Source of the DNA: Candidatus Pelagibacter sp. RS40
GTDB lineage: Bacteria; Pseudomonadota; Alphaproteobacteria; Pelagibacterales; Pelagibacteraceae
Direction: 5' to 3'
Assembly (NCBI RefSeq): GCF_002101295.1
Contig: NZ_CP020778.1
Coordinates: 1,095,001 to 1,159,000, forward strand
Length of the DNA: 64,000 nt
The notes under the pieces are model-generated. The model ran no database searches. It was not told the DNA's origin and saw only the letters and a list, made by a program, of their open reading frames with translations. The position numbers and the translations under genes are program-made. Shown in pieces: positions 1 through 64,000 of this stretch (the stretch's first letter is position 1; every line of letters begins with the position of its first letter).

Positions 1-633
1 GATAATGCGGTTGAAGAGGCTGTTAAAATAAAAGAGGCTGGCAAAGCTACAGAAATAGTTGCAATAACAGTAGGTGAGGAGAAAGCACAAGAGACAGTTA
101 GAAAAGCTTTAGCAGTAGGAGCAGATAGAGGAATTCATGTTAAAGTTGATGGAATAATTGAACCATTAGCAGTTTCAAAAATTTTACAGAAAGTTGTTGA
201 AAAAGAAAAGCCTGATTTAGTTTTTATGGGCAAACAAGCAATCGATGATGATTGTAATCAAACAGGACAAATGCTCGCTGCTCTTTTAAATTGGCCACAA
301 GCAACGTTTGCATCTAAAATTGAAGTCAAAGAAAAATCTTTGGAAGTTACAAGAGAAGTGGATGAAGGTTTAGAAACAATTGAAGTAAATGTGCCTGCTA
401 TTGTAACATGTGATCTAAGATTAAATGAACCTAGATACGCATCTTTACCAAACATTATGAAAGCAAAGAAAAAACCAATAGAGCAAATTAATGCATCAGA
501 TTTAGGTATTGATACAAGTCCAAGAATTGAACAAATTAAGGTAGAGGAACCTCCTAAAAGAAAAGCGGGCATTAAAGTCGCAAATGTCGAAGAATTAGTA
601 CAAAAATTAAAAAATGAGGCTAAAGTAATATAA
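1..633 (+). CDS. etfB: Electron transfer flavoprotein beta subunit, 5' end missing
   Basis: EtfB pairs with EtfA to carry electrons from flavin dehydrogenases to ETF-quinone oxidoreductase in the membrane. The open frame runs in from base 1 with no start, so about 210 C-terminal residues are visible; the family is usually near 250, so only a short N-terminal part should be missing. The visible part has the EtfB features [20 protein letters not shown] (AMP-binding region) and [20 protein letters not shown] (the ETF beta signature with the recognition loop). The stop overlaps the etfA start by one base, so the two are translationally coupled, as usual for this heterodimer. Assignment is secure; only the start lies outside the window. 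Confidence 0.95.
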
Positions 634-1586
634 TGTCAGTTTTATTAATTGCAGAACATAACAATAAAGAGGTTAAACCTTTTACTTACAACGCTATAAC
701 AGCAGCTTCACAAATTGATCAAGATCTTCATGTTTTGGTGATTGGATATAATGCAGATGAAGTTGCAAAGTCTATTTCACAAGTTCCAAGTGTAAAAAAA
801 GTAATTCAAGTTGATAATGAAATTTATGAAAATTATATTGCAGAAAATTTTACATCTGCAATCATTAAACAAGCTGATAGCTATTCACATATAGTTTGTT
901 CAGCAAATACTTTTGGAAAAAATTTAATGCCAAGAGTTGCAGCTTTGCTTGATACATCACAAGTAAGCGACATTATTAAAGTCATATCGTCAGATACATT
1001 TCTAAGACCAATTTATGCTGGAAATGCTTTTGCAACCGTTAAAAGCAACGATCCAAAGAAATGCATAACAATAAGACCAACTTCCTTTGATCCTGCACCC
1101 TCAACAGGTGGTTCCGCTGAAATAGTAAAAGCTGATGCAGCTGATAAAACAGAGACAACTCAATTCGTAAAAAGAGAAGAGATTAAATCTGATCGACCTG
1201 AATTAGGAACAGCTAGAGTGGTAGTATCAGGTGGAAGAGGTATGCAAAGTGGAGAAAATTTCAAACTTATTCAACAAGTTGCTGATAAACTCAATGCTGC
1301 AATAGGTGCATCACGTGCTGCAGTTGATGCCGGTTATATTACTAACGACCATCAAGTAGGACAAACTGGAAAAGTAGTTGTACCAGATTTATATATTGCA
1401 GTTGGTATATCTGGCGCTATTCAACATCTAGCCGGAATGAAAGAGAGCAAAGTAATTGTCGCTATAAATAAAGATGGCGAAGCTCCAATTTTTAGTGTTG
1501 CAGATTACGGATTAGAGGCAGATTTATTCGAGGCCCTTCCACAGTTTCTGTCAGAACTGAACAAATTAAACACTATACAAAAATAA
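633..1586 (+). CDS. etfA: Electron transfer flavoprotein alpha subunit
   Basis: EtfA carries the redox-active FAD of the ETF heterodimer. The 317-residue length is normal. The C-terminal FAD domain is recognisable from VVSGGRGMQSGENF (about residue 190), then ASRAAVDAGY, HQVGQTGKVVVPDLYIAVG and SGAIQHLAGM, all typical of the family. The start ATG overlaps the etfB stop by one base, and the ETF-quinone oxidoreductase gene follows after 24 bases, so all three form one operon. In this genomic setting it probably serves dehydrogenases such as the dimethylglycine/sarcosine-type enzyme at 51091-53532 as well as acyl-CoA dehydrogenases elsewhere (inference). Confidence 0.96.
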   Translation: MSVLLIAEHNNKEVKPFTYNAITAASQIDQDLHVLVIGYNADEVAKSISQVPSVKKVIQVDNEIYENYIAENFTSAIIKQADSYSHIVCSANTFGKNLMPRVAALLDTSQVSDIIKVISSDTFLRPIYAGNAFATVKSNDPKKCITIRPTSFDPAPSTGGSAEIVKADAADKTETTQFVKREEIKSDRPELGTARVVVSGGRGMQSGENFKLIQQVADKLNAAIGASRAAVDAGYITNDHQVGQTGKVVVPDLYIAVGISGAIQHLAGMKESKVIVAINKDGEAPIFSVADYGLEADLFEALPQFLSELNKLNTIQK

Positions 1587-1610
1587 CAAATACTGTAATA
1601 AAATATTATT

Positions 1611-3230
1611 ATGTCCAGAGAAGTGATGGAATACGATGTGGTAATCGTAGGGGGCGGACCATCAGGACTTTCAACTGCAATAAAGTTAAAGCAGTTAAAT
1701 CCAGATATAAATGTCTGCTTACTCGAGAAAGCATCTGAAATTGGTGCCCATATTTTATCAGGCAATGTGTTTGAAACACGTGCCTTAGATGAGCTGTTGC
1801 CAAATTGGAAAGAATTAAACTCACCAATTAAAACAAAAGTTACTAAAGAAAAATTTTTATTTTTAGGAAAAAAAAAATCTTTAAGTTGGCCAACCTGGTT
1901 ACTTCCTAAAGTTCAACAAAATCATAAAAATTATATCATAAGTCTTGCAAATCTGTGCAGATGGTTGGGAGAACAAGCAGAAGCACTAGGTGTTGAAATT
2001 TTTCCTGGTTTTCCCGCGAGTGAAGTTTTGTACAATGAAGATGGATCAGTTAAAGGTATTGCAACCCAAGATATGGGTTTAGATAAAGAGGGCAATAAGA
2101 AAGACAGTTACGAACCTGGTATGGAATTACATGCAAAAGTAACTGTTTTTGCAGAAGGTTGTAGAGGACATTTAGGTAAAGAATTAATAAAAAAATTTAA
2201 TCTTAATGAGGGAAAAGACCCACAACAATATGGTATTGGATTTAAAGAGATTTGGGAGATAGATGAAAAAAATCATACAGAAGGCATGGTTATGCATACA
2301 GCAGGATGGCCTTTAGACAACAATACGTATGGTGGAAGCTTTATGTATCATGCTGAAAATAAACAAATATTTTTAGGTTATGTGATTGGTCTAGATTATA
2401 AAAATCCACACCTTTCACCTTTTGATGAATTTCAAAGGTTTAAAACTCATCCAGCAATTAAAAAAATAATAGAAGGTGGAAAAAGAATTTCATATGGCGC
2501 AAGAGCTTTGATTGAAGGTGGAATTCAAAGTTTGCCAAAGATGTATATGCCTGGTGCTCTTCTGGTTGGCTGTGATGCAGGTACATTAAATATGCCAAAA
2601 ATCAAAGGTTCACACACTGCAATGAAAAGTGGAATGATTGCGGCTGAAACTATTGTTGATCATTTTAATTTAAAGAAAACTTTATCTTTATACGAAGAAA
2701 AATTTAAAAATAGTTGGGTCTACAAAGAACTACATGAAGCAAGAAATGTTAAACCAAGCTTTTCTTGGGGGCTAATTCTTGGAATAATATTTACTGGTAT
2801 AGATCAGATATTATTTAGAGGAAAATTACCTTTTACTTTAAAACACAAGCATGCCGATCACGAAACTCTAAAACCAGCAAATTCTATGCCAAAAATCGAG
2901 TATCCTAAACCTGATAATGTAATAACATTTGATAAAACAAGTTCAGTTTATCTAACAGGTACAAATCATGCAGATAATCAACCGGTACACTTAAAGTTAA
3001 AAGATCCAAATTTACCTATAAGTTATACGTTAGAGAAATTTGATGAGCCAGCACAAAGATACTGTCCTGCGGGTGTTTATGAAGTTCAGCAAGAAAATAA
3101 TATTAATAAATTTGTTATTAACGCACAGAATTGTATTCATTGTAAAACTTGTGATATCAAAGAGCCTTCACAGAATATTACTTGGGTTACCCCTGAGGGT
3201 GGCGGTGGACCTAAGTATGGAAATATGTAA
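1611..3230 (+). CDS. Electron transfer flavoprotein-ubiquinone oxidoreductase (ETF-QO)
   Basis: This membrane-associated enzyme takes electrons from reduced ETF and passes them to ubiquinone. The N-terminus has a Rossmann FAD motif, VVIVGGGPSGLS, from about residue 10. The C-terminus has the ETF-QO iron-sulfur region: a Cys near 485 in YCPAGVYE, then NCIHCKTCDIKEP (Cys about 508, 511 and 514), ending in a Gly-rich stretch before the stop. The 539 residues match the family. Start 1611 is used; an in-frame ATG at 1626 sits closer to the FAD motif and is also possible. It lies 24 bases after etfA and ends immediately against the convergent DUF2237 gene. Assignment is secure. Confidence 0.95.
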   Translation: MSREVMEYDVVIVGGGPSGLSTAIKLKQLNPDINVCLLEKASEIGAHILSGNVFETRALDELLPNWKELNSPIKTKVTKEKFLFLGKKKSLSWPTWLLPKVQQNHKNYIISLANLCRWLGEQAEALGVEIFPGFPASEVLYNEDGSVKGIATQDMGLDKEGNKKDSYEPGMELHAKVTVFAEGCRGHLGKELIKKFNLNEGKDPQQYGIGFKEIWEIDEKNHTEGMVMHTAGWPLDNNTYGGSFMYHAENKQIFLGYVIGLDYKNPHLSPFDEFQRFKTHPAIKKIIEGGKRISYGARALIEGGIQSLPKMYMPGALLVGCDAGTLNMPKIKGSHTAMKSGMIAAETIVDHFNLKKTLSLYEEKFKNSWVYKELHEARNVKPSFSWGLILGIIFTGIDQILFRGKLPFTLKHKHADHETLKPANSMPKIEYPKPDNVITFDKTSSVYLTGTNHADNQPVHLKLKDPNLPISYTLEKFDEPAQRYCPAGVYEVQQENNINKFVINAQNCIHCKTCDIKEPSQNITWVTPEGGGGPKYGNM

Positions 3231-3605
3231 TTAAGATAAGTCTATTGCAAATTTTTTTAAAACTTCAATTGGTATAAGTTTTAAAGTTTTCTCATGAGTT
3301 TTTTTTAAAAATATTGGACATCCTTTTCCGGCCTCAACAGCTTTTGCATACCAACCAGCACACACACACCAACTATCGCCATCTTTCAATCCTGGAAATC
3401 CAAATTCTGGATGCGGAGTGATTAAATCGTTTCCTGCCTCTTTACACCATTCTAAGAATTCATTATTCACTTTAGCACATACAGTATGTATGCCGTGATC
3501 ATTTTCATCTGTATTACAACATCCATCTCTATACCAGCCTGTCAAAGGATTATTTGAACAGTTTTCTAAGTTTTCACCTAAAACATTTTTTTGAACTTTA
3601 GTCAT
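3231..3605 (-). CDS. DUF2237 family protein
   Basis: This 124-residue soluble protein matches the DUF2237 family pattern: NVLGENLENCS, TGWYRDGCCNT, HTVCAKV, GNDLITPHPEFGFPGLKDGD and WCVCAGWY. It is rich in cysteine (about nine residues, several in Cys-Cys or Cys-x-Cys pairs), which in general could suit metal binding; that is inference, as the family has no established function known to me. Its start overlaps the end of the upstream oxygenase-like gene by eight bases, so it is the last gene of the minus-strand run hisI - two oxygenase-like genes - DUF2237. It ends tail to tail with the ETF-QO gene with no room for a separate terminator. Confidence 0.85.
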   Translation of the reverse strand: MTKVQKNVLGENLENCSNNPLTGWYRDGCCNTDENDHGIHTVCAKVNNEFLEWCKEAGNDLITPHPEFGFPGLKDGDSWCVCAGWYAKAVEAGKGCPIFLKKTHEKTLKLIPIEVLKKFAIDLS

Positions 3606-4206
3606 TAAATATACTCGATACTTTCTTGTCTATTTCTAAATTAAAAGAAAATGACCTTCTTTCACCATCTATTTTAAATGGATATGCTGTATGCATCAAA
3701 TAATTTGGAAATAATAAGAGATCTCCTTCTTTAGGAATATGATTATAAATACTATTATTTAGGAAGGATTTTGAACCATAGATAAAATCGATCGTGCCGT
3801 GAGTTTTTATTTTTTTATCTCCTTTTGTTAAATTTTTTGGGATTTTTAAATATCCAACCCCTGAAATATCACCATTATGAAAATGGATGGGGTTATAGTC
3901 ATTTTTAAATTGCCTTACAATCCAAAGGTTTTTAATTTTAATTTTATTTGTTTTTTTATTTAAACTTTTTAATAAGTACTGGTTAATAGTTTTTTTTACA
4001 TATTTCTTTAAATTTTTTTCTATAAACTTATTTGATAATTCTATCTCTTGACTAACTTGTCCGACAAGTTTTTCTGAATAATCTCTTTTTTTAACTAATT
4101 TTTTACTTAATAAAATCTGTTCAAATTCATCATTTATTTTTTTAATAAGATTTTTTGGTATTTTAAGAACAGCAATTTTTGGACCAAACGGATTAATTAA
4201 TTTCAT
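3598..4206 (-). CDS. Putative 2-oxoglutarate/Fe(II)-dependent oxygenase (TIGR02466-like), copy 2
   Basis: A 202-residue protein whose C-terminal half looks like the small 2OG-Fe(II) oxygenase group often found in marine bacteria and their phages. The candidate iron ligands are in NPIHFHNGDISGVGYL (His108, His110, Asp113) and in MHTAYPF (His172). The candidate 2-oxoglutarate-binding arginine lies in ERRSFSFN (Arg183 or 184). Both blocks are shared with the next gene upstream (4227-4859), so the two are tandem paralogues, but overall similarity looks modest and this copy is much richer in Lys and Asn. The substrate is unknown; protein or small-molecule hydroxylation is possible. The end overlaps DUF2237 by eight bases. 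Confidence 0.7.
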   Translation of the reverse strand: MKLINPFGPKIAVLKIPKNLIKKINDEFEQILLSKKLVKKRDYSEKLVGQVSQEIELSNKFIEKNLKKYVKKTINQYLLKSLNKKTNKIKIKNLWIVRQFKNDYNPIHFHNGDISGVGYLKIPKNLTKGDKKIKTHGTIDFIYGSKSFLNNSIYNHIPKEGDLLLFPNYLMHTAYPFKIDGERRSFSFNLEIDKKVSSIFND

Positions 4207-4226
4207 AATGTTATTACTTTTATCTT

Positions 4227-4859
4227 TTAATAAACGTTAAATGCTTCTTCATCAACTCTAGCATTAAATGAAATTGACCTTCTTTCCTCTTTAGTATTTT
4301 TAAATGGATAAACAGTGTGCATCATATAATGAGGGAATAAATAAAAATCTCCAACCTCAGGTGTAATTTTAAAAACACTTTCTGATAAAAACTGTTTTGT
4401 GCCATGAATTAATTCTAATTTGCCACCATGATACTGTTTATTTTGTTTATCTTGTGTATGTTTACCAAATGTCTGGGGTAGTTTTAAAAAGCCTGCACCA
4501 GAAATATGACCGCTGTGCCAATGAACAGGATTATACTCGTTTTGAAATTGCCTTACCACCCATGATCTAATTAAATTAAAACTTTTTATTTTTTTTCCTT
4601 CATTAAGTTCGATAAATATTTTTGTAGAATTTGCTATAAAATCTAACCATCCACATGATTTAGCAAACTCATTTTCTAAAAAAAATTCTTGTGTTACATC
4701 GCCTGCAAGAGACTCACCTAAATTTAAATTTTTGCTTTTTTCCTCATCTTTCACAACTTCATCAATATAATCATTTAATTTTTTTGTAATTTCATCTGGT
4801 ATTCTAACCTTTAACACCGCAGGTCCAAAAATTTTAAGATTTTTGTATTGAATTTCCAC
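4227..4859 (-). CDS. Putative 2-oxoglutarate/Fe(II)-dependent oxygenase (TIGR02466-like), copy 1
   Basis: This 210-residue paralogue of the 3598-4206 gene starts with the same layout (FGPAVLKVRIP against FGPKIAVLKIP). It has the same blocks: VVRQFQNEYNPVHWHSGHIS (His113, His115, and His118 where the other copy has Asp113 nearby), HGTKQFLSESV, GDFYLFPHYMMHTVYPF (His181) and ERRSISFNARVDE (Arg193 or 194). The His-x-His and distal His...Arg pattern fits a double-stranded beta-helix Fe(II)/2OG enzyme. It starts four bases after the hisI stop on the same strand, so the two are probably co-transcribed. The substrate cannot be read from the sequence. Confidence 0.72.
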   Translation of the reverse strand: MEIQYKNLKIFGPAVLKVRIPDEITKKLNDYIDEVVKDEEKSKNLNLGESLAGDVTQEFFLENEFAKSCGWLDFIANSTKIFIELNEGKKIKSFNLIRSWVVRQFQNEYNPVHWHSGHISGAGFLKLPQTFGKHTQDKQNKQYHGGKLELIHGTKQFLSESVFKITPEVGDFYLFPHYMMHTVYPFKNTKEERRSISFNARVDEEAFNVY

Positions 4860-4863
4860 TTAA

Positions 4864-5358
4864 TTATATTTTAGTTGGATTAGGTTGGCCTTTGTAAATC
4901 ACTTCTGGATCAAATTTTTTTTTATCTTCTTCAAACTTCATTTCTATATTTCTTGCGTTATCAATTTTTCCCATTGGAACAGACCGATAAAAACAGGATC
5001 TATAACCAACATGGCAACTTGCCCCATTACCAATATCAACTGTTATCCAAACAGCATCCTGGTCATCATCAATTCTTATTTCCTTAACTTTTTGAACAAA
5101 ACCGCTAGTTTTACCTTTGTGCCAAATTTGTTTTCTGGATCTACTAAAATAGTGAGCCTCTTTTGTTTCAATTGTTAATTTAAACGCTTCAACATTCATG
5201 TAACCATGCATTAAGATTTCTTTAGTTTTTGAACATGTGGTAATTACAGGAATCAATCCATCATTGTCGAATTTTGGTGAAAGTAACTTACCTTCCTCTA
5301 TTTCAGCGACATTTTCTCTTTTTTTAAACATATAAAGTGCATTATCTAGCACATTCAC
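4864..5358 (-). CDS. hisI: Phosphoribosyl-AMP cyclohydrolase
   Basis: HisI opens the adenine ring of phosphoribosyl-AMP in the third step of histidine biosynthesis in the cytoplasm. The diagnostic blocks are HGYMNVEAFKLTIETKEAHY, FSRSRKQIWHKGKTSG and the zinc-binding NGASCHVGYRSCFYR (Cys115 and Cys122), preceded by the Asp-rich IDDDQDAVW. At 164 residues it is longer than the minimal enzyme because of an N-terminal extension of about 30 residues and a charged tail; no HisE domain is fused. No other his gene lies beside it. The gene is divergent from folE across 51 bases, which must hold both promoters, and leads the minus-strand run with the two oxygenase-like genes. Confidence 0.93.
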   Translation of the reverse strand: MNVLDNALYMFKKRENVAEIEEGKLLSPKFDNDGLIPVITTCSKTKEILMHGYMNVEAFKLTIETKEAHYFSRSRKQIWHKGKTSGFVQKVKEIRIDDDQDAVWITVDIGNGASCHVGYRSCFYRSVPMGKIDNARNIEMKFEEDKKKFDPEVIYKGQPNPTKI

Positions 5359-5409
5359 TAATATATTAAATATTTTAAAATTAAGTAAATATATATATAA
5401 AAACCGTTC

Positions 5410-6012
5410 ATGAAATTAGTAAAAAACGAAAACGATAAAAACAAAGAAGAAATTTCTGATAAAGAGGCTCAGGAAGCTTTTATTAAAATTTTGAAATGGA
5501 TTGGTGAAGATCCATCTAGGGAAGGTTTATTAGAAACTCCAAAAAGAGTTATGAAGGCTTTTAAAGAATATTTTAAAGGTTACCACGAAGATCCAAAAGC
5601 TGTTCTTGATAAAACGTTTGGAGATGTAGAAGGTTACAGTGATATGGTTGTTCAAAAAAACATTTCAGTTCAAAGCCACTGTGAACATCATATGGCACCA
5701 ATTATCGGAATTGCTCATGTTGCATATATTCCAAATCAAAGAGTTGTAGGATTGAGTAAAATTGCAAGAGTAGTTGAGGTATTTTCTAAAAGATTACAAA
5801 CACAAGAAAGACTTACAGTCCAAATTGCAAATACTTTAATGGAGTCTTTAGATGCAAAAGGTGTTGCAGTTACTATTGATTCAACTCACCAGTGTATGAC
5901 TATGAGAGGAATTAAAAAAGAGCAGGCAACAACAGTTACAAATTTTTATTTAGGTCAATTCAAGGACGATTTAAGTTATCAGAATAGATATTTGCGGTTT
6001 ATCGCAAAATAA
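5410..6012 (+). CDS. folE: GTP cyclohydrolase I
   Basis: FolE converts GTP to 7,8-dihydroneopterin triphosphate, the first step towards folate (and, in some bacteria, queuosine-type bases). The 200-residue sequence has EDPSREGLLETPKRVMKAF near the N-terminus, the zinc and catalytic block SHCEHHMAPIIGIAHVAYIP (Cys91, His93 and His94), GLSKIARVVEVFSKRLQTQE, and the second zinc site HQCMTMRG (Cys162). These are the canonical residues of the zinc-dependent FolE type. It is divergent from hisI and 14 bases ahead of acuI on the same strand, so it may head a folE-acuI-LysR transcript. Confidence 0.96.
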   Translation: MKLVKNENDKNKEEISDKEAQEAFIKILKWIGEDPSREGLLETPKRVMKAFKEYFKGYHEDPKAVLDKTFGDVEGYSDMVVQKNISVQSHCEHHMAPIIGIAHVAYIPNQRVVGLSKIARVVEVFSKRLQTQERLTVQIANTLMESLDAKGVAVTIDSTHQCMTMRGIKKEQATTVTNFYLGQFKDDLSYQNRYLRFIAK

Positions 6013-6026
6013 TATTTATTAATTAC

Positions 6027-7031
6027 ATGTCAGAAAATTTCAAAGCTTTGGTGCTTAACCAAGACGGAGAAAATTTTACAAGAGAAATTAAATCAGTCGA
6101 TAAAAGCTTTCTCAAACATGGCGATGTTACTGTTAAAGTTCATTATTCAGGTTTGAATTATAAAGATGCTCTAATTCTAAAAAATGGAGCAAGATTAGTT
6201 AAAGAGTTTCCACATATTCCAGGTATTGATTTTTCAGGTGTTGTTGAAGAAAGCAAACATGAGAAATTTAAACAAGGTGATGAAATAATCTTAACTGGTT
6301 GGAGAGTAGGAGAAATTTATTTTGGCGGCTATTCTCAATACGCAAAAGTAAATGGTGACTTTTTAGTTAAGAAACCAAAGGACTTAAGTTTAAAACAATC
6401 AATGACTATGGGAACAGCAGGTTTTACAGCACTTCAATGTTCATTTACAGCTAAGACAACAAGAGAGGAACTTCTACTTGGAAAAAAAGTAGAAGAGGTA
6501 ATTGTAAGTGGTGCTTCAGGGGGAGTAGGAAGTATGGCTGTAATGATTTTAAATAAACTTGGTTGCAATGTGACAGCTGTTACTGGAAAAGAAAGTAATA
6601 AAGATTATCTTAAATCTATAGGAGCAAAAAACATTATAAATACTAGCGAATTAACAAAAGATGCAAGACCTTTAGATAAAGGATTGTGGGATGGAGCCGT
6701 CGATACAGTAGGTGGTAAAGTTTTAGAAAATATTTTAGCAACAACAAAAGACAGTGGAATTGTTGCAGCTTGTGGAAACGCTGCTGATATAAAATTAAAT
6801 ACTACTGTTATGCCTTTTATAATTCGTGGTGTAAAATTATGGGGTATTAATTCTGTAAATGCTTCAATTCAAAGAAGACAATTCCTGTGGAATGAAGCAT
6901 CAAAATTGATTGATTTTGAATTGTTGGGTAAATCTATTAAGGAAATTAGTTTAGAAGAACTAATTGATGTTTATCCAAAAATGTTAAAAGGCGAAACATC
7001 AGGAAGATATATAATTAATTTAGAAAAATAG
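6027..7031 (+). CDS. acuI: AcuI-type acrylyl-CoA reductase (NADPH), YhdH/YhfP family
   Basis: A 334-residue medium-chain reductase of the AcuI/YhdH group, which reduces acryloyl-CoA to propionyl-CoA with NADPH. Recognisable parts are SGLNYKDALILKNGARLVKE, PHIPGIDFSGVVEES, the stretch TGWRVGEIYFGGYSQYAKVN, the family motif TMGTAGFTALQC, and the nucleotide-binding GASGGVGSM at about residues 162-170. No catalytic zinc-site cysteines are seen, as expected for this branch. In marine bacteria the enzyme detoxifies acrylate arising from DMSP breakdown (established for the family); no DMSP lyase or demethylase gene is seen in this window. A LysR regulator starts three bases after its stop. Confidence 0.87.
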   Translation: MSENFKALVLNQDGENFTREIKSVDKSFLKHGDVTVKVHYSGLNYKDALILKNGARLVKEFPHIPGIDFSGVVEESKHEKFKQGDEIILTGWRVGEIYFGGYSQYAKVNGDFLVKKPKDLSLKQSMTMGTAGFTALQCSFTAKTTREELLLGKKVEEVIVSGASGGVGSMAVMILNKLGCNVTAVTGKESNKDYLKSIGAKNIINTSELTKDARPLDKGLWDGAVDTVGGKVLENILATTKDSGIVAACGNAADIKLNTTVMPFIIRGVKLWGINSVNASIQRRQFLWNEASKLIDFELLGKSIKEISLEELIDVYPKMLKGETSGRYIINLEK

Positions 7032-7033
7032 TT

Positions 7034-7924
7034 ATGGATTGGGATAAATTAAAAATTTTTCATGCAGTTGCAGAAGCTGGAAGTTTTACTAGTGCAACAG
7101 TGATATTAAATTTAAGCCAATCTGCAATAAGTAGACAAATTCAATCTTTAGAGGAGGATTTGAAGGTAAAATTGTTCGAAAGACACGCAAGAGGCTTAAC
7201 TTTAACTGAAAACGGTGAATATGTTTATAAAACCGCCCATGAGGTTATTAGCAAATTAAAAGAAGTTGAAACTTCATTAGGGGACCAAAAACACAAAACA
7301 TCAGGAAAATTAACAATCACAACAGTTAGAAGCTTTGGTACACACTGGCTTACTCCAAGAATTCAAGAGTTTATGCAACTAAATCCTGAAATAGAAATTG
7401 AGCTCATATTTGATGATAAAGAGTTAGATCTAAGTACTAGACAAGCAGATATTGGAATTTTTATGAGAAGGCCCAAGCAATTGAATTATATTCAGAAGAA
7501 ATTGATAGATATTAACTATCATATATATGGATCAAATAGATATTTGGAGAAGTATGGAATTCCAAAAACTATTAATGATTTAAATAAACATAAATTTATT
7601 TCATTTGGAAAAGGAGCTCCCTCACCAGTTTATAACCCCGATTGGGCATTAAAAATTGGCATGAAAGATAATAAAAAAAGAAAATCAGTAATGAAGGTAA
7701 ATAGCGTTATGGGCTTACTGTTGGCAGTTGAGAGCGGAGTAGGTTTAGCAGCTTTACCAGATTACTTAGTGTTTCAGTCCTCAAACCTAATTAAAGTATT
7801 ACCAAAAGTAGAGGGACCAATAACCGAAGCACATTTTGTATATCCTCAATCTCTTAAAAATGTAGCAAGGGTGTCCACATTTAGGAACTTTCTGTACAGC
7901 AAGATCTCAGAGTGGAAATTTTAA
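7034..7924 (+). CDS. LysR-family transcriptional regulator
   Basis: This 296-residue protein has an N-terminal winged helix-turn-helix (MDWDKLKIFHAVAEAGSFTS, then LNLSQSAISRQIQSLEEDLK and LFERHARGLTLTENGE, residues 1-65) and a LysR substrate-binding domain from about residue 90, with GKLTITTVRSFGTHWLTPRI near its start. The start ATG lies two bases after the acuI stop, so it is almost certainly translated with acuI; LysR genes are more often divergent from their target. The effector is unknown; regulation of acuI or acrylate/DMSP metabolism is a guess from position only. No convincing LysR box is seen nearby. Confidence 0.9.
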   Translation: MDWDKLKIFHAVAEAGSFTSATVILNLSQSAISRQIQSLEEDLKVKLFERHARGLTLTENGEYVYKTAHEVISKLKEVETSLGDQKHKTSGKLTITTVRSFGTHWLTPRIQEFMQLNPEIEIELIFDDKELDLSTRQADIGIFMRRPKQLNYIQKKLIDINYHIYGSNRYLEKYGIPKTINDLNKHKFISFGKGAPSPVYNPDWALKIGMKDNKKRKSVMKVNSVMGLLLAVESGVGLAALPDYLVFQSSNLIKVLPKVEGPITEAHFVYPQSLKNVARVSTFRNFLYSKISEWKF

Positions 7925-7948
7925 GTTAAAATGCGTCAATATTGCAAT

Positions 7949-7963
7949 TGATAATCATTATCA
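7949..7963. promoter_or_regulatory. Perfect 7-1-7 Fur-type operator
   Basis: The 15 bases TGATAATCATTATCA form a perfect inverted repeat of seven bases around one central C, identical to the classic Fur 7-1-7 core. Just outside, GCAA (7944-7947) and TTGC (7964-7967) extend the symmetry with a one-base offset. It lies 52 bases before the chosen start of an iron-binding-protein gene, so iron-responsive repression is the natural reading. Whether Fur or another Fur-family regulator binds it cannot be told from this window. Confidence 0.85.
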
Positions 7964-8014
7964 TTGCGAATAGTTACTAATTTCATTATAAACAGTGCGG
8001 GAAAAGGGAGAAAA

Positions 8015-9037
8015 ATGAGAAAAATAACAATAATCGGAATACTTTTTGCATTCATTTCATCTTTCGCATTTTCTGCGGAGGTTAACGTTTTTAGTGCAAG
8101 ACATTACGACTCAGACATTCAACTTTATGAGAAGTTTACGTCTAAAACTGGAATTAAAGTTAATGTTGTATCAGGAAAAGATAAAGCTCTTCAAAAAAGA
8201 ATAATGGAAGAGGGAGCTGATTGTGTAGGAGATTTATACATCACTGCTGACGCTGGAAGATTAGGTGCATTTCAAGCTAAGGGAATGCTTCAAAAGGCTG
8301 GGTGGTCAAAGGCAATAAAAAATGTCGTACCAAGTCAGTTTAGAAGTGCTCAGTGGACTGGCATAGCTAAAAGAGCAAGGATAATTTATTATTCACCAGA
8401 AAGAGTAAGTGCAAATGAGTTAAATGGTATGACGTATGAAGGTCTAGCTGATCCAAAATGGAAAGGTAGACTAGTTATAAGAAAATCAAATAATATTTAT
8501 AACCAATCTTTAGTTGCATCTTTAGTAAAAAATAATGGAAAAAATAGTACAGCTAATTGGGCTAAACTAGTTGTTGCTAACATGGCAAGAACACCTAAAG
8601 GAAATGATAGAGCTCAAATTATGGCAGTAGCAGCAGGAGAAGCAGATATTGCTGTAGCTAACACTTATTATCATGCATTAATGCTATCTGGTAAAAAGGG
8701 TGCTGAGCAACAAGAAGCAGCAAAAAAAGTAATGCCTTTTTTTCCTAATCAACAAGATAGAGGAACACATATGAATATTAGTGGAGCTGGAATGTTGAAG
8801 CATGCTCCAAATAAATCTAATGCTGTAAAACTTGTTGAGTTTTTATTAACTGCTGAAGCACAAAACCATATTGTTAATAATACTTTTGAGTATCCAATGA
8901 TTTCAGGGGTTTCAGCAAATGAATTAGTTCCAGGAAAAGATATGAGTTTTAAACAAGATAATAAAACTTCAGTCAAAACTTATGGAGCTAAACAAGCCGA
9001 CGCTTTAGAGGTTATGCTTGCAGCTGGATGGAAATAA
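8015..9037 (+). CDS. Ferric-iron ABC transporter substrate-binding protein (FbpA/AfuA/IdiA type)
   Basis: A periplasmic protein that binds Fe(III) and delivers it to the permease encoded downstream. The chosen ATG at 8015 follows the purine-rich GGGAG (8006-8010) and gives a clean signal peptide, MRKITIIGILFAFISSFAF, cut after FSA. An upstream in-frame TTG at 7964 would add 17 residues in front of the signal and overlap the Fur box, so it is rejected. The 340-residue product has the family start VNVFSARHYDSDIQLYEKF, the DLYITADAGRLGAFQAKGM region, and the paired tyrosines in ANTYYHALM expected to bind iron. It heads a four-gene unit with a Cys-rich micro-ORF, permease and ATPase. Control by the upstream Fur-type site is likely. 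Confidence 0.92.
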   Translation: MRKITIIGILFAFISSFAFSAEVNVFSARHYDSDIQLYEKFTSKTGIKVNVVSGKDKALQKRIMEEGADCVGDLYITADAGRLGAFQAKGMLQKAGWSKAIKNVVPSQFRSAQWTGIAKRARIIYYSPERVSANELNGMTYEGLADPKWKGRLVIRKSNNIYNQSLVASLVKNNGKNSTANWAKLVVANMARTPKGNDRAQIMAVAAGEADIAVANTYYHALMLSGKKGAEQQEAAKKVMPFFPNQQDRGTHMNISGAGMLKHAPNKSNAVKLVEFLLTAEAQNHIVNNTFEYPMISGVSANELVPGKDMSFKQDNKTSVKTYGAKQADALEVMLAAGWK

Positions 9038-9044
9038 GAAAAAC

Positions 9045-9209
9045 ATGAACAAAAAATTTATGTCTAATATTGATTATAATAAATCTTCTACAGGATGTCC
9101 TGCATGTTCTATGGAGTGTAAAAAAATCAGTAAAAGAATAAATAATAGAAAACTAACAGAAATTAAAAACAAGGAGGTTCCGCACATCCTAAAAGTATTT
9201 AATTTTTGA
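9045..9209 (+). CDS. Small Cys-rich protein between iron-transporter genes (hypothetical)
   Basis: This 54-residue frame starts seven bases after the binding-protein stop. An alternative ATG at 9060 gives 49 residues. No Shine-Dalgarno sequence is obvious before either start. The middle has STGCPACSMECKK, a Cys-x2-Cys-x4-Cys cluster, followed by a basic helix-like stretch and a short hydrophobic end. There is no signal peptide or membrane segment. Lying inside a Fur-controlled iron operon, it could bind iron or a thiol-linked partner, or act as a translated leader for the permease; all of this is inference. A strong ribosome-binding-like AAGGAGGT (9171-9178) lies inside its 3' part. I do not recognise a family. 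Confidence 0.5.
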   Translation: MNKKFMSNIDYNKSSTGCPACSMECKKISKRINNRKLTEIKNKEVPHILKVFNF

Positions 9210-9219
9210 TTTTCTAGAT

Positions 9220-9259
9220 ATGTGTCCATGCTAAGGTTTCTCCTTTCGCATGGACACAT
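9220..9259 (+). terminator. Intercistronic hairpin between iron-binding-protein and permease genes
   Basis: ATGTGTCCATGC (9220-9231) and GCATGGACACAT (9248-9259) form a perfect 12-bp stem with a 16-base loop, followed by TTTAGTTTT. It is unusually G+C-rich for this sequence. It could be a leaky terminator or RNA-end stabiliser that makes binding protein more abundant than permease. The loop has CTCCTT (9240-9245), complementary to AAGGAG (9171-9176) upstream, so an alternative pairing is possible. An ATG at 9250 lies inside the 3' arm. Confidence 0.75.
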
Positions 9260-9291
9260 TTAGTTTTCATGATTATAAGGCGGATTATAAT

Positions 9292-10902
9292 ATGAGAATA
9301 AACACTTGGTACATTTCATCTCTATTAGTTTCAATAGTTGTATCTATTCCAATATTAACTGTTTTCTCAAGTTTTTTTGAAGATACTTCAAATTACTTTG
9401 AAATACTTAAAAGTACTTTTTTATACGAATATATAATCAATTCATTTATACTTTTATTTGGTGTTTTAATATTTACACTAATAATAGGAGTTGGGTGTGC
9501 ATATATAGTCTCCTTTTATAATTTTCCTGGTGTTAAATTTTTTAAATGGGCTCTAATATTATCTTTTGCAGTTCCAGCTTATATATATGCTTACTCATTA
9601 ACAGCTTTTTTTGAAAACTTTGGAACTTTATATTCGATAATAAAATCTATTCTAGGACCAGGAGAATATAATAAATTAATTCCAAAATTTGATGGTATGC
9701 TTGGTGCTATTTTATCAATATCCTTCTCTTTATTTGGTTATGTCTATGTTTTAACAAGAGCATCCTTTCACTATCAATCTCAAAACCTTTTAGAATTGGG
9801 ACAAAATCTTGGTTTTTCGAGATCAAAAGTTTTTTTCTCAATAATACTACCTTCAGCAAGACCAGCAATAGTTGCTGGACTAGCTTTGGTTGCTATGGAA
9901 ACTCTATCTGAATTTGGAGCGGTATCCTTCTTTGGAATTTCTACCCTAACAACTGGAATTTATGATTCATGGATATCATTTGATGATTTAGCTTTTGCAA
10001 ATCAATTGTCATTTTTTCTATTACTATTTATTTTAGGATTATTTTTCATTGAACATATATCAAGAAGGAAGGCACAGTACCACTCTCCATCAAGAGGTGG
10101 AGTAAAACAAAAGAAAAAACTTAATCTCAAAGGTTCAAAATTTATTTTTGCTTTCTCGGTTTGTTTTATAGTTTTTTTTATAAGTTTTTTATTTCCAGTT
10201 TTGCAAATGCTTTACTGGACAATTATTTTTCCTAAAAATTTGTTAGATTTAAACATTTTACAACTTTCATTAAATACAATTTATCTCGTATTTTTATCCA
10301 GTTTAGTGCTTATCATATTTTCATTTATTGCAAATTATGGAAATAGAGTAACCAGAAGTAAATTTCTAAATTTTCTCACAATGTTTTCAATTACTGGTTA
10401 TGCAATTCCAGGTGTAATTTTAGCTGTAGCCTTCATAACTTTTGTTGCTTGGTTTGATAACAACATAATTAAATATTATGAATTAAGCTCAATAAAAAAA
10501 ATATTCATTGGGTCTATAATAGGTTTGGTAATTGTATACTTTATTAGATTTTATTCTTTAGCATATAATGGTTTAAAATCTGGGTATGAGAGAATTAATA
10601 GATCTATTGATGAAAGTTCTTATTTACTAGGTTATTCAAAAATAAAAACATTTTTAGGTATTCATGTGCCATATTTAAGAAACTCCATATTTTTAATTGG
10701 TATACTTATATCTATCGAGATAATTAAAGAATTACCTATTACCTTAATATTAAGACCTTTTAATTTTGAAACTTTTGCTACCACCGCTTATATATATGCT
10801 TCTCAAGACTTATTAGAAGCAGCAGCTGTGCCATCTTTATTTCTAATTTTAATTGCAAGTACTTTTATTTTGATTACATCTAGATATATACTGAAAGACT
10901 GA
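9292..10902 (+). CDS. Ferric-iron ABC transporter permease (FbpB/AfuB type, fused two-domain)
   Basis: A large inner-membrane permease with two BPD_transp_1 domains in one chain, about 12 membrane helices. Each half carries an EAA-type loop: ELGQNLGFSRSKVFFSIILP in the first and ESSYLLGYSKIKTFLGIHVP in the second, which dock the ATPase. The ATG at 9292 follows AAGGCGG (9277-9283) and leads into the first helix. An upstream in-frame ATG at 9250 would add 14 residues but lies in the arm of a strong hairpin, so the shorter form is preferred, though not proven. The stop overlaps the ATPase start by one base. Confidence 0.92.
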   Translation: MRINTWYISSLLVSIVVSIPILTVFSSFFEDTSNYFEILKSTFLYEYIINSFILLFGVLIFTLIIGVGCAYIVSFYNFPGVKFFKWALILSFAVPAYIYAYSLTAFFENFGTLYSIIKSILGPGEYNKLIPKFDGMLGAILSISFSLFGYVYVLTRASFHYQSQNLLELGQNLGFSRSKVFFSIILPSARPAIVAGLALVAMETLSEFGAVSFFGISTLTTGIYDSWISFDDLAFANQLSFFLLLFILGLFFIEHISRRKAQYHSPSRGGVKQKKKLNLKGSKFIFAFSVCFIVFFISFLFPVLQMLYWTIIFPKNLLDLNILQLSLNTIYLVFLSSLVLIIFSFIANYGNRVTRSKFLNFLTMFSITGYAIPGVILAVAFITFVAWFDNNIIKYYELSSIKKIFIGSIIGLVIVYFIRFYSLAYNGLKSGYERINRSIDESSYLLGYSKIKTFLGIHVPYLRNSIFLIGILISIEIIKELPITLILRPFNFETFATTAYIYASQDLLEAAAVPSLFLILIASTFILITSRYILKD

Positions 10903-11960
10903 TGCCTGAAAATTTTTTTGAAATTGAAAATGTATCTTTTACAGCCGGAGGAAAAAATAAAGTTAATAATGTAAATCTATCAATAGAAAACGAAGGTGAT
11001 ATTATTTGTCTTCTTGGTCCTTCAGGAATAGGTAAAACTACAATATTGCGAACAATAGCTGGCCTTGAAAAAATTAAATCAGGACAGATCAAATTAAAAA
11101 ATAAAATTCTATCATCAAAAGACAAACATATAGAACCTGAGTACCGTAACATAGCTTTATCATTCCAAGAAAATTCTTTATTTCCACATTTTAATGTTGA
11201 GAAAAATATTGAGCTAGGATCAAATCGAAAAATAGGAAAAAAGAAAAAAATAAACCAAAAGGATGTAATCAAATTTTTAAATCTTAAAAATATATTAAAT
11301 AAATACCCTCATGAAATAAGCGCTGGTGAAGCTCAAAGAGCATCTCTAGCTAGATCTTTAATTTCACAACCAGATTTATTGTTGTTAGATGAACCTTTAT
11401 CTAACGTTGATCAAAGTTTTAAAGAGGAAATACAAGTGGAATTAAAGCAAATATTAAATAATTCAAAAATAACAACTATTATTGTTACACATGACTCTTA
11501 TGAGGCTTTTTATTTAGGAAATAAATGTGGGATTATTTTAAATGGTCAGCTAAAGCAGTATGATGATCCTTACAATGTATACCACTTTCCAAATTCAATT
11601 GAGGTAGTAAACTTTTTAAATAGAGGAATATTAATTCCAGCTAAAGTTACAGGTGAAAATAGTTTAGAAAATAAAGATCTTGGAACAATAAAGGGTAATT
11701 TTATAAAACATTATCCCAATGGATCTGATGTTCAATTGTTATTACAACCAGAAGATTTAGAACATGATGATCAAAGCAACTTAAAATTAGAGGTTGTCGA
11801 TAGAAAATTTAGAGGAACAAACTTTATTTATACTTTGAAAACCAATTCCAATTTACTGATTCCTGTTTTCGTTCATTCACATCATATCCACCAGCATGAA
11901 GTAGATGAAAAATTTGGTATCAAAAGACCAATAAACATTGATCACATAGTTTGCTTTTAA
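10902..11960 (+). CDS. Ferric-iron ABC transporter ATP-binding protein (FbpC/AfuC type)
   Basis: The ATPase that powers the iron permease. Walker A is GPSGIGKT (residues 39-46), the ABC signature is ISAGEAQRASLARSL (a variant of LSGGQ), and Walker B is LLLLDEPLSNVD, followed by the switch His in VTHDSYEAF. The C-terminal third (from about residue 245) has the small beta-strand TOBE-like region usual for FbpC, with residues such as LLQPEDL. The start overlaps the permease stop by one base. The 352 residues fit the family. It ends the iron unit; the next gene follows after 82 bases with no clear terminator hairpin. Confidence 0.93.
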   Translation: MPENFFEIENVSFTAGGKNKVNNVNLSIENEGDIICLLGPSGIGKTTILRTIAGLEKIKSGQIKLKNKILSSKDKHIEPEYRNIALSFQENSLFPHFNVEKNIELGSNRKIGKKKKINQKDVIKFLNLKNILNKYPHEISAGEAQRASLARSLISQPDLLLLDEPLSNVDQSFKEEIQVELKQILNNSKITTIIVTHDSYEAFYLGNKCGIILNGQLKQYDDPYNVYHFPNSIEVVNFLNRGILIPAKVTGENSLENKDLGTIKGNFIKHYPNGSDVQLLLQPEDLEHDDQSNLKLEVVDRKFRGTNFIYTLKTNSNLLIPVFVHSHHIHQHEVDEKFGIKRPINIDHIVCF

Positions 11961-12042
11961 CTCATAGTTCATACTGGGTTATTTTTATAATTATCGAATA
12001 TTAATAATTTTTTAATCTCTCATCAGATGCTATTGTTTATAA

Positions 12043-14238
12043 GTGAGTGAAGAAAAAAATATAGAAGAAAAAGAGAAAAAAAAAGCAAATAAATTTCAAT
12101 TAGCTTTTGAGAAATTTAAAGAAGCTTTAAATAAACTAATTCATCATCCATTTGTTGAGAAATATAAAAATTATATTTCATTTTCAGTTATTTTATTAAT
12201 CTTAATTTTTGTAAGATTACAAAATCCTGAATTTGTAAAATCAATTTCAAATATAAGCTTCGATTCTTATCAAAAAATTTTTAAATTTGATGAGAGAAGA
12301 GATAATATAGTTATTGTAGATATAGATGAACCAAGTCTTGCAAAATTTGGTCAATTTCCTTGGGGCAGAAATATATTTTCAGAAATACTAGAAAATATAA
12401 ACCGAGATAATCCAAAATCAGTTGGTTTCGATATATTTTTTTCTGAAAAGGATAAACAGTCTCCAGAAGAAATTATTAAAACTTACTCAATTGAGGATAA
12501 GTATGCCAAAAATATTTTAAATTCTATTGAAGGCCACGATAAAAAATTTCAAAAAACTTTGAAAGAAACAAAATCAGTATTAGCAGTGTTTGGAAGCTTA
12601 GTTCCCACAAAAGGTACTTATGATCGTAAAGGAAAAGCAAGAATTTTTGCAAAAGGAGGAAATGTAAAAAATTTTGTCTACAACTACAAATATTCCCTAG
12701 GTTCAATTCAAATATTAGAAAAAAATTCTAAAGGATTAGGTTCTATTAATTACATAACCCAAAGTGATGCAGTTGTAAGATCGCTTCCTTTAATTATGGT
12801 TTTCAATAATAAATTATTCCCTACTTTTGGATTAGAAATGATAAGAGTAGGTGAGAAAAAAAAGACTATCATCACAAATCTTAATGAGAACGGAATTAAG
12901 AATATAACAATTAGACCATATGATTTTAAAACAGATAAAAATTCACTAATTTGGGTTAAATATAATAGATCAATTAACAATAACTACATTTCTGCAGAAA
13001 AAGTGTTTGATAAAAATTTTGATGAGAATTTTTTTAAAGATAAATATGTATTAATTGGTGCTTCAGCAAAAGGTCTTTTCGATACAGTAAAAATTCCAAC
13101 AGGTGAAACTGTTCCAGGAGTGCAGGTACATGCAAATGTAATTGATAATTTATTGAATAACAGTTTTTTAAAAAGAAATGATGGAATATTTGTTTTTGAA
13201 TTATTACTTTCAATAATAATTTCTATTGCTGCATTTATAATTTCACAAAGAATTAAGCCAAAATACAGCTTAAGTATAATTTTTGTAGGATTAATAATTA
13301 TTTTTGTTATTGGATTATCTATTTATAGATTTAGATCAGAGCTAATTGATGTCAGCTATCCAATGATAATGATCTCAATAACATTTTTAACTGGTCTTTA
13401 TTTTAGGTTTTTAGAGGAAAATAAAATTGCTCTTCAAAATCTTCAAAAAGAGGCAAAACTTTTAAAAGAAAGAGAACTTGCTGGAGGTGTCCAAAAAAGT
13501 TTATTCCCAGATATCTCAGCTTTTGAAAACTTTGTTTATGCAAAAAATATTCCAGCGCGAGATGTATCTGGCGATTATTTTGATGTAATGAAAGTTGGAC
13601 CGGAAGAATATTATTTTACATTAGCAGATGTTTCAGGAAAAGGAGTTAAGGCTGGTATGTACATGGCAAAAGCTTCCTCTATTTTTAGAACACTCTCAAA
13701 TTTAAAATTTCCGCTTGAAAGAGTTGTATTTGGTGTAAATAACGAAATTATTGAGGCAAAATTTAAAGGAATGTTTGTAACAGCAGTGTTTGGAAAATTT
13801 AACCCAAAAACAGGAGATTTGACATTTATCAATGCAGGTCATGAAAGCATAATGTTATTTGATAAATCAAAAAAATTTGAATTTATCCAATCTGATCTAC
13901 CTCCAATAGGAATAATGAAATATTTTGCAGAGTCTATGGTTAAATCTAATACAATAAATATTAAAGATAAAACTTTTGTTGTTTATACAGATGGAGTAAC
14001 CGAGGGATATCTTCCAAATGGTGAAGAATTTGGAGCTGAAGGAGTTGAAAATGTTGTAAAAGGAATGGAAACTATAACCCCCAAAGATCTAGTTGAAAAA
14101 GTAACATCAACTTTAAATTGGGGTATACCAAAATTAAGAGATGATATTACTTGCATGGCAATTAATTTTGATAATCCAAATGAAATTGAGAAGAAAAAGA
14201 AAAGACCTCCTCCACCAAAAGAGGAAAAAAAAGAATAA
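12043..14238 (+). CDS. CHASE2-domain sensor with C-terminal PP2C (SpoIIE-type) phosphatase
   Basis: A 731-residue membrane sensor starting at GTG 12043. A short basic, Lys/Glu-rich cytoplasmic tail and one helix (about residues 45-62) lead to a periplasmic CHASE2 domain: DSYQKIFKFDERRDNIVIVD, FGQFPWGRNIFSEIL, and VLIGASAKGLFDTVKIPTGE. Three helices follow (about 380-460), then a coiled linker and a PP2C phosphatase from about residue 478: AGGVQKSLFP, ARDVSGDYFD, LADVSGKGVKAGMYMA, INAGHESIM, YTDGVTEG and RDDITCMAI, with the metal-binding Asp residues present. Such phosphatases usually act on STAS-type anti-anti-sigma partners, none of which is seen in this window. A FecR-domain gene lies downstream. 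The C-terminus ends in Lys/Pro-rich sequence. Confidence 0.9.
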   Translation: MSEEKNIEEKEKKKANKFQLAFEKFKEALNKLIHHPFVEKYKNYISFSVILLILIFVRLQNPEFVKSISNISFDSYQKIFKFDERRDNIVIVDIDEPSLAKFGQFPWGRNIFSEILENINRDNPKSVGFDIFFSEKDKQSPEEIIKTYSIEDKYAKNILNSIEGHDKKFQKTLKETKSVLAVFGSLVPTKGTYDRKGKARIFAKGGNVKNFVYNYKYSLGSIQILEKNSKGLGSINYITQSDAVVRSLPLIMVFNNKLFPTFGLEMIRVGEKKKTIITNLNENGIKNITIRPYDFKTDKNSLIWVKYNRSINNNYISAEKVFDKNFDENFFKDKYVLIGASAKGLFDTVKIPTGETVPGVQVHANVIDNLLNNSFLKRNDGIFVFELLLSIIISIAAFIISQRIKPKYSLSIIFVGLIIIFVIGLSIYRFRSELIDVSYPMIMISITFLTGLYFRFLEENKIALQNLQKEAKLLKERELAGGVQKSLFPDISAFENFVYAKNIPARDVSGDYFDVMKVGPEEYYFTLADVSGKGVKAGMYMAKASSIFRTLSNLKFPLERVVFGVNNEIIEAKFKGMFVTAVFGKFNPKTGDLTFINAGHESIMLFDKSKKFEFIQSDLPPIGIMKYFAESMVKSNTINIKDKTFVVYTDGVTEGYLPNGEEFGAEGVENVVKGMETITPKDLVEKVTSTLNWGIPKLRDDITCMAINFDNPNEIEKKKKRPPPPKEEKKE

Positions 14239-14239
14239 T

Positions 14240-14692
14240 TTAATAATTATCTAAAATAATTTTTTTACTTTTTTCACTAAATAGATTGTAATTTGATATG
14301 AAATATTTTTTTAAATCCAGATTTTTTGATTGATTATTTTTTGTTAAAAAAAATAAATTAATAAAAGATTTTTCAAAATCTTTATTTTTTTCTTTAGAAT
14401 AGCTGTCAATTATTAAGTTATAATTCCAATAGTTTATATTTAATGCATTCCTAGACGAGTTTTTATTTAAACCTTCTTTTATAAAATCTCTATTTGTTGA
14501 ATTTAAAAGAGATAAGTTTTTTAGATCATTTGGATAATTTACTAAGTATTTATAATCATAAGGCATCATATTCCAAAGGCTGTATTTCAAGCTTTTAAAG
14601 GGCAAAAAAAGGACTAATAATGAAATAATATTATATAAAATTAATATAATTAGTGAGTATTTTAAATACTTAAAACTATGAATATTAGCCAT
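14240..14692 (-). CDS. Small single-span membrane protein, unknown function
   Basis: A 150-residue frame with one hydrophobic helix near the N-terminus (about residues 11-33, LKYSLIILILYNIISLLVLF), then a Lys/Asn/Tyr-rich, probably helical part facing the periplasm. I do not recognise a family. A faint resemblance to TPR-like C-terminal regions of O-antigen ligases (NALNINYWNYNL) is noted only as a possibility, prompted by the ligase gene at 18220. It is convergent with and one base away from the CHASE2 gene, and its start overlaps the divergent FecR gene start by 15 bases, so one of the two starts may be further inside. Composition is strongly A/T-biased, like the island genes. Confidence 0.6.
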   Translation of the reverse strand: MANIHSFKYLKYSLIILILYNIISLLVLFLPFKSLKYSLWNMMPYDYKYLVNYPNDLKNLSLLNSTNRDFIKEGLNKNSSRNALNINYWNYNLIIDSYSKEKNKDFEKSFINLFFLTKNNQSKNLDLKKYFISNYNLFSEKSKKIILDNY

Positions 14693-17600
14693 AAAAAGAT
14701 TACTTTAAATTATACAAATTTTTTTTTCAAAATATTTTTTCTTTATATTTTTTTTACCAATATAGCTTTTTCAGAAGGTACTAAAATTGGCTCAATCACT
14801 GAAATTAATGGTGAAGTTATTGCAATCACAGAAGAGGGAGATGAAAGAATTTTGGATGTATATGATGAAATATATCTTAAAGATGAAATTTTAATTGGAG
14901 AAAGTTCATCCGCAACAATTCAGTTTGATGATAATACAACAATAGTTATGAAAGAATTAACATCACTTAATGTAAGAGAGTTTGAGAAATCGGGAGCAAA
15001 ACAAAAATTCCAAGCGAAAGTTGGAAAAGGTAAAATAATTATCGAAACAGGTGCTATTGCTAAAAATGCCAATGGTGAAATGTTGATAGATTTATCAAAT
15101 ATGTCACTAGGTATCAGAGGTACAAGATTTAATGCAAGTATTAAACCAAATGGTAACTCCGAAGTTGCTCTTGCAGAAGACAGTTTTGGAAGTGTAGGAC
15201 AAATTGAAATTTCATCTGAGGGTCAATCAACTAGTTTAACGTCTACAGATCAAGTTATTGAGGTAACAGAGACAAGAGAAATTTCACAACGTGAGCAATC
15301 TGACGAAGAGAAACAAGAATTCAAATCGGTAAATGAGACATTAGTTAAAGTTTCAAAAATAGATGAAAATGAGTTAACCCAACAACTGGAGGAAAAACTT
15401 GCTAAAGGAAATCTTCAAGATGCAAATAATGATGGGGTAGTAGATGCAAGCGACGTTGAAGCTGCGAAAGAAATCATAAAAGAGGAAAAAAAACAAAAAA
15501 TAGATTTTATTGTTGAAAATAGTAATGATGAAAATACTACTTTTTTATCTGATGTAATTGATCAATCTGATGATCAAAATATTGGTGAGACAATTGAAAA
15601 AATAATTGAGACAAAAGATACTTTAGTTGAGGGTGTGGTTGGAAATTTATCAGATAAAGACAATGAATTTTTAACGACGTCTACTTCGGAAGGCGCTGGT
15701 TTAATTAAAGAAAAAATATTTGAGACAATTGTAGCAAAAGAAACAGATAAGTCTGCAGAGGTATTAAGTAAAGTGATGGCAAAGTCAGATGAAGCAACAA
15801 TTAATTCAGTTATAAATAATATTACAGAAAAAAATACAAACGAAGAATCTAAATTATCATTGAAAGTAATGGCAGATTTCTCAGAAAAAGCTCCAGAGAA
15901 ACTTCAGACCTTATCTGAAACAAATAAAGATCAAATTGATAAATTGGCTGTTTCAGCAGTTGAAAAAGCATCCACTTCAAACGAGGATGCGAATTTAATT
16001 GCAAAAGTTGTATCAGTAGCAAGTGACGAGTTAGCAAACAAAGTTGTTGAGGAAGTAAGTAAAAATAATACTACAGAAAAACAAGATTTGTCTGCGAAGG
16101 TTCTTAAGGCAATTGTAGAAACACAGCCTAATAAAATTGAAATTATAAATGACGAAATTAAAGAGGTGGTGATTAAACAAACTGTTGAAGCTGTAAAAAC
16201 TCAACAAGAGACTGAAACAAATATTGCTATAGAAGATGATTTAACAGACGCGGTGGCATCAATTATTGTAAGTACTGATAATGACACAGCATCTAAATTG
16301 ATTGAAGAAGTTTCAAACATTGAAACTGAAACAAACTTGTCTCTGAAGGTAATGTCTGGAATATCAGAAAAGAACTCTGATAAAATTAATAATTTAGCTG
16401 AGATTAATAAAGAAAGTATAGATAAATTAGCTGAGAAAGCAGTCCAATCTGCAAAAAGTACAAAAGAAGATAGTGAATTAATTGCAAAAGTTGTAGCTGT
16501 TGCTAGTGATGAAATTGCAAACAAAGTTGTTGAGGAAGTAAGTAAAAATAATACTACAGAAAAACAAGATTTGTCGGCAAAAGTTCTTAAAGCTATCGTT
16601 GAGTCTCAACCAAGTAAAATTGATATTATAAATGACGAAATAAAAGATATAGTTATTAAACAAACCATTGAAGCCGTAAAAACACAACAAGAAACAGAAA
16701 CCAACATAGCTATTGAAGATGATTTAACAGATGCAGTGGCATCAATTATTGTAAACACTGATAATGATACAGCATCAAAATTAATTGAAGAAGTCTCAAA
16801 CATTGAAACTGAGACTAATTTATCATTGAAAGTAATTGCAAGTATAACAGATAAAAATGCAGAAAAATTAACTAATTTATCTGAGACGAACAAAGGTCAA
16901 GTTGAAAAACTAACAGTTACAGCAGTTCAAAAAGCAAAAAATACAAATGAAGATAGTATACTAATTGCTAAAGTTGTTGCGGTTGCTAGTGATGAATTAG
17001 CCAATAAGGTAGTTGAAGAGGTAAGTAAAACATCGACTGAGGAAAAACAATCATTATCTGCAAAAGTATTAAAAGCGATAGTTGATACTCAACCAGCAAA
17101 GATTGAGATTATAAACGAAGAGATTAAAACAACAATTATTAAACAAACTCTAGATGCAGCCAAAAATCAAGAAGAGGGTGGGTTAAATGAAGAAGATAAT
17201 CTTTCAGATGTAGTAGCAGATATTATTGTAAAAACAGATGTTGCAACTGCATCTAAAATTATTGAGGAAGTTAACAATACAGAGACAGAAACTTCACTTT
17301 CATTAAAAGTTATGTCGGGTATATCTGAAAAAGATGCTAATAAAATCAATCAGCTTGCAGAATCAAATAAGGAAAGTATAGATAAACTTACAGAAAAGGC
17401 CATTCAGTCAGCTAAAAGTACAAAAGAAGATAGTGAATTAATTGCAAAAGTAGTTTCAGTTGCTAGTGATGAAATTGCGAATAAAGTAGTTGAAGAGGTA
17501 AGTAAAACATCGACTGAGGAAAAACAATCATTATCTGCAAAAGTATTAAAAGCAATTGTTGACACGGAGCCATCTAAAATAGAAACACTAAATACTGGAA

Positions 17601-18217
17601 TTAAAGAAAAAGTAATTGAACAAGCAATTGATGCAGCAAAAAATCAACAGGAAAATTTAAATGAGGGAGAAATACTATCTATAGAGGATGATCTGACCGA
17701 TGTCGTCGCAGATATTGTTACCAAAGCAGACAATGATACAGCTGCCAAAGTTTTAGAAACTTTAAATGAGGCATCAGAAGAAACAGATTCTAAACTTTCT
17801 TTGAGTGTAGTAGAAAATTTAACAAAGAAAGATAATTATGAGGAAAAAATCGAGATATTATCTGTAACTTCTAGTGTTGTAGATGAAAGTATTAACAAAA
17901 TTATGGAGAACGCAGTTGAGGAAGCAAACGACGAAAGTGATATAGAAAAAGTAAAAGAGATAGTAGAAAACAGCAAGGGCACTTTATCGAATAAACTAAT
18001 TGATAGTGCAAACAAAAATGAAGAAAGTAAGAAAAAAATAACGGAGGTTATAGTCGAGATAGTTCAAGAAAACCCAGAAAAGGCAGTAGAAATTATAGAA
18101 CAAAATCAAAATACAAATACTGTGACAGAAACTATTAAAACAAAAATTGAAAATAATGAAGCAGTGACATCCGAAGATTTTGAAGACGTCTTCGACAAAA
18201 ATGTTTCTCCAAATTAA
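14678..18217 (+). CDS. Giant FecR-domain repeat protein with a dockerin-like motif
   Basis: A 1179-residue exported protein. A signal peptide (about residues 1-32, ending NIAFSEG) is followed by a FecR domain (about 36-190) with DEIYLKDEILIGESS, SATIQFDDNTTIVMKE and LGIRGTRFNASI. One EF-hand/dockerin-like calcium loop, DANNDGVVDASD (248-259), follows. From about residue 440 there are four tandem repeats of 159-161 residues (starting at 440, 601, 762 and 921), the last degenerate, with a partial copy before them. The repeats are acidic, helical and rich in Asn, Lys, Glu and Ile. There is no C-terminal membrane anchor. It lies between a CHASE2 phosphatase and an O-antigen ligase-like gene; a surface or periplasmic scaffold or sensor role is inference. 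Confidence 0.85.
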   Translation: MNISHKKITLNYTNFFFKIFFLYIFFTNIAFSEGTKIGSITEINGEVIAITEEGDERILDVYDEIYLKDEILIGESSSATIQFDDNTTIVMKELTSLNVREFEKSGAKQKFQAKVGKGKIIIETGAIAKNANGEMLIDLSNMSLGIRGTRFNASIKPNGNSEVALAEDSFGSVGQIEISSEGQSTSLTSTDQVIEVTETREISQREQSDEEKQEFKSVNETLVKVSKIDENELTQQLEEKLAKGNLQDANNDGVVDASDVEAAKEIIKEEKKQKIDFIVENSNDENTTFLSDVIDQSDDQNIGETIEKIIETKDTLVEGVVGNLSDKDNEFLTTSTSEGAGLIKEKIFETIVAKETDKSAEVLSKVMAKSDEATINSVINNITEKNTNEESKLSLKVMADFSEKAPEKLQTLSETNKDQIDKLAVSAVEKASTSNEDANLIAKVVSVASDELANKVVEEVSKNNTTEKQDLSAKVLKAIVETQPNKIEIINDEIKEVVIKQTVEAVKTQQETETNIAIEDDLTDAVASIIVSTDNDTASKLIEEVSNIETETNLSLKVMSGISEKNSDKINNLAEINKESIDKLAEKAVQSAKSTKEDSELIAKVVAVASDEIANKVVEEVSKNNTTEKQDLSAKVLKAIVESQPSKIDIINDEIKDIVIKQTIEAVKTQQETETNIAIEDDLTDAVASIIVNTDNDTASKLIEEVSNIETETNLSLKVIASITDKNAEKLTNLSETNKGQVEKLTVTAVQKAKNTNEDSILIAKVVAVASDELANKVVEEVSKTSTEEKQSLSAKVLKAIVDTQPAKIEIINEEIKTTIIKQTLDAAKNQEEGGLNEEDNLSDVVADIIVKTDVATASKIIEEVNNTETETSLSLKVMSGISEKDANKINQLAESNKESIDKLTEKAIQSAKSTKEDSELIAKVVSVASDEIANKVVEEVSKTSTEEKQSLSAKVLKAIVDTEPSKIETLNTGIKEKVIEQAIDAAKNQQENLNEGEILSIEDDLTDVVADIVTKADNDTAAKVLETLNEASEETDSKLSLSVVENLTKKDNYEEKIEILSVTSSVVDESINKIMENAVEEANDESDIEKVKEIVENSKGTLSNKLIDSANKNEESKKKITEVIVEIVQENPEKAVEIIEQNQNTNTVTETIKTKIENNEAVTSEDFEDVFDKNVSPN
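15995..17930 (+). repeat. Four tandem ~480-bp coding repeats inside the FecR gene
   Basis: Units begin at 15995, 16478, 16961 and 17438 (spacings 483, 483 and 477 bases, all multiples of three). Each starts LIAKVV.VASDE.ANKVVEEVSK and continues with LSAKVLKAIV and, after a variable linker, EDDLTDAVASIIV or a relative. Copies 1 and 2 are close to each other (both KNNTTEKQDLSAKV) and copies 3 and 4 form a second pair (KTSTEEKQSLSAKV), with long identical DNA stretches in each pair, which points to recent duplication. The fourth copy diverges after about residue 1000. Confidence 0.9.
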
Positions 18218-18219
18218 AT

Positions 18220-19563
18220 ATGTATTTTTCTCAAAATAAAAAATATCAATATTTATATTTTATTTTACTAACAACTATAAGTTTTTTAAATGGTGGGAAT
18301 TCAAATATTTTGATACAAATTAATTTTATATTGTGGGGTGCACTATTCCTATACTGTTTAAATAATAAAAATTATTGTACGCATTTAAGATTTTTTCTTT
18401 CAGATAATAAAAAATCTATTTTTTTATTTATAATTTTTTTATTATATATAGTATTTCAAATTATACAGTTTCCCCCATCAATATTAAAATTTTTCTCGAT
18501 AGAAAAATATTTATATCTTAATTTACTTGATTATAAATTAAACTCAGCAATTAGTTTCTCGCCTTCTAATACTTTTTTTCAATTTTTAAATTTTATATCA
18601 ATTTTTATTTCACTGTTAATATTTAAAATGATATTTTATAAAAGAATTCATATAGTAAGATTTTATTTTTTTTTGTCTCTTTTAGGTACTTTTCACTCTA
18701 TTTTTGCAGTATTAATTTACTTAAATGGCAATCCAGAATTATTCTTATTAAAAAATCCCTACAAAGATTCAGCTACTGGATTTTTCGTAAATAGAACAGT
18801 TTTTTCTGTTTTTATGATGATTTGTTTTATTAGTTCATTAGAGTATATGAAAATTATAGATAAAAAATATAAATTAGGTGAAGATCTTTTTTTTTCTAAA
18901 ATTTATATAAGAATATTCACTGTTTTTATTGCAATTGCAATAATCACTTCTTTCTCAAAACTAGGTAATTTTCTCATGTTAATTACTGTTGTTTTATATT
19001 TTTTAAATAATCAATTTTACTCGGAAAATAAAAATATAGCCTTTGGATATATTTTATTATTTATTATTTTATTCGATATATTATTTATGAGCTATTTTTT
19101 TGGAAGCACTAAACTTGTTCAACGTTTCGCATTTTTAACAGAAGACTTCAGCTTAGGTGATACGAATAAATTTTCCAGATTAGAGATAATAAAATTTGGA
19201 CTCTTTGAAATAAAAAATTTCTTATTTTTTGGATATGGTCTAGGTGGTTTTGAATATTTATTTAAATTAAAATTTTTGCAAATGTCCAATCTCTTTGCAA
19301 ATCACGCTCACTCTAGTCTAATTGAATTTATAGGAGAGCTAGGGATAATAGGATTTTTGATATTCATTTTATCTTTTATCAAAATTTTTTTTAAAAAAAT
19401 AAATTATAACTTCAATTTTTTCATGTTAATAACTTTTACAATAATTATTTTAGTATTTGATTTTTCATTACACGTTCCTATAAATCAAATATTGATTACC
19501 AGTTTTTTTTTACTTACAATAAATAAAAATCTTTTTTTTAACCCGTATCACCAGTCTGGTTAG
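18220..19563 (+). CDS. O-antigen ligase/polymerase family membrane protein (WaaL/Wzy-like)
   Basis: A 447-residue protein with about 11 predicted membrane helices and a large periplasmic segment. The family motif is near residue 360: NHAHSSLIEFIGELGIIGF, the usual ligase block with the His. Together with GYGLGGFEYLF before it, this marks the Wzy_C/WaaL superfamily. It joins a glycan to lipid A or another acceptor, or polymerises repeat units; the sequence does not decide between them. It starts two bases after the FecR-repeat gene, so the two are likely co-expressed, and its last 26 bases overlap the end of convergent wza. Confidence 0.8.
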   Translation: MYFSQNKKYQYLYFILLTTISFLNGGNSNILIQINFILWGALFLYCLNNKNYCTHLRFFLSDNKKSIFLFIIFLLYIVFQIIQFPPSILKFFSIEKYLYLNLLDYKLNSAISFSPSNTFFQFLNFISIFISLLIFKMIFYKRIHIVRFYFFLSLLGTFHSIFAVLIYLNGNPELFLLKNPYKDSATGFFVNRTVFSVFMMICFISSLEYMKIIDKKYKLGEDLFFSKIYIRIFTVFIAIAIITSFSKLGNFLMLITVVLYFLNNQFYSENKNIAFGYILLFIILFDILFMSYFFGSTKLVQRFAFLTEDFSLGDTNKFSRLEIIKFGLFEIKNFLFFGYGLGGFEYLFKLKFLQMSNLFANHAHSSLIEFIGELGIIGFLIFILSFIKIFFKKINYNFNFFMLITFTIIILVFDFSLHVPINQILITSFFLLTINKNLFFNPYHQSG

Positions 19564-20686
19564 CATTAGCACCACCCTTAACACCATCTTGAATAATAGG
19601 ATTGTATGAGTTAAATAGATCTGTCTGAGGAAGCAGTAAGCTTATAACTCTATTCCATTTGACAATTTTTGTTGGAGGGATGTAAACAATATCTTTTGGC
19701 TGCAGCTTAAATTTTCTCCCAGCTATAAAATTTATGGGACTAGAAATATCTAAAATAAAAACGTCAATTTTTAGAAATTTTTCGTAATTTTCCCTAATTA
19801 CATAAACCTTTTCAGCATTAGCAGTTAATTGATTTAAACCGCTAGTTGAAATAAGCTCTGTTAACGAGTAATCTAAATTTGGATAGTAAACACCAGGTTT
19901 TATAACTTCTCCAAATACGTGTATTGCATCTGAATTTGTATCAATAAAAATCACATCGTTCTTTTTTAAGTAAAAATTTTCCTTATCATCAATACTTTGA
20001 TATGCATTTTCTAAATTAATTTTATAAACATTATTATCTCTCCTTAAAAATCCTTTTGTCCCTGAGACTTTGTCGAAACCAGCTTTTATCGCTGCGTCTA
20101 TAAGTTTAATAGGTTCTTGATTTAAATTAATTGTTATTTGAGTTTTAACAGCTCCTACCACATAGACCTTACTACTGTTAAATTCTTCAACTGTTATTTG
20201 CAAATCTGGATTTTTATAAAATTCTCGAATTACAGACCTTAAAATATTATGAGCCTCTGTTATTTTTAAGTCACTTATTTTCACTTTTCCTGCTACAGGC
20301 AAGTCAATCATGCCATTTTCATCTATTTTGTATGAGTCATCAATATCGTCGGAATCAGTTAAATTAATATTTATAATATCTGATGGGCCTAATACGTATT
20401 CGTAATTATAGTTATAAACATCTTTGTGAGTTTTAACTGTATGATCCAATATATCTAATTTTTTATCATTATAATAATTTATTTCGTTATCTGTAAGTTT
20501 GTTTACTCTAATGAAATTGATCTCCACATCTTGAATGCTATAATTTCCATAACTTTTATTAGATGCTTGCTTGGATCTTGGGTCCTTATTTATGCCGGTA
20601 GAAATAGATGTTTCAATTATATTTTGTGCAGTACAACTTGATAATAAAACAGAAAAAAAAAATAACCTTAAAAATTTTGATAACAT
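19538..20686 (-). CDS. wza: Polysaccharide export outer-membrane lipoprotein
   Basis: Wza-type channels carry finished polysaccharide through the outer membrane and work with Wzc. The N-terminus is a lipoprotein signal with lipobox LLSSC (Cys18). The poly-export domain starts about residue 100 with YEYVLGPSDIININLTDSDD and includes IDLPVAGKVKIS and GLTEAH-like IDL segments; two SLBB-type beta domains follow (KVYVVGAVKTQITIN and IHVFGEVIKPGVYYPNLDYS). At 382 residues it is a normal Wza. It is convergent with the O-antigen ligase (26-base overlap at the stops) and divergent from wzc across 169 bases that should carry both promoters. Confidence 0.92.
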   Translation of the reverse strand: MLSKFLRLFFFSVLLSSCTAQNIIETSISTGINKDPRSKQASNKSYGNYSIQDVEINFIRVNKLTDNEINYYNDKKLDILDHTVKTHKDVYNYNYEYVLGPSDIININLTDSDDIDDSYKIDENGMIDLPVAGKVKISDLKITEAHNILRSVIREFYKNPDLQITVEEFNSSKVYVVGAVKTQITINLNQEPIKLIDAAIKAGFDKVSGTKGFLRRDNNVYKINLENAYQSIDDKENFYLKKNDVIFIDTNSDAIHVFGEVIKPGVYYPNLDYSLTELISTSGLNQLTANAEKVYVIRENYEKFLKIDVFILDISSPINFIAGRKFKLQPKDIVYIPPTKIVKWNRVISLLLPQTDLFNSYNPIIQDGVKGGANANQTGDTG

Positions 20687-20855
20687 ACAGTATTGTTTTT
20701 TATATTTTTTTTATAAAATTTCCTCAATTATATTTTATTTATATAATTTTAGATGACAAAAGTTTAAAAAATCCCATAAAATTGTGATTTTTTGTTAATT
20801 TATTTTATTTAAAAATTTAATATATACATTTTATATAAATCAATTTTTAAATTTA

Positions 20856-23003
20856 ATGATTAATAAATTAAACTCAATTCTAAATTTCCTTGACATAGGT
20901 GACTTACGTTTTGTTATTTTAGTTATTAAAAAAAATCTTAAAAACTTATTATTTCTAACTTTATTAATTTCTATCTTAGTCTTCATTATATCATTAAATT
21001 TAGAGAAGAAATATGTGAGTGAGGCTACAATAGTTATCTCACCTGAAGAAAATAATATTGTAAATATAGAAGAGGTCTATGCACTAGATAATCAAGCCAG
21101 CCGAATAAATAATCAAATTGCAATTTTAAAAAGTGACGAGGTTCTTGAATATATAGTTGCAGATAAAAAAAATAGGTTACAATTTAAAGATTTATATGCC
21201 CAGACAGAAGAATCTTTTTTTAAAAGAATATTAAAAAAAAAAATTATAATTGATAAGGAATATTTAAAATCAACCCTCACCCAAAATTTTACTGTCACAA
21301 ATGTTCCGAGAAGCGATGTTTTACAACTCTCATTTGTTTCAAGTAATCCTAAAATTTCACAGTTAGCGCTGAAAAGTATCATCGAATCTTATCAGAGATA
21401 TGAAGTAGATAGCAAAATACAAATAACAAATTACGCTAATAAAAAAATTTCTGATAGACTCAGAGATTTAGTCAAAGAAATGGACAGCGCAGAAAAAAAA
21501 CTTGCAGATTATAAAAAAGAAAATCAACTTATTGATACAGGTGATGTAAAAGGCTTGAAAATTAAAGAAATTGAATCAATTTCAAATAGAATATTAGAAG
21601 CAAAAAAAAATTCTCAAAAACTTCAAAATGATCTTTTATCGATAAAAGTTGCAGACGGAAATATTGATGATTTGCTAGCAATTGAAGAATTAAGAAGTGC
21701 AAAAGACATTTCTGTTATCCAAGAAAGTTTATCAGCAAATGAAAATCAAATACAATCATTATCACTTATCTATACTGATAAACATCCAAAATTAGTTAAA
21801 GCTAATGAATATCATCAAAAATTAAAAGATCAGTTAAAAGAAAAAATAAATATTAGTATTCAGCAAAAAGCTTTTGAGTTAGGTAATATGGAGAACTTTA
21901 TAAAAATGTCTGAAGACGAATTAAAAGAAGCAACAAATGAACTAAGAGATATTGAAGAAAAAGAGTCAGGTATGATGAAATTTGCAAGAGAAGTTGAAAG
22001 CAGTAAAAAATTATATGAGTCATTTTTACAAAGAGTAAAAGAGACTAATGAAGCGCAAAATCTCCAAGTATCAAAATTAAAAATTATTGAGACACCTAAC
22101 TTACCTTTAAGTCCATACTCTCCTAAACCTAAGCAAAATTTTTTTATTAGTTTATTATTGTCGTTTATGGCTTTTTATAGTCTCGTATTTTATAAAGAAA
22201 TGAATACCTCAGTTGTTAAAAGTCCAGAGGCTATAGATTCAATAGATACACCCCAAGTAGGTATTCTTCCAAAGGTTTCGAAATTAAAAAGAGGGTTTCA
22301 TATACTGCAAATGTTTCTAGAGGATAGCGAGTCAAATTTTTCAGAGTGTATTAGATCATCTAGAGCAATTATTGAGTCAAAGTTTAAAAAAAATTCAAGT
22401 TTCATGGTCACATCTAGTAATCCATCTGAGGGAAAAACAACTTATGCCTTCAACCTTGCCCTATCTCTTGAAAAAACAAACAAAGTATTATTTATTGAAG
22501 CTGATATCAGAAGACCTTCAGTTTTAAATAGCTTCTATCAATTTGATAAAGAAATATTTGGTTTAGGCGAAATAATCACCGGATCTTCTCAATTAAAAGA
22601 TACAATTTTCAAAGTGCCTGGTACTGATTTAGATATTATAACATCAGGAGAAAAAAGGTTTGATATGTCTGACATTGTAAATAAAGAACAAATTAAAAAA
22701 TTTTTTGATATTCTTAAAATGGATTACGACTATGTCATTATAGACTCTCCACCAGTTCAACCTGTTTCAGATACATTAATATTAGCACAAGCATCTGATT
22801 ATAATCTTTTTTTAATCAGATCGGAATCAACAAGAACAGTTACATTTATGTCGTCCATCAAAAAAATACAAAACGTTGGTAGTAAAATACATGGTATAAT
22901 TATAAATGATCTAGATACTTCAAAAGATAGTTATTATTCGTACTATTATAACTATTCACCTAATTATTATAATTATTCTAGCTATTATAAACCTAAAGAA
23001 TAA
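20856..23003 (+). CDS. wzc: Wzz-domain bacterial tyrosine kinase (Wzc-like)
   Basis: A 715-residue inner-membrane protein that controls polysaccharide chain length and export with Wza. The first helix is near residues 25-50; the Wzz domain follows, then a long coiled-coil region (about 190-400), a second helix near 425-445, and a cytoplasmic BY-kinase domain. That domain has Walker A NPSEGKTT (about 522-529), Walker A' VLFIEADIRRPS and Walker B YVIIDSPPVQPVSDT. The C-terminus is a tyrosine cluster (YYSYYYNYSPNYYNYSSYY), the usual autophosphorylation site. It is followed five bases later by the priming sugar transferase, so both probably share a transcript. An 11-A run lies at 21233-21243. Confidence 0.92.
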   Translation: MINKLNSILNFLDIGDLRFVILVIKKNLKNLLFLTLLISILVFIISLNLEKKYVSEATIVISPEENNIVNIEEVYALDNQASRINNQIAILKSDEVLEYIVADKKNRLQFKDLYAQTEESFFKRILKKKIIIDKEYLKSTLTQNFTVTNVPRSDVLQLSFVSSNPKISQLALKSIIESYQRYEVDSKIQITNYANKKISDRLRDLVKEMDSAEKKLADYKKENQLIDTGDVKGLKIKEIESISNRILEAKKNSQKLQNDLLSIKVADGNIDDLLAIEELRSAKDISVIQESLSANENQIQSLSLIYTDKHPKLVKANEYHQKLKDQLKEKINISIQQKAFELGNMENFIKMSEDELKEATNELRDIEEKESGMMKFAREVESSKKLYESFLQRVKETNEAQNLQVSKLKIIETPNLPLSPYSPKPKQNFFISLLLSFMAFYSLVFYKEMNTSVVKSPEAIDSIDTPQVGILPKVSKLKRGFHILQMFLEDSESNFSECIRSSRAIIESKFKKNSSFMVTSSNPSEGKTTYAFNLALSLEKTNKVLFIEADIRRPSVLNSFYQFDKEIFGLGEIITGSSQLKDTIFKVPGTDLDIITSGEKRFDMSDIVNKEQIKKFFDILKMDYDYVIIDSPPVQPVSDTLILAQASDYNLFLIRSESTRTVTFMSSIKKIQNVGSKIHGIIINDLDTSKDSYYSYYYNYSPNYYNYSSYYKPKE

Positions 23004-23007
23004 TCTT

Positions 23008-24423
23008 ATGTTTAAACTTGAAAAAGTTTTACAGAATGATGATTCTGCTTACATTTATTTTACCTTTATATTTAAGTCGATTATTGTAATTCTTAGTTAC
23101 TATATATTTTCAATTTTAGAAGAGAACACAATTTACGATATAACCAATATTGAAATTTATCTTAAATCTCGATATTTCTATTTTTCGATTATTCTCAGCA
23201 TATTTTACTGTTTGTTGTCCTTATTTCTAAAAAAAAGAAAAAGTTACAAATTCAATTTTATCTCATATTTAAGACAAGATGTTGGTGGAATAATTATATG
23301 TAAGATATTTATTTTTTTCTTATATTTCGTCAAAAAACAAAATTTTGATATCAATTTGAATTATATTTATTCAATCATTTTTCTTTTGTTTAATTTATTT
23401 TTAACAAAGCAAATATTTAATTATTTATATAAATACATGGTAAATAACGATGTTATTCAAAAAAATATTATGCTTGTTGGGTCATTTAATGACATAAAAA
23501 ATTTTATGAAACAAAAAAGGGATCCAATTAATATTTATAAATGCTGTATTGTTTCTGATCATGAAAAAATCAATTTAAAATTATTAAAAAATGAAATTCG
23601 TATACCAATATTTAAAAACAGTGAGGATATTAGATCTATACTCGAATATCACGAATTAGGACAAATATGGATTTTAAAATCAAAAACCCAAAATATTAAT
23701 AAACTTTTAGAGGATATAATTAAATTTTCTGTAGATATTCTAATTGTCAACTTAGATGTCACATCAAATCTAGACTCGCAAGAGCTACTAAATTCTAAAT
23801 TTGAGTATAAACATTATGAAATGTCCCGTTTCTATGGAGTTAACCTATTCTTAAAAATACTTTTAGATAAAATATTATCTATTGTATTTCTCATAATAGC
23901 TTCTCCAATATTAATTTTTTCAGCTCTTTTAATATTTTTAGAGGATGGGTTTCCAATTTTATTCACTCAAAATAGGACAGGTTGGGATGGTAGAAGATTT
24001 AAAATCTTTAAACTAAGATCTTTAAAAAAAGGATCATTTGATAAAACTGTTCAAGTAACAAGTGATGATAAAAGAAAATTAAAGTGTGGAACATTCATCA
24101 GACAATTTAGCATTGATGAAGTTCCACAATTACTAAATGTTTTAAAAGGTGAAATGTCAATTGTAGGTCCAAGACCTCATATGGTTGAACATGATATAAA
24201 GTATTCGAGTATATTTAAAAATTTTTTAAAAAGGCATAAATGTAATCCAGGTTTAACAGGCTGGGCACAGGTAAATGGATTAAGAGGCGCAACACCAAAC
24301 CCAGATACCATGAAAAAAAGAATGGAACACGATTTATGGTATTTGAATAATTGGACTATATTTCTTGATCTTTATATAATTTTAAAGACTTTCTATGTCG
24401 TTTTTAAATATAAAGGCGATTAA
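23008..24423 (+). CDS. Polyprenyl glycosylphosphotransferase (WcaJ/EpsL-type priming enzyme)
   Basis: This enzyme moves a phosphosugar from a nucleotide sugar to undecaprenyl phosphate and starts repeat-unit assembly. The 471-residue protein has several N-terminal membrane helices, a middle CoA-binding-like domain (QKNIMLVGSFNDIKNFM), another helix at about 290-310, and the catalytic sugar-transferase domain from about 310 to the end. That domain has FTQNRTGWDGRRFKIFKLRS, QFSIDEVPQLLNVLKGEMS, IVGPRPHMVEHD and NPGLTGWAQVNGLRG. These residues fit the hexose-1-phosphate branch; the exact sugar cannot be told. It follows wzc by four bases. Confidence 0.9.
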   Translation: MFKLEKVLQNDDSAYIYFTFIFKSIIVILSYYIFSILEENTIYDITNIEIYLKSRYFYFSIILSIFYCLLSLFLKKRKSYKFNFISYLRQDVGGIIICKIFIFFLYFVKKQNFDINLNYIYSIIFLLFNLFLTKQIFNYLYKYMVNNDVIQKNIMLVGSFNDIKNFMKQKRDPINIYKCCIVSDHEKINLKLLKNEIRIPIFKNSEDIRSILEYHELGQIWILKSKTQNINKLLEDIIKFSVDILIVNLDVTSNLDSQELLNSKFEYKHYEMSRFYGVNLFLKILLDKILSIVFLIIASPILIFSALLIFLEDGFPILFTQNRTGWDGRRFKIFKLRSLKKGSFDKTVQVTSDDKRKLKCGTFIRQFSIDEVPQLLNVLKGEMSIVGPRPHMVEHDIKYSSIFKNFLKRHKCNPGLTGWAQVNGLRGATPNPDTMKKRMEHDLWYLNNWTIFLDLYIILKTFYVVFKYKGD

Positions 24424-24511
24424 ATTTTTCAGTAAATCTAAAAAACTGAGTCATTTTGAAGCTTATTGAAGGTAGACAATTTAATTAAAATAAATAATTA
24501 TCAAAATTGTA

Positions 24512-26086
24512 ATGAAAATATATTCAATTACTGAAATTTTAGAAGCTAGCAACAATATACTTGAGAGAAAAAAATTTAAAACTATCAAAGCCGTCGAGGT
24601 TAAAAAAAAATCAATAATTGAACCTCTTATTTTAAATAACCCTGTTGATAAAAAATCTGAAATAATTTCAACAAAAAATTTAAAATCAAATAATTTTAAC
24701 AAAGATTTAAATAAAAAAAATATAGATTTAAAAAAACAATCAAAAAAATTCGAAAATAATGAAATTGTCAACGAGTTATATAAATTATTAGGTAGAAAAT
24801 TTAGAAAAAGTACAATCAAAGTTATTTTTGATCAGCAAGTTGAAAATAATAAGTTAAGAAAAATTATAAAGGAATTAAGACAAAAAGATTTACAAAATTT
24901 AAAAAATAATAAAAAACTTAAAGATCAAATTGCAGATTTAATAAATAATGAAAAAATACTCAATTTTAAATTTGTTAATTTTCAAAAAGATCTAAAAAAT
25001 CAATCAGATAAGGAATTAATCTTAATTAATAAAAATAGAGCACTAGAAAATGAGAATTTACATTTAAACAAATCTATTAATTCACTTAAACAGACTTATA
25101 ATTCTTTGGAAAAAAATAATGAAGTTTTAAAAGATAAAATAAATGTTTTAATTGAAAATGAAAGTAACTATTTAAATTCAAATAGTAAATTTGAGGAAAA
25201 ATTATTAGTTTTAACTGAATCAAAAAACTTTTTATCTGAACAAACTAAACAGTTGAAAGAAGAATTAGAACTTATTCAAAAAAATGAAAAGTTGTTATTG
25301 AGCAACAATAATAAACTTCAACGTGAAGTTTCCTTGTTAAATAAAAATAAGAAGCTTTTAATAGAAATTAATGACCAATATCATGAACAAATTACAGAAT
25401 TAGAAAAAAATAAAATCAAATTAATAGATGAGAAAACCAGCTTAGAAAAAATTAATAATTCAATTGAAAGTAGTAAACAAAATTTAATAGAAAATAATTA
25501 TAAATTAAAGAATGAGATTTCAAACTTAATTGAAAAAGAGAAAAATCTTATTAAAAATAATAGATCTTTAGAATTAGAGAATAATTCAATTAAAAAAATG
25601 TCAGATGAAAAATCTGAGGAAAAACAAAAAATACTAAACGAAATGAATACAAACTTGCAGTATGAACTATCTTCACTAAGAGATAGTGAGAGAAAATTAA
25701 TTAAAAATAATAAAAAAATGCATGAGGAGTTAATTAAATTGCGAGCAAGCGGTAAGCAAGATAATTCAAATTATAATATTGAGGAATTAAATAATCTAAA
25801 AGAAAAAGTTATGTTCTTTCAAGAGGAAAATTTAAGATTAAGTCACAACTTATCAAACTCCCAAAAAAAATATGATATTATGAAAGAACAATTAACAGAT
25901 ATAGAAAACGAGAAAAGCAAAATATCTGAAAAGATTTCTGAGTTAACAAACTCATTAGGAAAAACTAATCTCGTAAAAAATCCATTTAAAGAAAAGAAAA
26001 TTAAAGATATTTCAAAAAGTATTAAAAATATTGAGAATGAATTAGATTTAGACACTAAAATAAAAAATATCTTTACTAAATCATAA
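24512..26086 (+). CDS. Long coiled-coil protein, function unknown
   Basis: A 524-residue protein without signal peptide or membrane segment. After a short N-terminal part (MKIYSITEILEASNNILERK) and a Lys-rich linker comes nearly 400 residues of heptad-like sequence, about residues 110-500, very rich in Lys, Asn, Glu and Leu with few Gly, Pro or aromatic residues. Short blocks such as LENENLHLNK, KLLLSNNNKLQ and LIENNYKLKNEI recur irregularly, so the coil may be built from repeated 26-30-residue units. I do not recognise a family. Its place between the priming transferase and glycosyltransferases suggests a structural or tethering partner for the envelope machinery, but nothing in the sequence proves that. 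Confidence 0.75.
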   Translation: MKIYSITEILEASNNILERKKFKTIKAVEVKKKSIIEPLILNNPVDKKSEIISTKNLKSNNFNKDLNKKNIDLKKQSKKFENNEIVNELYKLLGRKFRKSTIKVIFDQQVENNKLRKIIKELRQKDLQNLKNNKKLKDQIADLINNEKILNFKFVNFQKDLKNQSDKELILINKNRALENENLHLNKSINSLKQTYNSLEKNNEVLKDKINVLIENESNYLNSNSKFEEKLLVLTESKNFLSEQTKQLKEELELIQKNEKLLLSNNNKLQREVSLLNKNKKLLIEINDQYHEQITELEKNKIKLIDEKTSLEKINNSIESSKQNLIENNYKLKNEISNLIEKEKNLIKNNRSLELENNSIKKMSDEKSEEKQKILNEMNTNLQYELSSLRDSERKLIKNNKKMHEELIKLRASGKQDNSNYNIEELNNLKEKVMFFQEENLRLSHNLSNSQKKYDIMKEQLTDIENEKSKISEKISELTNSLGKTNLVKNPFKEKKIKDISKSIKNIENELDLDTKIKNIFTKS

Positions 26087-26105
26087 TAATTTTTCGAAAT
26101 ACATA

Positions 26106-26951
26106 ATGTTAGCAAATATAACGGCAATTATTCTTACCTATAATGAAGAAAAACACATAAAGAGATGTATTTTATCAATTAAAAAATTTGTTAAAAATAT
26201 TATAATAATTGATAGTTTTTCAACAGATCAAACACTAGAGATTGCAAAAAAATTTAAAGTTAAAATTTATAAGCATAAGTTTATTAATCAAGCTAAGCAA
26301 ATAAACTGGGCATTAAAAAAAATAAAATTTCAAACAAGTTGGATCTTAAGAATAGATGCCGATGAATATTTAACAAAAGAATTAAAGAAAGAAGTTAAAA
26401 CACATATCAATACTTTGAATTCTAATTATGATGGTATTTCATTTAATAGAGTAATTAAATTTTTAAATAAAGAAATTTATTATGGTGGGACTTCACCGCA
26501 TAAGACACTTAGAATTTGGAAAAATAAAAAAGGCAAATGTGAGAATGTTTGGATGGATGAGCAAATTATTGTTAAAGGTAAAGTATTTCATTTAAATCAA
26601 AATTTAATAGATGAAAATTTAAATGATCTGAAGTGGTGGAAGTTAAAACACAGAAATTATGCTAAGAGAGAAGCTATAAGTTTTCTATATAATAAAAAAA
26701 ACAAAAACAAATCTAAATTTGAAAAAAAATTAAATAATGTAAGAAAAAGTAAACATCTCAAAGAAAAAATTTATTATAAATTTCCAATTTTTGTACGACC
26801 ATTATTATTTTTTTTATATTCTCTGATATTTAAACTTGGAATTGTTACTGGTTGGCAAGGTTTAGTTTTTTATTATTATCAAACTTTATGGTTTAGATTA
26901 TTGGTTGATATTAATATTTTTAAATTGAGTTGGTTGTTTAGAAAGAAATAG
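26106..26951 (+). CDS. Glycosyltransferase family 2 (WaaE/KdtX-like)
   Basis: A 281-residue GT-A enzyme. The N-terminus is typical: ITAIILTYNEEKHIKRCILS, then IIDSFSTDQTLEIAKKF, a QAKQINWALKKI segment, and the metal-binding RIDADEYLT (Asp-x-Asp around residue 85). The central part has GISFNRVIKFL and GGTSPHKTLRIWK, and it ends in a hydrophobic segment that may dip into the membrane. The layout resembles WaaE/KdtX LPS core glycosyltransferases, which add a hexose to Kdo or heptose; the acceptor here is not known. The gene starts 20 bases after the coiled-coil gene on the same strand. Confidence 0.85.
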   Translation: MLANITAIILTYNEEKHIKRCILSIKKFVKNIIIIDSFSTDQTLEIAKKFKVKIYKHKFINQAKQINWALKKIKFQTSWILRIDADEYLTKELKKEVKTHINTLNSNYDGISFNRVIKFLNKEIYYGGTSPHKTLRIWKNKKGKCENVWMDEQIIVKGKVFHLNQNLIDENLNDLKWWKLKHRNYAKREAISFLYNKKNKNKSKFEKKLNNVRKSKHLKEKIYYKFPIFVRPLLFFLYSLIFKLGIVTGWQGLVFYYYQTLWFRLLVDINIFKLSWLFRKK

Positions 26952-27027
26952 ATTAAAAAAAGTAAAACTATGAGATAAATTAAAAGTACTTGATTTATTA
27001 ATAGCAGCTTTATGAATATAAATAGAT

Positions 27028-27708
27028 ATGAATAAAAATATTGATATTTTTTTACCATGCAAAAGCTCAAGTGTTAGAGTCAAAAATAAAAATATCAAAC
27101 CATTTTGTGATAAAAAATTTGGGTTATTTCAAATAAAAATTGAGCAACTTATTTTAATCAATCAAATTAATAAAATTGTAGTATCAACAAATGATAATAA
27201 AATTTTAAACTTTCTAGATAAAAGGAAATACTCTAAAATAATTATTGATAAAAGACCCGAAAATTTATGCCGGAGTTCAACTTCTACTGATGATTTAATA
27301 AAATATGTACCAAAAGTTATACAAACAGAACATATATTGTGGACACATGTTACATCTCCTTTTTTTAATAATAAAGATTATGAAAAAGCTATTAAATTGT
27401 ATTTTAAAAATATTACCAAAAAAGATTCACTGATGGGAGTTTCCCAAGCTCAAGAATTTATATATGATAAATATAAACCAATAAATTTTAATAAGAAAAA
27501 AGAGAAATGGCCAAGAACACAAACTTTAAAAAAATTATATTTTGTAAATAATACAGTTTTTATTACTTCGAGAAATAATTATCTCAAATACAAAGATAGA
27601 ATTGGAAAAAAACCTATTTTAATGAATATAGAAAAAATAAAATCTTTTGATATTGATTGGCCAGAAGATTTTAAAATAGCTGAAAAAATTTATGAAAGCA
27701 TTTTTTAA
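27028..27708 (+). CDS. CMP-sialic-acid-synthetase-like cytidylyltransferase
   Basis: A 226-residue protein of the NeuA/KdsB-type acid-sugar cytidylyltransferase family, which charges an acidic nonulosonic sugar with CMP. Visible features are the N-terminal VRVKNKNIKPF (where the family has a G-S-x-R-x-P-x-K-N motif; here the loop lacks the first Arg), KIVVSTNDNKIL, the substrate block HILWTHVTSPFF, and the C-terminal SFDIDWPEDFKIAEKIYE. The last is very typical of NeuA. The altered nucleotide loop is a caution: the activity or sugar may differ. The stop overlaps the next gene by 17 bases. No NeuB or NeuC-like gene is in this window. Confidence 0.7.
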   Translation: MNKNIDIFLPCKSSSVRVKNKNIKPFCDKKFGLFQIKIEQLILINQINKIVVSTNDNKILNFLDKRKYSKIIIDKRPENLCRSSTSTDDLIKYVPKVIQTEHILWTHVTSPFFNNKDYEKAIKLYFKNITKKDSLMGVSQAQEFIYDKYKPINFNKKKEKWPRTQTLKKLYFVNNTVFITSRNNYLKYKDRIGKKPILMNIEKIKSFDIDWPEDFKIAEKIYESIF

Positions 27709-28546
27709 AAAATTAAAATATAACCCTTTTGAAATTGCAGATGCTTTAGTATTAGATTTAATTAATTTTTATGAATTTATCTCTTTCTATGGATTAAAAA
27801 TTTTTGGAAAATATAATTTTTTAAGAAGAAATGAAATTTTAAGAAATAATTATAAAGATAAAAGGATTTTTTTATTAGGCAATGCTCCATCTTTAAATAA
27901 CTTTGATTTAAAAAAGTTAAGTAATGAAATTGTCATAATGGTAAATAGATCTTTTATGCATGAAGATTATGATAAAATAAAACCAAAATTTCATCTAATC
28001 TTAGATTCAAAAATGGAAACCGGTGAGTGGCCAATAGATTACATAGAAATTATTTTATCTAAAAATCCTGAAGTCAATTTATTATTAAATGCAAAATGGT
28101 TTAGTTTAGATAAGTTTAAAAAATACCAAAAATATAAAAATATTTTTTGGATCAAGAGCAAATCAATCTCTTTATTTTTTAATAATTTCAATAATAATAT
28201 AGCTTCTTTATTTTCTTCTACAGCAGTTGTTGAGCAAGGTTTAAGCCTTGCAATATATCTTGGTTCAAAAAAAATTTATATTATGGGAGTTGAGCTTAAT
28301 GGAATTTTGAATCTAATGAATGATAAGGAAAGTCATTTTAATGGAAAAGATCCAGATTATGAAAAATCTAATTCTTGGCATTGGGCTAGAGCTATGAATA
28401 GTAGTTCAAGAGGAATTAGACAATTTCACAGGATAAATGAGCTTTGTGAAAAAAATGGTATAAAATTAATTAATTTATCTAACACCGGACTTCTAGATTT
28501 TATTCCAAAAGATAATTATGAGACTATTCTAAAAAGTGATAAATAG
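27692..28546 (+). CDS. GT42/DUF115-like protein, possible sialyltransferase-like enzyme
   Basis: A 284-residue protein with GNAPSLNNFDLKKLSNEI at about residue 60, a pattern found in DUF115 proteins and GT42 sialyltransferases (the GN-x-P-S-L loop). The C-terminal half has STAVVEQGLSLAIYLGSKKI, IMGVELNG, and then HRINELCEKNGIKLINLS with a DFIPK near the end. The Asn of VNRSFMHED also fits this fold. It overlaps the CMP-sugar synthetase-like gene by 17 bases, which makes transfer of a CMP-activated sugar plausible. I give that as inference; the protein could also be a DUF115-type glycosyltransferase using another donor. Confidence 0.6.
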   Translation: MKAFFKKLKYNPFEIADALVLDLINFYEFISFYGLKIFGKYNFLRRNEILRNNYKDKRIFLLGNAPSLNNFDLKKLSNEIVIMVNRSFMHEDYDKIKPKFHLILDSKMETGEWPIDYIEIILSKNPEVNLLLNAKWFSLDKFKKYQKYKNIFWIKSKSISLFFNNFNNNIASLFSSTAVVEQGLSLAIYLGSKKIYIMGVELNGILNLMNDKESHFNGKDPDYEKSNSWHWARAMNSSSRGIRQFHRINELCEKNGIKLINLSNTGLLDFIPKDNYETILKSDK

Positions 28547-28552
28547 CTCTTA

Positions 28553-30361
28553 ATGTGTGGAATCTCTGGAATATTTAATTACTCTAATAAATATTTTAAT
28601 GGCCAACCCATAATTAAAAAAATAAATGATATTCAATCTGATAGGGGACCAGATGATAATGGTATTTTCGAGTCAAATAATAAAAAAATAATTTTTGGAC
28701 ATACGCGTTTATCAATTATTGATTTATCAAAAGACGCAAAACAACCTTTTATATCTAAAGATGAGGATTATATTTTAACATTTAATGGTGAGATTTATAA
28801 TTATAAAGAATTAAAAAATGAACTTATTAAAATGAATGTGTCATTTAAAAGTAATTCCGATACAGAAGTATTAGTCGAGACATACAAAATGTGGGGAACA
28901 AAATGTCTAGATAAATTAAGAGGAATGTTTGCCTTTGCTTTATGGGATAAAAAAAAAAATATTCTGTTTTTAGCCAGAGATCCATTTGGAATTAAACCTC
29001 TATATTATAGTAATATTGGAGGTATTTTTTATTTTGCCTCACAAATTAAAAGTCTACTTTCAATCAAAGAGATAAGTAAAACAAAAAATAATGAAAGTGT
29101 ATTTAATTATTATTTATGGGGAAATATTTTGGAACCATCAACAATATACAAAGATATAATGTCATTAGAAAAAGGCAGTTATAAAATTATAAATATTAAC
29201 GGAAGTATTCAAAATTTTAATTATGCAAATATTAAAGAAACTATACTAAAATCTGAAAATTTTACTTTTAAAAACAAATTAGAATCTCAAGAGTATTTAA
29301 AAGAGATAATTGATGACACGGTTAAAGCACATCAAATATCTGATGTACCGGTTCAAATCTTATTATCAGCAGGTATAGACTCAAACGCTATTCTTGCATC
29401 AACAAATAATACTTTTAAGGAAAATCTTACATCTTTAACTGTTGATTTTGGTTATGATAATAATGACGAAACCTACTTAGCTAGCTTATCGTCCAGAAAT
29501 AATAATATTAAACATAATGTCGAAAAAATCTCATTAAATGAGTCTGATGATTTATTAAAAAAATTTTTCAAAAAAATGGACTCCCCAACAAATGATGGTT
29601 TTAATAGTTTTTCAGCATCTTATGCTGCCAAAAAAAGTAAAAACAAAGTATTATTAACAGGCGTTGGAGGAGATGAATTATTTTCTGGTTATCCTAGTTT
29701 TAATAGAATTCCAAAAATCACAAAGATAATGAACATGCTACCCAGCAATATAGATCTCGAAAATTTTTATTTAAGTAAATTTGAAAAATTTTTAAAAAAC
29801 AACAAACTAAATACAAAAATTGCAGGTTTGTTTAAGTATGGTAAAAGTGTAGATAAAGCTTTTTTACTTCAAAGATCCTTGTTTTTGCCTGAAGAAATTC
29901 AAGAAATTTTACTCTCAAATCAAAATCAACTTAATATAAATCAATTGAATATATTTAATTCAATTGAAGATGACGTGAAAGGATTTGAGAATATGAGAGT
30001 TTCAATTATTTATTTAGAGATTAAATATTATCTATGTGCCAAATTACTTAAAGATATGGACTGGACATCTATGTCAAATTCGATTGAGATGAGAACACCA
30101 TTTGTGGATTGGATTTTTTTCAAAAAAATCATACCTCTAATTAAGTCAAATATAAAAGTTGAAAAAAAAGATCTTTTTAATTGCTATTCAGAAAAACTTC
30201 CCACAGAGATATATAAGCGAAAAAAAACAGGTTTTTCAATACCACATAAAAAACTTTTAAACCAATATACTAATTCTAATTACCACTTAAAATATTCTAA
30301 ACCGATTAAAGATTGGTCAATTTTTTGTTTTAAAAATTACCTAAGTTATGAAAAAAATTAA
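28553..30361 (+). CDS. AsnB-type glutamine amidotransferase (copy 1)
   Basis: A 602-residue class II glutamine amidotransferase. Cys2 begins the glutaminase domain (MCGISGIFNY), which continues with RGPDDNG, GHTRLSIIDLS, FNGEIYNYKELK and ARDPFGIKPLYY. The synthetase half has the ATP-binding LLSAGIDSNAI, GVGGDELFSGYP and the family motif SIEMRTPFVDW. Asparagine synthases of this shape found inside polysaccharide islands often amidate sugar acids rather than make asparagine; which applies here is not settled. It starts seven bases after the GT42-like gene and its stop overlaps the next glycosyltransferase start by 14 bases. A run of 11 A lies at 28949-28959. Confidence 0.88.
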   Translation: MCGISGIFNYSNKYFNGQPIIKKINDIQSDRGPDDNGIFESNNKKIIFGHTRLSIIDLSKDAKQPFISKDEDYILTFNGEIYNYKELKNELIKMNVSFKSNSDTEVLVETYKMWGTKCLDKLRGMFAFALWDKKKNILFLARDPFGIKPLYYSNIGGIFYFASQIKSLLSIKEISKTKNNESVFNYYLWGNILEPSTIYKDIMSLEKGSYKIININGSIQNFNYANIKETILKSENFTFKNKLESQEYLKEIIDDTVKAHQISDVPVQILLSAGIDSNAILASTNNTFKENLTSLTVDFGYDNNDETYLASLSSRNNNIKHNVEKISLNESDDLLKKFFKKMDSPTNDGFNSFSASYAAKKSKNKVLLTGVGGDELFSGYPSFNRIPKITKIMNMLPSNIDLENFYLSKFEKFLKNNKLNTKIAGLFKYGKSVDKAFLLQRSLFLPEEIQEILLSNQNQLNINQLNIFNSIEDDVKGFENMRVSIIYLEIKYYLCAKLLKDMDWTSMSNSIEMRTPFVDWIFFKKIIPLIKSNIKVEKKDLFNCYSEKLPTEIYKRKKTGFSIPHKKLLNQYTNSNYHLKYSKPIKDWSIFCFKNYLSYEKN

Positions 30362-31505
30362 AATTTTAAGGATTATTCATACATTAGACCCAAATTTTGG
30401 AGGCCCTCAAAATGCAATAATTGATAATTCTTTAGCACTCACTAAAAAAGGTTTCATTGTTAATATTTTAACAAGCGATCGAAAGAATATTTATAAAAAT
30501 AATCATAAATTAATTAAAATTTTTAATGTTGGCCCATCCTTTTTAAAATATGGCTTTAATATTAAATTGATATTTTGGTTAGTTAGAAATAAAAAAAAAT
30601 ATGACATGTTTATTATCCACGGTCTGTGGACTTTTTATACATTAATAGCAAGATTTCTTTTAAAAAATAAATATTTTGTTTTTGCTCATGGACAATTAGA
30701 CCCTTTTTTTAGTATTAATTTTTTAAAAAAAATCAAAAAAAAATTTTATTGGTATTTAATTGAAAATAAAAATCTTATTAAATCTAATTCATTACTGCTA
30801 ACTTCAGAAAATGAAAAAAAACTTTTATCAAATACATATGTAAATACGAGTAAGATTAGAAAAAAAAATGTTTCTTACGGCATATTGAGGCCAAAATTTA
30901 ATATAACTAATGTTAAAAAATTATTTTATAAAAAGTTTCCAAATTTAAAAAATAAATATTTTCTAATTTTTTTAGGTAGATTTCATGAAAAAAAAGGATG
31001 TGACAAACTTCTTAAAGCCTTAAGGATTTTAAAAAAACAAAATATTAAAATTAGATTGTTATTAGCAGGTCCTGATAATGATTATAAAAGTAAGTTAAAG
31101 CAATTAAGTAAAAAATTAGATATAGATGATCAAATTTATTGGTCAAATGCCATTAAAGATGAGACAAAATGGGGAGCATTATATTTATCACAGGGAATGG
31201 TTTTATGTTCAAATGGTGAGAATTTTGGAGTTTCTCTCGTTGAATCGCTTAGTATGGGAAAGCCAGTCTTGACTACTAATAAGGTCAATATCTACGATAA
31301 AATTAAGAAATATAAATGTGGTCTTATATCTAAAAATAATTCTTTAAGTTTTTCAGGGATCTTAAATCAATATTTTAAATTTAATAAAAAAACTTTAGAA
31401 AGGTATTCAGAAAACTCAATAAAATGTTTTAATAAAGAATTTAATTTAGAAAATAATATTAATATTTTTTCCGATTATCTTAAAAAATTTGCCAATAAAG
31501 TTTGA
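30348..31505 (+). CDS. Glycosyltransferase family 4
   Basis: A 385-residue GT-B enzyme. The N-terminal half shows the Gly-rich loop DPNFGGPQNAIIDNSLALTK and HGLWTFYTLIARF; the C-terminal half has FLGRFHEKKGCDKLLKAL, LLLAGPDNDYKS and the donor-binding block GENFGVSLVESLSMGKPVLT, with the Glu-x7-Glu-like arrangement (EN...E) of GT4. This makes it a retaining transferase using a nucleotide sugar, acting in the cytoplasm on lipid-linked repeat units; specificity cannot be told. The start overlaps the upstream amidotransferase stop by 14 bases. Confidence 0.85.
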   Translation: MKKIKILRIIHTLDPNFGGPQNAIIDNSLALTKKGFIVNILTSDRKNIYKNNHKLIKIFNVGPSFLKYGFNIKLIFWLVRNKKKYDMFIIHGLWTFYTLIARFLLKNKYFVFAHGQLDPFFSINFLKKIKKKFYWYLIENKNLIKSNSLLLTSENEKKLLSNTYVNTSKIRKKNVSYGILRPKFNITNVKKLFYKKFPNLKNKYFLIFLGRFHEKKGCDKLLKALRILKKQNIKIRLLLAGPDNDYKSKLKQLSKKLDIDDQIYWSNAIKDETKWGALYLSQGMVLCSNGENFGVSLVESLSMGKPVLTTNKVNIYDKIKKYKCGLISKNNSLSFSGILNQYFKFNKKTLERYSENSIKCFNKEFNLENNINIFSDYLKKFANKV

Positions 31506-31514
31506 AAAAATAAA

Positions 31515-32591
31515 ATGAAAGTAAGATTTTTTTTCAGTTTTAAAAAAGATAATCGTAAAAGCATGGATATTCTAGGATACTTAATTTTTAATGGTCTTAA
31601 AAAATTTAAAAATGTAAAAACTTCATTTTTTATTCCTAAAATTAAATTTAATTTTTTTTTATTTAACAATATTAATCAAATGAGATTTGAAAGATTTATT
31701 TCCTATCCACTCCAGGTAATTAGGATTAGACATGCTGATATAGCTCATATAATTGATCACGGTTATTGTCATTTATTTTATTTTTTAAATGCAAAATTTA
31801 AAATAATTACTTTTAACGATTTAATTCCAATTCTTTTTGAAAAAAAATTAAAAATAAATAATTTTTTATTAAAATTTTCATTATCATTTATTAATAAATA
31901 TGATCATATTATTTCAATAAGCCAACAAAGTAAAAATGATTTAATTAGATATAAAAAAATAGATCCAAAAAAGATATCTGTAATATATCCACCAGTTGAA
32001 GAATCTATTTTTAACTTAAAGAGAATTAATAAATTAAAAATTTTTAAAAAATACAACCTTCCACCCAAACCAAAGAAGATAATTGTATTTGATCGTGTTT
32101 TTTATAAAAATTTTGAATTCTCATTAAAGATATTTAAGAAAATATTAAACTTAAATGAAAATATTATATTAATAAAAATTGGCAATTTTAAAGACCTAAC
32201 TCATGAAATTTGCCACAGTAAGATACATCAATTAAACCCTAAATCACGTATAGATATGTCAGAATTGTATAAATCTTGTGATTTATTATTATTTCCATCT
32301 TTATATGAGGGATACGGTCTACCTTGTATAGAAGCAATGAAATGTGGATTGCCAGTTGTTACAAGTAAAAATGGATCATTAAAAGAGATTATTCATAAAA
32401 AAAATTATTTTAATCTTAAAGATGAAAAAATTATTATAAGTCATATTTATAAACTCTTTTCTAACAAAAAGTTTTTTGAAATGAATAAAAAAATTTCAAT
32501 TCAACAATCTAAAAAATTTAGAGAAAAAGATTACTATTTAAATATTTTCAAATTATATAAAAAAATAATAAATAAAGATAAACTAATTTAA
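31515..32591 (+). CDS. Glycosyltransferase family 4
   Basis: A 358-residue GT-B enzyme starting nine bases after the previous gene. The N-terminal half has ADIAHIIDHGYCHLFYF and ITFNDLIPILFE, the C-terminal half ISVIYPPVEESIF and the donor block LFPSLYEGYGLPCIEAMKCG followed by LPVVTSKNGSLKEI. The EGYGLPCIEA element is characteristic of GT4. Substrates are unknown. The stop overlaps the end of the convergent gene by nine bases, so transcription from the two sides collides here. Confidence 0.88.
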   Translation: MKVRFFFSFKKDNRKSMDILGYLIFNGLKKFKNVKTSFFIPKIKFNFFLFNNINQMRFERFISYPLQVIRIRHADIAHIIDHGYCHLFYFLNAKFKIITFNDLIPILFEKKLKINNFLLKFSLSFINKYDHIISISQQSKNDLIRYKKIDPKKISVIYPPVEESIFNLKRINKLKIFKKYNLPPKPKKIIVFDRVFYKNFEFSLKIFKKILNLNENIILIKIGNFKDLTHEICHSKIHQLNPKSRIDMSELYKSCDLLLFPSLYEGYGLPCIEAMKCGLPVVTSKNGSLKEIIHKKNYFNLKDEKIIISHIYKLFSNKKFFEMNKKISIQQSKKFREKDYYLNIFKLYKKIINKDKLI

Positions 32592-33611
32592 AACTCTTTT
32601 AATGACTTGTTTCATTAAATTTTCGTGATTGAGTTTTAAAATTTTTGTTACTTTTATTTTACCTCTTTTAGCTATATCTTTTGCTTTTATTGGATTATTA
32701 AGGTAATAACAGCATTTTTTGAAACATTCCTCTGGAGATCTAAAATAAATTGCCTCTTTATTTTCGGTTAAAATCTTTGACATTGACTTGGTTCTTAAAG
32801 AGCAAATTAAAGTACCTATAGCAGGTATTTCAACAGATCTAGCAGTTATAGTATCTAAATTTTGCTCTGAAAAAAGACATAGTGCAATTTTAGAGCTTTG
32901 AATTAATTTTGAATAATCTGGATTTTTTACATTACCTAATTTTATAATATTCTTTAGTGAATTATAATTTTTATCTTTATTCCAGTGAGCGCCATAAATC
33001 TTGAAATCAAGGCCTAGTTTTTTTAGTTTATATAAAAATAAACCTTTCTGAGGTGACCAGGTTCCAATAAATATCACATTATTTCTAAATTTAACTTTTT
33101 CGAATTTAGAAATTTGAAAATTTTTATGAGTTTTTTTATCAAAACTAGGTAAATTGAGAAAACTATTTTTTAGACCTTTTTTTTTTGCAAGATGTATCCT
33201 TGATACATCTTGATATGCTATAAGATCATAATAAGGTGCTGCTTTATGAAATAATTTCCACTTATTTTTATCTCTTGATACAAATGGATTATCATTGCAC
33301 ATACAAATTATTTTTTCTGTCTTTTTTTTAAGTTCCTGTATTAGTTTTTTTCCAACTAGGTGACCCGGTTTGATTATTATTAAATGATACTTTGTATTAA
33401 TTTTTGAGATAATTCTTTTAAATATTAAGTTTTCAAATATAGATGGAGAAATATGCCAAAATATTTTTTCAGTAATTTTTTTATAAGACAGAATATTTCT
33501 ATCATCTATCAAAAAAGTTTTTTTATTAATCTTTTTTAATGCCAAATACTGTAAATAACTATTTCCAGATTTTGGACCAATAAATAATACTTTCATACTA
33601 CGATTAATCAT
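32583..33611 (-). CDS. CgeB-like glycosyltransferase (Glyco_trans_1_2 type)
   Basis: A 342-residue protein. The N-terminal part is MKVLFIGPKSGNSYLQYLAL after five residues; the middle has HLIIIKPGHLV and NDNPFVSRD, the C-terminal part IFIGTWSPQKGLFLYKL, LDTITARSVEIPAIGTLIC and then AIYFRSPEECFKKCCYYLNN. This pattern fits the CgeB/Glyco_trans_1_2 group of GT-B proteins. It is a lone minus-strand gene between plus-strand ones, converging with the preceding GT4 gene. The A/T bias and Lys content are extreme, as in its neighbours. Confidence 0.75.
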   Translation of the reverse strand: MINRSMKVLFIGPKSGNSYLQYLALKKINKKTFLIDDRNILSYKKITEKIFWHISPSIFENLIFKRIISKINTKYHLIIIKPGHLVGKKLIQELKKKTEKIICMCNDNPFVSRDKNKWKLFHKAAPYYDLIAYQDVSRIHLAKKKGLKNSFLNLPSFDKKTHKNFQISKFEKVKFRNNVIFIGTWSPQKGLFLYKLKKLGLDFKIYGAHWNKDKNYNSLKNIIKLGNVKNPDYSKLIQSSKIALCLFSEQNLDTITARSVEIPAIGTLICSLRTKSMSKILTENKEAIYFRSPEECFKKCCYYLNNPIKAKDIAKRGKIKVTKILKLNHENLMKQVIKRVLN

Positions 33612-33649
33612 ATAATAATAAAAAATTAATTTAATTTTAAAAACTCATT

Positions 33650-35194
33650 TTGCAAACAGTAAATCTTAAAAAATTAAGAAAAATAATTTTTTTTCTAACG
33701 TTTGTTACTTTTATTTATCAATCCTATATTTCAGTAAATTTAACAGATTTTATATGTGTGTTTCTTGTTTTTTTTTCAATGATATTGACAACTAATTATT
33801 GTCTAAATGATAATTTTTTTTTTAAATACCCAATATCGTTATTATTAATTTTTTTTTCTCATTTTATTAATTTAGGAGGATCATTATATCTAAAAACATA
33901 CGAGCTATCTATTATAACAGAGCATTTAAGAGAGCCCATCCAAACTATTGGAAATCTAGTAATGTTTAATTTCGTAGTAATTATAAGTCATTTTACTTAT
34001 ACAAAACTAAAAATTTCTAAAATTTTACAATTAAAATTTCGTAAATTATTAATAAAATTTAAGTTAGATGATCTGCATGATTTAAAATTTTTATATTTTT
34101 TATCTTTTATAGCAGTTTTATCAAAATTATTTTTTTATGATTTTAATACACCAATAGAGTTTCAAATAAATTCGTCAGGCCCACCATTGTTAGGTGATAT
34201 TATATATGGTTTTAAGTTTATTATTTATCTTCCAATTGTTATTTTTTTTTCAAAATATCTATATAAAAAAAAAATACATAAATCTCAAAGCACTTCATTT
34301 ATCATCTATATTATTGCAATGGGTATTATCTCAATATCAACAAACGTAAGATCCATTCTATTTGATATATTAACAATGAGTATAATGTTTTCTTTTCTGA
34401 TATTTATTTTTGATGAAAAAAGCGAGTTATTGAAAAAAAATATTTTAAAATTTTTCATAATTATAATTTTTTTATTTCCTTCAATAAATTTTCTAGAAAA
34501 TTTTTCAAAAAATTTTGTTAATGAAAGATCTTCAGCAAAAACTAATACACCAATAGAAAATATTTATTCTTTTTTTAATAGTGAAAATAATTTTAAAAAT
34601 AATAATAATAAATTTTCAGAAAAAACTTTTTTTTATGAGGAATATTATAAACATGGTTTATTTAACAGAATTAACATCCTGTTAGTAAATGATAACCTAA
34701 TATTTGCTAAGAATAATTTATCTAAATTTCAAATTGATTTGGTGAAACAATTTCAGATTAATCAGATTATATCAATAGCGCCTCAGCCTATCATTAATAT
34801 TTTTTTACAAGATTTTAATAAAAGTGATTATTTGAAATACTCTACAGCTAGTTATATTTACGGTATTATAGATAATATGTATGGTGTTAAGAGTATAGGA
34901 TCTGTTCTTATTCATCTATATATAATTTTTGATATATATGTTTATTTAATTTTAATTTTTATATTTATTCCTTCTTTTATTATTTTTGATTCTTTTTATT
35001 TTCCTAGTGAAAAAAAATTTAGTCCTTATATATTAATATTTTTCTACACTACCAGTTTTGGAATATTAAATATGCTGGCAACTTCTGACATATCAAATGT
35101 ATTTACATTGATATTAAGATCTATTCCACAAACTTTATTATACATAATTTTTGCTAGATACATTTTTAATTTGTTCGTAAAAAAAAATATTTAA
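33650..35194 (+). CDS. Polytopic membrane protein, Wzy-like polysaccharide polymerase
   Basis: A 514-residue protein with roughly 11 membrane segments and one large hydrophilic loop (about residues 285-390, with ENFSKNFVNERS and EEYYKHGLFNRINILL). Such a layout, in an island with Wzx, Wza and Wzc, is typical of Wzy repeat-unit polymerases, whose sequences are very variable, so the call is by topology and context. The start is a TTG at 33650; no good ATG precedes residue 40. Its stop shares one base with the start of the aldo/keto reductase gene. It starts 38 bases from a divergent glycosyltransferase gene. Confidence 0.6.
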   Translation: MQTVNLKKLRKIIFFLTFVTFIYQSYISVNLTDFICVFLVFFSMILTTNYCLNDNFFFKYPISLLLIFFSHFINLGGSLYLKTYELSIITEHLREPIQTIGNLVMFNFVVIISHFTYTKLKISKILQLKFRKLLIKFKLDDLHDLKFLYFLSFIAVLSKLFFYDFNTPIEFQINSSGPPLLGDIIYGFKFIIYLPIVIFFSKYLYKKKIHKSQSTSFIIYIIAMGIISISTNVRSILFDILTMSIMFSFLIFIFDEKSELLKKNILKFFIIIIFLFPSINFLENFSKNFVNERSSAKTNTPIENIYSFFNSENNFKNNNNKFSEKTFFYEEYYKHGLFNRINILLVNDNLIFAKNNLSKFQIDLVKQFQINQIISIAPQPIINIFLQDFNKSDYLKYSTASYIYGIIDNMYGVKSIGSVLIHLYIIFDIYVYLILIFIFIPSFIIFDSFYFPSEKKFSPYILIFFYTTSFGILNMLATSDISNVFTLILRSIPQTLLYIIFARYIFNLFVKKNI

Positions 35195-36003
35195 TGAAAA
35201 AAATTATTATACCTAATACAAATTTTGAATGTTCTAAATTAATATTTGGAACAGGAAGCTTATTAAATATATTTAATAAAAAGAAAAGGTTAGAATTATT
35301 AGAAAGTGCAGTAGATTTGGGTTTTACTCACTTTGATACATCACCATATTATGGTTTTGGTCTCGCTGAAGAAAATCTAGGCGAGATATTAAAAAAAAAT
35401 AAAAGTTTAACTATAACTACAAAAGTATGTCTATATCCACCAAGTAAGCTAAGTCATAATTTTCTTGAAATGGTATTTAGAAAATCTATTGGTAAAATAA
35501 TCCCACAATTATCAAAACCTAATATTGATTTTTCAATTAATTTTGCAAAAAAATCTATTGATACAAGTTTAAAAAAAATGAAAATTGATAACATTGATAT
35601 ATTATTAATTCATGAACCAATAATAAATCTTTTAAAGGTTGATGAATGGAAAAATTTTTTTGAGAATTTAATTAAAAGCGGCAAGATAAAACATTTTGGA
35701 ATAGCCTCTATAAATTCATCGAGAATAAAAAAATTTTTAGACTCTGAAATAAAATTACATAACATAATACAAACACTAGATAGTATTGATTTACAAGAAG
35801 CAAATTTTATTTCAAATCATAATCTCCCATTTCAAATAACTTATGGTTATATTTCATCCTTAAGAAAGAGAAAGCCAAAGATACCATTAAAAAATGTTTT
35901 TAAAGATGTAATTAACCGTAATCCTGAGGGTGCAATTATTTTTAGCACTACGAAAAAAAAAAATTTATATGAAATCACAAATTTATTAAAAATAAATGAT
36001 TAA
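35194..36003 (+). CDS. Aldo/keto reductase
   Basis: A 269-residue (beta/alpha)8 NAD(P)H-dependent reductase. The family site is HFDTSPYYGFGLAEENLGEI (Asp and Tyr of the catalytic tetrad, about residues 51-56), with ITTKVCLYPP for the Lys and DILLIHEP for the His. It is slightly shorter than usual and lacks much of the C-terminal lid. Its stop overlaps the start of a GMC oxidoreductase by eight bases, so the two are coupled; together they could oxidise and re-reduce a sugar hydroxyl (inference). A poly-A run of 11 lies at 35953-35963 near the C-terminus. Confidence 0.85.
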   Translation: MKKIIIPNTNFECSKLIFGTGSLLNIFNKKKRLELLESAVDLGFTHFDTSPYYGFGLAEENLGEILKKNKSLTITTKVCLYPPSKLSHNFLEMVFRKSIGKIIPQLSKPNIDFSINFAKKSIDTSLKKMKIDNIDILLIHEPIINLLKVDEWKNFFENLIKSGKIKHFGIASINSSRIKKFLDSEIKLHNIIQTLDSIDLQEANFISNHNLPFQITYGYISSLRKRKPKIPLKNVFKDVINRNPEGAIIFSTTKKKNLYEITNLLKIND

Positions 36004-37543
36004 CAATTTAATTGGCAAAGGAAAATTAATTAAGTCAACTGATTTATGTATAATAGGTGCTGGAACCGTAGGGTTATTTGTTGGATCTTTGCTTGCAGAA
36101 AAAGGTATCAAAGTTTTAATATTAGAATCTGGCGACATGACTCAAGATAGTGAAACTCATGAACTTAATAAAACTATCTATACAAAAAATATTTATCATA
36201 GCTCAAATATTGGACGGTTTAGATGCATAGGTGGAACATCATCAAGATGGGGTGCTGCTATGTTACCTTTTTCTATTAAAGATTTTAAAAATGGAAAATG
36301 GCCAGTAACCTTTGATGAGATAAACAAATATTTAATTAAAGTTGAAAAATATTTTGATTTAAATAGTGGCTCATATTTATTTAAAGATAATTTAAATAAT
36401 ATTAATGATGACTTTATTTTGAAATACGCAAAACTTCCATCTTTTAAAAATAGAAATGTATATAATATTTTTAAATCGACAATTCATGAAAATCAGAATC
36501 TTCAAATTTGGCTAAACTCCACTGTTACTAAGTTTGATAAAAAACTTAATTCTTTGGATAATATAGTTGCTGAGAGCCAAGATGGTTCAAGTATAAATAT
36601 TAAAGCTAAAAATTTCTTAATTTCAGCTGGTGCAATTGAAAGCACAAGGTTAATGTTACTTCTCGATAAACAAAACGACTTTTGTGTATCAAAATTTTCA
36701 CCATCTCTAGGAAAATTTTTTTGCGATCATATTTCAATACCCGTATCAGATATAATTCCTAAAAATATTGATAAATTAAATAAAATTTTTGGCTATCACT
36801 TTGAAAAAAATAGAAATATGAAAAATATTATGTTCCAAATGTCAGAAAATACCAAAATTAGAGATTTCGTACCACCTTTTTTTGCTAGAGTTGTTTTTGA
36901 GGACATGGATGGAGGTTATGAAAATCTAAGAAATTTTTTTAGATCAATTCAAAGAAAAAAAGTTCCAACTTTAAAAGATTTTTTTGGAATAATCAGATCT
37001 TTGAATTGGATATTTAAAGCTCTTAGATGGCGATTAATGAATAAGAGACTTTTATTTCCTCAAAACCCTGCACTTGAAACATATATAATCATGGAGCAAG
37101 AGTCTTTAAGTTTAAATAAAATTTTTCTATCCCGCACTGAAAAAGATTTATTTGGTCAACCAATTGCTATTATTGAATGGTCGGCAAGTGAAAAAGATGC
37201 TGAAAATATTTTTAAAGCCGCAGACTATCTAAAAGATTTTTGGAATAATTCAGATTTAAATGAATATGGAATTTTTAAGATGAAATCAAAATCTGATATT
37301 AAAGAATTCATTAAAAATGCTGATGGTATTCATCATCCGAGTGGATCAACACGTATGGCCAATACAAAAGAAGAGGGTGTTGTAGATAAAGATTTGAATG
37401 TTTTTTCAATTGATAATTTAAAAATTTTATCTACATCTGTGTTTCCATCAGGAGGAGGAGCAAATCCAACAATGACTTTAATGATGCTTGGTTTAAGATG
37501 TATTGATCAATTTTTAGACAAAGAAGATACTAATTTTTCTTGA
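35996..37543 (+). CDS. GMC-family FAD oxidoreductase
   Basis: A 515-residue flavoprotein. The FAD motif is DLCIIGAGTVGLFVGSLLAE with the acidic end of strand 2 in LILESGD; GGTSSRWGAAM follows the usual GMC loop. The C-terminal substrate region has GIHHPSGSTRMA (His pair at about residue 444) and VFPSGGGANPTMTLMMLGLR. The GMC_oxred_C pattern is clear although the middle is divergent. Such enzymes oxidise alcohols or sugars with oxygen or a quinone as acceptor. It overlaps the aldo/keto reductase gene by eight bases and converges on the methyltransferase gene with a 14-base overlap. Confidence 0.85.
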   Translation: MINNLIGKGKLIKSTDLCIIGAGTVGLFVGSLLAEKGIKVLILESGDMTQDSETHELNKTIYTKNIYHSSNIGRFRCIGGTSSRWGAAMLPFSIKDFKNGKWPVTFDEINKYLIKVEKYFDLNSGSYLFKDNLNNINDDFILKYAKLPSFKNRNVYNIFKSTIHENQNLQIWLNSTVTKFDKKLNSLDNIVAESQDGSSINIKAKNFLISAGAIESTRLMLLLDKQNDFCVSKFSPSLGKFFCDHISIPVSDIIPKNIDKLNKIFGYHFEKNRNMKNIMFQMSENTKIRDFVPPFFARVVFEDMDGGYENLRNFFRSIQRKKVPTLKDFFGIIRSLNWIFKALRWRLMNKRLLFPQNPALETYIIMEQESLSLNKIFLSRTEKDLFGQPIAIIEWSASEKDAENIFKAADYLKDFWNNSDLNEYGIFKMKSKSDIKEFIKNADGIHHPSGSTRMANTKEEGVVDKDLNVFSIDNLKILSTSVFPSGGGANPTMTLMMLGLRCIDQFLDKEDTNFS

Positions 37544-38234
37544 AAATTAAACAAAAGTTATTCATCATTATTGTTTTTGGAATAAAAAAAATTGCTAATT
37601 TATATAGAATCCTTTTGAAAAAATTACTTGGTTGATTGATATAAAATAATTTTTCTGAAAGTTGAAATTTGTTTTTATTTGCAAAATTTTCAATTATGGG
37701 TAGAGCGACTTTATATTGAATAAACCACTGGTGTTTGTGTCCAGGTTTTGTATTAATCATCTCTAATCCATGGGTTAAAATTCCTTTTCCAAACAAAAAT
37801 TTTAAGCGAGCAATTAAATAGTCCTCATTTGGCAATCCAACTAAAACATATTTTGAAGATTTATATAAAGCTATTTTAAATAATTTCAAAAAACTATCAG
37901 TGTGCTCTAATACATCCATTAAAGCCACACAATCATATTTTGCCTTTAAATTATTGAGATATTCTTCTGTTTTTTGTGCATCTTTAAAATATTTTACATT
38001 TTTTGATTTTTTTTTTTTATAAATACCAACATTGGCGTCAACACCTAAATAATTAATATTTTTGCTAATAAGTTTTTGTAATATTCCATTACCACACCCT
38101 ATATCTAAAAAACTATTAATATTATTTCTTTTTTTTAAAAAAAATTTAACAAAACTATATCCTTCGTGCGAACTACCTTTGGAATATATTGTATCTTTAA
38201 CTAAATATGTATTATTTAAATTTTTTTTTAACAT
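37530..38234 (-). CDS. Class I SAM-dependent methyltransferase
   Basis: A 234-residue Rossmann methyltransferase with motif I FLDIGCGNGILQKLI (about residue 38), an acidic end of strand 2 in LGVDANVG, and motif IV-like VALMDVLEHTDSFL. The later VLVGLPNEDYLIARLKFLFG and HQWFIQY also fit Methyltransf_11/23-type enzymes that act on sugars or lipids. The target is unknown. A 12-T run at 38027-38038 gives four Lys in a row (KKKK). It overlaps the GMC gene by 14 bases and stands 122 bases apart from the next minus-strand gene; nothing recognisable lies in that gap. Confidence 0.82.
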   Translation of the reverse strand: MLKKNLNNTYLVKDTIYSKGSSHEGYSFVKFFLKKRNNINSFLDIGCGNGILQKLISKNINYLGVDANVGIYKKKKSKNVKYFKDAQKTEEYLNNLKAKYDCVALMDVLEHTDSFLKLFKIALYKSSKYVLVGLPNEDYLIARLKFLFGKGILTHGLEMINTKPGHKHQWFIQYKVALPIIENFANKNKFQLSEKLFYINQPSNFFKRILYKLAIFFIPKTIMMNNFCLIFKKN

Positions 38235-38356
38235 ATTACATAGTTCTCAATGATTTTTTCATAAACAAGTATTTATTTTTCATAAGATTGAACTGTTATA
38301 AATATTTCATATATTATTATGTTTTTGTTTCCAATCAAATATTTTTAAATATCTCA

Positions 38357-39526
38357 TTAGTTAATCATTAATTTTTCATTTATTAAAGACTCCAATTTTT
38401 TAAGATATTTCTCCCAATTATTTTCTTTTGAATAATTTTGTGCATTTAAGGAAAGTTCTTTTAGCAAAATTTTGTTATCTGCTAATAGAGTTAATTTATC
38501 AACAATTGAATTAATACTTCTTATAGGGACAACAAATCCACAATTAGATCTTCTAACAAAATCACCAGCTCCAGTATTTTCAGTTACTATAACAGGACAT
38601 CCAGCAGCTGCTACCTCTAATATTGTATAAGCAAATCCTTCTTCTATACTTGGCAGGACATATGCATGACAGGTATTTATAAGATCATTTAATTTTAAAT
38701 GATTTACATGCCCATAAGTAATAATATTTTCTTGTTGTAATTTTTTTTCATAAAAATGATTATCTGAAGTTTTTGACCCAACAACATGCAGTCTTTTGTT
38801 AGGATGTTTAAATTTTTTAAAAGCTTCAATAAGATAATGCAAACCTTTTCTTACAGATTTAGAAGCTAAAAATAATATGTCAAAGTATGTATTACTTTTT
38901 TTTATATTTTCATTTCTAAAAAAAATTTTATTGTTAACACCAAATTCTATAACTTTAACTTTATCATTTAACTTGTCTCCAAAGGTTGATTTATTAAAAT
39001 TAGATGGAACCAATATCATATCTGCTTCTTCGTACTCTTCTCTTTCTCTATCTAAATACCATTTCTTTATTGGTGTATATTCTAAATTAAGACTTTTATA
39101 CTCTTCTTGTAAAATATTATTCTGAAAATCTATGTGAGTTGAAAGTCTGTCACAGACATAAAACTTGCCTTTGCTTTTAATATTTTTTCCAGATTCAAGT
39201 CCACATTTAGATTGGGCAATTAAAACATCTATTTCATAGTCTTTGTCGATTATTTTTGAGGTAATTTTGTCAATTTGTTTATGTGCATTTATATTTAAGA
39301 AATGATCAATTTGTTTAAATGATTTGAGTTTAGCTATAGGTTCTCTTAAAACTCTTGTTAAACCATGCGCTACCACAAATCTTTTTGGAATTCCTTCTTT
39401 TTTTAATTTAAACCACGGATATCCAGAAATAATTTTTGATAATTGATTTTTTTTATATAATTCTTTTCCTATTTCAAAATGGTGAAATTTTCCTGCCGAA
39501 TTCAGCAGATATTTTCTTTTTTTCAT
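38357..39526 (-). CDS. Glycosyltransferase family 4
   Basis: A 389-residue GT-B enzyme. The N-terminal half includes HHFEIGKELYKKNQLSKIIS and a CDRLSTHIDFQNNIL segment; the C-terminal half has LFLASKSVRKGLHYLIEAFK, LHVVGSKTSDN and the donor block LPSIEEGFAYTILEVAAAGC followed by PVIVTENTGAGDFV. This is a standard GT4 arrangement. Its start shares one base with the stop of the upstream asparagine-synthase-like gene, so the minus-strand genes from 43372 down to 38357 run as one coupled block. Confidence 0.85.
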   Translation of the reverse strand: MKKRKYLLNSAGKFHHFEIGKELYKKNQLSKIISGYPWFKLKKEGIPKRFVVAHGLTRVLREPIAKLKSFKQIDHFLNINAHKQIDKITSKIIDKDYEIDVLIAQSKCGLESGKNIKSKGKFYVCDRLSTHIDFQNNILQEEYKSLNLEYTPIKKWYLDREREEYEEADMILVPSNFNKSTFGDKLNDKVKVIEFGVNNKIFFRNENIKKSNTYFDILFLASKSVRKGLHYLIEAFKKFKHPNKRLHVVGSKTSDNHFYEKKLQQENIITYGHVNHLKLNDLINTCHAYVLPSIEEGFAYTILEVAAAGCPVIVTENTGAGDFVRRSNCGFVVPIRSINSIVDKLTLLADNKILLKELSLNAQNYSKENNWEKYLKKLESLINEKLMIN

Positions 39527-41319
39527 TAATTATTATTAAACATGTTCTTGTACCAAAGACCATAACTATAAGTTCTAAAAAAAATATCATAATTTTTTTT
39601 ATTATTTGTAAGATTTATTAATTTTTCATTATTAATTAGAGGTATATTTTTAAAGTCATAAAATATCATCTCTTTCATTTTATTTAAATCTTTATCTATA
39701 TATCCATATAGGTTTGAAGCAAATGCGAATTTAGGTTTATTTTTTAAGTATAAAGCCATCATAGAATGATTTCTTAATAGAGATTTAGTTCCGTTTTTAA
39801 AATGTCTTTCTCTTAATAATTCAGATGCAAAAAGATTTATGTCATCATATAAAAAAGGAACTCTGCATTCAATTCCATATGCCATAGAATTTTTATCTTC
39901 ATAATCTAAAAAGGATTGCATTCCCCAATGAGACTTAAAATTTAGGATAATATTTTCCAAAATATTATTATCAATTTTTTTGTAGAAATTAAAATCCTTA
40001 TAATCACAATCAATATTAAGGTGTTTAATTCGCTTTTTTAATTGAAATTGTTTATTTTTATTCAATAATTTAATATTGATTATTTCTTTAATTGATCGCA
40101 AAAAAAAATTTGTTGTTGGATTGAATTTTTTAAATTTATTTATTTCTTTAAAAAACTTAATGAAGTTAAACCTAGTCAACAAATCAGCTAAATAACCATA
40201 TACATGCAAAGAGTATCCTAAAAAGTTTTCATCACCTCCATTTCCAGTAAACAGAACTTTGAATCCATCCTCTGAAACTTTCTTACATAAAAAATTGTGC
40301 ATAGTACTAGAAGCGTCTGGTGTAGGCTGATCTAGATCGTATATTGTTTTTTGATGATGACTAAAAAAATTCAATTCATCTTCAAATACATAATGCTGTT
40401 TAAACTTGTAATCTTTAACTATTTTTTTAATATTTTCATTTTCAACATTTGGCTTATTTAATATAGATGAAAATGTATGTATTTCTTTATCTTTTAAATT
40501 GTTCTTAAGGATAATGCTTAATAATGAAGAATCTAAACCTCCTGATAATAAACAGGCAACTTTTTTATGTTCCGTTATAGTGTGATATTTGACCGACTTA
40601 TCAAAGATTTTTTCGAATTCATCATCATTTTTTTTAAATAAATTTTTTTTTTCGTTTATGTATTTGTGTATTTTAAAGCTTCTATTATTTAAATCATAAA
40701 CTACAAGATTACCAGGTTCTAGAATTTTAATATTTCTTATTAGAGTATTGCTAAATCCAATCAATTGACGATGTGCAATAAAATTTACTACTTCATGCTC
40801 ATCTAAAACAATAGATTTTTTAACATGAATGTTCTTTAATAAAGTTTTGATTTCAGAGGCAAATATAAATACATTTGAGTTGGCAAAATAAAATAATGGT
40901 TTAATTCCAACTCTATCTCTAACAATTAGGATTCTATTTTTATTTTTATCATATATTGCAATTGCAAACATGCCCTTAATGTAATCAGTAAAATTTAGAC
41001 CAAACTTTGAGTAAAGTTTTAAAATAATTTCTGTATCAGTATTACTTTTCAAATCTTCATTTGAAAAAAATTCTTTTTTTAGATCTTTGTAATTATAAAT
41101 AGAGCCATTAAAAATTATAACATTTCCTGTGTTATCATCTGTCATAGGTTGTTTGGATTTATCAGATAAATCCATTATTTTTAGTAAAGCATGCATAAAA
41201 CAGAAATTTTTATGTACAAAAAGATTTTGACTGTCGGGACCTCTATGCTCCATTGATTTGAGCATTAGATCTCTCTCAGCAGAACTATATTCACCTATAA
41301 TACCAGCTAAACCGCACAT
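39526..41319 (-). CDS. AsnB-type glutamine amidotransferase (copy 2)
   Basis: A 597-residue class II amidotransferase with Cys2 in MCGLAGIIGEYS, then EHRGPDSQN, FNGSIYNYKDLK and VRDRVGIKPLFYFA in the glutaminase half, and CLLSGGLDSSLLSIIL, FTGNGGDENFLGYS and GIECRVPFLYDDI in the synthetase half. It is clearly a different protein from copy 1 at 28553 although from the same family, so the island makes two separate amidotransferases. Likely roles are asparagine synthesis or amidation of sugar acids (inference). It lies one base after the FkbM methyltransferase gene in a minus-strand block. Confidence 0.88.
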   Translation of the reverse strand: MCGLAGIIGEYSSAERDLMLKSMEHRGPDSQNLFVHKNFCFMHALLKIMDLSDKSKQPMTDDNTGNVIIFNGSIYNYKDLKKEFFSNEDLKSNTDTEIILKLYSKFGLNFTDYIKGMFAIAIYDKNKNRILIVRDRVGIKPLFYFANSNVFIFASEIKTLLKNIHVKKSIVLDEHEVVNFIAHRQLIGFSNTLIRNIKILEPGNLVVYDLNNRSFKIHKYINEKKNLFKKNDDEFEKIFDKSVKYHTITEHKKVACLLSGGLDSSLLSIILKNNLKDKEIHTFSSILNKPNVENENIKKIVKDYKFKQHYVFEDELNFFSHHQKTIYDLDQPTPDASSTMHNFLCKKVSEDGFKVLFTGNGGDENFLGYSLHVYGYLADLLTRFNFIKFFKEINKFKKFNPTTNFFLRSIKEIINIKLLNKNKQFQLKKRIKHLNIDCDYKDFNFYKKIDNNILENIILNFKSHWGMQSFLDYEDKNSMAYGIECRVPFLYDDINLFASELLRERHFKNGTKSLLRNHSMMALYLKNKPKFAFASNLYGYIDKDLNKMKEMIFYDFKNIPLINNEKLINLTNNKKNYDIFFRTYSYGLWYKNMFNNN

Positions 41320-41320
41320 A

Positions 41321-42040
41321 TTAAAGTTTATCTTTTCTTTTAAACAATATATCTCTCTGTAAAAAATTAGTTTTATTAATCTTTGTATTTTTAGTTGATT
41401 TGAGTGGAAAAAAATTCCTCTTTTTTAAATAATTGATAATTTGTTTTTCTGTAGCTTGATTTTTATAAATTTTGCTTTTGGAAACTTCTATTAAAAGATA
41501 GTTTATTCTTTTAAGTATTTTTAATGATCCTTTTAAAACCTCCAACTCATATCCCTGAACATCTAATTTTAGTATAATTGGCTTTTCTAAATTTTTGTTA
41601 GATAAAATAGCATCTAATTTGAAAATTTGTATTTCTCTTCGTTCTATAATTTTATAATCATGATTTGGAGAATTTGGTTTATTAAATTTATAGAAGGATG
41701 AACTATCTTTTCTTTTTGTGATAAAAAAATTTTTTTTGCTATTTTTTTTCCCAATTGCAAAATTATAAAAAATAATTTTTTTTTTAAAGCTGAATAATTT
41801 TTTTTGTTTTTGTATTTCTTCTTTAATAGGTTCAAATGAAAATATACTAATATTTGGGAATAATTTTTCCAATAAAAGCATAAATTGACCTTTATTTGAT
41901 CCCACATCTATAAGTGTTTTAATTTTTTTTATGGATTCAAATAATTTTAAAAGTTCAATATTTGCTGCAACACCATTTACTAAACCATAAATCCATAATT
42001 TGCTTTTACACAATATAAAGATTTTTTTTAACAAAATCAT
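41321..42040 (-). CDS. FkbM-family methyltransferase
   Basis: A 239-residue protein. The FkbM pattern is LIDVGSNKGQFMLLLEKLFP (motif I), IFSFEPIKEEIQKQK, then the diagnostic KLDVQGYELEVLKGSLKIL and LLIEVS. FkbM enzymes put methyl groups on hydroxyls of sugars or polyketides. It starts right at the end of the Wzx flippase gene (42041) and is followed one base later by the AsnB-type gene, so the three are probably translated together. The Lys content is extreme in the C-terminal part. Confidence 0.88.
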   Translation of the reverse strand: MILLKKIFILCKSKLWIYGLVNGVAANIELLKLFESIKKIKTLIDVGSNKGQFMLLLEKLFPNISIFSFEPIKEEIQKQKKLFSFKKKIIFYNFAIGKKNSKKNFFITKRKDSSSFYKFNKPNSPNHDYKIIERREIQIFKLDAILSNKNLEKPIILKLDVQGYELEVLKGSLKILKRINYLLIEVSKSKIYKNQATEKQIINYLKKRNFFPLKSTKNTKINKTNFLQRDILFKRKDKL

Positions 42041-43372
42041 CTAAACTATTTTTATTTTTTTGTAATATTGGTAAGTAAAATAACAAACAAAAACAAAAAT
42101 AAATAAGCTACTCATGAGATTAATATAAAAATAAAAATAAAATGAATAATCCATATTAAATAAAATATAAGTAGCAAAAAGAGTCGTTAGAGAAAAAAGT
42201 AAACTAATCATAGTTGTTTTAAAAAATTTATTCACAGCTTTAATTAAAACCTCTATAGAATTATATAGATTAAAGAAAAATGACTCCATTACAATTAAAA
42301 ATAATAACATAAAAGTTAAGTCGTATTCATAATTTAACCAAAAGCCATATATTTCCTTACCAAATATTAAAGAACATAAAATATAAAATAAGAGAATTAA
42401 TAAAGTAAATTTTATTTGGGTTTTAAAAATTAATATCAAATGATTAAATTTTTTTTGTCCAAAAGATTTTGAATATTCATAATAAAGAGAACTGTTAAAT
42501 ATATCTAAAAACCTATTAGGCAAATAATAAAATAATGTTTTTGTAGTTGATATTAAACCTACTATTGACGGACCAAAATAAAAACCACTAAGGATTAGAA
42601 TACCATTATTTTTTATAATATTTGATACATTTTGAAAATAGAAACTTAGGGATAGTCTGAATAAAAATTTGATATATTTAAAATCATAATTGGAAAAAAT
42701 AAGTGATAATTTTTTTTTATTATTTCGGTAAATAAAAAATAAAGTTAAATTTTTAAGAAAATTTATAATTAATAAAATAATTGCTGGATAAATTAGTTCA
42801 CTAAAAAATATTCCACTTAAAGGTATTAATATTTTAATCATTACCTCATAGGACAAAGTGATATAATTATATATTGCAACATTACCAGTATAAGTTACAC
42901 CGATAAAAAAAAAGTTGTCTAAAATTGTAAAATAAAATGCAAGTATAATTAATAATAAAATAGAATCTAAATTATTAATATCTATATTACTAAATATTTC
43001 GATATTAGAGTCTTGAATAAAAAAAATACCTAAACTTAAAAGTGTAAAAATAATCATGTTGAATAAAACTAAAAAAAATGAGTTACAAAAAATTTTGTTA
43101 ACTTCTATATATTTTTTTTTTTCGAAATTCACTGACATCTCTGTACGTGATGCAAACGAAACATTGATATTAAAAATAGACAAAGTAGTTGGAATAGATG
43201 ACAAAAATAACCAAACACCAAAATTTTCTACTCCCCATGTAAATAACATTGCAGGAGGATAAACAATCTGGATTAATGTTTGAAAAGAAAAAACTGAAAA
43301 AAAAGATATTATATTATTCGTAAATCTTTTGTATTGTAATTTTGTATAATTTAAAAAATTAGTATTTTTCAT
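42041..43372 (-). CDS. Polysaccharide flippase (Wzx-like, PST/MATE-type)
   Basis: A 443-residue polytopic protein with about 12 membrane helices. It has the layout of Wzx exporters, including the first-helix region SFQTLIQIVYPPAMLFTWGV, LFLSSIPTTLSIFNIN and FASRTEMS, and later FGPSIVGLISTTKTLFYYLP. It should flip lipid-linked repeat units to the periplasmic face for the Wzy-like polymerase. It is the first gene of the minus-strand block that continues with the FkbM, AsnB-type and GT4 genes. The 234 bases upstream (43373-43606) hold no recognisable gene. Confidence 0.8.
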   Translation of the reverse strand: MKNTNFLNYTKLQYKRFTNNIISFFSVFSFQTLIQIVYPPAMLFTWGVENFGVWLFLSSIPTTLSIFNINVSFASRTEMSVNFEKKKYIEVNKIFCNSFFLVLFNMIIFTLLSLGIFFIQDSNIEIFSNIDINNLDSILLLIILAFYFTILDNFFFIGVTYTGNVAIYNYITLSYEVMIKILIPLSGIFFSELIYPAIILLIINFLKNLTLFFIYRNNKKKLSLIFSNYDFKYIKFLFRLSLSFYFQNVSNIIKNNGILILSGFYFGPSIVGLISTTKTLFYYLPNRFLDIFNSSLYYEYSKSFGQKKFNHLILIFKTQIKFTLLILLFYILCSLIFGKEIYGFWLNYEYDLTFMLLFLIVMESFFFNLYNSIEVLIKAVNKFFKTTMISLLFSLTTLFATYILFNMDYSFYFYFYINLMSSLFIFVFVCYFTYQYYKKIKIV

Positions 43373-43606
43373 AAATTTAAATTATATTATATTTTCGTAA
43401 ATAATTTTTAATTAAATTGATAATGATTTCTACAATAACAATAATACCAATGTTTGCTGAATATTATCTTGGTCGATTAATCAAAATTGACGCTAAAGAA
43501 TTCATTTTAATTAATAGAGAAATAGTTAAAAGTAAAAGTTTGTGTAAAAAACAAAAAAAAATTTCTACATATAATAATTTATCTTACAGTCTAAATAATT
43601 GTAAAT

Positions 43607-44365
43607 ATGTTACCTAAAAATTTTAAACCTAGTGCAAATTATGCTCTTGTTAGGTTAGGAAAAGATAATGATGGAGGATATCTTATTTATAAAGAGTCTA
43701 TAGAAAAAACTAAATTACTTTTATCATTTGGTATATCTGATGATTTCTCTTTTGAAAATGATTTCAAAAAAAAAAATAATTGTCCAATAATTGCTTTTGA
43801 CCCTACTACGACAAATAAATTTTTTTTGAAAAAAATTATATTTAATTTTTTCAAATTTGAATTTAAAAATTTTTTAGGCGCTATATTTAATTTTTATAAT
43901 TTTAAAAAATTTTTCAATAAAAAAGAAAATTTACTTGTACAAAAAAAAATAGGTGTAGGTGGCGGTTTAAACTATGAGACAATCACATTTGATCAAATCC
44001 TTGTGCTTTCAAAAGTAAATTCAAATTTTTTTTTAAAAATTGATATAGAGGGATCAGAATATAGAATTCTCGATGATTTAGTTAAAAATTCAAAATTAAT
44101 AGTTGGTATAGCCATAGAGTTTCATGATGTTGATTTACATCTTGAAAAAATCTCAAATTTTATTGAAGAAATAGACTTAGATTTAGTTCATATTCATGCA
44201 AATAATTATTCTAAACCAGATAAACGAGATATTCCTACCGCAATTGAATTAACGTTTGCGCGAAATCCAATTAAGATCGGTAATAACTTAAACTTACCGC
44301 ACAAATTAGATCAAAAAAATGATCCAAACTCAAAAAATATAGATCTTTTTTTTACTGAAAATTAA
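43607..44365 (+). CDS. FkbM-like methyltransferase
   Basis: A 252-residue protein. The N-terminus reads ANYALVRLGKDNDGGYLIYK, a block seen in a branch of FkbM-related proteins in marine bacteria. It continues with LLLSFGISDDFSFENDF, FDPTTTNKFF in place of the acidic strand, and the FkbM-type FLKIDIEGSEYRILDDLVKN and IAIEFHDVD. The SAM loop is less standard than in the FkbM gene at 41321, so catalytic activity is likely but not certain. It is adjacent, without a gap, to the WecG/TagA gene and may share its promoter. Confidence 0.75.
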   Translation: MLPKNFKPSANYALVRLGKDNDGGYLIYKESIEKTKLLLSFGISDDFSFENDFKKKNNCPIIAFDPTTTNKFFLKKIIFNFFKFEFKNFLGAIFNFYNFKKFFNKKENLLVQKKIGVGGGLNYETITFDQILVLSKVNSNFFLKIDIEGSEYRILDDLVKNSKLIVGIAIEFHDVDLHLEKISNFIEEIDLDLVHIHANNYSKPDKRDIPTAIELTFARNPIKIGNNLNLPHKLDQKNDPNSKNIDLFFTEN

Positions 44366-45088
44366 ATGAAAGAATATGTTTTTTTTGGAATTAGATTTAT
44401 TGATGGTGATTTTAAATCAATAAAACTTTTAATTGATAAAGGTGGGTTGCTAGTTTTGCCAGCTGCACCTGCATTAAAAGAAATTGATAATAATATAAAA
44501 TATCATAATGCGCTTAAACACGCCGATATAGCTTTATTTGATAGTGGTTTTTTTTGTATATTATTAAATTTTTTAAAAAAGATAAAAGTTAAAAAGTATT
44601 CAGGATTAAAATTCTTAAAAGAATTTTTATTATCGCAAAAAAATACATCAAATATGATTTTGTCAATTGACCCTTCAAATAAAGATAAAATAATCAATAA
44701 TAAATATCTTAAATCTATTGGCATAAAAAATTTCTTTCATTATATTGCGCCTATTTATCAATCTGATCTTATTGAAGACAAAGTTCTCTTAAACATTATA
44801 AATAAAAGAAAACCAAAGTACATAATCATAAATTTAGGAGGTGGGACACAGGAGTTATTAGGTAGTTATTTAAAAACAAATTTAAATTATAAACCATCAA
44901 TTATATGTAGTGGAGCAGCAATAGCCTTTTTTACAGGGCAACAAGCCAGAATACCGTTATTTTTTGATAAAATTTATATAGGTTGGTTGATTAGAATAAT
45001 ATTTAACCCGTTTGTATTTTTACCAAGATACACTAAGGCCTTTAAATTAATTTTTTTGATGAAACATATTAAAAATAATAATAATTAA
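44366..45088 (+). CDS. WecG/TagA/CpsF-family glycosyltransferase (GT26)
   Basis: A 240-residue enzyme. It has the pattern of WecG/TagA proteins: LVLPAAPALKEID with an ALKHADIALFDSGF segment, then YIIINLGGGTQELLGSYLK, IICSGAAIAFFTGQQARIP and FLPRYTKAFKLIF near the end. These enzymes add an N-acetylmannosamine-uronic acid or N-acetylmannosamine-type residue in lipid-linked glycan assembly. The sugar used here is unknown. It starts directly at the stop of the FkbM-like gene, and 200 A/T-rich bases with no visible gene follow. Confidence 0.85.
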   Translation: MKEYVFFGIRFIDGDFKSIKLLIDKGGLLVLPAAPALKEIDNNIKYHNALKHADIALFDSGFFCILLNFLKKIKVKKYSGLKFLKEFLLSQKNTSNMILSIDPSNKDKIINNKYLKSIGIKNFFHYIAPIYQSDLIEDKVLLNIINKRKPKYIIINLGGGTQELLGSYLKTNLNYKPSIICSGAAIAFFTGQQARIPLFFDKIYIGWLIRIIFNPFVFLPRYTKAFKLIFLMKHIKNNNN

Positions 45089-45288
45089 ACAATAATCAAT
45101 CATAGAGCGTAAAAAAACAAAAATTTAAATATAATTATTAATTAAAAATAAGTAATTTTGTTTTTTTCAAAAAAAACTAAACTTTAAAATAGACTTTACA
45201 AAAGAATTTGAATCAGATTAATAATTTTTTTGATATTAAATTCATATATAAAGTTTAATAATTAATAATATTTTAGATTTATTTAAAG

Positions 45289-46188
45289 ATGTTTAAAAAA
45301 GATATTAAAGAAATATTAAAAAAATTATTATTAAAAATATTTAAAATTGGTTTAAGGTTTAAATTGATAATTTTGCCAGACCATTATTATGTACCTGTAT
45401 CAAATATCTTAGAGCTGAATAAAGATAGGAGTTGGCAAAAGAAATCAAATTTAGATGGAATTTCAATCAATCTGGAACAACAGCTAGCGAATATGAAAAA
45501 AATTGTACAGCCTTTTAAAGAAGAGTATAAAAAAGGTAATTTATATAATGAAGCAATCAAATTAAATGCAGGACCAGGATATGGAACTATCGAGGCGCAA
45601 GCACTTTATGGAGTTATAAAATATTATTCTCCTAAAAAAATTGTTGAAATTGGGTCTGGAGTTTCTACTTTTATTATGTTGAAAACTGGTGCAAAAAATA
45701 TTACTTGTATTGAACCTTACCCATCAAAATTTTTAAAGAACAATACCAATATACATTTAATAAATAAAAAATTACAGCAATGTGACGAAAAAATATTTGA
45801 TGATTTATCTTATGGAGATTTTTTATTTATAGACTCCACGCATTCTTTAAAAATTGGAAGCGATGTATCTAAAATATACCTTGAGGTAATTCCAAAATTA
45901 AAACCAGGTGTAATAATTCATATTCATGATATTTTTTTTCCTTATAATTTCCAGAGGGATGCTAACAATACAATGTTTCAATGGTTAGAAACCCAAATGT
46001 TACAAGCATTATTAGTTAACAATTCAAAAATTGAAATTTTGTTTTGCATGAGCCATCTACATTATGAAAATCCAAATGAACTAAAGGAAATATTTCCAAT
46101 GTATGAACCCCAAAAAGATTACAATGGTATAGAAATAAATGAAAGTAGAGGTTTTTTTCCTTCTTCTATTTATTTAATTACAAAATAA
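45289..46188 (+). CDS. Class I SAM-dependent methyltransferase (Methyltransf_24-like)
   Basis: A 299-residue protein. After an N-terminal region of about 90 residues, GYGTIEAQALYGVIKYYSPK leads to motif I IVEIGSGVSTFIML, then ITCIEPYPSKFL for the acidic strand and FLFIDSTHSLKIGSDVSKIY with IIHIHDIFFPYNF. This is the pattern of Methyltransf_24 enzymes in surface-glycan loci, where they often methylate a hydroxyl. The exact target is unknown. It stands alone between two gaps, 200 bases before and 150 bases after, so it probably has its own promoter. Confidence 0.8.
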   Translation: MFKKDIKEILKKLLLKIFKIGLRFKLIILPDHYYVPVSNILELNKDRSWQKKSNLDGISINLEQQLANMKKIVQPFKEEYKKGNLYNEAIKLNAGPGYGTIEAQALYGVIKYYSPKKIVEIGSGVSTFIMLKTGAKNITCIEPYPSKFLKNNTNIHLINKKLQQCDEKIFDDLSYGDFLFIDSTHSLKIGSDVSKIYLEVIPKLKPGVIIHIHDIFFPYNFQRDANNTMFQWLETQMLQALLVNNSKIEILFCMSHLHYENPNELKEIFPMYEPQKDYNGIEINESRGFFPSSIYLITK

Positions 46189-46338
46189 AAACACACGAAA
46201 TTTTTATTCTGGAGTTTTATAATTTTTTCTATATCAAATTGATTAAGAGTTAAATAAAGCTTACAAAGTCAAAATTATTTAATTTATAATTTACAATTAA
46301 AACTATAATATGTTTGTGTTTATATTAATTATATTAAA

Positions 46339-47859
46339 ATGAAAATTCTAGATTGCACTCTTAGAGATGGAGGATATTACACCGGTTGGGATTTTAGTGA
46401 TGATTTGGTCAATAATTATTTAGATTTAGCCAAACATCTTCCAATAAATATTGTTGAAGTAGGTTATAGAGGCAATAGAAAAAAAAAATCTTATTTTGGT
46501 GAATATTATTTTCTTACAAAAACAAAACTACAAAACATAAAAAAGAAAATTGGCAATAGAACAAAGATTTCAATTATGATTGATTTGAAAGATTGGAAAA
46601 CACCAAAAGAATTAGAATTGAATTTAAAAGATTGCAGATCATGTGTAGATTTAGTCAGATTTGCAGTTAACCCAAGAAACTTGTCAAAGATTAAAAAATA
46701 CTTAGAGATTACAAAAAAACTGGGTTTTACAGTAGCGGTTAATTTAATGTACGTCCATTTAACTCTTAAAGATAAAAAAATAATTTCAAATGTTATTAAA
46801 TTAAATAAGTATTACGATATTTTGTATTTAGTTGACTCTTACGGAACATTAATTCCTGGAGACGTAGGTAATATTATAAAGAAAATTAAATTAATAGATA
46901 AAAATTTAAAAATTGGATTTCATAGTCATAATAATTTAGAGCTAGCACTTTCAAATTCAATTGAGGCAATTGATCATAAAGTAGATTTTGTAGACTGTAC
47001 TTTTACAGGTATGGGAAGAGGGGCTGGAAACTTAAAAACTGAATTGCTGTTATCTTATTTAGGAATTAGGTTGAATAAAATTAAAATTAAAAACTTCAAA
47101 AATATTGGCAATGTGGTTGATAAGTTTGAGGAGATTAGAAATGAGGAAAAATGGGGGGCTACTTTGCCCTATATGATATCAGGTTCTACAAATTCTCCTC
47201 AATCAGAAGCAATGCAATTAATAAAATCTAAAAGATATGATATGACAGACATTGTATCATATCTTTTTAAAAAAAAGGAAAAAAAAATTAATATTATCAA
47301 AAAATTAAATTTTAAAAAAAAAGAAGTTTTAATTATTGGTGGAGGAATTACAGTTAAAAAAAAAATAAATTATCTTCAAGAATTTCTAAAAGAAAAGAAA
47401 AATCTTTTTGTAATTTTTTCTAGCTCAAGAAATACAGAGTTATTCAAAAATTTATCTGCAAGATCTGTTACATGCATAACAGGAAATGAAATATTGAAAA
47501 TTAATAAGAATTATTTAAACAAAAATAAATTCATTATTAATAATTTGATAGATGATAAAACTTTACTACCAAAAAAAAATCAAAACTTTTTTAAATTAAA
47601 AAAAAATCTACTTTCAAAAAAAATTAATAATTCACCTTTAGCTATATCTTTAGCTGCAGCCAAAGAAATAAATGCAAAAAAAATTTTTCTTATAGGATTT
47701 GATGGATTTAATAAAACTGACAAGATAAATAACTATAGTTTATTTAACGAAAATCAAAAAATTATAAATTTTTATGATAAGAGAATGAATATGGTTTTTT
47801 TAAGCGAAACAAGTTATGATGTTAAAAATAGAACTTCAATTTTCAAATATTTAAAATGA
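46339..47859 (+). CDS. Aldolase (HMGL-like) fused to a DUF115-like domain
   Basis: A 506-residue fusion. Residues 1 to about 260 form a DRE-TIM metallolyase domain: KILDCTLRDGGYYTGWDFSD (catalytic Asp and Arg), DLVRFAVNPRN, FHSHNNLELALSNSIEAI (metal-binding His-x-His), and GMGRGAGNLKTEL. The rest, from about 320, has a second domain with KKEVLIIGGGITVKKKINYL, FVIFSSSRNTELF and SLAAAKEINAKKIFLIGFDG, like a DUF115 protein and unlike the usual dimerisation domain of these aldolases. It resembles the protein at 27692 in its last part. Pyruvate-type aldol chemistry on a sugar precursor is likely; the product is unknown. Confidence 0.8.
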   Translation: MKILDCTLRDGGYYTGWDFSDDLVNNYLDLAKHLPINIVEVGYRGNRKKKSYFGEYYFLTKTKLQNIKKKIGNRTKISIMIDLKDWKTPKELELNLKDCRSCVDLVRFAVNPRNLSKIKKYLEITKKLGFTVAVNLMYVHLTLKDKKIISNVIKLNKYYDILYLVDSYGTLIPGDVGNIIKKIKLIDKNLKIGFHSHNNLELALSNSIEAIDHKVDFVDCTFTGMGRGAGNLKTELLLSYLGIRLNKIKIKNFKNIGNVVDKFEEIRNEEKWGATLPYMISGSTNSPQSEAMQLIKSKRYDMTDIVSYLFKKKEKKINIIKKLNFKKKEVLIIGGGITVKKKINYLQEFLKEKKNLFVIFSSSRNTELFKNLSARSVTCITGNEILKINKNYLNKNKFIINNLIDDKTLLPKKNQNFFKLKKNLLSKKINNSPLAISLAAAKEINAKKIFLIGFDGFNKTDKINNYSLFNENQKIINFYDKRMNMVFLSETSYDVKNRTSIFKYLK

Positions 47860-47941
47860 TTTTTTTATTATATAAACAAAATTTTTTGTAAGTATTATTA
47901 TTGTTAAATATTTTAATGATACAGCAATTTCTTGTTAATTT

Positions 47942-48952
47942 ATGATTAAAAATAAAAAAATACTAATTGTTGGTGCCGGCGGCTTTATTGGAGGCCATTT
48001 AGTAAATCGATTGTTAAAAGATGGTAATTCTATAGTTGCCACTGATATAAAACCAAAAGAATTTTGGTTCCAAGATTTTTCAGAAGCTAAAAATCATTAT
48101 GCAATGGATATGAAAGATATATCTAATTGCAGAGAGGTAACTAAAAATATTGATTTCGTTTTTAATATGGCATGTAATATGGGAGGGATGGGTTTTATTG
48201 AAAATAATAAAGCTGAATGTATGCAGTCCGTTTTAATAAATACAAACCTTTTGATAGCTTGCAACGAGAGTAAAGTTCATAAATATTTTTTTTCATCTAG
48301 TGCTTGTGCTTATAATACAAAGAAACAAGAAGATGTTTTTATTGATGGTTTAAAGGAGGAAGATGCTTACCCAGCAAATCCAGAAGATGGTTACGGATGG
48401 GAAAAATTATTTAGTGAAAGAATGTGCAGGCACTTTATGGAAGATTATGGTCTTGAGGTAAGAGTAGCACGCTATCATAATATCTATGGACCTTTTGGAA
48501 CATACGATGGTGGTAGAGAAAAAGCACCAGCTGCTCTTTGTAGAAAAATTATTCAAGCCAAGAAAGAAAATAAAGATACGATAGATGTTTGGGGGGATGG
48601 TAAACAAACAAGAACTTTTTTGTACGTTGACGAATGTGTTGAAGGAACTTTAAGATTATTTGAGTCAAATTACTCAGGACCTTTAAATATAGGAAGCGAT
48701 GAACAAGTTTCAATAAATCAAATGATTGAAATGATTGAAGATATTTCGAAAGTAAAAACTTTAAATAAAAATTATCAATTAGATAAACCCAAAGGTGTTA
48801 GAGGAAGATCTAGCAATAATGAATTGATAAAAAAAGTCCTTAATTGGAGTTATAAAATGAATTTAAAAGATGGACTAACAAAAACTTATAATTGGATTGA
48901 AAATGAAATGTCTAAAAAGGGTTCAAATTTAAATAGATTTACTAAGCCTTAA
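47942..48952 (+). CDS. GDP-mannose 3,5-epimerase-like SDR enzyme
   Basis: A 336-residue extended SDR. The Rossmann motif is GAGGFIGGH (residues 11-19). The distinctive parts match plant GDP-mannose 3,5-epimerase: NMACNMGGMGFIENN (75-89), SSACAYN with Cys122, YGWEK (Tyr151, Lys155) and NIYGPFGTYDGGREKAP (180-196), followed by WGDGKQTRTFLYVDECVEG. In the plant enzyme the matching Cys is catalytic for epimerisation, so the same chemistry is likely here. Product would be GDP-L-galactose or GDP-L-gulose. It precedes gmd by 98 bases on the same strand. Confidence 0.82.
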   Translation: MIKNKKILIVGAGGFIGGHLVNRLLKDGNSIVATDIKPKEFWFQDFSEAKNHYAMDMKDISNCREVTKNIDFVFNMACNMGGMGFIENNKAECMQSVLINTNLLIACNESKVHKYFFSSSACAYNTKKQEDVFIDGLKEEDAYPANPEDGYGWEKLFSERMCRHFMEDYGLEVRVARYHNIYGPFGTYDGGREKAPAALCRKIIQAKKENKDTIDVWGDGKQTRTFLYVDECVEGTLRLFESNYSGPLNIGSDEQVSINQMIEMIEDISKVKTLNKNYQLDKPKGVRGRSSNNELIKKVLNWSYKMNLKDGLTKTYNWIENEMSKKGSNLNRFTKP

Positions 48953-49050
48953 AATGTTAATTATTTATTAAATAAAATGAATTTTGAATACAAAAATAAC
49001 ATTATAAGTTTTGAAATAATTTTGCATAAGATACATCTTAAATATAATTG

Positions 49051-50085
49051 ATGACAAAAAAAACTGCTTTAATTACTGGAATTACTGGACAAGATGGTGC
49101 CTACCTAGCAAGGTTTCTTTTAAAAAAAAATTATAAGGTTATTGGTTTAGAGAGAAGATCTGCTAGAAGTTTTAATTGGAGGTTAGAGAAATTAAATATA
49201 AATGATAAAGTAATTATTGAAGATACAGATATAAAAGAAATAAATAATCTTATAAGAATATTTGATAAATACAAAGTAGATGAAGTTTATAATTTAGCAG
49301 CTCAATCTTTTGTTTATAGTTCTTTTCAAAACCCAATAGAAACCTCTTTAGTAAATTCTATTGGTACTCTAAATCTTTTAGAAATTATAAGAAACAAGAA
49401 AAATAAAATAAAATTTTATCAAGCGTCTACATCTGAAATGTTTGGTGAAAGCAAAAGTATTAAACAAGATGAAAAAACTTTGTTTCACCCAAGAAGTCCA
49501 TATGCCACTTCAAAGACTTTTGCTCATTATTCTGTTCAAAATTATAGAGAAGCATATAATCTTCACGCAGTAAGTGGCATTCTTTTTAACCACGAGTCCC
49601 CACTTCGCGGAGAAGAATTTATCACTAGAAAAATTACTCTTGGCTTATCAAAAATTGTGTTAAAAAAACAAAAAAATTTAAAAATAGGAAATCTTTATGC
49701 AAAAAGAGATTGGGGCTATGCTGATGATTATGTTGAGGCTATGTGGAAAATGCTTCAATCAAAAAAGCCAGATGATTATGTAATTGCGACAGGAAAAAAT
49801 CATTCAATTAAACAGTTTATTAATGAGTCGATTAAAGCATTAAAACTTAAAACAAAGTGGGTTGGAAAAGGTTTAAACGAAAAATTAATAAACACCGAGA
49901 ATAATAAAGCTATAATAGTTATAGATAAAAAATTTTTTAGACCTACTGAGGTAAATATTCTTAAGGGAAATTATCAAAAAGCAAAGAGAGAACTGAAATG
50001 GAAACCTAAAACTAATTTTTCCAAATTAGTAAAAATGATGATAGCTTCAGACTTAGAATATGTTAAAAATTTAGATAAAAATTAG
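49051..50085 (+). CDS. gmd: GDP-mannose 4,6-dehydratase
   Basis: Gmd turns GDP-mannose into GDP-4-keto-6-deoxymannose, the precursor of fucose-, rhamnose- and perosamine-type sugars. The motif is ALITGITGQDGAYLARFLLK (the typical GITGQDG loop), then VYNLAAQSFVYSSF, the active-site TSEMFG, the YATSK pair and the family block NHESPLRGEEFITRKITLGL. The start ATG at 49051 is preferred over a preceding in-frame TTG (49048). The 344 residues fit the family. No 4-ketoreductase (fcl or rmd) is recognisable nearby, so the final sugar is open. It ends overlapping convergent galE by 23 bases. Confidence 0.93.
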   Translation: MTKKTALITGITGQDGAYLARFLLKKNYKVIGLERRSARSFNWRLEKLNINDKVIIEDTDIKEINNLIRIFDKYKVDEVYNLAAQSFVYSSFQNPIETSLVNSIGTLNLLEIIRNKKNKIKFYQASTSEMFGESKSIKQDEKTLFHPRSPYATSKTFAHYSVQNYREAYNLHAVSGILFNHESPLRGEEFITRKITLGLSKIVLKKQKNLKIGNLYAKRDWGYADDYVEAMWKMLQSKKPDDYVIATGKNHSIKQFINESIKALKLKTKWVGKGLNEKLINTENNKAIIVIDKKFFRPTEVNILKGNYQKAKRELKWKPKTNFSKLVKMMIASDLEYVKNLDKN

Positions 50086-51067
50086 TTTTTAATTTTTTTT
50101 CCCATTTAATTGCACTTTGTATTATTAATTTAATATCATTATACTTTGGCCTCCAAATTATAATCTTTTTAAATTTTGAGGTATTTGCAAATACTTGAGC
50201 AATATCACCAGGTCTTCTTTTTTGATACTTAACCTCAATACCTTTTTTTATTTTCTTAAAAATATTGACTATCTGTTGAACAGAATATCCTTTTCCATAC
50301 CCACAGTTTAAAATAAATGATTTTTGGTTATCTTTTAAATACTTTAATCCTTTAATATGAATATCAGCTAAATCAGAAACATGTATATAATCTCTAATGC
50401 AAGTGCCATCTTTTGTTAAATAATCATTACCAAAGATATTAATTTTTGGTTTATTCTTTAAAGACTCAATTGCTAAATTTTTTATTAAGTGTCCATGCGA
50501 AGTCTCGATTTCACCAATTTTTCCAGATAGGCTAGCTCCCGCAACATTAAAATATCTTAAAATACCAAAATTATAATTATATTTTTTTTTATACTTTTTA
50601 ATTAATTCTTCCCCTTTAAATTTAGTATAACCATAGTATCCACCCGGATTAGGTTTTTTATTTTCATCTACTGCACCTTTAACATTACCATATACTGCAC
50701 ATGATGATGAAAAAATTATGTTTTTAACTGATGAATTCCCACAAGCTTCAATAAGATTTTTTGTACCAATAACATTATTATTATAATATTTTTTTTTATT
50801 CTTTTCTGCTTCACTTACATTTAAGTAGGCCGCAAGGTGAATAATTGATTCAATTTTGTTATTTTTTATAATTCTTGTTAGATCTTTCTTATTTTTGATA
50901 TCAGCCTTGATGAATTTAGCTTTTTTATTAATTAATTTTTTATATCCAGTTACTAAATTATCTAAGATTATTACTCTATTTTTAGTTTTAACTAATTTTT
51001 CAACAATGTGGCTTCCGATATATCCAGCTCCACCTGTTACTAAAATATTGTTGCTTGATTTATACAT
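50063..51067 (-). CDS. galE: UDP-glucose 4-epimerase
   Basis: A 334-residue SDR with ILVTGGAGYIGSHIVEKL at the N-terminus, ILDNLVTGY, the active-site SSSCAVYG and YGYTKFKGEEL (Tyr-x3-Lys), then LRYFNVAGASLSGKIGE and GTCIRDYIHVSDLADIH. These are the GalE-specific blocks. The enzyme interconverts UDP-glucose and UDP-galactose, or the N-acetyl forms, and would supply island glycans. The gene is convergent with gmd (23-base overlap) and divergent from the flavin dehydrogenase gene (23-base gap), so it marks the edge of the polysaccharide island. Confidence 0.9.
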   Translation of the reverse strand: MYKSSNNILVTGGAGYIGSHIVEKLVKTKNRVIILDNLVTGYKKLINKKAKFIKADIKNKKDLTRIIKNNKIESIIHLAAYLNVSEAEKNKKKYYNNNVIGTKNLIEACGNSSVKNIIFSSSCAVYGNVKGAVDENKKPNPGGYYGYTKFKGEELIKKYKKKYNYNFGILRYFNVAGASLSGKIGEIETSHGHLIKNLAIESLKNKPKINIFGNDYLTKDGTCIRDYIHVSDLADIHIKGLKYLKDNQKSFILNCGYGKGYSVQQIVNIFKKIKKGIEVKYQKRRPGDIAQVFANTSKFKKIIIWRPKYNDIKLIIQSAIKWEKKLKTNFYLNF

Positions 51068-51090
51068 TTATAATTATAATTAATTTAAAA

Positions 51091-53532
51091 ATGATTAAAA
51101 ATCTTCCAAAAAGTTGTAAAGTAGTTGTTATAGGTGGTGGTGTTGTCGGAACATCCTGCTTATATCATTTAGCAAAATTTGGTTGGAAAGATGTAATTTT
51201 ACTAGAGAGAGATCAATTAACATCTGGAACTACTTGGCATGCTGCGGGATTAGTAAGTCAATTAGGTCCCTCAGCAGCTATCACTAAGATTAGAAAATAC
51301 ACACTGGATTTATATAAAGAGCTAGAAAAAAAGGTAGATCACTCACCAGGTTTAAGATTAAATGGTGCACTTTCAATTGCAGAAAACAAAGGTAGGTGGC
51401 AGGAGTTACAAAGACAAGCAACAACAGCACAACTTTATGATGTTGATGTACGAATTTTAGATAAAGATCAAATAAAAAAAAAGTATCCAATTGTAAATAC
51501 TGATGAAGTTTTAGGTGGAATTTTGATGCCTGGAGATGGTGCAGCGGATCCATCAGGCGTAACACATATGCTGGCCAAAGCAGCAAAAATGGAAGGTGCT
51601 AAAATTTATGAAAAATCACCTGTAAAAGAAATCTTAACTAAGAAGGGTAGAATTTCTGGTGTTAGAGTAAATGATCAAATTATTGATTGTGAATACATAG
51701 TTCTTGCATCAGGTATGTGGTCTAGACAAATTGGAGAAAAGGCTGGAGTTAGCATCCCTCTTTATCCAGCAGAACATTTTTATATTATCACTGAACCTAT
51801 AAAAAATCTTTCAAGCAATTTACCGGTGATAAGAGATTTTGATAATAGGACTTACATTAAAGAAGATGCAGGTAAAATATTAGTTGGAATTTTTGAGGGA
51901 AATTCAATACCTGCATGGAATAAGACAAATGTAGTTCCTGAGGAATTCTCTTTCGGTGAATTTCAAGAAAATTTTGAACATTTTGAACCATATTTAAATT
52001 CTGCAATTAAAAGATTTCCAGTTTTAGAAACAGCTGGAATTAGAAAGTTTTTTTCAGGCCCAGAGTCTTTTACACCAGATACAAATACCCTTTTAGGTGA
52101 AGTTCCTGAAATTAAAAATTTTTTTGTATGCTGTGGTTTAAATAGTATTGGAATTGGGAGTGGGGGAGGTGTTGGAAAAGTAACAGCAGAATGGTTAATC
52201 AACGGCCATATCAATGAAGATATATTTTCATATGATATAAAAAGATTTCAAAAATTTCATTCAGGGTTAGGATTTATTAAAGAGAGAATTACAGAAACAC
52301 TTGGAGATTTATATGGAATGCATTGGCCATTTAAACAACACAAAACTTCTAGAGATCAAAAATTAACCCCATATCATGATGAAATGAAAAAAGCAGGTGC
52401 ATGCTTTGGTGTAACAGGAGGCTATGAAAGACCGATGTGGTATGCACTTAATGGACAGAAACCAGAATATGAATACTCTTATAATTATCAAAACTGGTAT
52501 CCTGCTGTTGAGTATGAGACTAAAAATACAAGAGAAAACGTTGGTTTGTTTGATCTAACTGCATTTTCAAAATATGACTTAAAAGGTAAAAATGTTCATT
52601 TTGAACTTCAAAAACTTTGTACCGCCAACATTAAAAATGAACCTGGCAAAACTACATATACACAAATGCTAAATGAAGATGGTGGTATTGAAACTGATCT
52701 TACCGTTGTTTGTTTTGATAAAGAATATTTTAGAATAATTACTTCTGCAGCTAATAGAGAAAGAGATAAATTTCATATTTTAAAACATTTATCTCAAGAT
52801 ATAGATTTTAAAGATGTTACAGATGAAATAGCATGTCTAGGTTTATTTGGTCCAAAAAGTGAGGATCTCCTTAAAAAACTGACTAAAGATAATATATCAA
52901 GAGATGTTATTAACTTTGCATCTTTTAAAAAAATACAAATAGATAATATAGATATTTTTGCACAAAGATTATCTTATGTTGGTGAATATGGTTTTGAACT
53001 TTATATGGATATAAATAATTCAAAGAAAATTTTCAATTTAATTACTGATAATGGAAAAGAATTTAATTTATCTTTATGTGGCATGCATGCATTAGATACA
53101 ATGCGCATGGAAACAGGATTTTTACATTGGGGTCATGATATATCACCTGAGGAAAATCAATATCAAGCAGGACTAAGTTTTTTGATTAGCTACAAGAAAA
53201 ATATAGATTTTATTGGAAAGAAAGCATTGTCTAAAATAAAAGATAAACCTTTAGATAAACGTATGATGATGTTTACTTTAAAAGATAACCAACCAGGACA
53301 CCCTTTATTACTTCATGATGAACCAATTTATTTAGATGATAAAATTATTGGTAGAACAACGTCAGGAAATTATTCATTTTGTTATAATAAAAATTTATCA
53401 TTTGGATATGTAAACTCTGGAAATACGAAAGAAACACTTAAGGATAAAAATATTTATATAGAAATTGAAAAAAAAAAATATAAAGCAGATATTTTACAAG
53501 AACCCCTTAATCAAAAAAATTTTAGGAATTAA
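51091..53532 (+). CDS. Dimethylglycine/sarcosine dehydrogenase-like protein with GcvT domain
   Basis: An 813-residue FAD enzyme fused to a folate-binding GcvT domain. The N-terminus has VVVIGGGVVGTSCLYHLAKF and SGTTWHAAGL; His50 in the WHAAG motif is the usual covalent FAD-attachment site of DMGDH-type enzymes. The DAO domain covers about 1-370, and the GcvT-like part from about 430, with FDLTAFSKYDLKGK, LYMDIN and GMHALDTMRMETGF. Start 51091 is chosen because the earlier in-frame ATG at 51055 would add a hydrophobic leader and run into galE. It should demethylate an osmolyte such as dimethylglycine or sarcosine and pass electrons to ETF. An 11-A run lies near the end (53468-53478). Confidence 0.88.
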   Translation: MIKNLPKSCKVVVIGGGVVGTSCLYHLAKFGWKDVILLERDQLTSGTTWHAAGLVSQLGPSAAITKIRKYTLDLYKELEKKVDHSPGLRLNGALSIAENKGRWQELQRQATTAQLYDVDVRILDKDQIKKKYPIVNTDEVLGGILMPGDGAADPSGVTHMLAKAAKMEGAKIYEKSPVKEILTKKGRISGVRVNDQIIDCEYIVLASGMWSRQIGEKAGVSIPLYPAEHFYIITEPIKNLSSNLPVIRDFDNRTYIKEDAGKILVGIFEGNSIPAWNKTNVVPEEFSFGEFQENFEHFEPYLNSAIKRFPVLETAGIRKFFSGPESFTPDTNTLLGEVPEIKNFFVCCGLNSIGIGSGGGVGKVTAEWLINGHINEDIFSYDIKRFQKFHSGLGFIKERITETLGDLYGMHWPFKQHKTSRDQKLTPYHDEMKKAGACFGVTGGYERPMWYALNGQKPEYEYSYNYQNWYPAVEYETKNTRENVGLFDLTAFSKYDLKGKNVHFELQKLCTANIKNEPGKTTYTQMLNEDGGIETDLTVVCFDKEYFRIITSAANRERDKFHILKHLSQDIDFKDVTDEIACLGLFGPKSEDLLKKLTKDNISRDVINFASFKKIQIDNIDIFAQRLSYVGEYGFELYMDINNSKKIFNLITDNGKEFNLSLCGMHALDTMRMETGFLHWGHDISPEENQYQAGLSFLISYKKNIDFIGKKALSKIKDKPLDKRMMMFTLKDNQPGHPLLLHDEPIYLDDKIIGRTTSGNYSFCYNKNLSFGYVNSGNTKETLKDKNIYIEIEKKKYKADILQEPLNQKNFRN

Positions 53533-54585
53533 TTATTTAACAAAAGTATCGTTAAATTGTTTTGTAACTCTTACAAATGTTGTACATTTACTAAGTTGTT
53601 TTAAAGAGGGGGCACCGACATAAGTACAACTACTTCTAACACCACCTAATATATCTTTAATTGTGTCAGTTATTTTTCCTCTATATTTTACTCTTACAGT
53701 TCTTCCTTCACTACTTCTATAGTCTGATAAACCGCCATAATGTTTTTTGTTTGCTGTTTCAGAACTCGAGCCATAAAATTCTATATATTTTGATCCATTT
53801 GATTTAACTAACTTACCTTTTCCCTCATCGTGACCTGCAAGCATTCCACCCAACATTACAAAGTCAGCTCCGCCACCAAATCCTTTTGCAACATCTCCTG
53901 GACAGGTGCATCCCCCATCAGCAATTATATGTGCGCCTAAACCATGCGCTGCATCAGCACATTCAATTACTGCACTAAGTTGAGGGTATCCAACACCTGT
54001 TTGTAATCTTGTTGTGCAAACTGAGCCTGGTCCAATTCCAACTTTAACTATATCAGCTCCTGACAATATTAATTCTTGTGTCATATCAGCTGTAACGACA
54101 TTTCCAGCAATAATTGTTTTTGTTGGATATTTATCTCTAACTGATTTTAAAAATTTTGAGAAATGTTCTGAATATCCATTTGCAACATCAATACAAATAA
54201 ATTTTATAAAACTATATTCTTTTAAAATTTTGTCTAAGTTATCAAAATCGTCTTTCTTAATACCAATTGAAAGTGCAATATTTGGATGAATTGATTTAAT
54301 TTTTTTGAAAGCTTTAATTTTTTTAATATCATGTTGTTTTGTGAGGCAAGTTATCATTTGAAACTCTGATAACTTTTCAGCAATACCTAATTCACCAACA
54401 CCATCCATATTAGCAGCAATAATTGGGATCCCAGACCATTCGTTGTTTGAGTATTTAAATCTATATGTTCTTTTAAGATTTACATCTTTACGGCTTTGAA
54501 GAGTGCTTCTTTTCGGTCTAAATAGCACATCTGAATAATCTAGTTTTAGTTCTTCCTCTATTCTCACAAAAGGGAAGATATACAT
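53533..54585 (-). CDS. guaC: GMP reductase
   Basis: GuaC converts GMP to IMP with NADPH. The 350-residue protein has [15 protein letters not shown], the motif [26 protein letters not shown] and the catalytic [17 protein letters not shown] (Cys189), followed by [20 protein letters not shown] and the flap-region [16 protein letters not shown]. The GuaC-type ending ([10 protein letters not shown]) and absence of CBS domains separate it from IMP dehydrogenase. The gene is convergent with the flavin dehydrogenase gene (stops adjacent), and 66 bases separate its start from the end of the upstream epimerase gene. Confidence 0.92.
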
Positions 54586-54651
54586 TCTATTGAATAGAAT
54601 TCAAATAATTATTATCTTAAAAAAGCATTGAAATTCTTATTAACTATAAAT

Positions 54652-55656
54652 TTATTTTTGGTAATAATCTTTATACCATTTAATGAAACGAGTTATTCCT
54701 TCAACATAATTTATCTTAGGTTTATATTTTGTAATTTCATACAGAAGGCTGCTATCTGAAAGTGTTTCCTTTACATCACCTTTTTGTATAGGTAAAAAAT
54801 TTTTTTTTGCTTTCAGATTCAGAACTTTCTCTATAGCATTTATAAAATCTTTAAGAAGAATTTTATTTTGATTACCAATATTAACAATTCTAAAAGGAGC
54901 AACAGTCGAAATAGAATCATTCTTAATTTTTTTCTTTATTTTATTGTTGGGCAACTTATTTAATAAGAGTGTAATTGATTTTACAACATCATCTATGTAA
55001 GTAAAATCTCTGAACATAAGTCCATTATTATATACATCTATTTTTTTTTGATTAATGATGGATTGTGTAAATTTAAAATATGCCATGTCAGGTCTTCCCC
55101 AAGGCCCATATACTGTAAAGAATCTTAACATTGTAATAGGAATTTTCCAAAGGGATGAATAAGCGTGAGCTATACTTTCTGTAGATTTTTTTGTTGCTGC
55201 ATAAATACTTATTTGATCATCTACTTTATCTATTTCTTTAAATTTTTTTTTTTTACTTAATCCATAGACAGATGAACTTGATGCTATAAGTAAGTGTTTA
55301 ACCCTGGTATTTCTTGCTGCTTCAATTATATTGAAAGTTCCACTAATATTTGAGGACAGATATTTTTTTGGTGCTATTAAACTATACCTAACTCCTGCTT
55401 GTGCCGCTAAATGAAGTATAATTTCAGGTTTAAAATTTATGACCGTATTATTCACTTTTTTATAGTTTTCTAATTCTCCCTTAACAAAATTATATTTTTT
55501 GAATTTTTTTAGTATCTTATTTCGTTCATGTTTCAATTTAACATCATAATAGTTATTAATAGAATCATAACCAAGAATTGTATGTCCAGCTTTTAGAAGA
55601 CCATGTGCAATTGAAAAACCAATAAACCCTACACTACCTGTAATCAAAATTTTCAT
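54652..55656 (-). CDS. UDP-glucuronate 4-epimerase-like SDR
   Basis: A 334-residue extended SDR with MKILITGSVGFIGFSIAHGL, YDSINNYYDVKLKHERN (the GAE-type loop), LHLAAQAGVRYSL, the active-site ASSSSVYGLSKKKKF and YAATKKSTESIAHAYSSLW (Tyr-x3-Lys), then LRFFTVYGPWGRPDMAYFKF, the family hallmark. It would convert UDP-glucuronate to UDP-galacturonate for surface glycans. A 12-T run lies at 55253-55264. A perfect 19-base palindrome lies just before its start in the divergent intergenic region. No UDP-glucose dehydrogenase is seen nearby. Confidence 0.85.
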   Translation of the reverse strand: MKILITGSVGFIGFSIAHGLLKAGHTILGYDSINNYYDVKLKHERNKILKKFKKYNFVKGELENYKKVNNTVINFKPEIILHLAAQAGVRYSLIAPKKYLSSNISGTFNIIEAARNTRVKHLLIASSSSVYGLSKKKKFKEIDKVDDQISIYAATKKSTESIAHAYSSLWKIPITMLRFFTVYGPWGRPDMAYFKFTQSIINQKKIDVYNNGLMFRDFTYIDDVVKSITLLLNKLPNNKIKKKIKNDSISTVAPFRIVNIGNQNKILLKDFINAIEKVLNLKAKKNFLPIQKGDVKETLSDSSLLYEITKYKPKINYVEGITRFIKWYKDYYQK

Positions 55657-55680
55657 TCAAATAATATGTATATTAATTAA

Positions 55681-55699
55681 TATATTTCCAGGAAATATA
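55681..55699. promoter_or_regulatory. Perfect 19-base palindrome in a divergent intergenic region
   Basis: TATATTTCC, one A, GGAAATATA make a perfect 9-1-9 inverted repeat with two G/C pairs per side. It lies 25 bases before the epimerase start on the minus strand and 115 bases before the VCBS gene on the plus strand. A second, A/T-only palindrome (55669-55684) overlaps its left end. It could be an operator or a hairpin in the minus-strand leader; function is not known. Confidence 0.45.
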
Positions 55700-55813
55700 A
55701 AAGGAATTTAAGATAAATTCTTGTTAATAATATCCTAAATCGAAATAAACGTCTAAATATACAAATTGTAAATAAACAGTTTTAAATTCATAAAGATATT
55801 ATAATTATCAAAT

Positions 55814-57232
55814 ATGAGATATTTTTTAATTATTTTATTAATTATTATTCCTATCAAAGGACAAACTAAAGATTTTTTTTTGGATATTACAGATCAAATT
55901 CAAGACAATGAATTTAGACTTAGTTACGGTGTGTCAGTTACAGATGTAAATAAAGATAATAAATTTGATTTCGTTGTTACAGGTTTTGGATTTAAAAATT
56001 TAGCACTCACATATAAAGATGGAAAAATAGTTAATATCATAAATGAAGATATATTCACAGATCCGAGCAGAAGAACAATTGGTGTTGCAGCGTGTGATAT
56101 TGACAAAGATGGTTATGAAGAAATTTATTTTTTAAATACTGATACTTATAGCGGAGATAAAATTTACTCTGACAGACTTTTAGATTTAAATAAAGATAAA
56201 TTTATAGATTTATTTGAAATAAAAAAAAATAAAGCTGATTTAAATTTAACAGCTGGAAGATCAGTCGTTTGTGTTGATAGAAAGGGTAATGGTCAATATG
56301 GTATATATGTTGCAAATTATGGAGGCCCCACAAGGTTTTATGAAAAAGTTAACAACAAAATAAATGACCAGGCAGCAAAACTAGGACTTAATAAAATAAC
56401 TGGTGGAAGAGCAATAGTGTCGGGACATATATTATCGGATCAATCAGATATTTTTGCAGCAAACGAGAGAGGTGATAATTTTTTATATTATAATGTTAAT
56501 GGATCATTTACTGATGTAGCAAAAGATTACAAGGTAGAAGATAGATATGAAAACGGAAGAGGAACTGCTTTAAGTGATATTCTTTACAGAGGAAGACTGG
56601 ATATTTTGACATCTAATTGGGATGGAAATCATAGAGCCTATGTTCTTGATGGTGACAAGTTTAAAGACATCGCGCAACCTCCATATAGCAATCCAACGAA
56701 AATAAGAACTGTCATATCAGCAGATTTTGATAATGATGGTTATGATGAAATATTTATGAACAATATTGGAGAGCCAAATAAATTATTTAAGATATTAGAG
56801 GATGGTAAATTTAAAGAAATTAAAATTAAAAACGGTTTAGAAACTTTAGGATTGGGAACTGGTGCTGCTGTTGCAGATATTGATGGGGACGGAATTTTAG
56901 AATTATTAGTATCTCATGGTGAAACAGGGTTGCAGCCAATTACATTTTATAAAGCTGATATTAATGATTTTAATTATTTAAGAATAAAACCTTTAAATAA
57001 ATATGGAGCACCTGCTAGAGGATCAACAGTTACGTTAAAAAGCAATAAAAGAATTCATTCAAAAACTATTGATGCTGGATCAGGATATCTTTGTCAGATG
57101 GAACCAGTAGCTCATTATGGAATTAGAGAGAATGAAAAAGACATTAAAGTTGAGATTAAATGGACTAATGGATCAAAAAGTACTTTAAATATTGAAGATT
57201 TGAATAAAACTTACGAGGTTAAACAAAATTAG
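55814..57232 (+). CDS. Secreted VCBS/FG-GAP protein with ASPIC/UnbV domain (CRTAC1-like)
   Basis: A 472-residue exported protein with a short signal peptide (MRYFLIILLIIIPIKGQTKD). The body is a beta-propeller of VCBS-type repeats with Ca-binding loops, seen as DVNKDNKFDFVV, DIDKDGYEEIYF, DFDNDGYDEIFM and DIDGDGILELLV. The C-terminal 90 residues match ASPIC/UnbV: NDFNYLRIKPLNKYGAPARG followed by STVTLKS and the QMEPVAHYGI block, with VEIKWTNGS. Such proteins are extracellular or periplasmic; ligand and role are unknown. It has the intergenic palindrome upstream, and a 47-residue ORF and a Cys-rich protein gene follow on the same strand. Confidence 0.87.
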   Translation: MRYFLIILLIIIPIKGQTKDFFLDITDQIQDNEFRLSYGVSVTDVNKDNKFDFVVTGFGFKNLALTYKDGKIVNIINEDIFTDPSRRTIGVAACDIDKDGYEEIYFLNTDTYSGDKIYSDRLLDLNKDKFIDLFEIKKNKADLNLTAGRSVVCVDRKGNGQYGIYVANYGGPTRFYEKVNNKINDQAAKLGLNKITGGRAIVSGHILSDQSDIFAANERGDNFLYYNVNGSFTDVAKDYKVEDRYENGRGTALSDILYRGRLDILTSNWDGNHRAYVLDGDKFKDIAQPPYSNPTKIRTVISADFDNDGYDEIFMNNIGEPNKLFKILEDGKFKEIKIKNGLETLGLGTGAAVADIDGDGILELLVSHGETGLQPITFYKADINDFNYLRIKPLNKYGAPARGSTVTLKSNKRIHSKTIDAGSGYLCQMEPVAHYGIRENEKDIKVEIKWTNGSKSTLNIEDLNKTYEVKQN

Positions 57233-57293
57233 TACGACAATAGTACCCATCTATAATTATTGAATAATAATAATACGCTTTTATATAAATCTT

Positions 57294-57437
57294 ATGACCA
57301 TGTGTTCACTTACAATAATTTTTGGATTGTTAGCAGGATTGTTGATTTTTGCTTTTAGAAAACCTTCTAAAGAGGAAATTTCAAAATTTAAAAGCAAAAA
57401 ACAAGACCAAATAAATTGGTCTAACATGGGTTTCTAA
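57294..57437 (+). CDS. 47-residue single-span membrane protein (hypothetical)
   Basis: A frame from ATG 57294 (a second ATG is at 57300) to TAA 57435-57437. The product has one hydrophobic helix near the N-terminus (IIFGLLAGLLIFAF) and a charged C-terminal tail, KPSKEEISKFKSKKQDQINW. The pattern, a small inner-membrane peptide with a basic tail, is plausible as a real gene, and it lies 12 bases before the Cys-rich secreted protein gene on the same strand. Because it is short, it may be spurious; conservation in relatives would decide. I do not recognise a family. Confidence 0.5.
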   Translation: MTMCSLTIIFGLLAGLLIFAFRKPSKEEISKFKSKKQDQINWSNMGF

Positions 57438-57449
57438 GACCAAATTTAG

Positions 57450-58148
57450 ATGAAAATAAGTAATAGTTTTAAATTTTTTGCTTTTTTTATTTTGATATTA
57501 TTTTCAATAAACAATCTAAATGCAGCAGAAAAAAACTACTATCAAGATATATTAAATGATTGGAATAAAATATTTCCTGACAAAAATAGAAATGCTGCTG
57601 GACCAAAATTTTTTAAATATATTTTAGATAAAGATATTACTTACAAGGATTTTGTAGAATATAATAAATTATATTGTGCAGTATCAGGGTCATTAATAAG
57701 CCCTAAATCGACACCTGAATTTGTATTCGTAAAAGAAAATGTGACGGAAAAGAAAATATGTGGAGCATATTATAGATGTTGTATTCCATGTAGCTGTGAT
57801 TTGATGAAATATTCAAAAACTCAGAAAATGAAATATAAATTTACGGATATTGAAAAAGAATTTTATGTATTAACAATTGATAATCCGTGTGGAAAGAAAG
57901 ATTTTCCTATTCAAGTAAATAAGAATTATTTTTGTAATGGTGATAATCTTGATAAGTCACAAGTAAGTGTCTTAGATAATAAATTAGTAATTGGTTACTT
58001 ACATGAAAGTAGGCCGTGCTTATCTACCGATTTAGATTATATTAATACACACCAAGTAACTGGTAAGTTTTGTGAGTTCAGAAATAACACTCCATTGGAT
58101 CAATTAAAATCAGGAATGGGTGATATCTTCATAAAACTTGCAAGATAA
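57450..58148 (+). CDS. Secreted Cys-rich protein, unknown function
   Basis: A 232-residue protein with a signal peptide (about residues 1-25, ending LNAAEKN). The mature part has ten or more cysteines, several in clusters: RCCIPCSCDLMKYSKTQKMK near the middle, then TIDNPCGKKDFP, YFCNGDN and SRPCLS. Disulfide-bonded or metal-binding folding in the periplasm is likely. It follows the small membrane ORF by 12 bases and precedes tRNA-Met by 32 bases. I do not recognise a family, and the Cys-rich core is unusual for this otherwise Cys-poor proteome (inference). Confidence 0.8.
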   Translation: MKISNSFKFFAFFILILFSINNLNAAEKNYYQDILNDWNKIFPDKNRNAAGPKFFKYILDKDITYKDFVEYNKLYCAVSGSLISPKSTPEFVFVKENVTEKKICGAYYRCCIPCSCDLMKYSKTQKMKYKFTDIEKEFYVLTIDNPCGKKDFPIQVNKNYFCNGDNLDKSQVSVLDNKLVIGYLHESRPCLSTDLDYINTHQVTGKFCEFRNNTPLDQLKSGMGDIFIKLAR

Positions 58149-58180
58149 TTTTTTAATTTGTATAAGAACATTTAATTTAT

Positions 58181-58257
58181 GGCGGGGTAGCTCAGTTGGT
58201 TAGAGCGCGGGACTCATAAGCCCGAGGTCAGTGGTTCGATCCCACTTCCCGCTACCA
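58181..58257 (+). tRNA. tRNA-Met (CAT anticodon)
   Basis: A 77-base tRNA including encoded CCA. The acceptor stem is GGCGGGG with TCCCGCT (G-T pairs at both ends), the D arm is GCTCAGTTGGTTAGAGC, the anticodon loop is CTCATAA with CAT, and the T arm is GTGGTTCGATCCCAC. The paired first base and TAGCTCAG D arm look like an elongator rather than initiator tRNA; an Ile2 type (lysidine-modified CAT) cannot be excluded from the sequence. Position 31-39 in the anticodon stem is an A-G mismatch. Its end is one base from the apt stop codon. Confidence 0.95.
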
Positions 58258-58258
58258 T

Positions 58259-58786
58259 TCAATGACCAGGAAATTCAATTAAATTTTCAACTTTATAATT
58301 TTTTTTGATTAATTTTTCACATCCACCAAGATCAAATAAATTAATTACAAAGATGAATGCAGCAACTTTTCCTTTTGAGATTTCAACTAACTTTGCTGCA
58401 GCTTCTGCAGTACCTCCTGTAGCAATTAAATCATCAATTATTAGGACATTATCTTTTTCATTAATTGAGTCTTTATGCACTTCAATTGTTGCTGTTCCAT
58501 ATTCAAGTTCAAAATTAACAGAATATACATCAGCAGGTAATTTATTTTTTTTACGTAACATGATGAATGGTTTCTTTAAAAGATATGAAACTGCAGAAGC
58601 AAAAACAAATCCTCTTGATTCAATAGCAGCTATCTTATCAACTTTATATTTTTTCGATCTTTCAATTATTTGGTTTACAGTCTCTTCAAATGCTTTTTCA
58701 TTTTTAATCAGAGTTGTAATGTCTCTAAATAAAATGCCTTTTTTAGGATAGTCAGGTATTGACCTAATATATTCTTTTAAATCCAT
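58259..58786 (-). CDS. apt: Adenine phosphoribosyltransferase
   Basis: Apt turns adenine and PRPP into AMP. The 175-residue protein has YIRSIPDYPKKGILFRDITT, IAAIESRGFVFASAVSYLL and LRKKNKLPADVYSVNFELEY, then the PRPP-binding VLIIDDLIATGGTAEAAAKL (about residues 114-133). It is convergent with tRNA-Met and divergent from mtnP (40-base gap). Since MtnP releases adenine from methylthioadenosine, the neighbouring placement lets one region recycle both halves of MTA. Confidence 0.95.
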   Translation of the reverse strand: MDLKEYIRSIPDYPKKGILFRDITTLIKNEKAFEETVNQIIERSKKYKVDKIAAIESRGFVFASAVSYLLKKPFIMLRKKNKLPADVYSVNFELEYGTATIEVHKDSINEKDNVLIIDDLIATGGTAEAAAKLVEISKGKVAAFIFVINLFDLGGCEKLIKKNYKVENLIEFPGH

Positions 58787-58826
58787 ATTACTTAATTATA
58801 ACTATTAAATAATTAATTTTTTAAAT

Positions 58827-59705
58827 ATGGCAAATAATAAATTAGCTATAATCGGTGGAAGTGGTCTCTATGACGTAGAAGAATTTAAGAATAGGGAAAT
58901 GTTGAGTATAGACACAGCTTGGGGAAAGCCGTCAGATCAAATTTTAAAAACAAAATATAATAACAATGAGGTATATTTTTTACCTCGTCACGGAAGAGGT
59001 CACTTTATATCCCCATCAAAAATAAATTTTAGAGCCAATATAGATGCATTAAAACAACTTGGTGTTACAGATATTGTATCCATTTCTGCAGTAGGATCTT
59101 TGAAAGAAGATCATTCTCCAGGTAAATTTGTAATAGTTGATCAATTTATAGACAGAACATTTGCAAGAAATAAAACTTTTTTTGATGATGAAATAGTAGC
59201 CCACGTATCAATGGCCCATCCAACTTCAAATGGTTTAATGAATGCATGTGAGGAAGCAATTAAATCAGAAAATATTAATTATCAAAGAGGTGGAATTTAT
59301 GTAGTAATGGAGGGCCCACAATTTTCCACATTAGCAGAGTCTAACTTATATAGATCATGGAAAGCTGATGTGATTGGAATGACAAACATGCCCGAAGCAA
59401 AACTCGCAAGAGAAGCTGAAATAAGATATGCCTCTGTGTCAATGGTAACAGATTATGATTGTTGGCATCCAGATCATGAAAATGTCGATGTCCAACAGGT
59501 AATTAAAGTTCTTTTAGATAATGCTGCAAAAGCCAAAAATATGATTAAAAATTTGATCAAAAATTTTGAAAATCACATTGATCCAAATGATCCAACTAAT
59601 AATTGTTTAGATGTTGCAATTATTACCGCTCCTGAAAAGAGATCCCAAAAAACAATTAAAAAACTGAAGTATATCGCTGGAAGAGTATTAAATAATGAGA
59701 ATTGA
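58827..59705 (+). CDS. mtnP: S-methyl-5'-thioadenosine phosphorylase
   Basis: MtnP phosphorolyses methylthioadenosine to adenine and methylthioribose-1-phosphate. The 292-residue sequence has IIGGSGLYDVEEF at the N-terminus, FLPRHGRGHFISPSKINFRA, SAVGSLKEDHSPG, then VVMEGPQFSTLAES and DVIGMTNMPEAKLAREAEI with YASVSMVTDYDCWH. These are the MTAP-type blocks, including the GMTNMPEA active-site element. Its stop overlaps the mtnA start by 11 bases, so both are translated together. MTA comes mainly from spermidine synthesis by SpeDE in this same run. Confidence 0.95.
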   Translation: MANNKLAIIGGSGLYDVEEFKNREMLSIDTAWGKPSDQILKTKYNNNEVYFLPRHGRGHFISPSKINFRANIDALKQLGVTDIVSISAVGSLKEDHSPGKFVIVDQFIDRTFARNKTFFDDEIVAHVSMAHPTSNGLMNACEEAIKSENINYQRGGIYVVMEGPQFSTLAESNLYRSWKADVIGMTNMPEAKLAREAEIRYASVSMVTDYDCWHPDHENVDVQQVIKVLLDNAAKAKNMIKNLIKNFENHIDPNDPTNNCLDVAIITAPEKRSQKTIKKLKYIAGRVLNNEN

Positions 59706-60771
59706 GGGAAAGAATTATAAAACTATCTGGTTTGATCAAAATTCAAAAAATGTCAAAATAATTGATCAGACAAAATTACCTCATGAATTTATTATTAAAA
59801 ATTTAGAGACTGTTGATGATGCGATTAATGCAATAAAAGTTATGGAGGTAAGAGGGGCTCCGTTAATTGGAGCCACAGCAGCATTTGGTATTGTTTTAGC
59901 TATTAAAGAAAATAATGATTTAAATTTTATAAAAAAAAGTGCTGAAGATTTAGTTAAAGCAAGACCTACTGCAATTAATCTTCAATGGGCCGTTCATAGA
60001 ATGAACAACAAAATCTCTATGATTAAATCTGAAAATCTATTTGATGTTGCTTTAAAAGAAGCCGAGTTAATTTGTGGTGAAGATGAAACATTTTGTGAGG
60101 AGATAGGAAAAAATGGTCTCAAGTTAATAGAGGAAATTTATAATAAAAAAAAAAGCACTATAAATATACTAACACATTGTAATGCCGGGTGGTTAGCAAC
60201 GATTAATTGGGGTACGGCTACATCTCCAATATACCATGCACATAAAAAAGGTATTCCAATTCATATTTGGGTAGATGAGACGAGACCCAGAAATCAAGGT
60301 GCAAATTTAACCTCATACGAACTTAATGAGGAAGAAATACCAAACACAATTATTGCAGATAATACTGGAGGAATTTTAATGCAAAGAGGACAGGTCGATA
60401 TGTGTATTGTTGGCACTGATAGAACATTATCCAATGGAGATGTCTGTAATAAAATCGGAACCTACCTTAAAGCACTTGCAGCAAAAGATAATAATGTCCC
60501 TTTCTACGTTGCATTACCTAGCTCAACAATTGATTGGAATTTAAAAAATTCTGAGGATATTCCAATTGAAGAGAGAGATCCTAACGAGCTTTCACATATA
60601 GATGGAATTATAGGAGATAAAAAAGTCGATGGAATTCAAATTTATCCTAAAAAAAGTAAAGCATTAAATTTAGCTTTCGATGTAACACCAGCAAAATATG
60701 TTACTGCTTTAATTACAGAGCGAGGAATATGTGAAGCATCTGAAGATGGACTTAAAAGATTATTTAAATGA
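59695..60771 (+). CDS. mtnA: S-methyl-5-thioribose-1-phosphate isomerase
   Basis: MtnA converts methylthioribose-1-phosphate to methylthioribulose-1-phosphate. The 358-residue protein has VRGAPLIGATAAFGIVLAIK, then LTHCNAGWLATINWGTATSP with the catalytic Cys162 and DNTGGILMQRGQVDMCIVGT followed by DR (Asp242 is the second catalytic residue), then NGDVCNKIGTYLKALAAKDN. These are the expected sites. It overlaps mtnP by 11 bases and the aldolase gene by four, which argues for a tight pathway unit. Confidence 0.95.
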   Translation: MRIEGKNYKTIWFDQNSKNVKIIDQTKLPHEFIIKNLETVDDAINAIKVMEVRGAPLIGATAAFGIVLAIKENNDLNFIKKSAEDLVKARPTAINLQWAVHRMNNKISMIKSENLFDVALKEAELICGEDETFCEEIGKNGLKLIEEIYNKKKSTINILTHCNAGWLATINWGTATSPIYHAHKKGIPIHIWVDETRPRNQGANLTSYELNEEEIPNTIIADNTGGILMQRGQVDMCIVGTDRTLSNGDVCNKIGTYLKALAAKDNNVPFYVALPSSTIDWNLKNSEDIPIEERDPNELSHIDGIIGDKKVDGIQIYPKKSKALNLAFDVTPAKYVTALITERGICEASEDGLKRLFK

Positions 60772-61400
60772 ACAAGTTAAAGTCAGAAATCATTAAATTT
60801 TCAAAGTTGTTAAATAGCAGAAAATTATCAGCTCTCAGATCTGGTAATATCTCAGTAAGGTTTAAAAAAGGTTTTTTTATTACACCTTCTGGAAAGAAAT
60901 ATTCATCTCTTAAAAACAAAGATATTGTTTATGTAAGTTTAAATGGAAAATTTGATAAAAAATTAGGAATACCATCTTCTGAGTGGAAATTTCATCAAGA
61001 TATTTATTTAAAAAAAGAGGAAGCTAATGCAATAGTGCATTCACATTCAACTAATGCCACTGCATTATCAGTTCATAAAAAATCAATTCCAGCTTTTCAT
61101 TATATGGTAGCTTTAGCAGGTGGAAATGACATCAAATGTGCAAACTATGCAACCTATGGTACCAGAAAGCTTTCAGTAAATATTTTAAAAGCATTAAAAA
61201 ATAGAAAAGCATGTTTGATTTCAAATCACGGTCAAATTGCATATGATGATAATTTATCCAAAGCTTTTGAATTAGCTGAAGAGGTTGAAAATCTCTCTTT
61301 GCAGTATATAACGGCACTCAAGATTGGTAAGCCAAAGATTCTTTCAAATGTCGAAATGAATAAAGTGTTGGCAAAGGCTAAAAATTATAAGAGAGGATAA
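60768..61400 (+). CDS. Class II (FucA-like) aldolase, probable methylthioribulose-1-phosphate aldolase
   Basis: A 210-residue zinc aldolase closely patterned on fuculose-1-phosphate aldolase: SGNISVRFKKGFFITPSGKK, SSEWKFHQDIY with Glu72, the His91 and His93 ligands in VHSHST, IPAFHYMVALAGGNDIKCAN and ISNHGQIAYD with His154. E. coli FucA has Glu73, His92, His94 and His155, an exact one-residue offset. Because it follows mtnA with a four-base overlap, the likely substrate is methylthioribulose-1-phosphate, giving dihydroxyacetone phosphate and a methylthio-aldehyde (the Ald2 or DHAP shunt known from other bacteria). A MtnB-type dehydratase is the alternative, but mtnC, mtnD and mtnE are absent here. 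Confidence 0.85.
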   Translation: MNKLKSEIIKFSKLLNSRKLSALRSGNISVRFKKGFFITPSGKKYSSLKNKDIVYVSLNGKFDKKLGIPSSEWKFHQDIYLKKEEANAIVHSHSTNATALSVHKKSIPAFHYMVALAGGNDIKCANYATYGTRKLSVNILKALKNRKACLISNHGQIAYDDNLSKAFELAEEVENLSLQYITALKIGKPKILSNVEMNKVLAKAKNYKRG

Positions 61401-61403
61401 TTT

Positions 61404-62444
61404 ATGACTAAAGTAGGAGAACACATTACTTTAGATATAATTGGTACAAATAAAGAGTACGAACCTGCTTTTTTTGAAAAATTAGTTTATAAAATAGCAA
61501 AGGTTGCAAAAGTAACAGTTTTAGAAATTTCAAAATATAAATTTGAACCTCAAGGCTTTACACTTGTAGCACTTCTCGCCGAAAGCCATATAAGTTTTCA
61601 CACTTTTCCAGAAAAAGGTATAATTAGTTTTGATTTCTTTACTTGTGGAAAAGTTTCACCCTCTGTTGCATTGAAAATCATTAAAGAAGAAATTCAACAC
61701 ACGAATATAATTAAAAAAGAATTCAATAGAGATACAATTGATCTTTATCACGATAACTATAGCTCACCTGGTTTAAACAAAGCATATGTAGTTAATAAAG
61801 TTTTAGAAAATTTTAAATCTAAAGTTGGTCAATATATTGAAATTCTTGATTTGGAACAATTTGGAAAAGCACTCTTTATTGATAACGAAATACAAGTAGC
61901 TGAAAGTGATGAGCATCTTTACAGCTCAACATTTGTTAACTCTGGCCTTAAATTGAACTCTAAAAAAGAAAAAGCTGCAATTATTGGTGGAGGAGATGGT
62001 GGAGTTGCAAGAGAATGTATTTCACAAAACTTTGGTTTTATAGATTGGTTTGAATTAGATCCTGAGGTAGTTGATGTATGCGATAAACATTTAAGTAAAA
62101 TAGGTGAAAAGGCTACTGAAAAAAATTCAGTAAAGTGTGTATGGGGAGATGCTTTTGAAAGTATAAAATCTGTTAAAGATGATACTTACGATCAAATATT
62201 TGTTGATTTAAATGATGATCAATTTTGTATAGATCTTGCAGCAAAAAATATGGAATCTTTAGTGAGAATATTAAAACCTAAAGGAGTTATTACAGCGCAG
62301 GTTGGAAGCCAAGATAAAAAACCAAAACAAGTTGATAGTTGGTTAAATGTTTTTAATGAGAATTTTGGAAATACACAACTTTCAAGAGTTTATATCCCAA
62401 GTTTTGATTGTGCTTGGAACTTTTCGTCATCAATAAATCATTAA
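61404..62444 (+). CDS. S-adenosylmethionine decarboxylase-spermidine synthase fusion
   Basis: A 346-residue fusion. Residues 1 to about 115 are SpeD, with the processing site LLAESHISFHTFPE; Glu60-Ser61 would be cleaved and Ser61 turned into the pyruvoyl group. After a short linker, a SpeE domain (about 120-346) has ALFIDNEIQVAESDEHLYSS, AIIGGGDGGVARECISQN and FVDLNDDQFCIDL. So one chain makes decarboxylated SAM and transfers the aminopropyl group to putrescine or a related diamine, releasing MTA. It follows the aldolase by three bases and closes the MTA unit. The C-terminal region is shorter than in long SpeE forms, but the SAM-binding motifs are complete. Confidence 0.92.
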   Translation: MTKVGEHITLDIIGTNKEYEPAFFEKLVYKIAKVAKVTVLEISKYKFEPQGFTLVALLAESHISFHTFPEKGIISFDFFTCGKVSPSVALKIIKEEIQHTNIIKKEFNRDTIDLYHDNYSSPGLNKAYVVNKVLENFKSKVGQYIEILDLEQFGKALFIDNEIQVAESDEHLYSSTFVNSGLKLNSKKEKAAIIGGGDGGVARECISQNFGFIDWFELDPEVVDVCDKHLSKIGEKATEKNSVKCVWGDAFESIKSVKDDTYDQIFVDLNDDQFCIDLAAKNMESLVRILKPKGVITAQVGSQDKKPKQVDSWLNVFNENFGNTQLSRVYIPSFDCAWNFSSSINH

Positions 62445-62503
62445 TTTTTCTTTTTAAATATCAATAATTGTGAAATAATAAATTTTATTATTTTGGAGGA
62501 AAA

Positions 62504-63355
62504 ATGAATAAATTTAAAACATTAGGATTAGGAATTTTAATTTCCTTTTTCTTAACTATCTCTTCAAATGCAGACTCTATTAAAATTGGAACAGAGGGAG
62601 CTTACCCTCCTTGGAATTCTAAAGATGCTTCTGGAAACCTTATTGGTTTTGAAGTTGAGCTTGCAAATGAATTATGCAAAATCATGAAAGCCGAATGTAC
62701 GATCGTTGAACAGGATTGGGATGGAATGATTCCAGCTCTATTAATGAGAAAATTTGATGCGATCATGGCTGGTATGTCGATTACTGCAGAAAGACAAAAA
62801 ACAATTACTTTTTCGCAAGGTTATGCTGATGAAGTTGCTTCTTTAGCAGTAATGAAAGGATCTGATCTTGAAGGAATGGATACGCCAGAAGGTATAAATT
62901 TATCTTTAGGTGGATCTGATGTTAAAAAAGCTCTTAAAACAATTACAGGTGCATTAGCTGGTAAAACAGTTTGTGTACAAACAGCTACAATTCACCAAAA
63001 CTTTTTAGATTCAGGTGATGTAGGAACTGTAAATGTAAGAACTTACAAAACACAAGACGAAGTCAATCTAGATCTAGCATCAGGAAGATGTGATGCTGCA
63101 TTAGCAGCTGCTGTTGCTTTTACTGATTACGCTGATAAATCTGGCAAACCTGTTGTTCTAGTTGGACCTACTTTTTCAGGCGGTGCATTTGGAAATGGAG
63201 TAGGTGTTGGAATTAGACAAGGCGGAGATGATGCTATCGGAAAAAGAGATGCTAAACTTCTAAAAGATTTCAACAAAGCGATTGATAAAGCAAGAAAACA
63301 AGGAATTATTAGCAAACTTGCTATTAAACACTTTGGTTTCGACGCTTCTATGTAA
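62504..63355 (+). CDS. Polar amino-acid ABC transporter substrate-binding protein
   Basis: A 283-residue SBP_bac_3 protein with a signal peptide (about residues 1-23, ending SSNADSIK). The mature start is IKIGTEGAYPPWNSKDASGN, followed by LIGFEVELANELCKIMKAEC, IPALLMRKFDAIMAGMSITA and RQKTITFSQGYADE, the family blocks for arginine/lysine/histidine/octopine-type amino acids. The ribosome site is GGAGGA (62495-62500). An A/T-only inverted repeat (62473-62493) lies just upstream. A permease gene follows after a 13-bp hairpin. The ligand cannot be told from the sequence. Confidence 0.92.
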   Translation: MNKFKTLGLGILISFFLTISSNADSIKIGTEGAYPPWNSKDASGNLIGFEVELANELCKIMKAECTIVEQDWDGMIPALLMRKFDAIMAGMSITAERQKTITFSQGYADEVASLAVMKGSDLEGMDTPEGINLSLGGSDVKKALKTITGALAGKTVCVQTATIHQNFLDSGDVGTVNVRTYKTQDEVNLDLASGRCDAALAAAVAFTDYADKSGKPVVLVGPTFSGGAFGNGVGVGIRQGGDDAIGKRDAKLLKDFNKAIDKARKQGIISKLAIKHFGFDASM

Positions 63356-63365
63356 ATATTTCAGA

Positions 63366-63394
63366 TTTGGCGACTATATATTATAGTCGCCAAA
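63366..63394 (+). promoter_or_regulatory. Intercistronic hairpin between amino-acid binding-protein and permease genes
   Basis: TTTGGCGACTATA (63366-63378) and TATAGTCGCCAAA (63382-63394) form a perfect 13-bp stem with a three-base loop, just five bases before the permease start and ten after the binding-protein stop. No run of T follows, so a simple intrinsic terminator is less likely than an RNA-end stabiliser or processing site that raises binding-protein over permease level. Confidence 0.75.
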
Positions 63395-63398
63395 ATCT

Positions 63399-64000
63399 AT
63401 GGAACTTCTCGCATTTGGCAAAACTGGTTGGGGTGATGAGTTATTTTATGCAACCCTAATGACTTTAGCTGTTTCAATAACAGCTATGTTAATTGGATTT
63501 TTCTTTGCACTTATTTTTACCCCTTTAAAATTATCAAAACACAAATCATTAAATTTAATTGGTAATTTTTACACTACAGTTATTAGAGGTGTTCCAGAAT
63601 TATTGGTAATTTATCTTTTCTTTTTCGGTGGAAGTGGAGCAATAATGTTTGTTGCTTCTATGTTTGGTTATTACGAATATATTGAAATTAATGCATTTAT
63701 TACAGGTTCATTTGCAATAGGTATTATTTCAGGCGCATATTCAACTGAAGTATTTAGAGGAGCCATACAATCAATAGATAAAGGACAGTTTGAAGCTTCA
63801 AAAGTTTTGGGGATAAAAAAACATATTCAGTTTTATAAAATTATCCTTCCTCAAATGTTAAGACTTGCAATTCCAAATCTAAGTAATGTTTGGCAAATTA
63901 CATTAAAAGATACCTCTTTAATTTCAGTAACAGGTTTAGTTGAAATTATGAGGCAATCTTATATCGCTGCTGGATCAACTAGAGATCCTTTGTTCTTTTA
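63399..64000 (+). CDS. Amino-acid ABC transporter permease, 3' end missing
   Basis: The first 200 codons of a HisM/HisQ-type permease that runs off the window. It starts at ATG 63399 with MELLAFGKTGWGDELFYATL, followed by hydrophobic helices, VIRGVPELLVIYLFFF, GAYSTEVFRGAIQSIDKGQF and the EAA-loop EASKVLGIKKHIQFYKIILP, then NLSNVWQITLKDTSLISVTG. These are the typical polar-amino-acid permease features. A second permease and ATPase probably follow outside the window (inference from family organisation). Confidence 0.93.
   Translation, partial: MELLAFGKTGWGDELFYATLMTLAVSITAMLIGFFFALIFTPLKLSKHKSLNLIGNFYTTVIRGVPELLVIYLFFFGGSGAIMFVASMFGYYEYIEINAFITGSFAIGIISGAYSTEVFRGAIQSIDKGQFEASKVLGIKKHIQFYKIILPQMLRLAIPNLSNVWQITLKDTSLISVTGLVEIMRQSYIAAGSTRDPLFF

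Follow-up and report, generated by a model that had tools for sequence, protein, structure and literature searches.

The predicted protein encoded at 46339-47859 of the window (the whole stretch of 64,000 nucleotides of Candidatus Pelagibacter sp. RS40 DNA that was analysed) joins an HMGL-like aldolase barrel to a C-terminal domain of the MptE/DUF115/Maf fold, and in 70 of 76 testable loci, taken from the best 80 of at least 579, its relatives have beside them the gene of a Kdo- or PseF-related cytidylyltransferase. It is this gene company of the aldolase that constitutes the new point, the two-domain form itself being common. The reading that we favour, and consider likelier to be right than wrong, is that the protein acts as a metal-dependent pyruvate aldolase in a CMP-ulosonic-acid pathway; the system would then probably supply the cell surface with an unusual sialic-acid-like sugar, made by a non-textbook route.

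The sialic-acid-like sugars that cover bacterial surfaces control phage and host recognition, SAR11 is one of the most abundant bacterial groups of the ocean and, to our knowledge, the synthases known for these sugars use PEP. If the proposal is true, a second widespread route, starting from another enzyme class, would lead to hidden surface sugars, SAR11 included, and a function would be at hand for a family that goes under the names “aldolase catalytic domain-containing protein” and “hypothetical protein”.

The aldolase barrel and the C-terminal domain

The features of the window to which reference is made are the following.

46339-47859, + strand: ORF of 506 aa, two-domain protein made of an HMGL-like barrel and a C-terminal MptE/DUF115/Maf-fold domain
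46339..47283, + strand: HMGL-like (DRE-TIM) aldolase domain, residues 1-315 (PF00682, 3dxi, Foldseek)
46363..46368, + strand: R9-D10 of the DRE signature, aligned with the R-D of DmpG (1nvm)
46456-46458, + strand: E40 of the DRE signature, identical in 91 of 91 aligned sequences
46921..46929, + strand: H195-x-H197, aligned with the HxH of 1nvm
47290..47856, + strand: C-terminal MptE/DUF115/Maf-fold domain, residues 318-506 (conserved motifs, AlphaFold2 model, structure matches)
27028..27708, + strand: cytidylyltransferase of the aldolase-linked kind, cluster 2 (PF02348, E 3e-12)
27692..28546, + strand: DUF115/MptE-like protein (PF01973, E 4.6e-12)

The first-pass annotation, made from the letters of the window, had recognized an aldolase barrel with its metal residues, and this was borne out: PF00682 scores 61.5 bits against a cut-off of 29, placing the barrel among the HMGL-like/DRE-TIM metallolyases, and R9, D10, E40, H195, H197 and N231 are invariant in all 91 aligned sequences (89 of them distinct, the window protein included). 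From what is known of the family, R9 is presumably the DRE arginine, D10 the metal-ligand aspartate, and H195 and H197 further metal ligands. The model of the whole 506-aa protein obtained with AlphaFold2 has a pLDDT of 88 and a pTM of 0.86.

The structure closest to the barrel is that of BVU_2661 from Bacteroides vulgatus (PDB 3DXI), matched by phmmer over residues 1-315 (its residues 3-310 of 320) at E 2e-69 and by Foldseek at E 3e-26 with 39% identity over 309 columns. Its title, “N-terminal domain of a putative aldolase (BVU_2661)”, gives no function beyond “putative aldolase” and indicates that the depositors regarded the solved part as belonging to a larger protein, as is the case for the window protein; a literature search for 3DXI and aldolase found no paper. 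The best named relatives of the barrel are the 4-hydroxy-2-oxovalerate aldolases (PRK08195, 101 bits), enzymes that use pyruvate, and TIGR03217, the equivalog model of this activity, is matched with 90.1 bits, short of its cut-off of 286. With one of them, DmpG/BphI (1NVM), the window aldolase shares the HMGL barrel and the metal site formed by R-D and HxH; on the other hand, the C-terminal part of DmpG is of another kind and the position of its His21, which we take to be catalytic, is occupied in the window aldolase by Tyr13, identical in 91 of 91 sequences, so that the reaction may differ.

Folded alone, residues 318-506 give a confident, separate domain (AlphaFold2, pLDDT 83, pTM 0.83) whose top structural match is the Maf flagellin glycosyltransferase 5mu5 (Z 13.3, 181 aligned residues, rmsd 3.5), with HPPK/MptE of M. 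jannaschii (8sd5, Z 12.6) and SteA (Z 12.5) close behind and the thiamin pyrophosphokinases as more distant fold matches; unlike Maf, the domain has only ~190 residues and is without the other Maf domains. Foldseek, at E<=1e-3, returned three 8sd5 chains only (E 2e-5 to MptE). Thus, the description of the second domain as DUF115-like holds at the level of the fold, whereas its alleged resemblance to the 27692 protein shrinks to a remote kinship, the direct comparison being weak (53 columns, E 0.003, probability 11%). An unrelated oligomerization domain, the other outcome envisaged, was not seen, the fold being of an enzyme type and carrying conserved motifs, although oligomerization is possible as an additional role.

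These motifs are GGG (334-336), GFDG (453-456), E471 and Y493; G336, G453, D455 and G456 are kept in 88-89 of 91 sequences, E471 and Y493 in 81-82 of 91, and together they look like a binding or active site. PF01973 (MptE-like) matches 32 of 63 aligned copies of the domain at E<=0.1 (best 7e-7) and does not match the window copy, which has I-T where many relatives carry the P-S of a GxGPS motif. The profile of the domain also matches the GT42 enzyme Cst-II in the regions of GxGPS and GxDxY, a similarity that is weak and unsafe (whole-sequence E 0.1); Cst-II does not appear among the structural matches listed for residues 318-506, which is no argument against kinship. PF01973 is identified in the literature as the domain at the centre of Maf, with a reported similarity to the sialyltransferase Cst-II, and the Maf enzymes are described as using CMP-nonulosonates as donors, Kdo being also accepted (PMC11339370). 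The C-terminal domain probably handles a CMP sugar or its precursor.

Spread of the family and its gene company

The joining of the two domains had been considered unusual, a view that did not survive the search for the same arrangement, since in this widespread family the combination is usual and by no means an oddity. The genome scan found at least 579 related stretches, and of the best 80, on which the work was done, 74 have the two-domain length (69 ORFs of 480-599 aa and five frames of 534-573 aa handled separately), a proportion that does not describe the family as a whole because the choice of the best 80 favours full-length matches. In Pelagibacteraceae, 23 of the 197 genomes sampled carry a relative (E<=1e-20), every one in an open frame of 512-548 aa, one match (G185) being flagged with an internal stop. 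Among 398 Pseudomonadota genomes 12 match at E<=1e-15 and just two have frames >500 aa, the other 10 looking, by their length, like ordinary single-domain aldolases. Viral contigs contained no relative of the aldolase, phages yielded two records, each matched over less than half of the query, and 127 plasmid records were found, none reaching 80% query coverage, the Leisingera one being nonetheless two-domain.

The suspicion of a sequencing artefact could be dismissed: a sister of the window protein, 97% identical, is read in the same frame (L004 and L026, one genome), dN/dS between the two is 0.05 for the barrel and 0.07 for the C-terminal domain and, as judged from these sequences, both domains are under purifying selection. 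The plasmid records read bear the annotation “aldolase catalytic domain-containing protein” or “hypothetical protein”, and a literature search, with most subscription papers outside its reach, found neither a paper on the two-domain family nor a pyruvate-aldolase route to CMP-ulosonates; no function is assigned to the family in the sources found.

The neighbours of the aldolase in the best 80 loci were defined by greedy ORF calling and clustering, from which three recurrent genes emerged, and then followed by profile searches; the profiles being made from members of the same loci, the counts describe linkage and the positions serve as their control. The figure of 70 out of 76, from which four loci ending at the aldolase (L047, L064, L067, L073) are omitted, is the sum of 65 of the 71 loci having a downstream ORF, in which the cytidylyltransferase is encoded on the same strand at +1 to +4, and of all five loci missed by the ORF script, in one of which (L068) it lies upstream. 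Of the 65, 35 are nearest to the Kdo-transferase-like cluster 1 and 30 to the PseF-related cluster 2. As to position, 52 cytidylyltransferase hits are found at +1 compared to 11 in all upstream places together and three at +5 or beyond. The six loci without linkage are L026 (the sister of the window, with the gene pair split), L084 (two ORFs only before the end of the contig), L096, L097, L103 (cytidylyltransferase at +5) and L104.

The same association is met in SAR11, where the next ORF is a cytidylyltransferase in 18 of 20 regions, on the opposite strand in L109; these regions derive from 22 Pelagibacteraceae matches outside the genome of the window (G135 and G044 omitted), with two of them, the sister G168 and G072, already part of the 80 loci. 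On the contrary, none of six single-domain relatives (L097, L104, L139, L140, L141, L143) has a cytidylyltransferase within 5-10 kb on each side; small as this number is, it suggests that the second domain is associated with CMP activation. A Streptomyces relative (L142), with an ambiguous domain count, a HAD-like frame and no cytidylyltransferase match, is left outside this count. The single-domain aldolase of Paraburkholderia pSYM (L141:3261-8809) is found between SDR genes and an annotated phosphoserine aminotransferase and HAD-IA gene, and that of Mesorhizobium (L097) is preceded by an ORF that looks, by sight, SDR-like; these two perhaps belong to a distinct pathway.

The three cluster-1 cytidylyltransferases tested all score above the subfamily cut-offs of two NCBIfam models of 3-deoxy-manno-octulosonate cytidylyltransferase (260-278 bits vs 255 and 227-240 vs 193) but miss the KdsB equivalog cut-offs (TIGR00466, 135-150 vs 155), while those of cluster 2 remain far under the PseF cut-off of 205.7 (79.3 bits for L034), so that their true substrates may differ from those of KdsB and PseF. 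A cluster-0 HAD hydrolase is found beside the aldolase in 46 of 76 loci (41 of 65 within -1 to +4, plus five of five), the remaining 24 of the 65 being without it; HADs assigned elsewhere (cluster 17 and the +2 gene of L076) are excluded from the count. Since the best NCBIfam score of a cassette HAD is 27.5 bits, the cut-off being 153, and another HAD gave none, no clear named family emerges and it is we who infer a phosphatase. In the Leisingera plasmid the succession is annotated “aldolase catalytic domain-containing protein”, “3-deoxy-manno-octulosonate cytidylyltransferase” and “HAD family hydrolase”. In six Bacteroidota cassettes the next gene is of the GT29 sialyltransferase type (PF00777 above cut-off in 6/6), and two cassettes continue with a KDG-kinase-like gene that stays under the NCBIfam cut-offs.

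Other genes recur in smaller groups. Three SAR11 cassettes (L118, L119, L121) have a radical SAM-SPASM protein downstream, accompanied in L118 and L121 by an SDR; L121 and L119 also encode a protein of 436-445 aa without Pfam match, and L118 has an ORF of similar size. A variant cassette (L078, L082, L086, L100, L103), for which one representative per gene was searched against Pfam, contains an LdpA-like iron-sulphur protein, an HpcH/HpaI aldolase, another HAD and a protein of ~609 aa without Pfam match.

Using as phmmer queries (E<=1e-5) the copies present in the genome of the window, no KdsA was found among the ORFs called in the 80 loci, and PEP mutase was found in none of the 80 loci and in one of the 20 SAR11 regions. 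NeuB occurs in the flanks of 13 of the 80 loci (positions +1 to +4 being free of it) and in nine of the 20 SAR11 regions, within three ORFs of the aldolase in L109, L117 and L123, which indicates that some cassettes lie in or beside ordinary nonulosonate loci; given these flanking genes, and the KdsA and NeuB present elsewhere in the genome of the window, the cytidylyltransferase could serve another synthase.

A possible route to CMP-ulosonates

Starting from the folds, the conserved residues, the gene linkage and the failure to find KdsA or PEP mutase beside the cassettes, we infer the donor, the acceptor, the direction of the reaction, the dephosphorylation and the role of the second domain. 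Aldolases of the DmpG type add the enolate of pyruvate, held at a divalent metal, to an aldehyde. By analogy, a pyruvate enolate formed at the metal of the barrel would attack a sugar aldehyde or a sugar phosphate, yielding a 3-deoxy-2-ulosonate that could resemble KDG, Kdo or a nonulosonate; the HAD hydrolase present in most loci would strip the phosphate, the cytidylyltransferase linked to the aldolase (in the window, 27028) would convert the acid into a CMP-ulosonate, and a glycosyltransferase would place the ulosonate on the surface polysaccharide encoded by the surrounding genes. Triose-, tetrose- or pentose-phosphates as acceptors would be in keeping with a subsequent phosphatase step.

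A linear 3-deoxy-2-ulosonate, subsequently activated as CMP-ulosonate, is the most probable product. An unusual keto sugar (here, an acid) destined for a surface glycan, as suggested in the first-pass annotation, is a probable outcome in view of the cytidylyltransferase linkage, but the “branched” sugar mentioned as its alternative does not fit, since a pyruvate aldol addition of the DmpG type would give a linear chain. The same polypeptide may both make the sugar and use it, as that annotation also proposed. The comparison with the Kdo and nonulosonate pathways (KdsA-KdsC-KdsB; NeuB-NeuA) reveals a CMP-ulosonate-synthetase-type gene, often with a HAD, also in the aldolase cassettes, whereas the PEP-dependent synthase of those pathways has in the cassettes a pyruvate-type aldolase as its counterpart, which would replace KdsA/NeuB. 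The wider proposal, namely that a PEP-independent class II (metal) pyruvate-aldolase route extends across Bacteroidota, Proteobacteria and SAR11, with a single polypeptide combining the ulosonate maker with a transfer or CMP-sensing domain of Maf/sialyltransferase fold and with sugar acids unrecognised in surface glycans as its products, is put forward tentatively, its chances being somewhat below even.

Concerning the Maf/MptE-fold domain, this most likely would bind the CMP-ulosonate or its precursor, either as a transferase domain or as a sensor of the product. That it has instead no transferase role, being a nucleotide- or substrate-binding regulator or the relic of a diphosphokinase, is a reading to which we give very nearly an even chance and which, concerning the C-terminal domain only, is compatible with the pyruvate-aldolase pathway. 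Indeed, this fold is found not in Maf alone but also in MptE, SteA and thiamin pyrophosphokinase, and the presence of GT29-type genes by six cassettes points to a transferase that can be a protein of its own; the resemblance of G336, G453, D455, G456, E471 and Y493 to an active or binding site and the fact that the second domain accompanies the cytidylyltransferase linkage speak for an active part, albeit one that a sensor could also play.

Two other readings concern the reaction itself. Claisen-type synthases such as LeuA, citramalate and homocitrate synthase, which join a 2-oxo acid and acetyl-CoA, belong to the same superfamily, and LeuA and citramalate synthase do match the barrel; such a product would decorate the glycan as an acyl or carboxyl group. 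Nevertheless, these matches are weaker than those of the aldolases (50.6 bits for the best LeuA model vs 101 for PRK08195), and linkage to a Kdo-type cytidylyltransferase would be unexpected for a malate-type product, so that a Claisen reaction is improbable. Similarly unlikely is a role in breakdown, in which the aldolase would split a keto-deoxy sugar acid into pyruvate and an aldehyde: the relatives of DmpG are catabolic and the KDG-kinase-like gene adjoins two cassettes, but the position of the cassettes among glycan-assembly genes, beside CMP activation, makes little sense for catabolism. Finally, a phosphonate pathway is very improbable, for although FR-900098-like routes pair HMGL-type synthases with CTP-transferase enzymes giving CMP-phosphonates and the genome of the window encodes elsewhere a fusion of PEP mutase with a cytidylyltransferase-like domain, PEP mutase is virtually absent from the cassette surroundings and the cluster-1 cytidylyltransferases are Kdo-type at the subfamily level.

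The window and its genome

In the window the aldolase ORF lies within a surface-polysaccharide region comprising glycosyltransferases, FkbM-type proteins, a WecG-type gene and Gmd, and the pair formed with the cytidylyltransferase is split, the latter being located 18.6 kb upstream at 27028. This cytidylyltransferase is up to 54% identical to cassette members, is the only match in the genome to the cytidylyltransferase profile A3 and reaches 67.5 bits with PseF, under the equivalog cut-off of 205.7. Its gene is overlapped by 17 nt by that of the 27692 protein, a candidate transferase for the CMP sugar, which is present in three of 197 Pelagibacteraceae genomes, that of the window included, and which has no sequence match in the PDB at E<=5. 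In the sister genome (G168) the cytidylyltransferase and the DUF115 gene are likewise together, and genes of the same size stand beside the aldolase.

A dedicated HAD partner was sought in the genome of the window and not found, the sole match to the HAD profile A2 (G000:C1:1212586, E 1.5e-16) being ~26% identical to the cassette HADs. Both this and the distance of 18.6 kb between aldolase and cytidylyltransferase weigh against the favoured reading. The notion that the genome has no other ulosonate synthase was ruled out by the finding elsewhere of KdsA, which passes the equivalog cut-offs, and of two NeuB-family genes; since KdsA and a NeuB locus are present, the assignment of 27028 to the aldolase is based on family membership, not on exclusion.

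The NeuB-family genes belong to a locus (L134:6619-14764) that appears, by sight, legionaminate-like and contains both of them together with a cytidylyltransferase-like frame (PF02348, E 2e-5). The PEP mutase fused to a cytidylyltransferase-like domain is found at L134:2168-3469 (G000:C1, about 785.2-786.5 kb; PF13714, 163.7 bits; PF01467, 51.8 bits), beside an ORF that looks, by sight, like a phosphonopyruvate decarboxylase; this SAR11 organism may make phosphonates. Two asparagine-synthase-like genes (PF00733) are located in the glycan region of the window, at 28553-30361 and 39526-41319.
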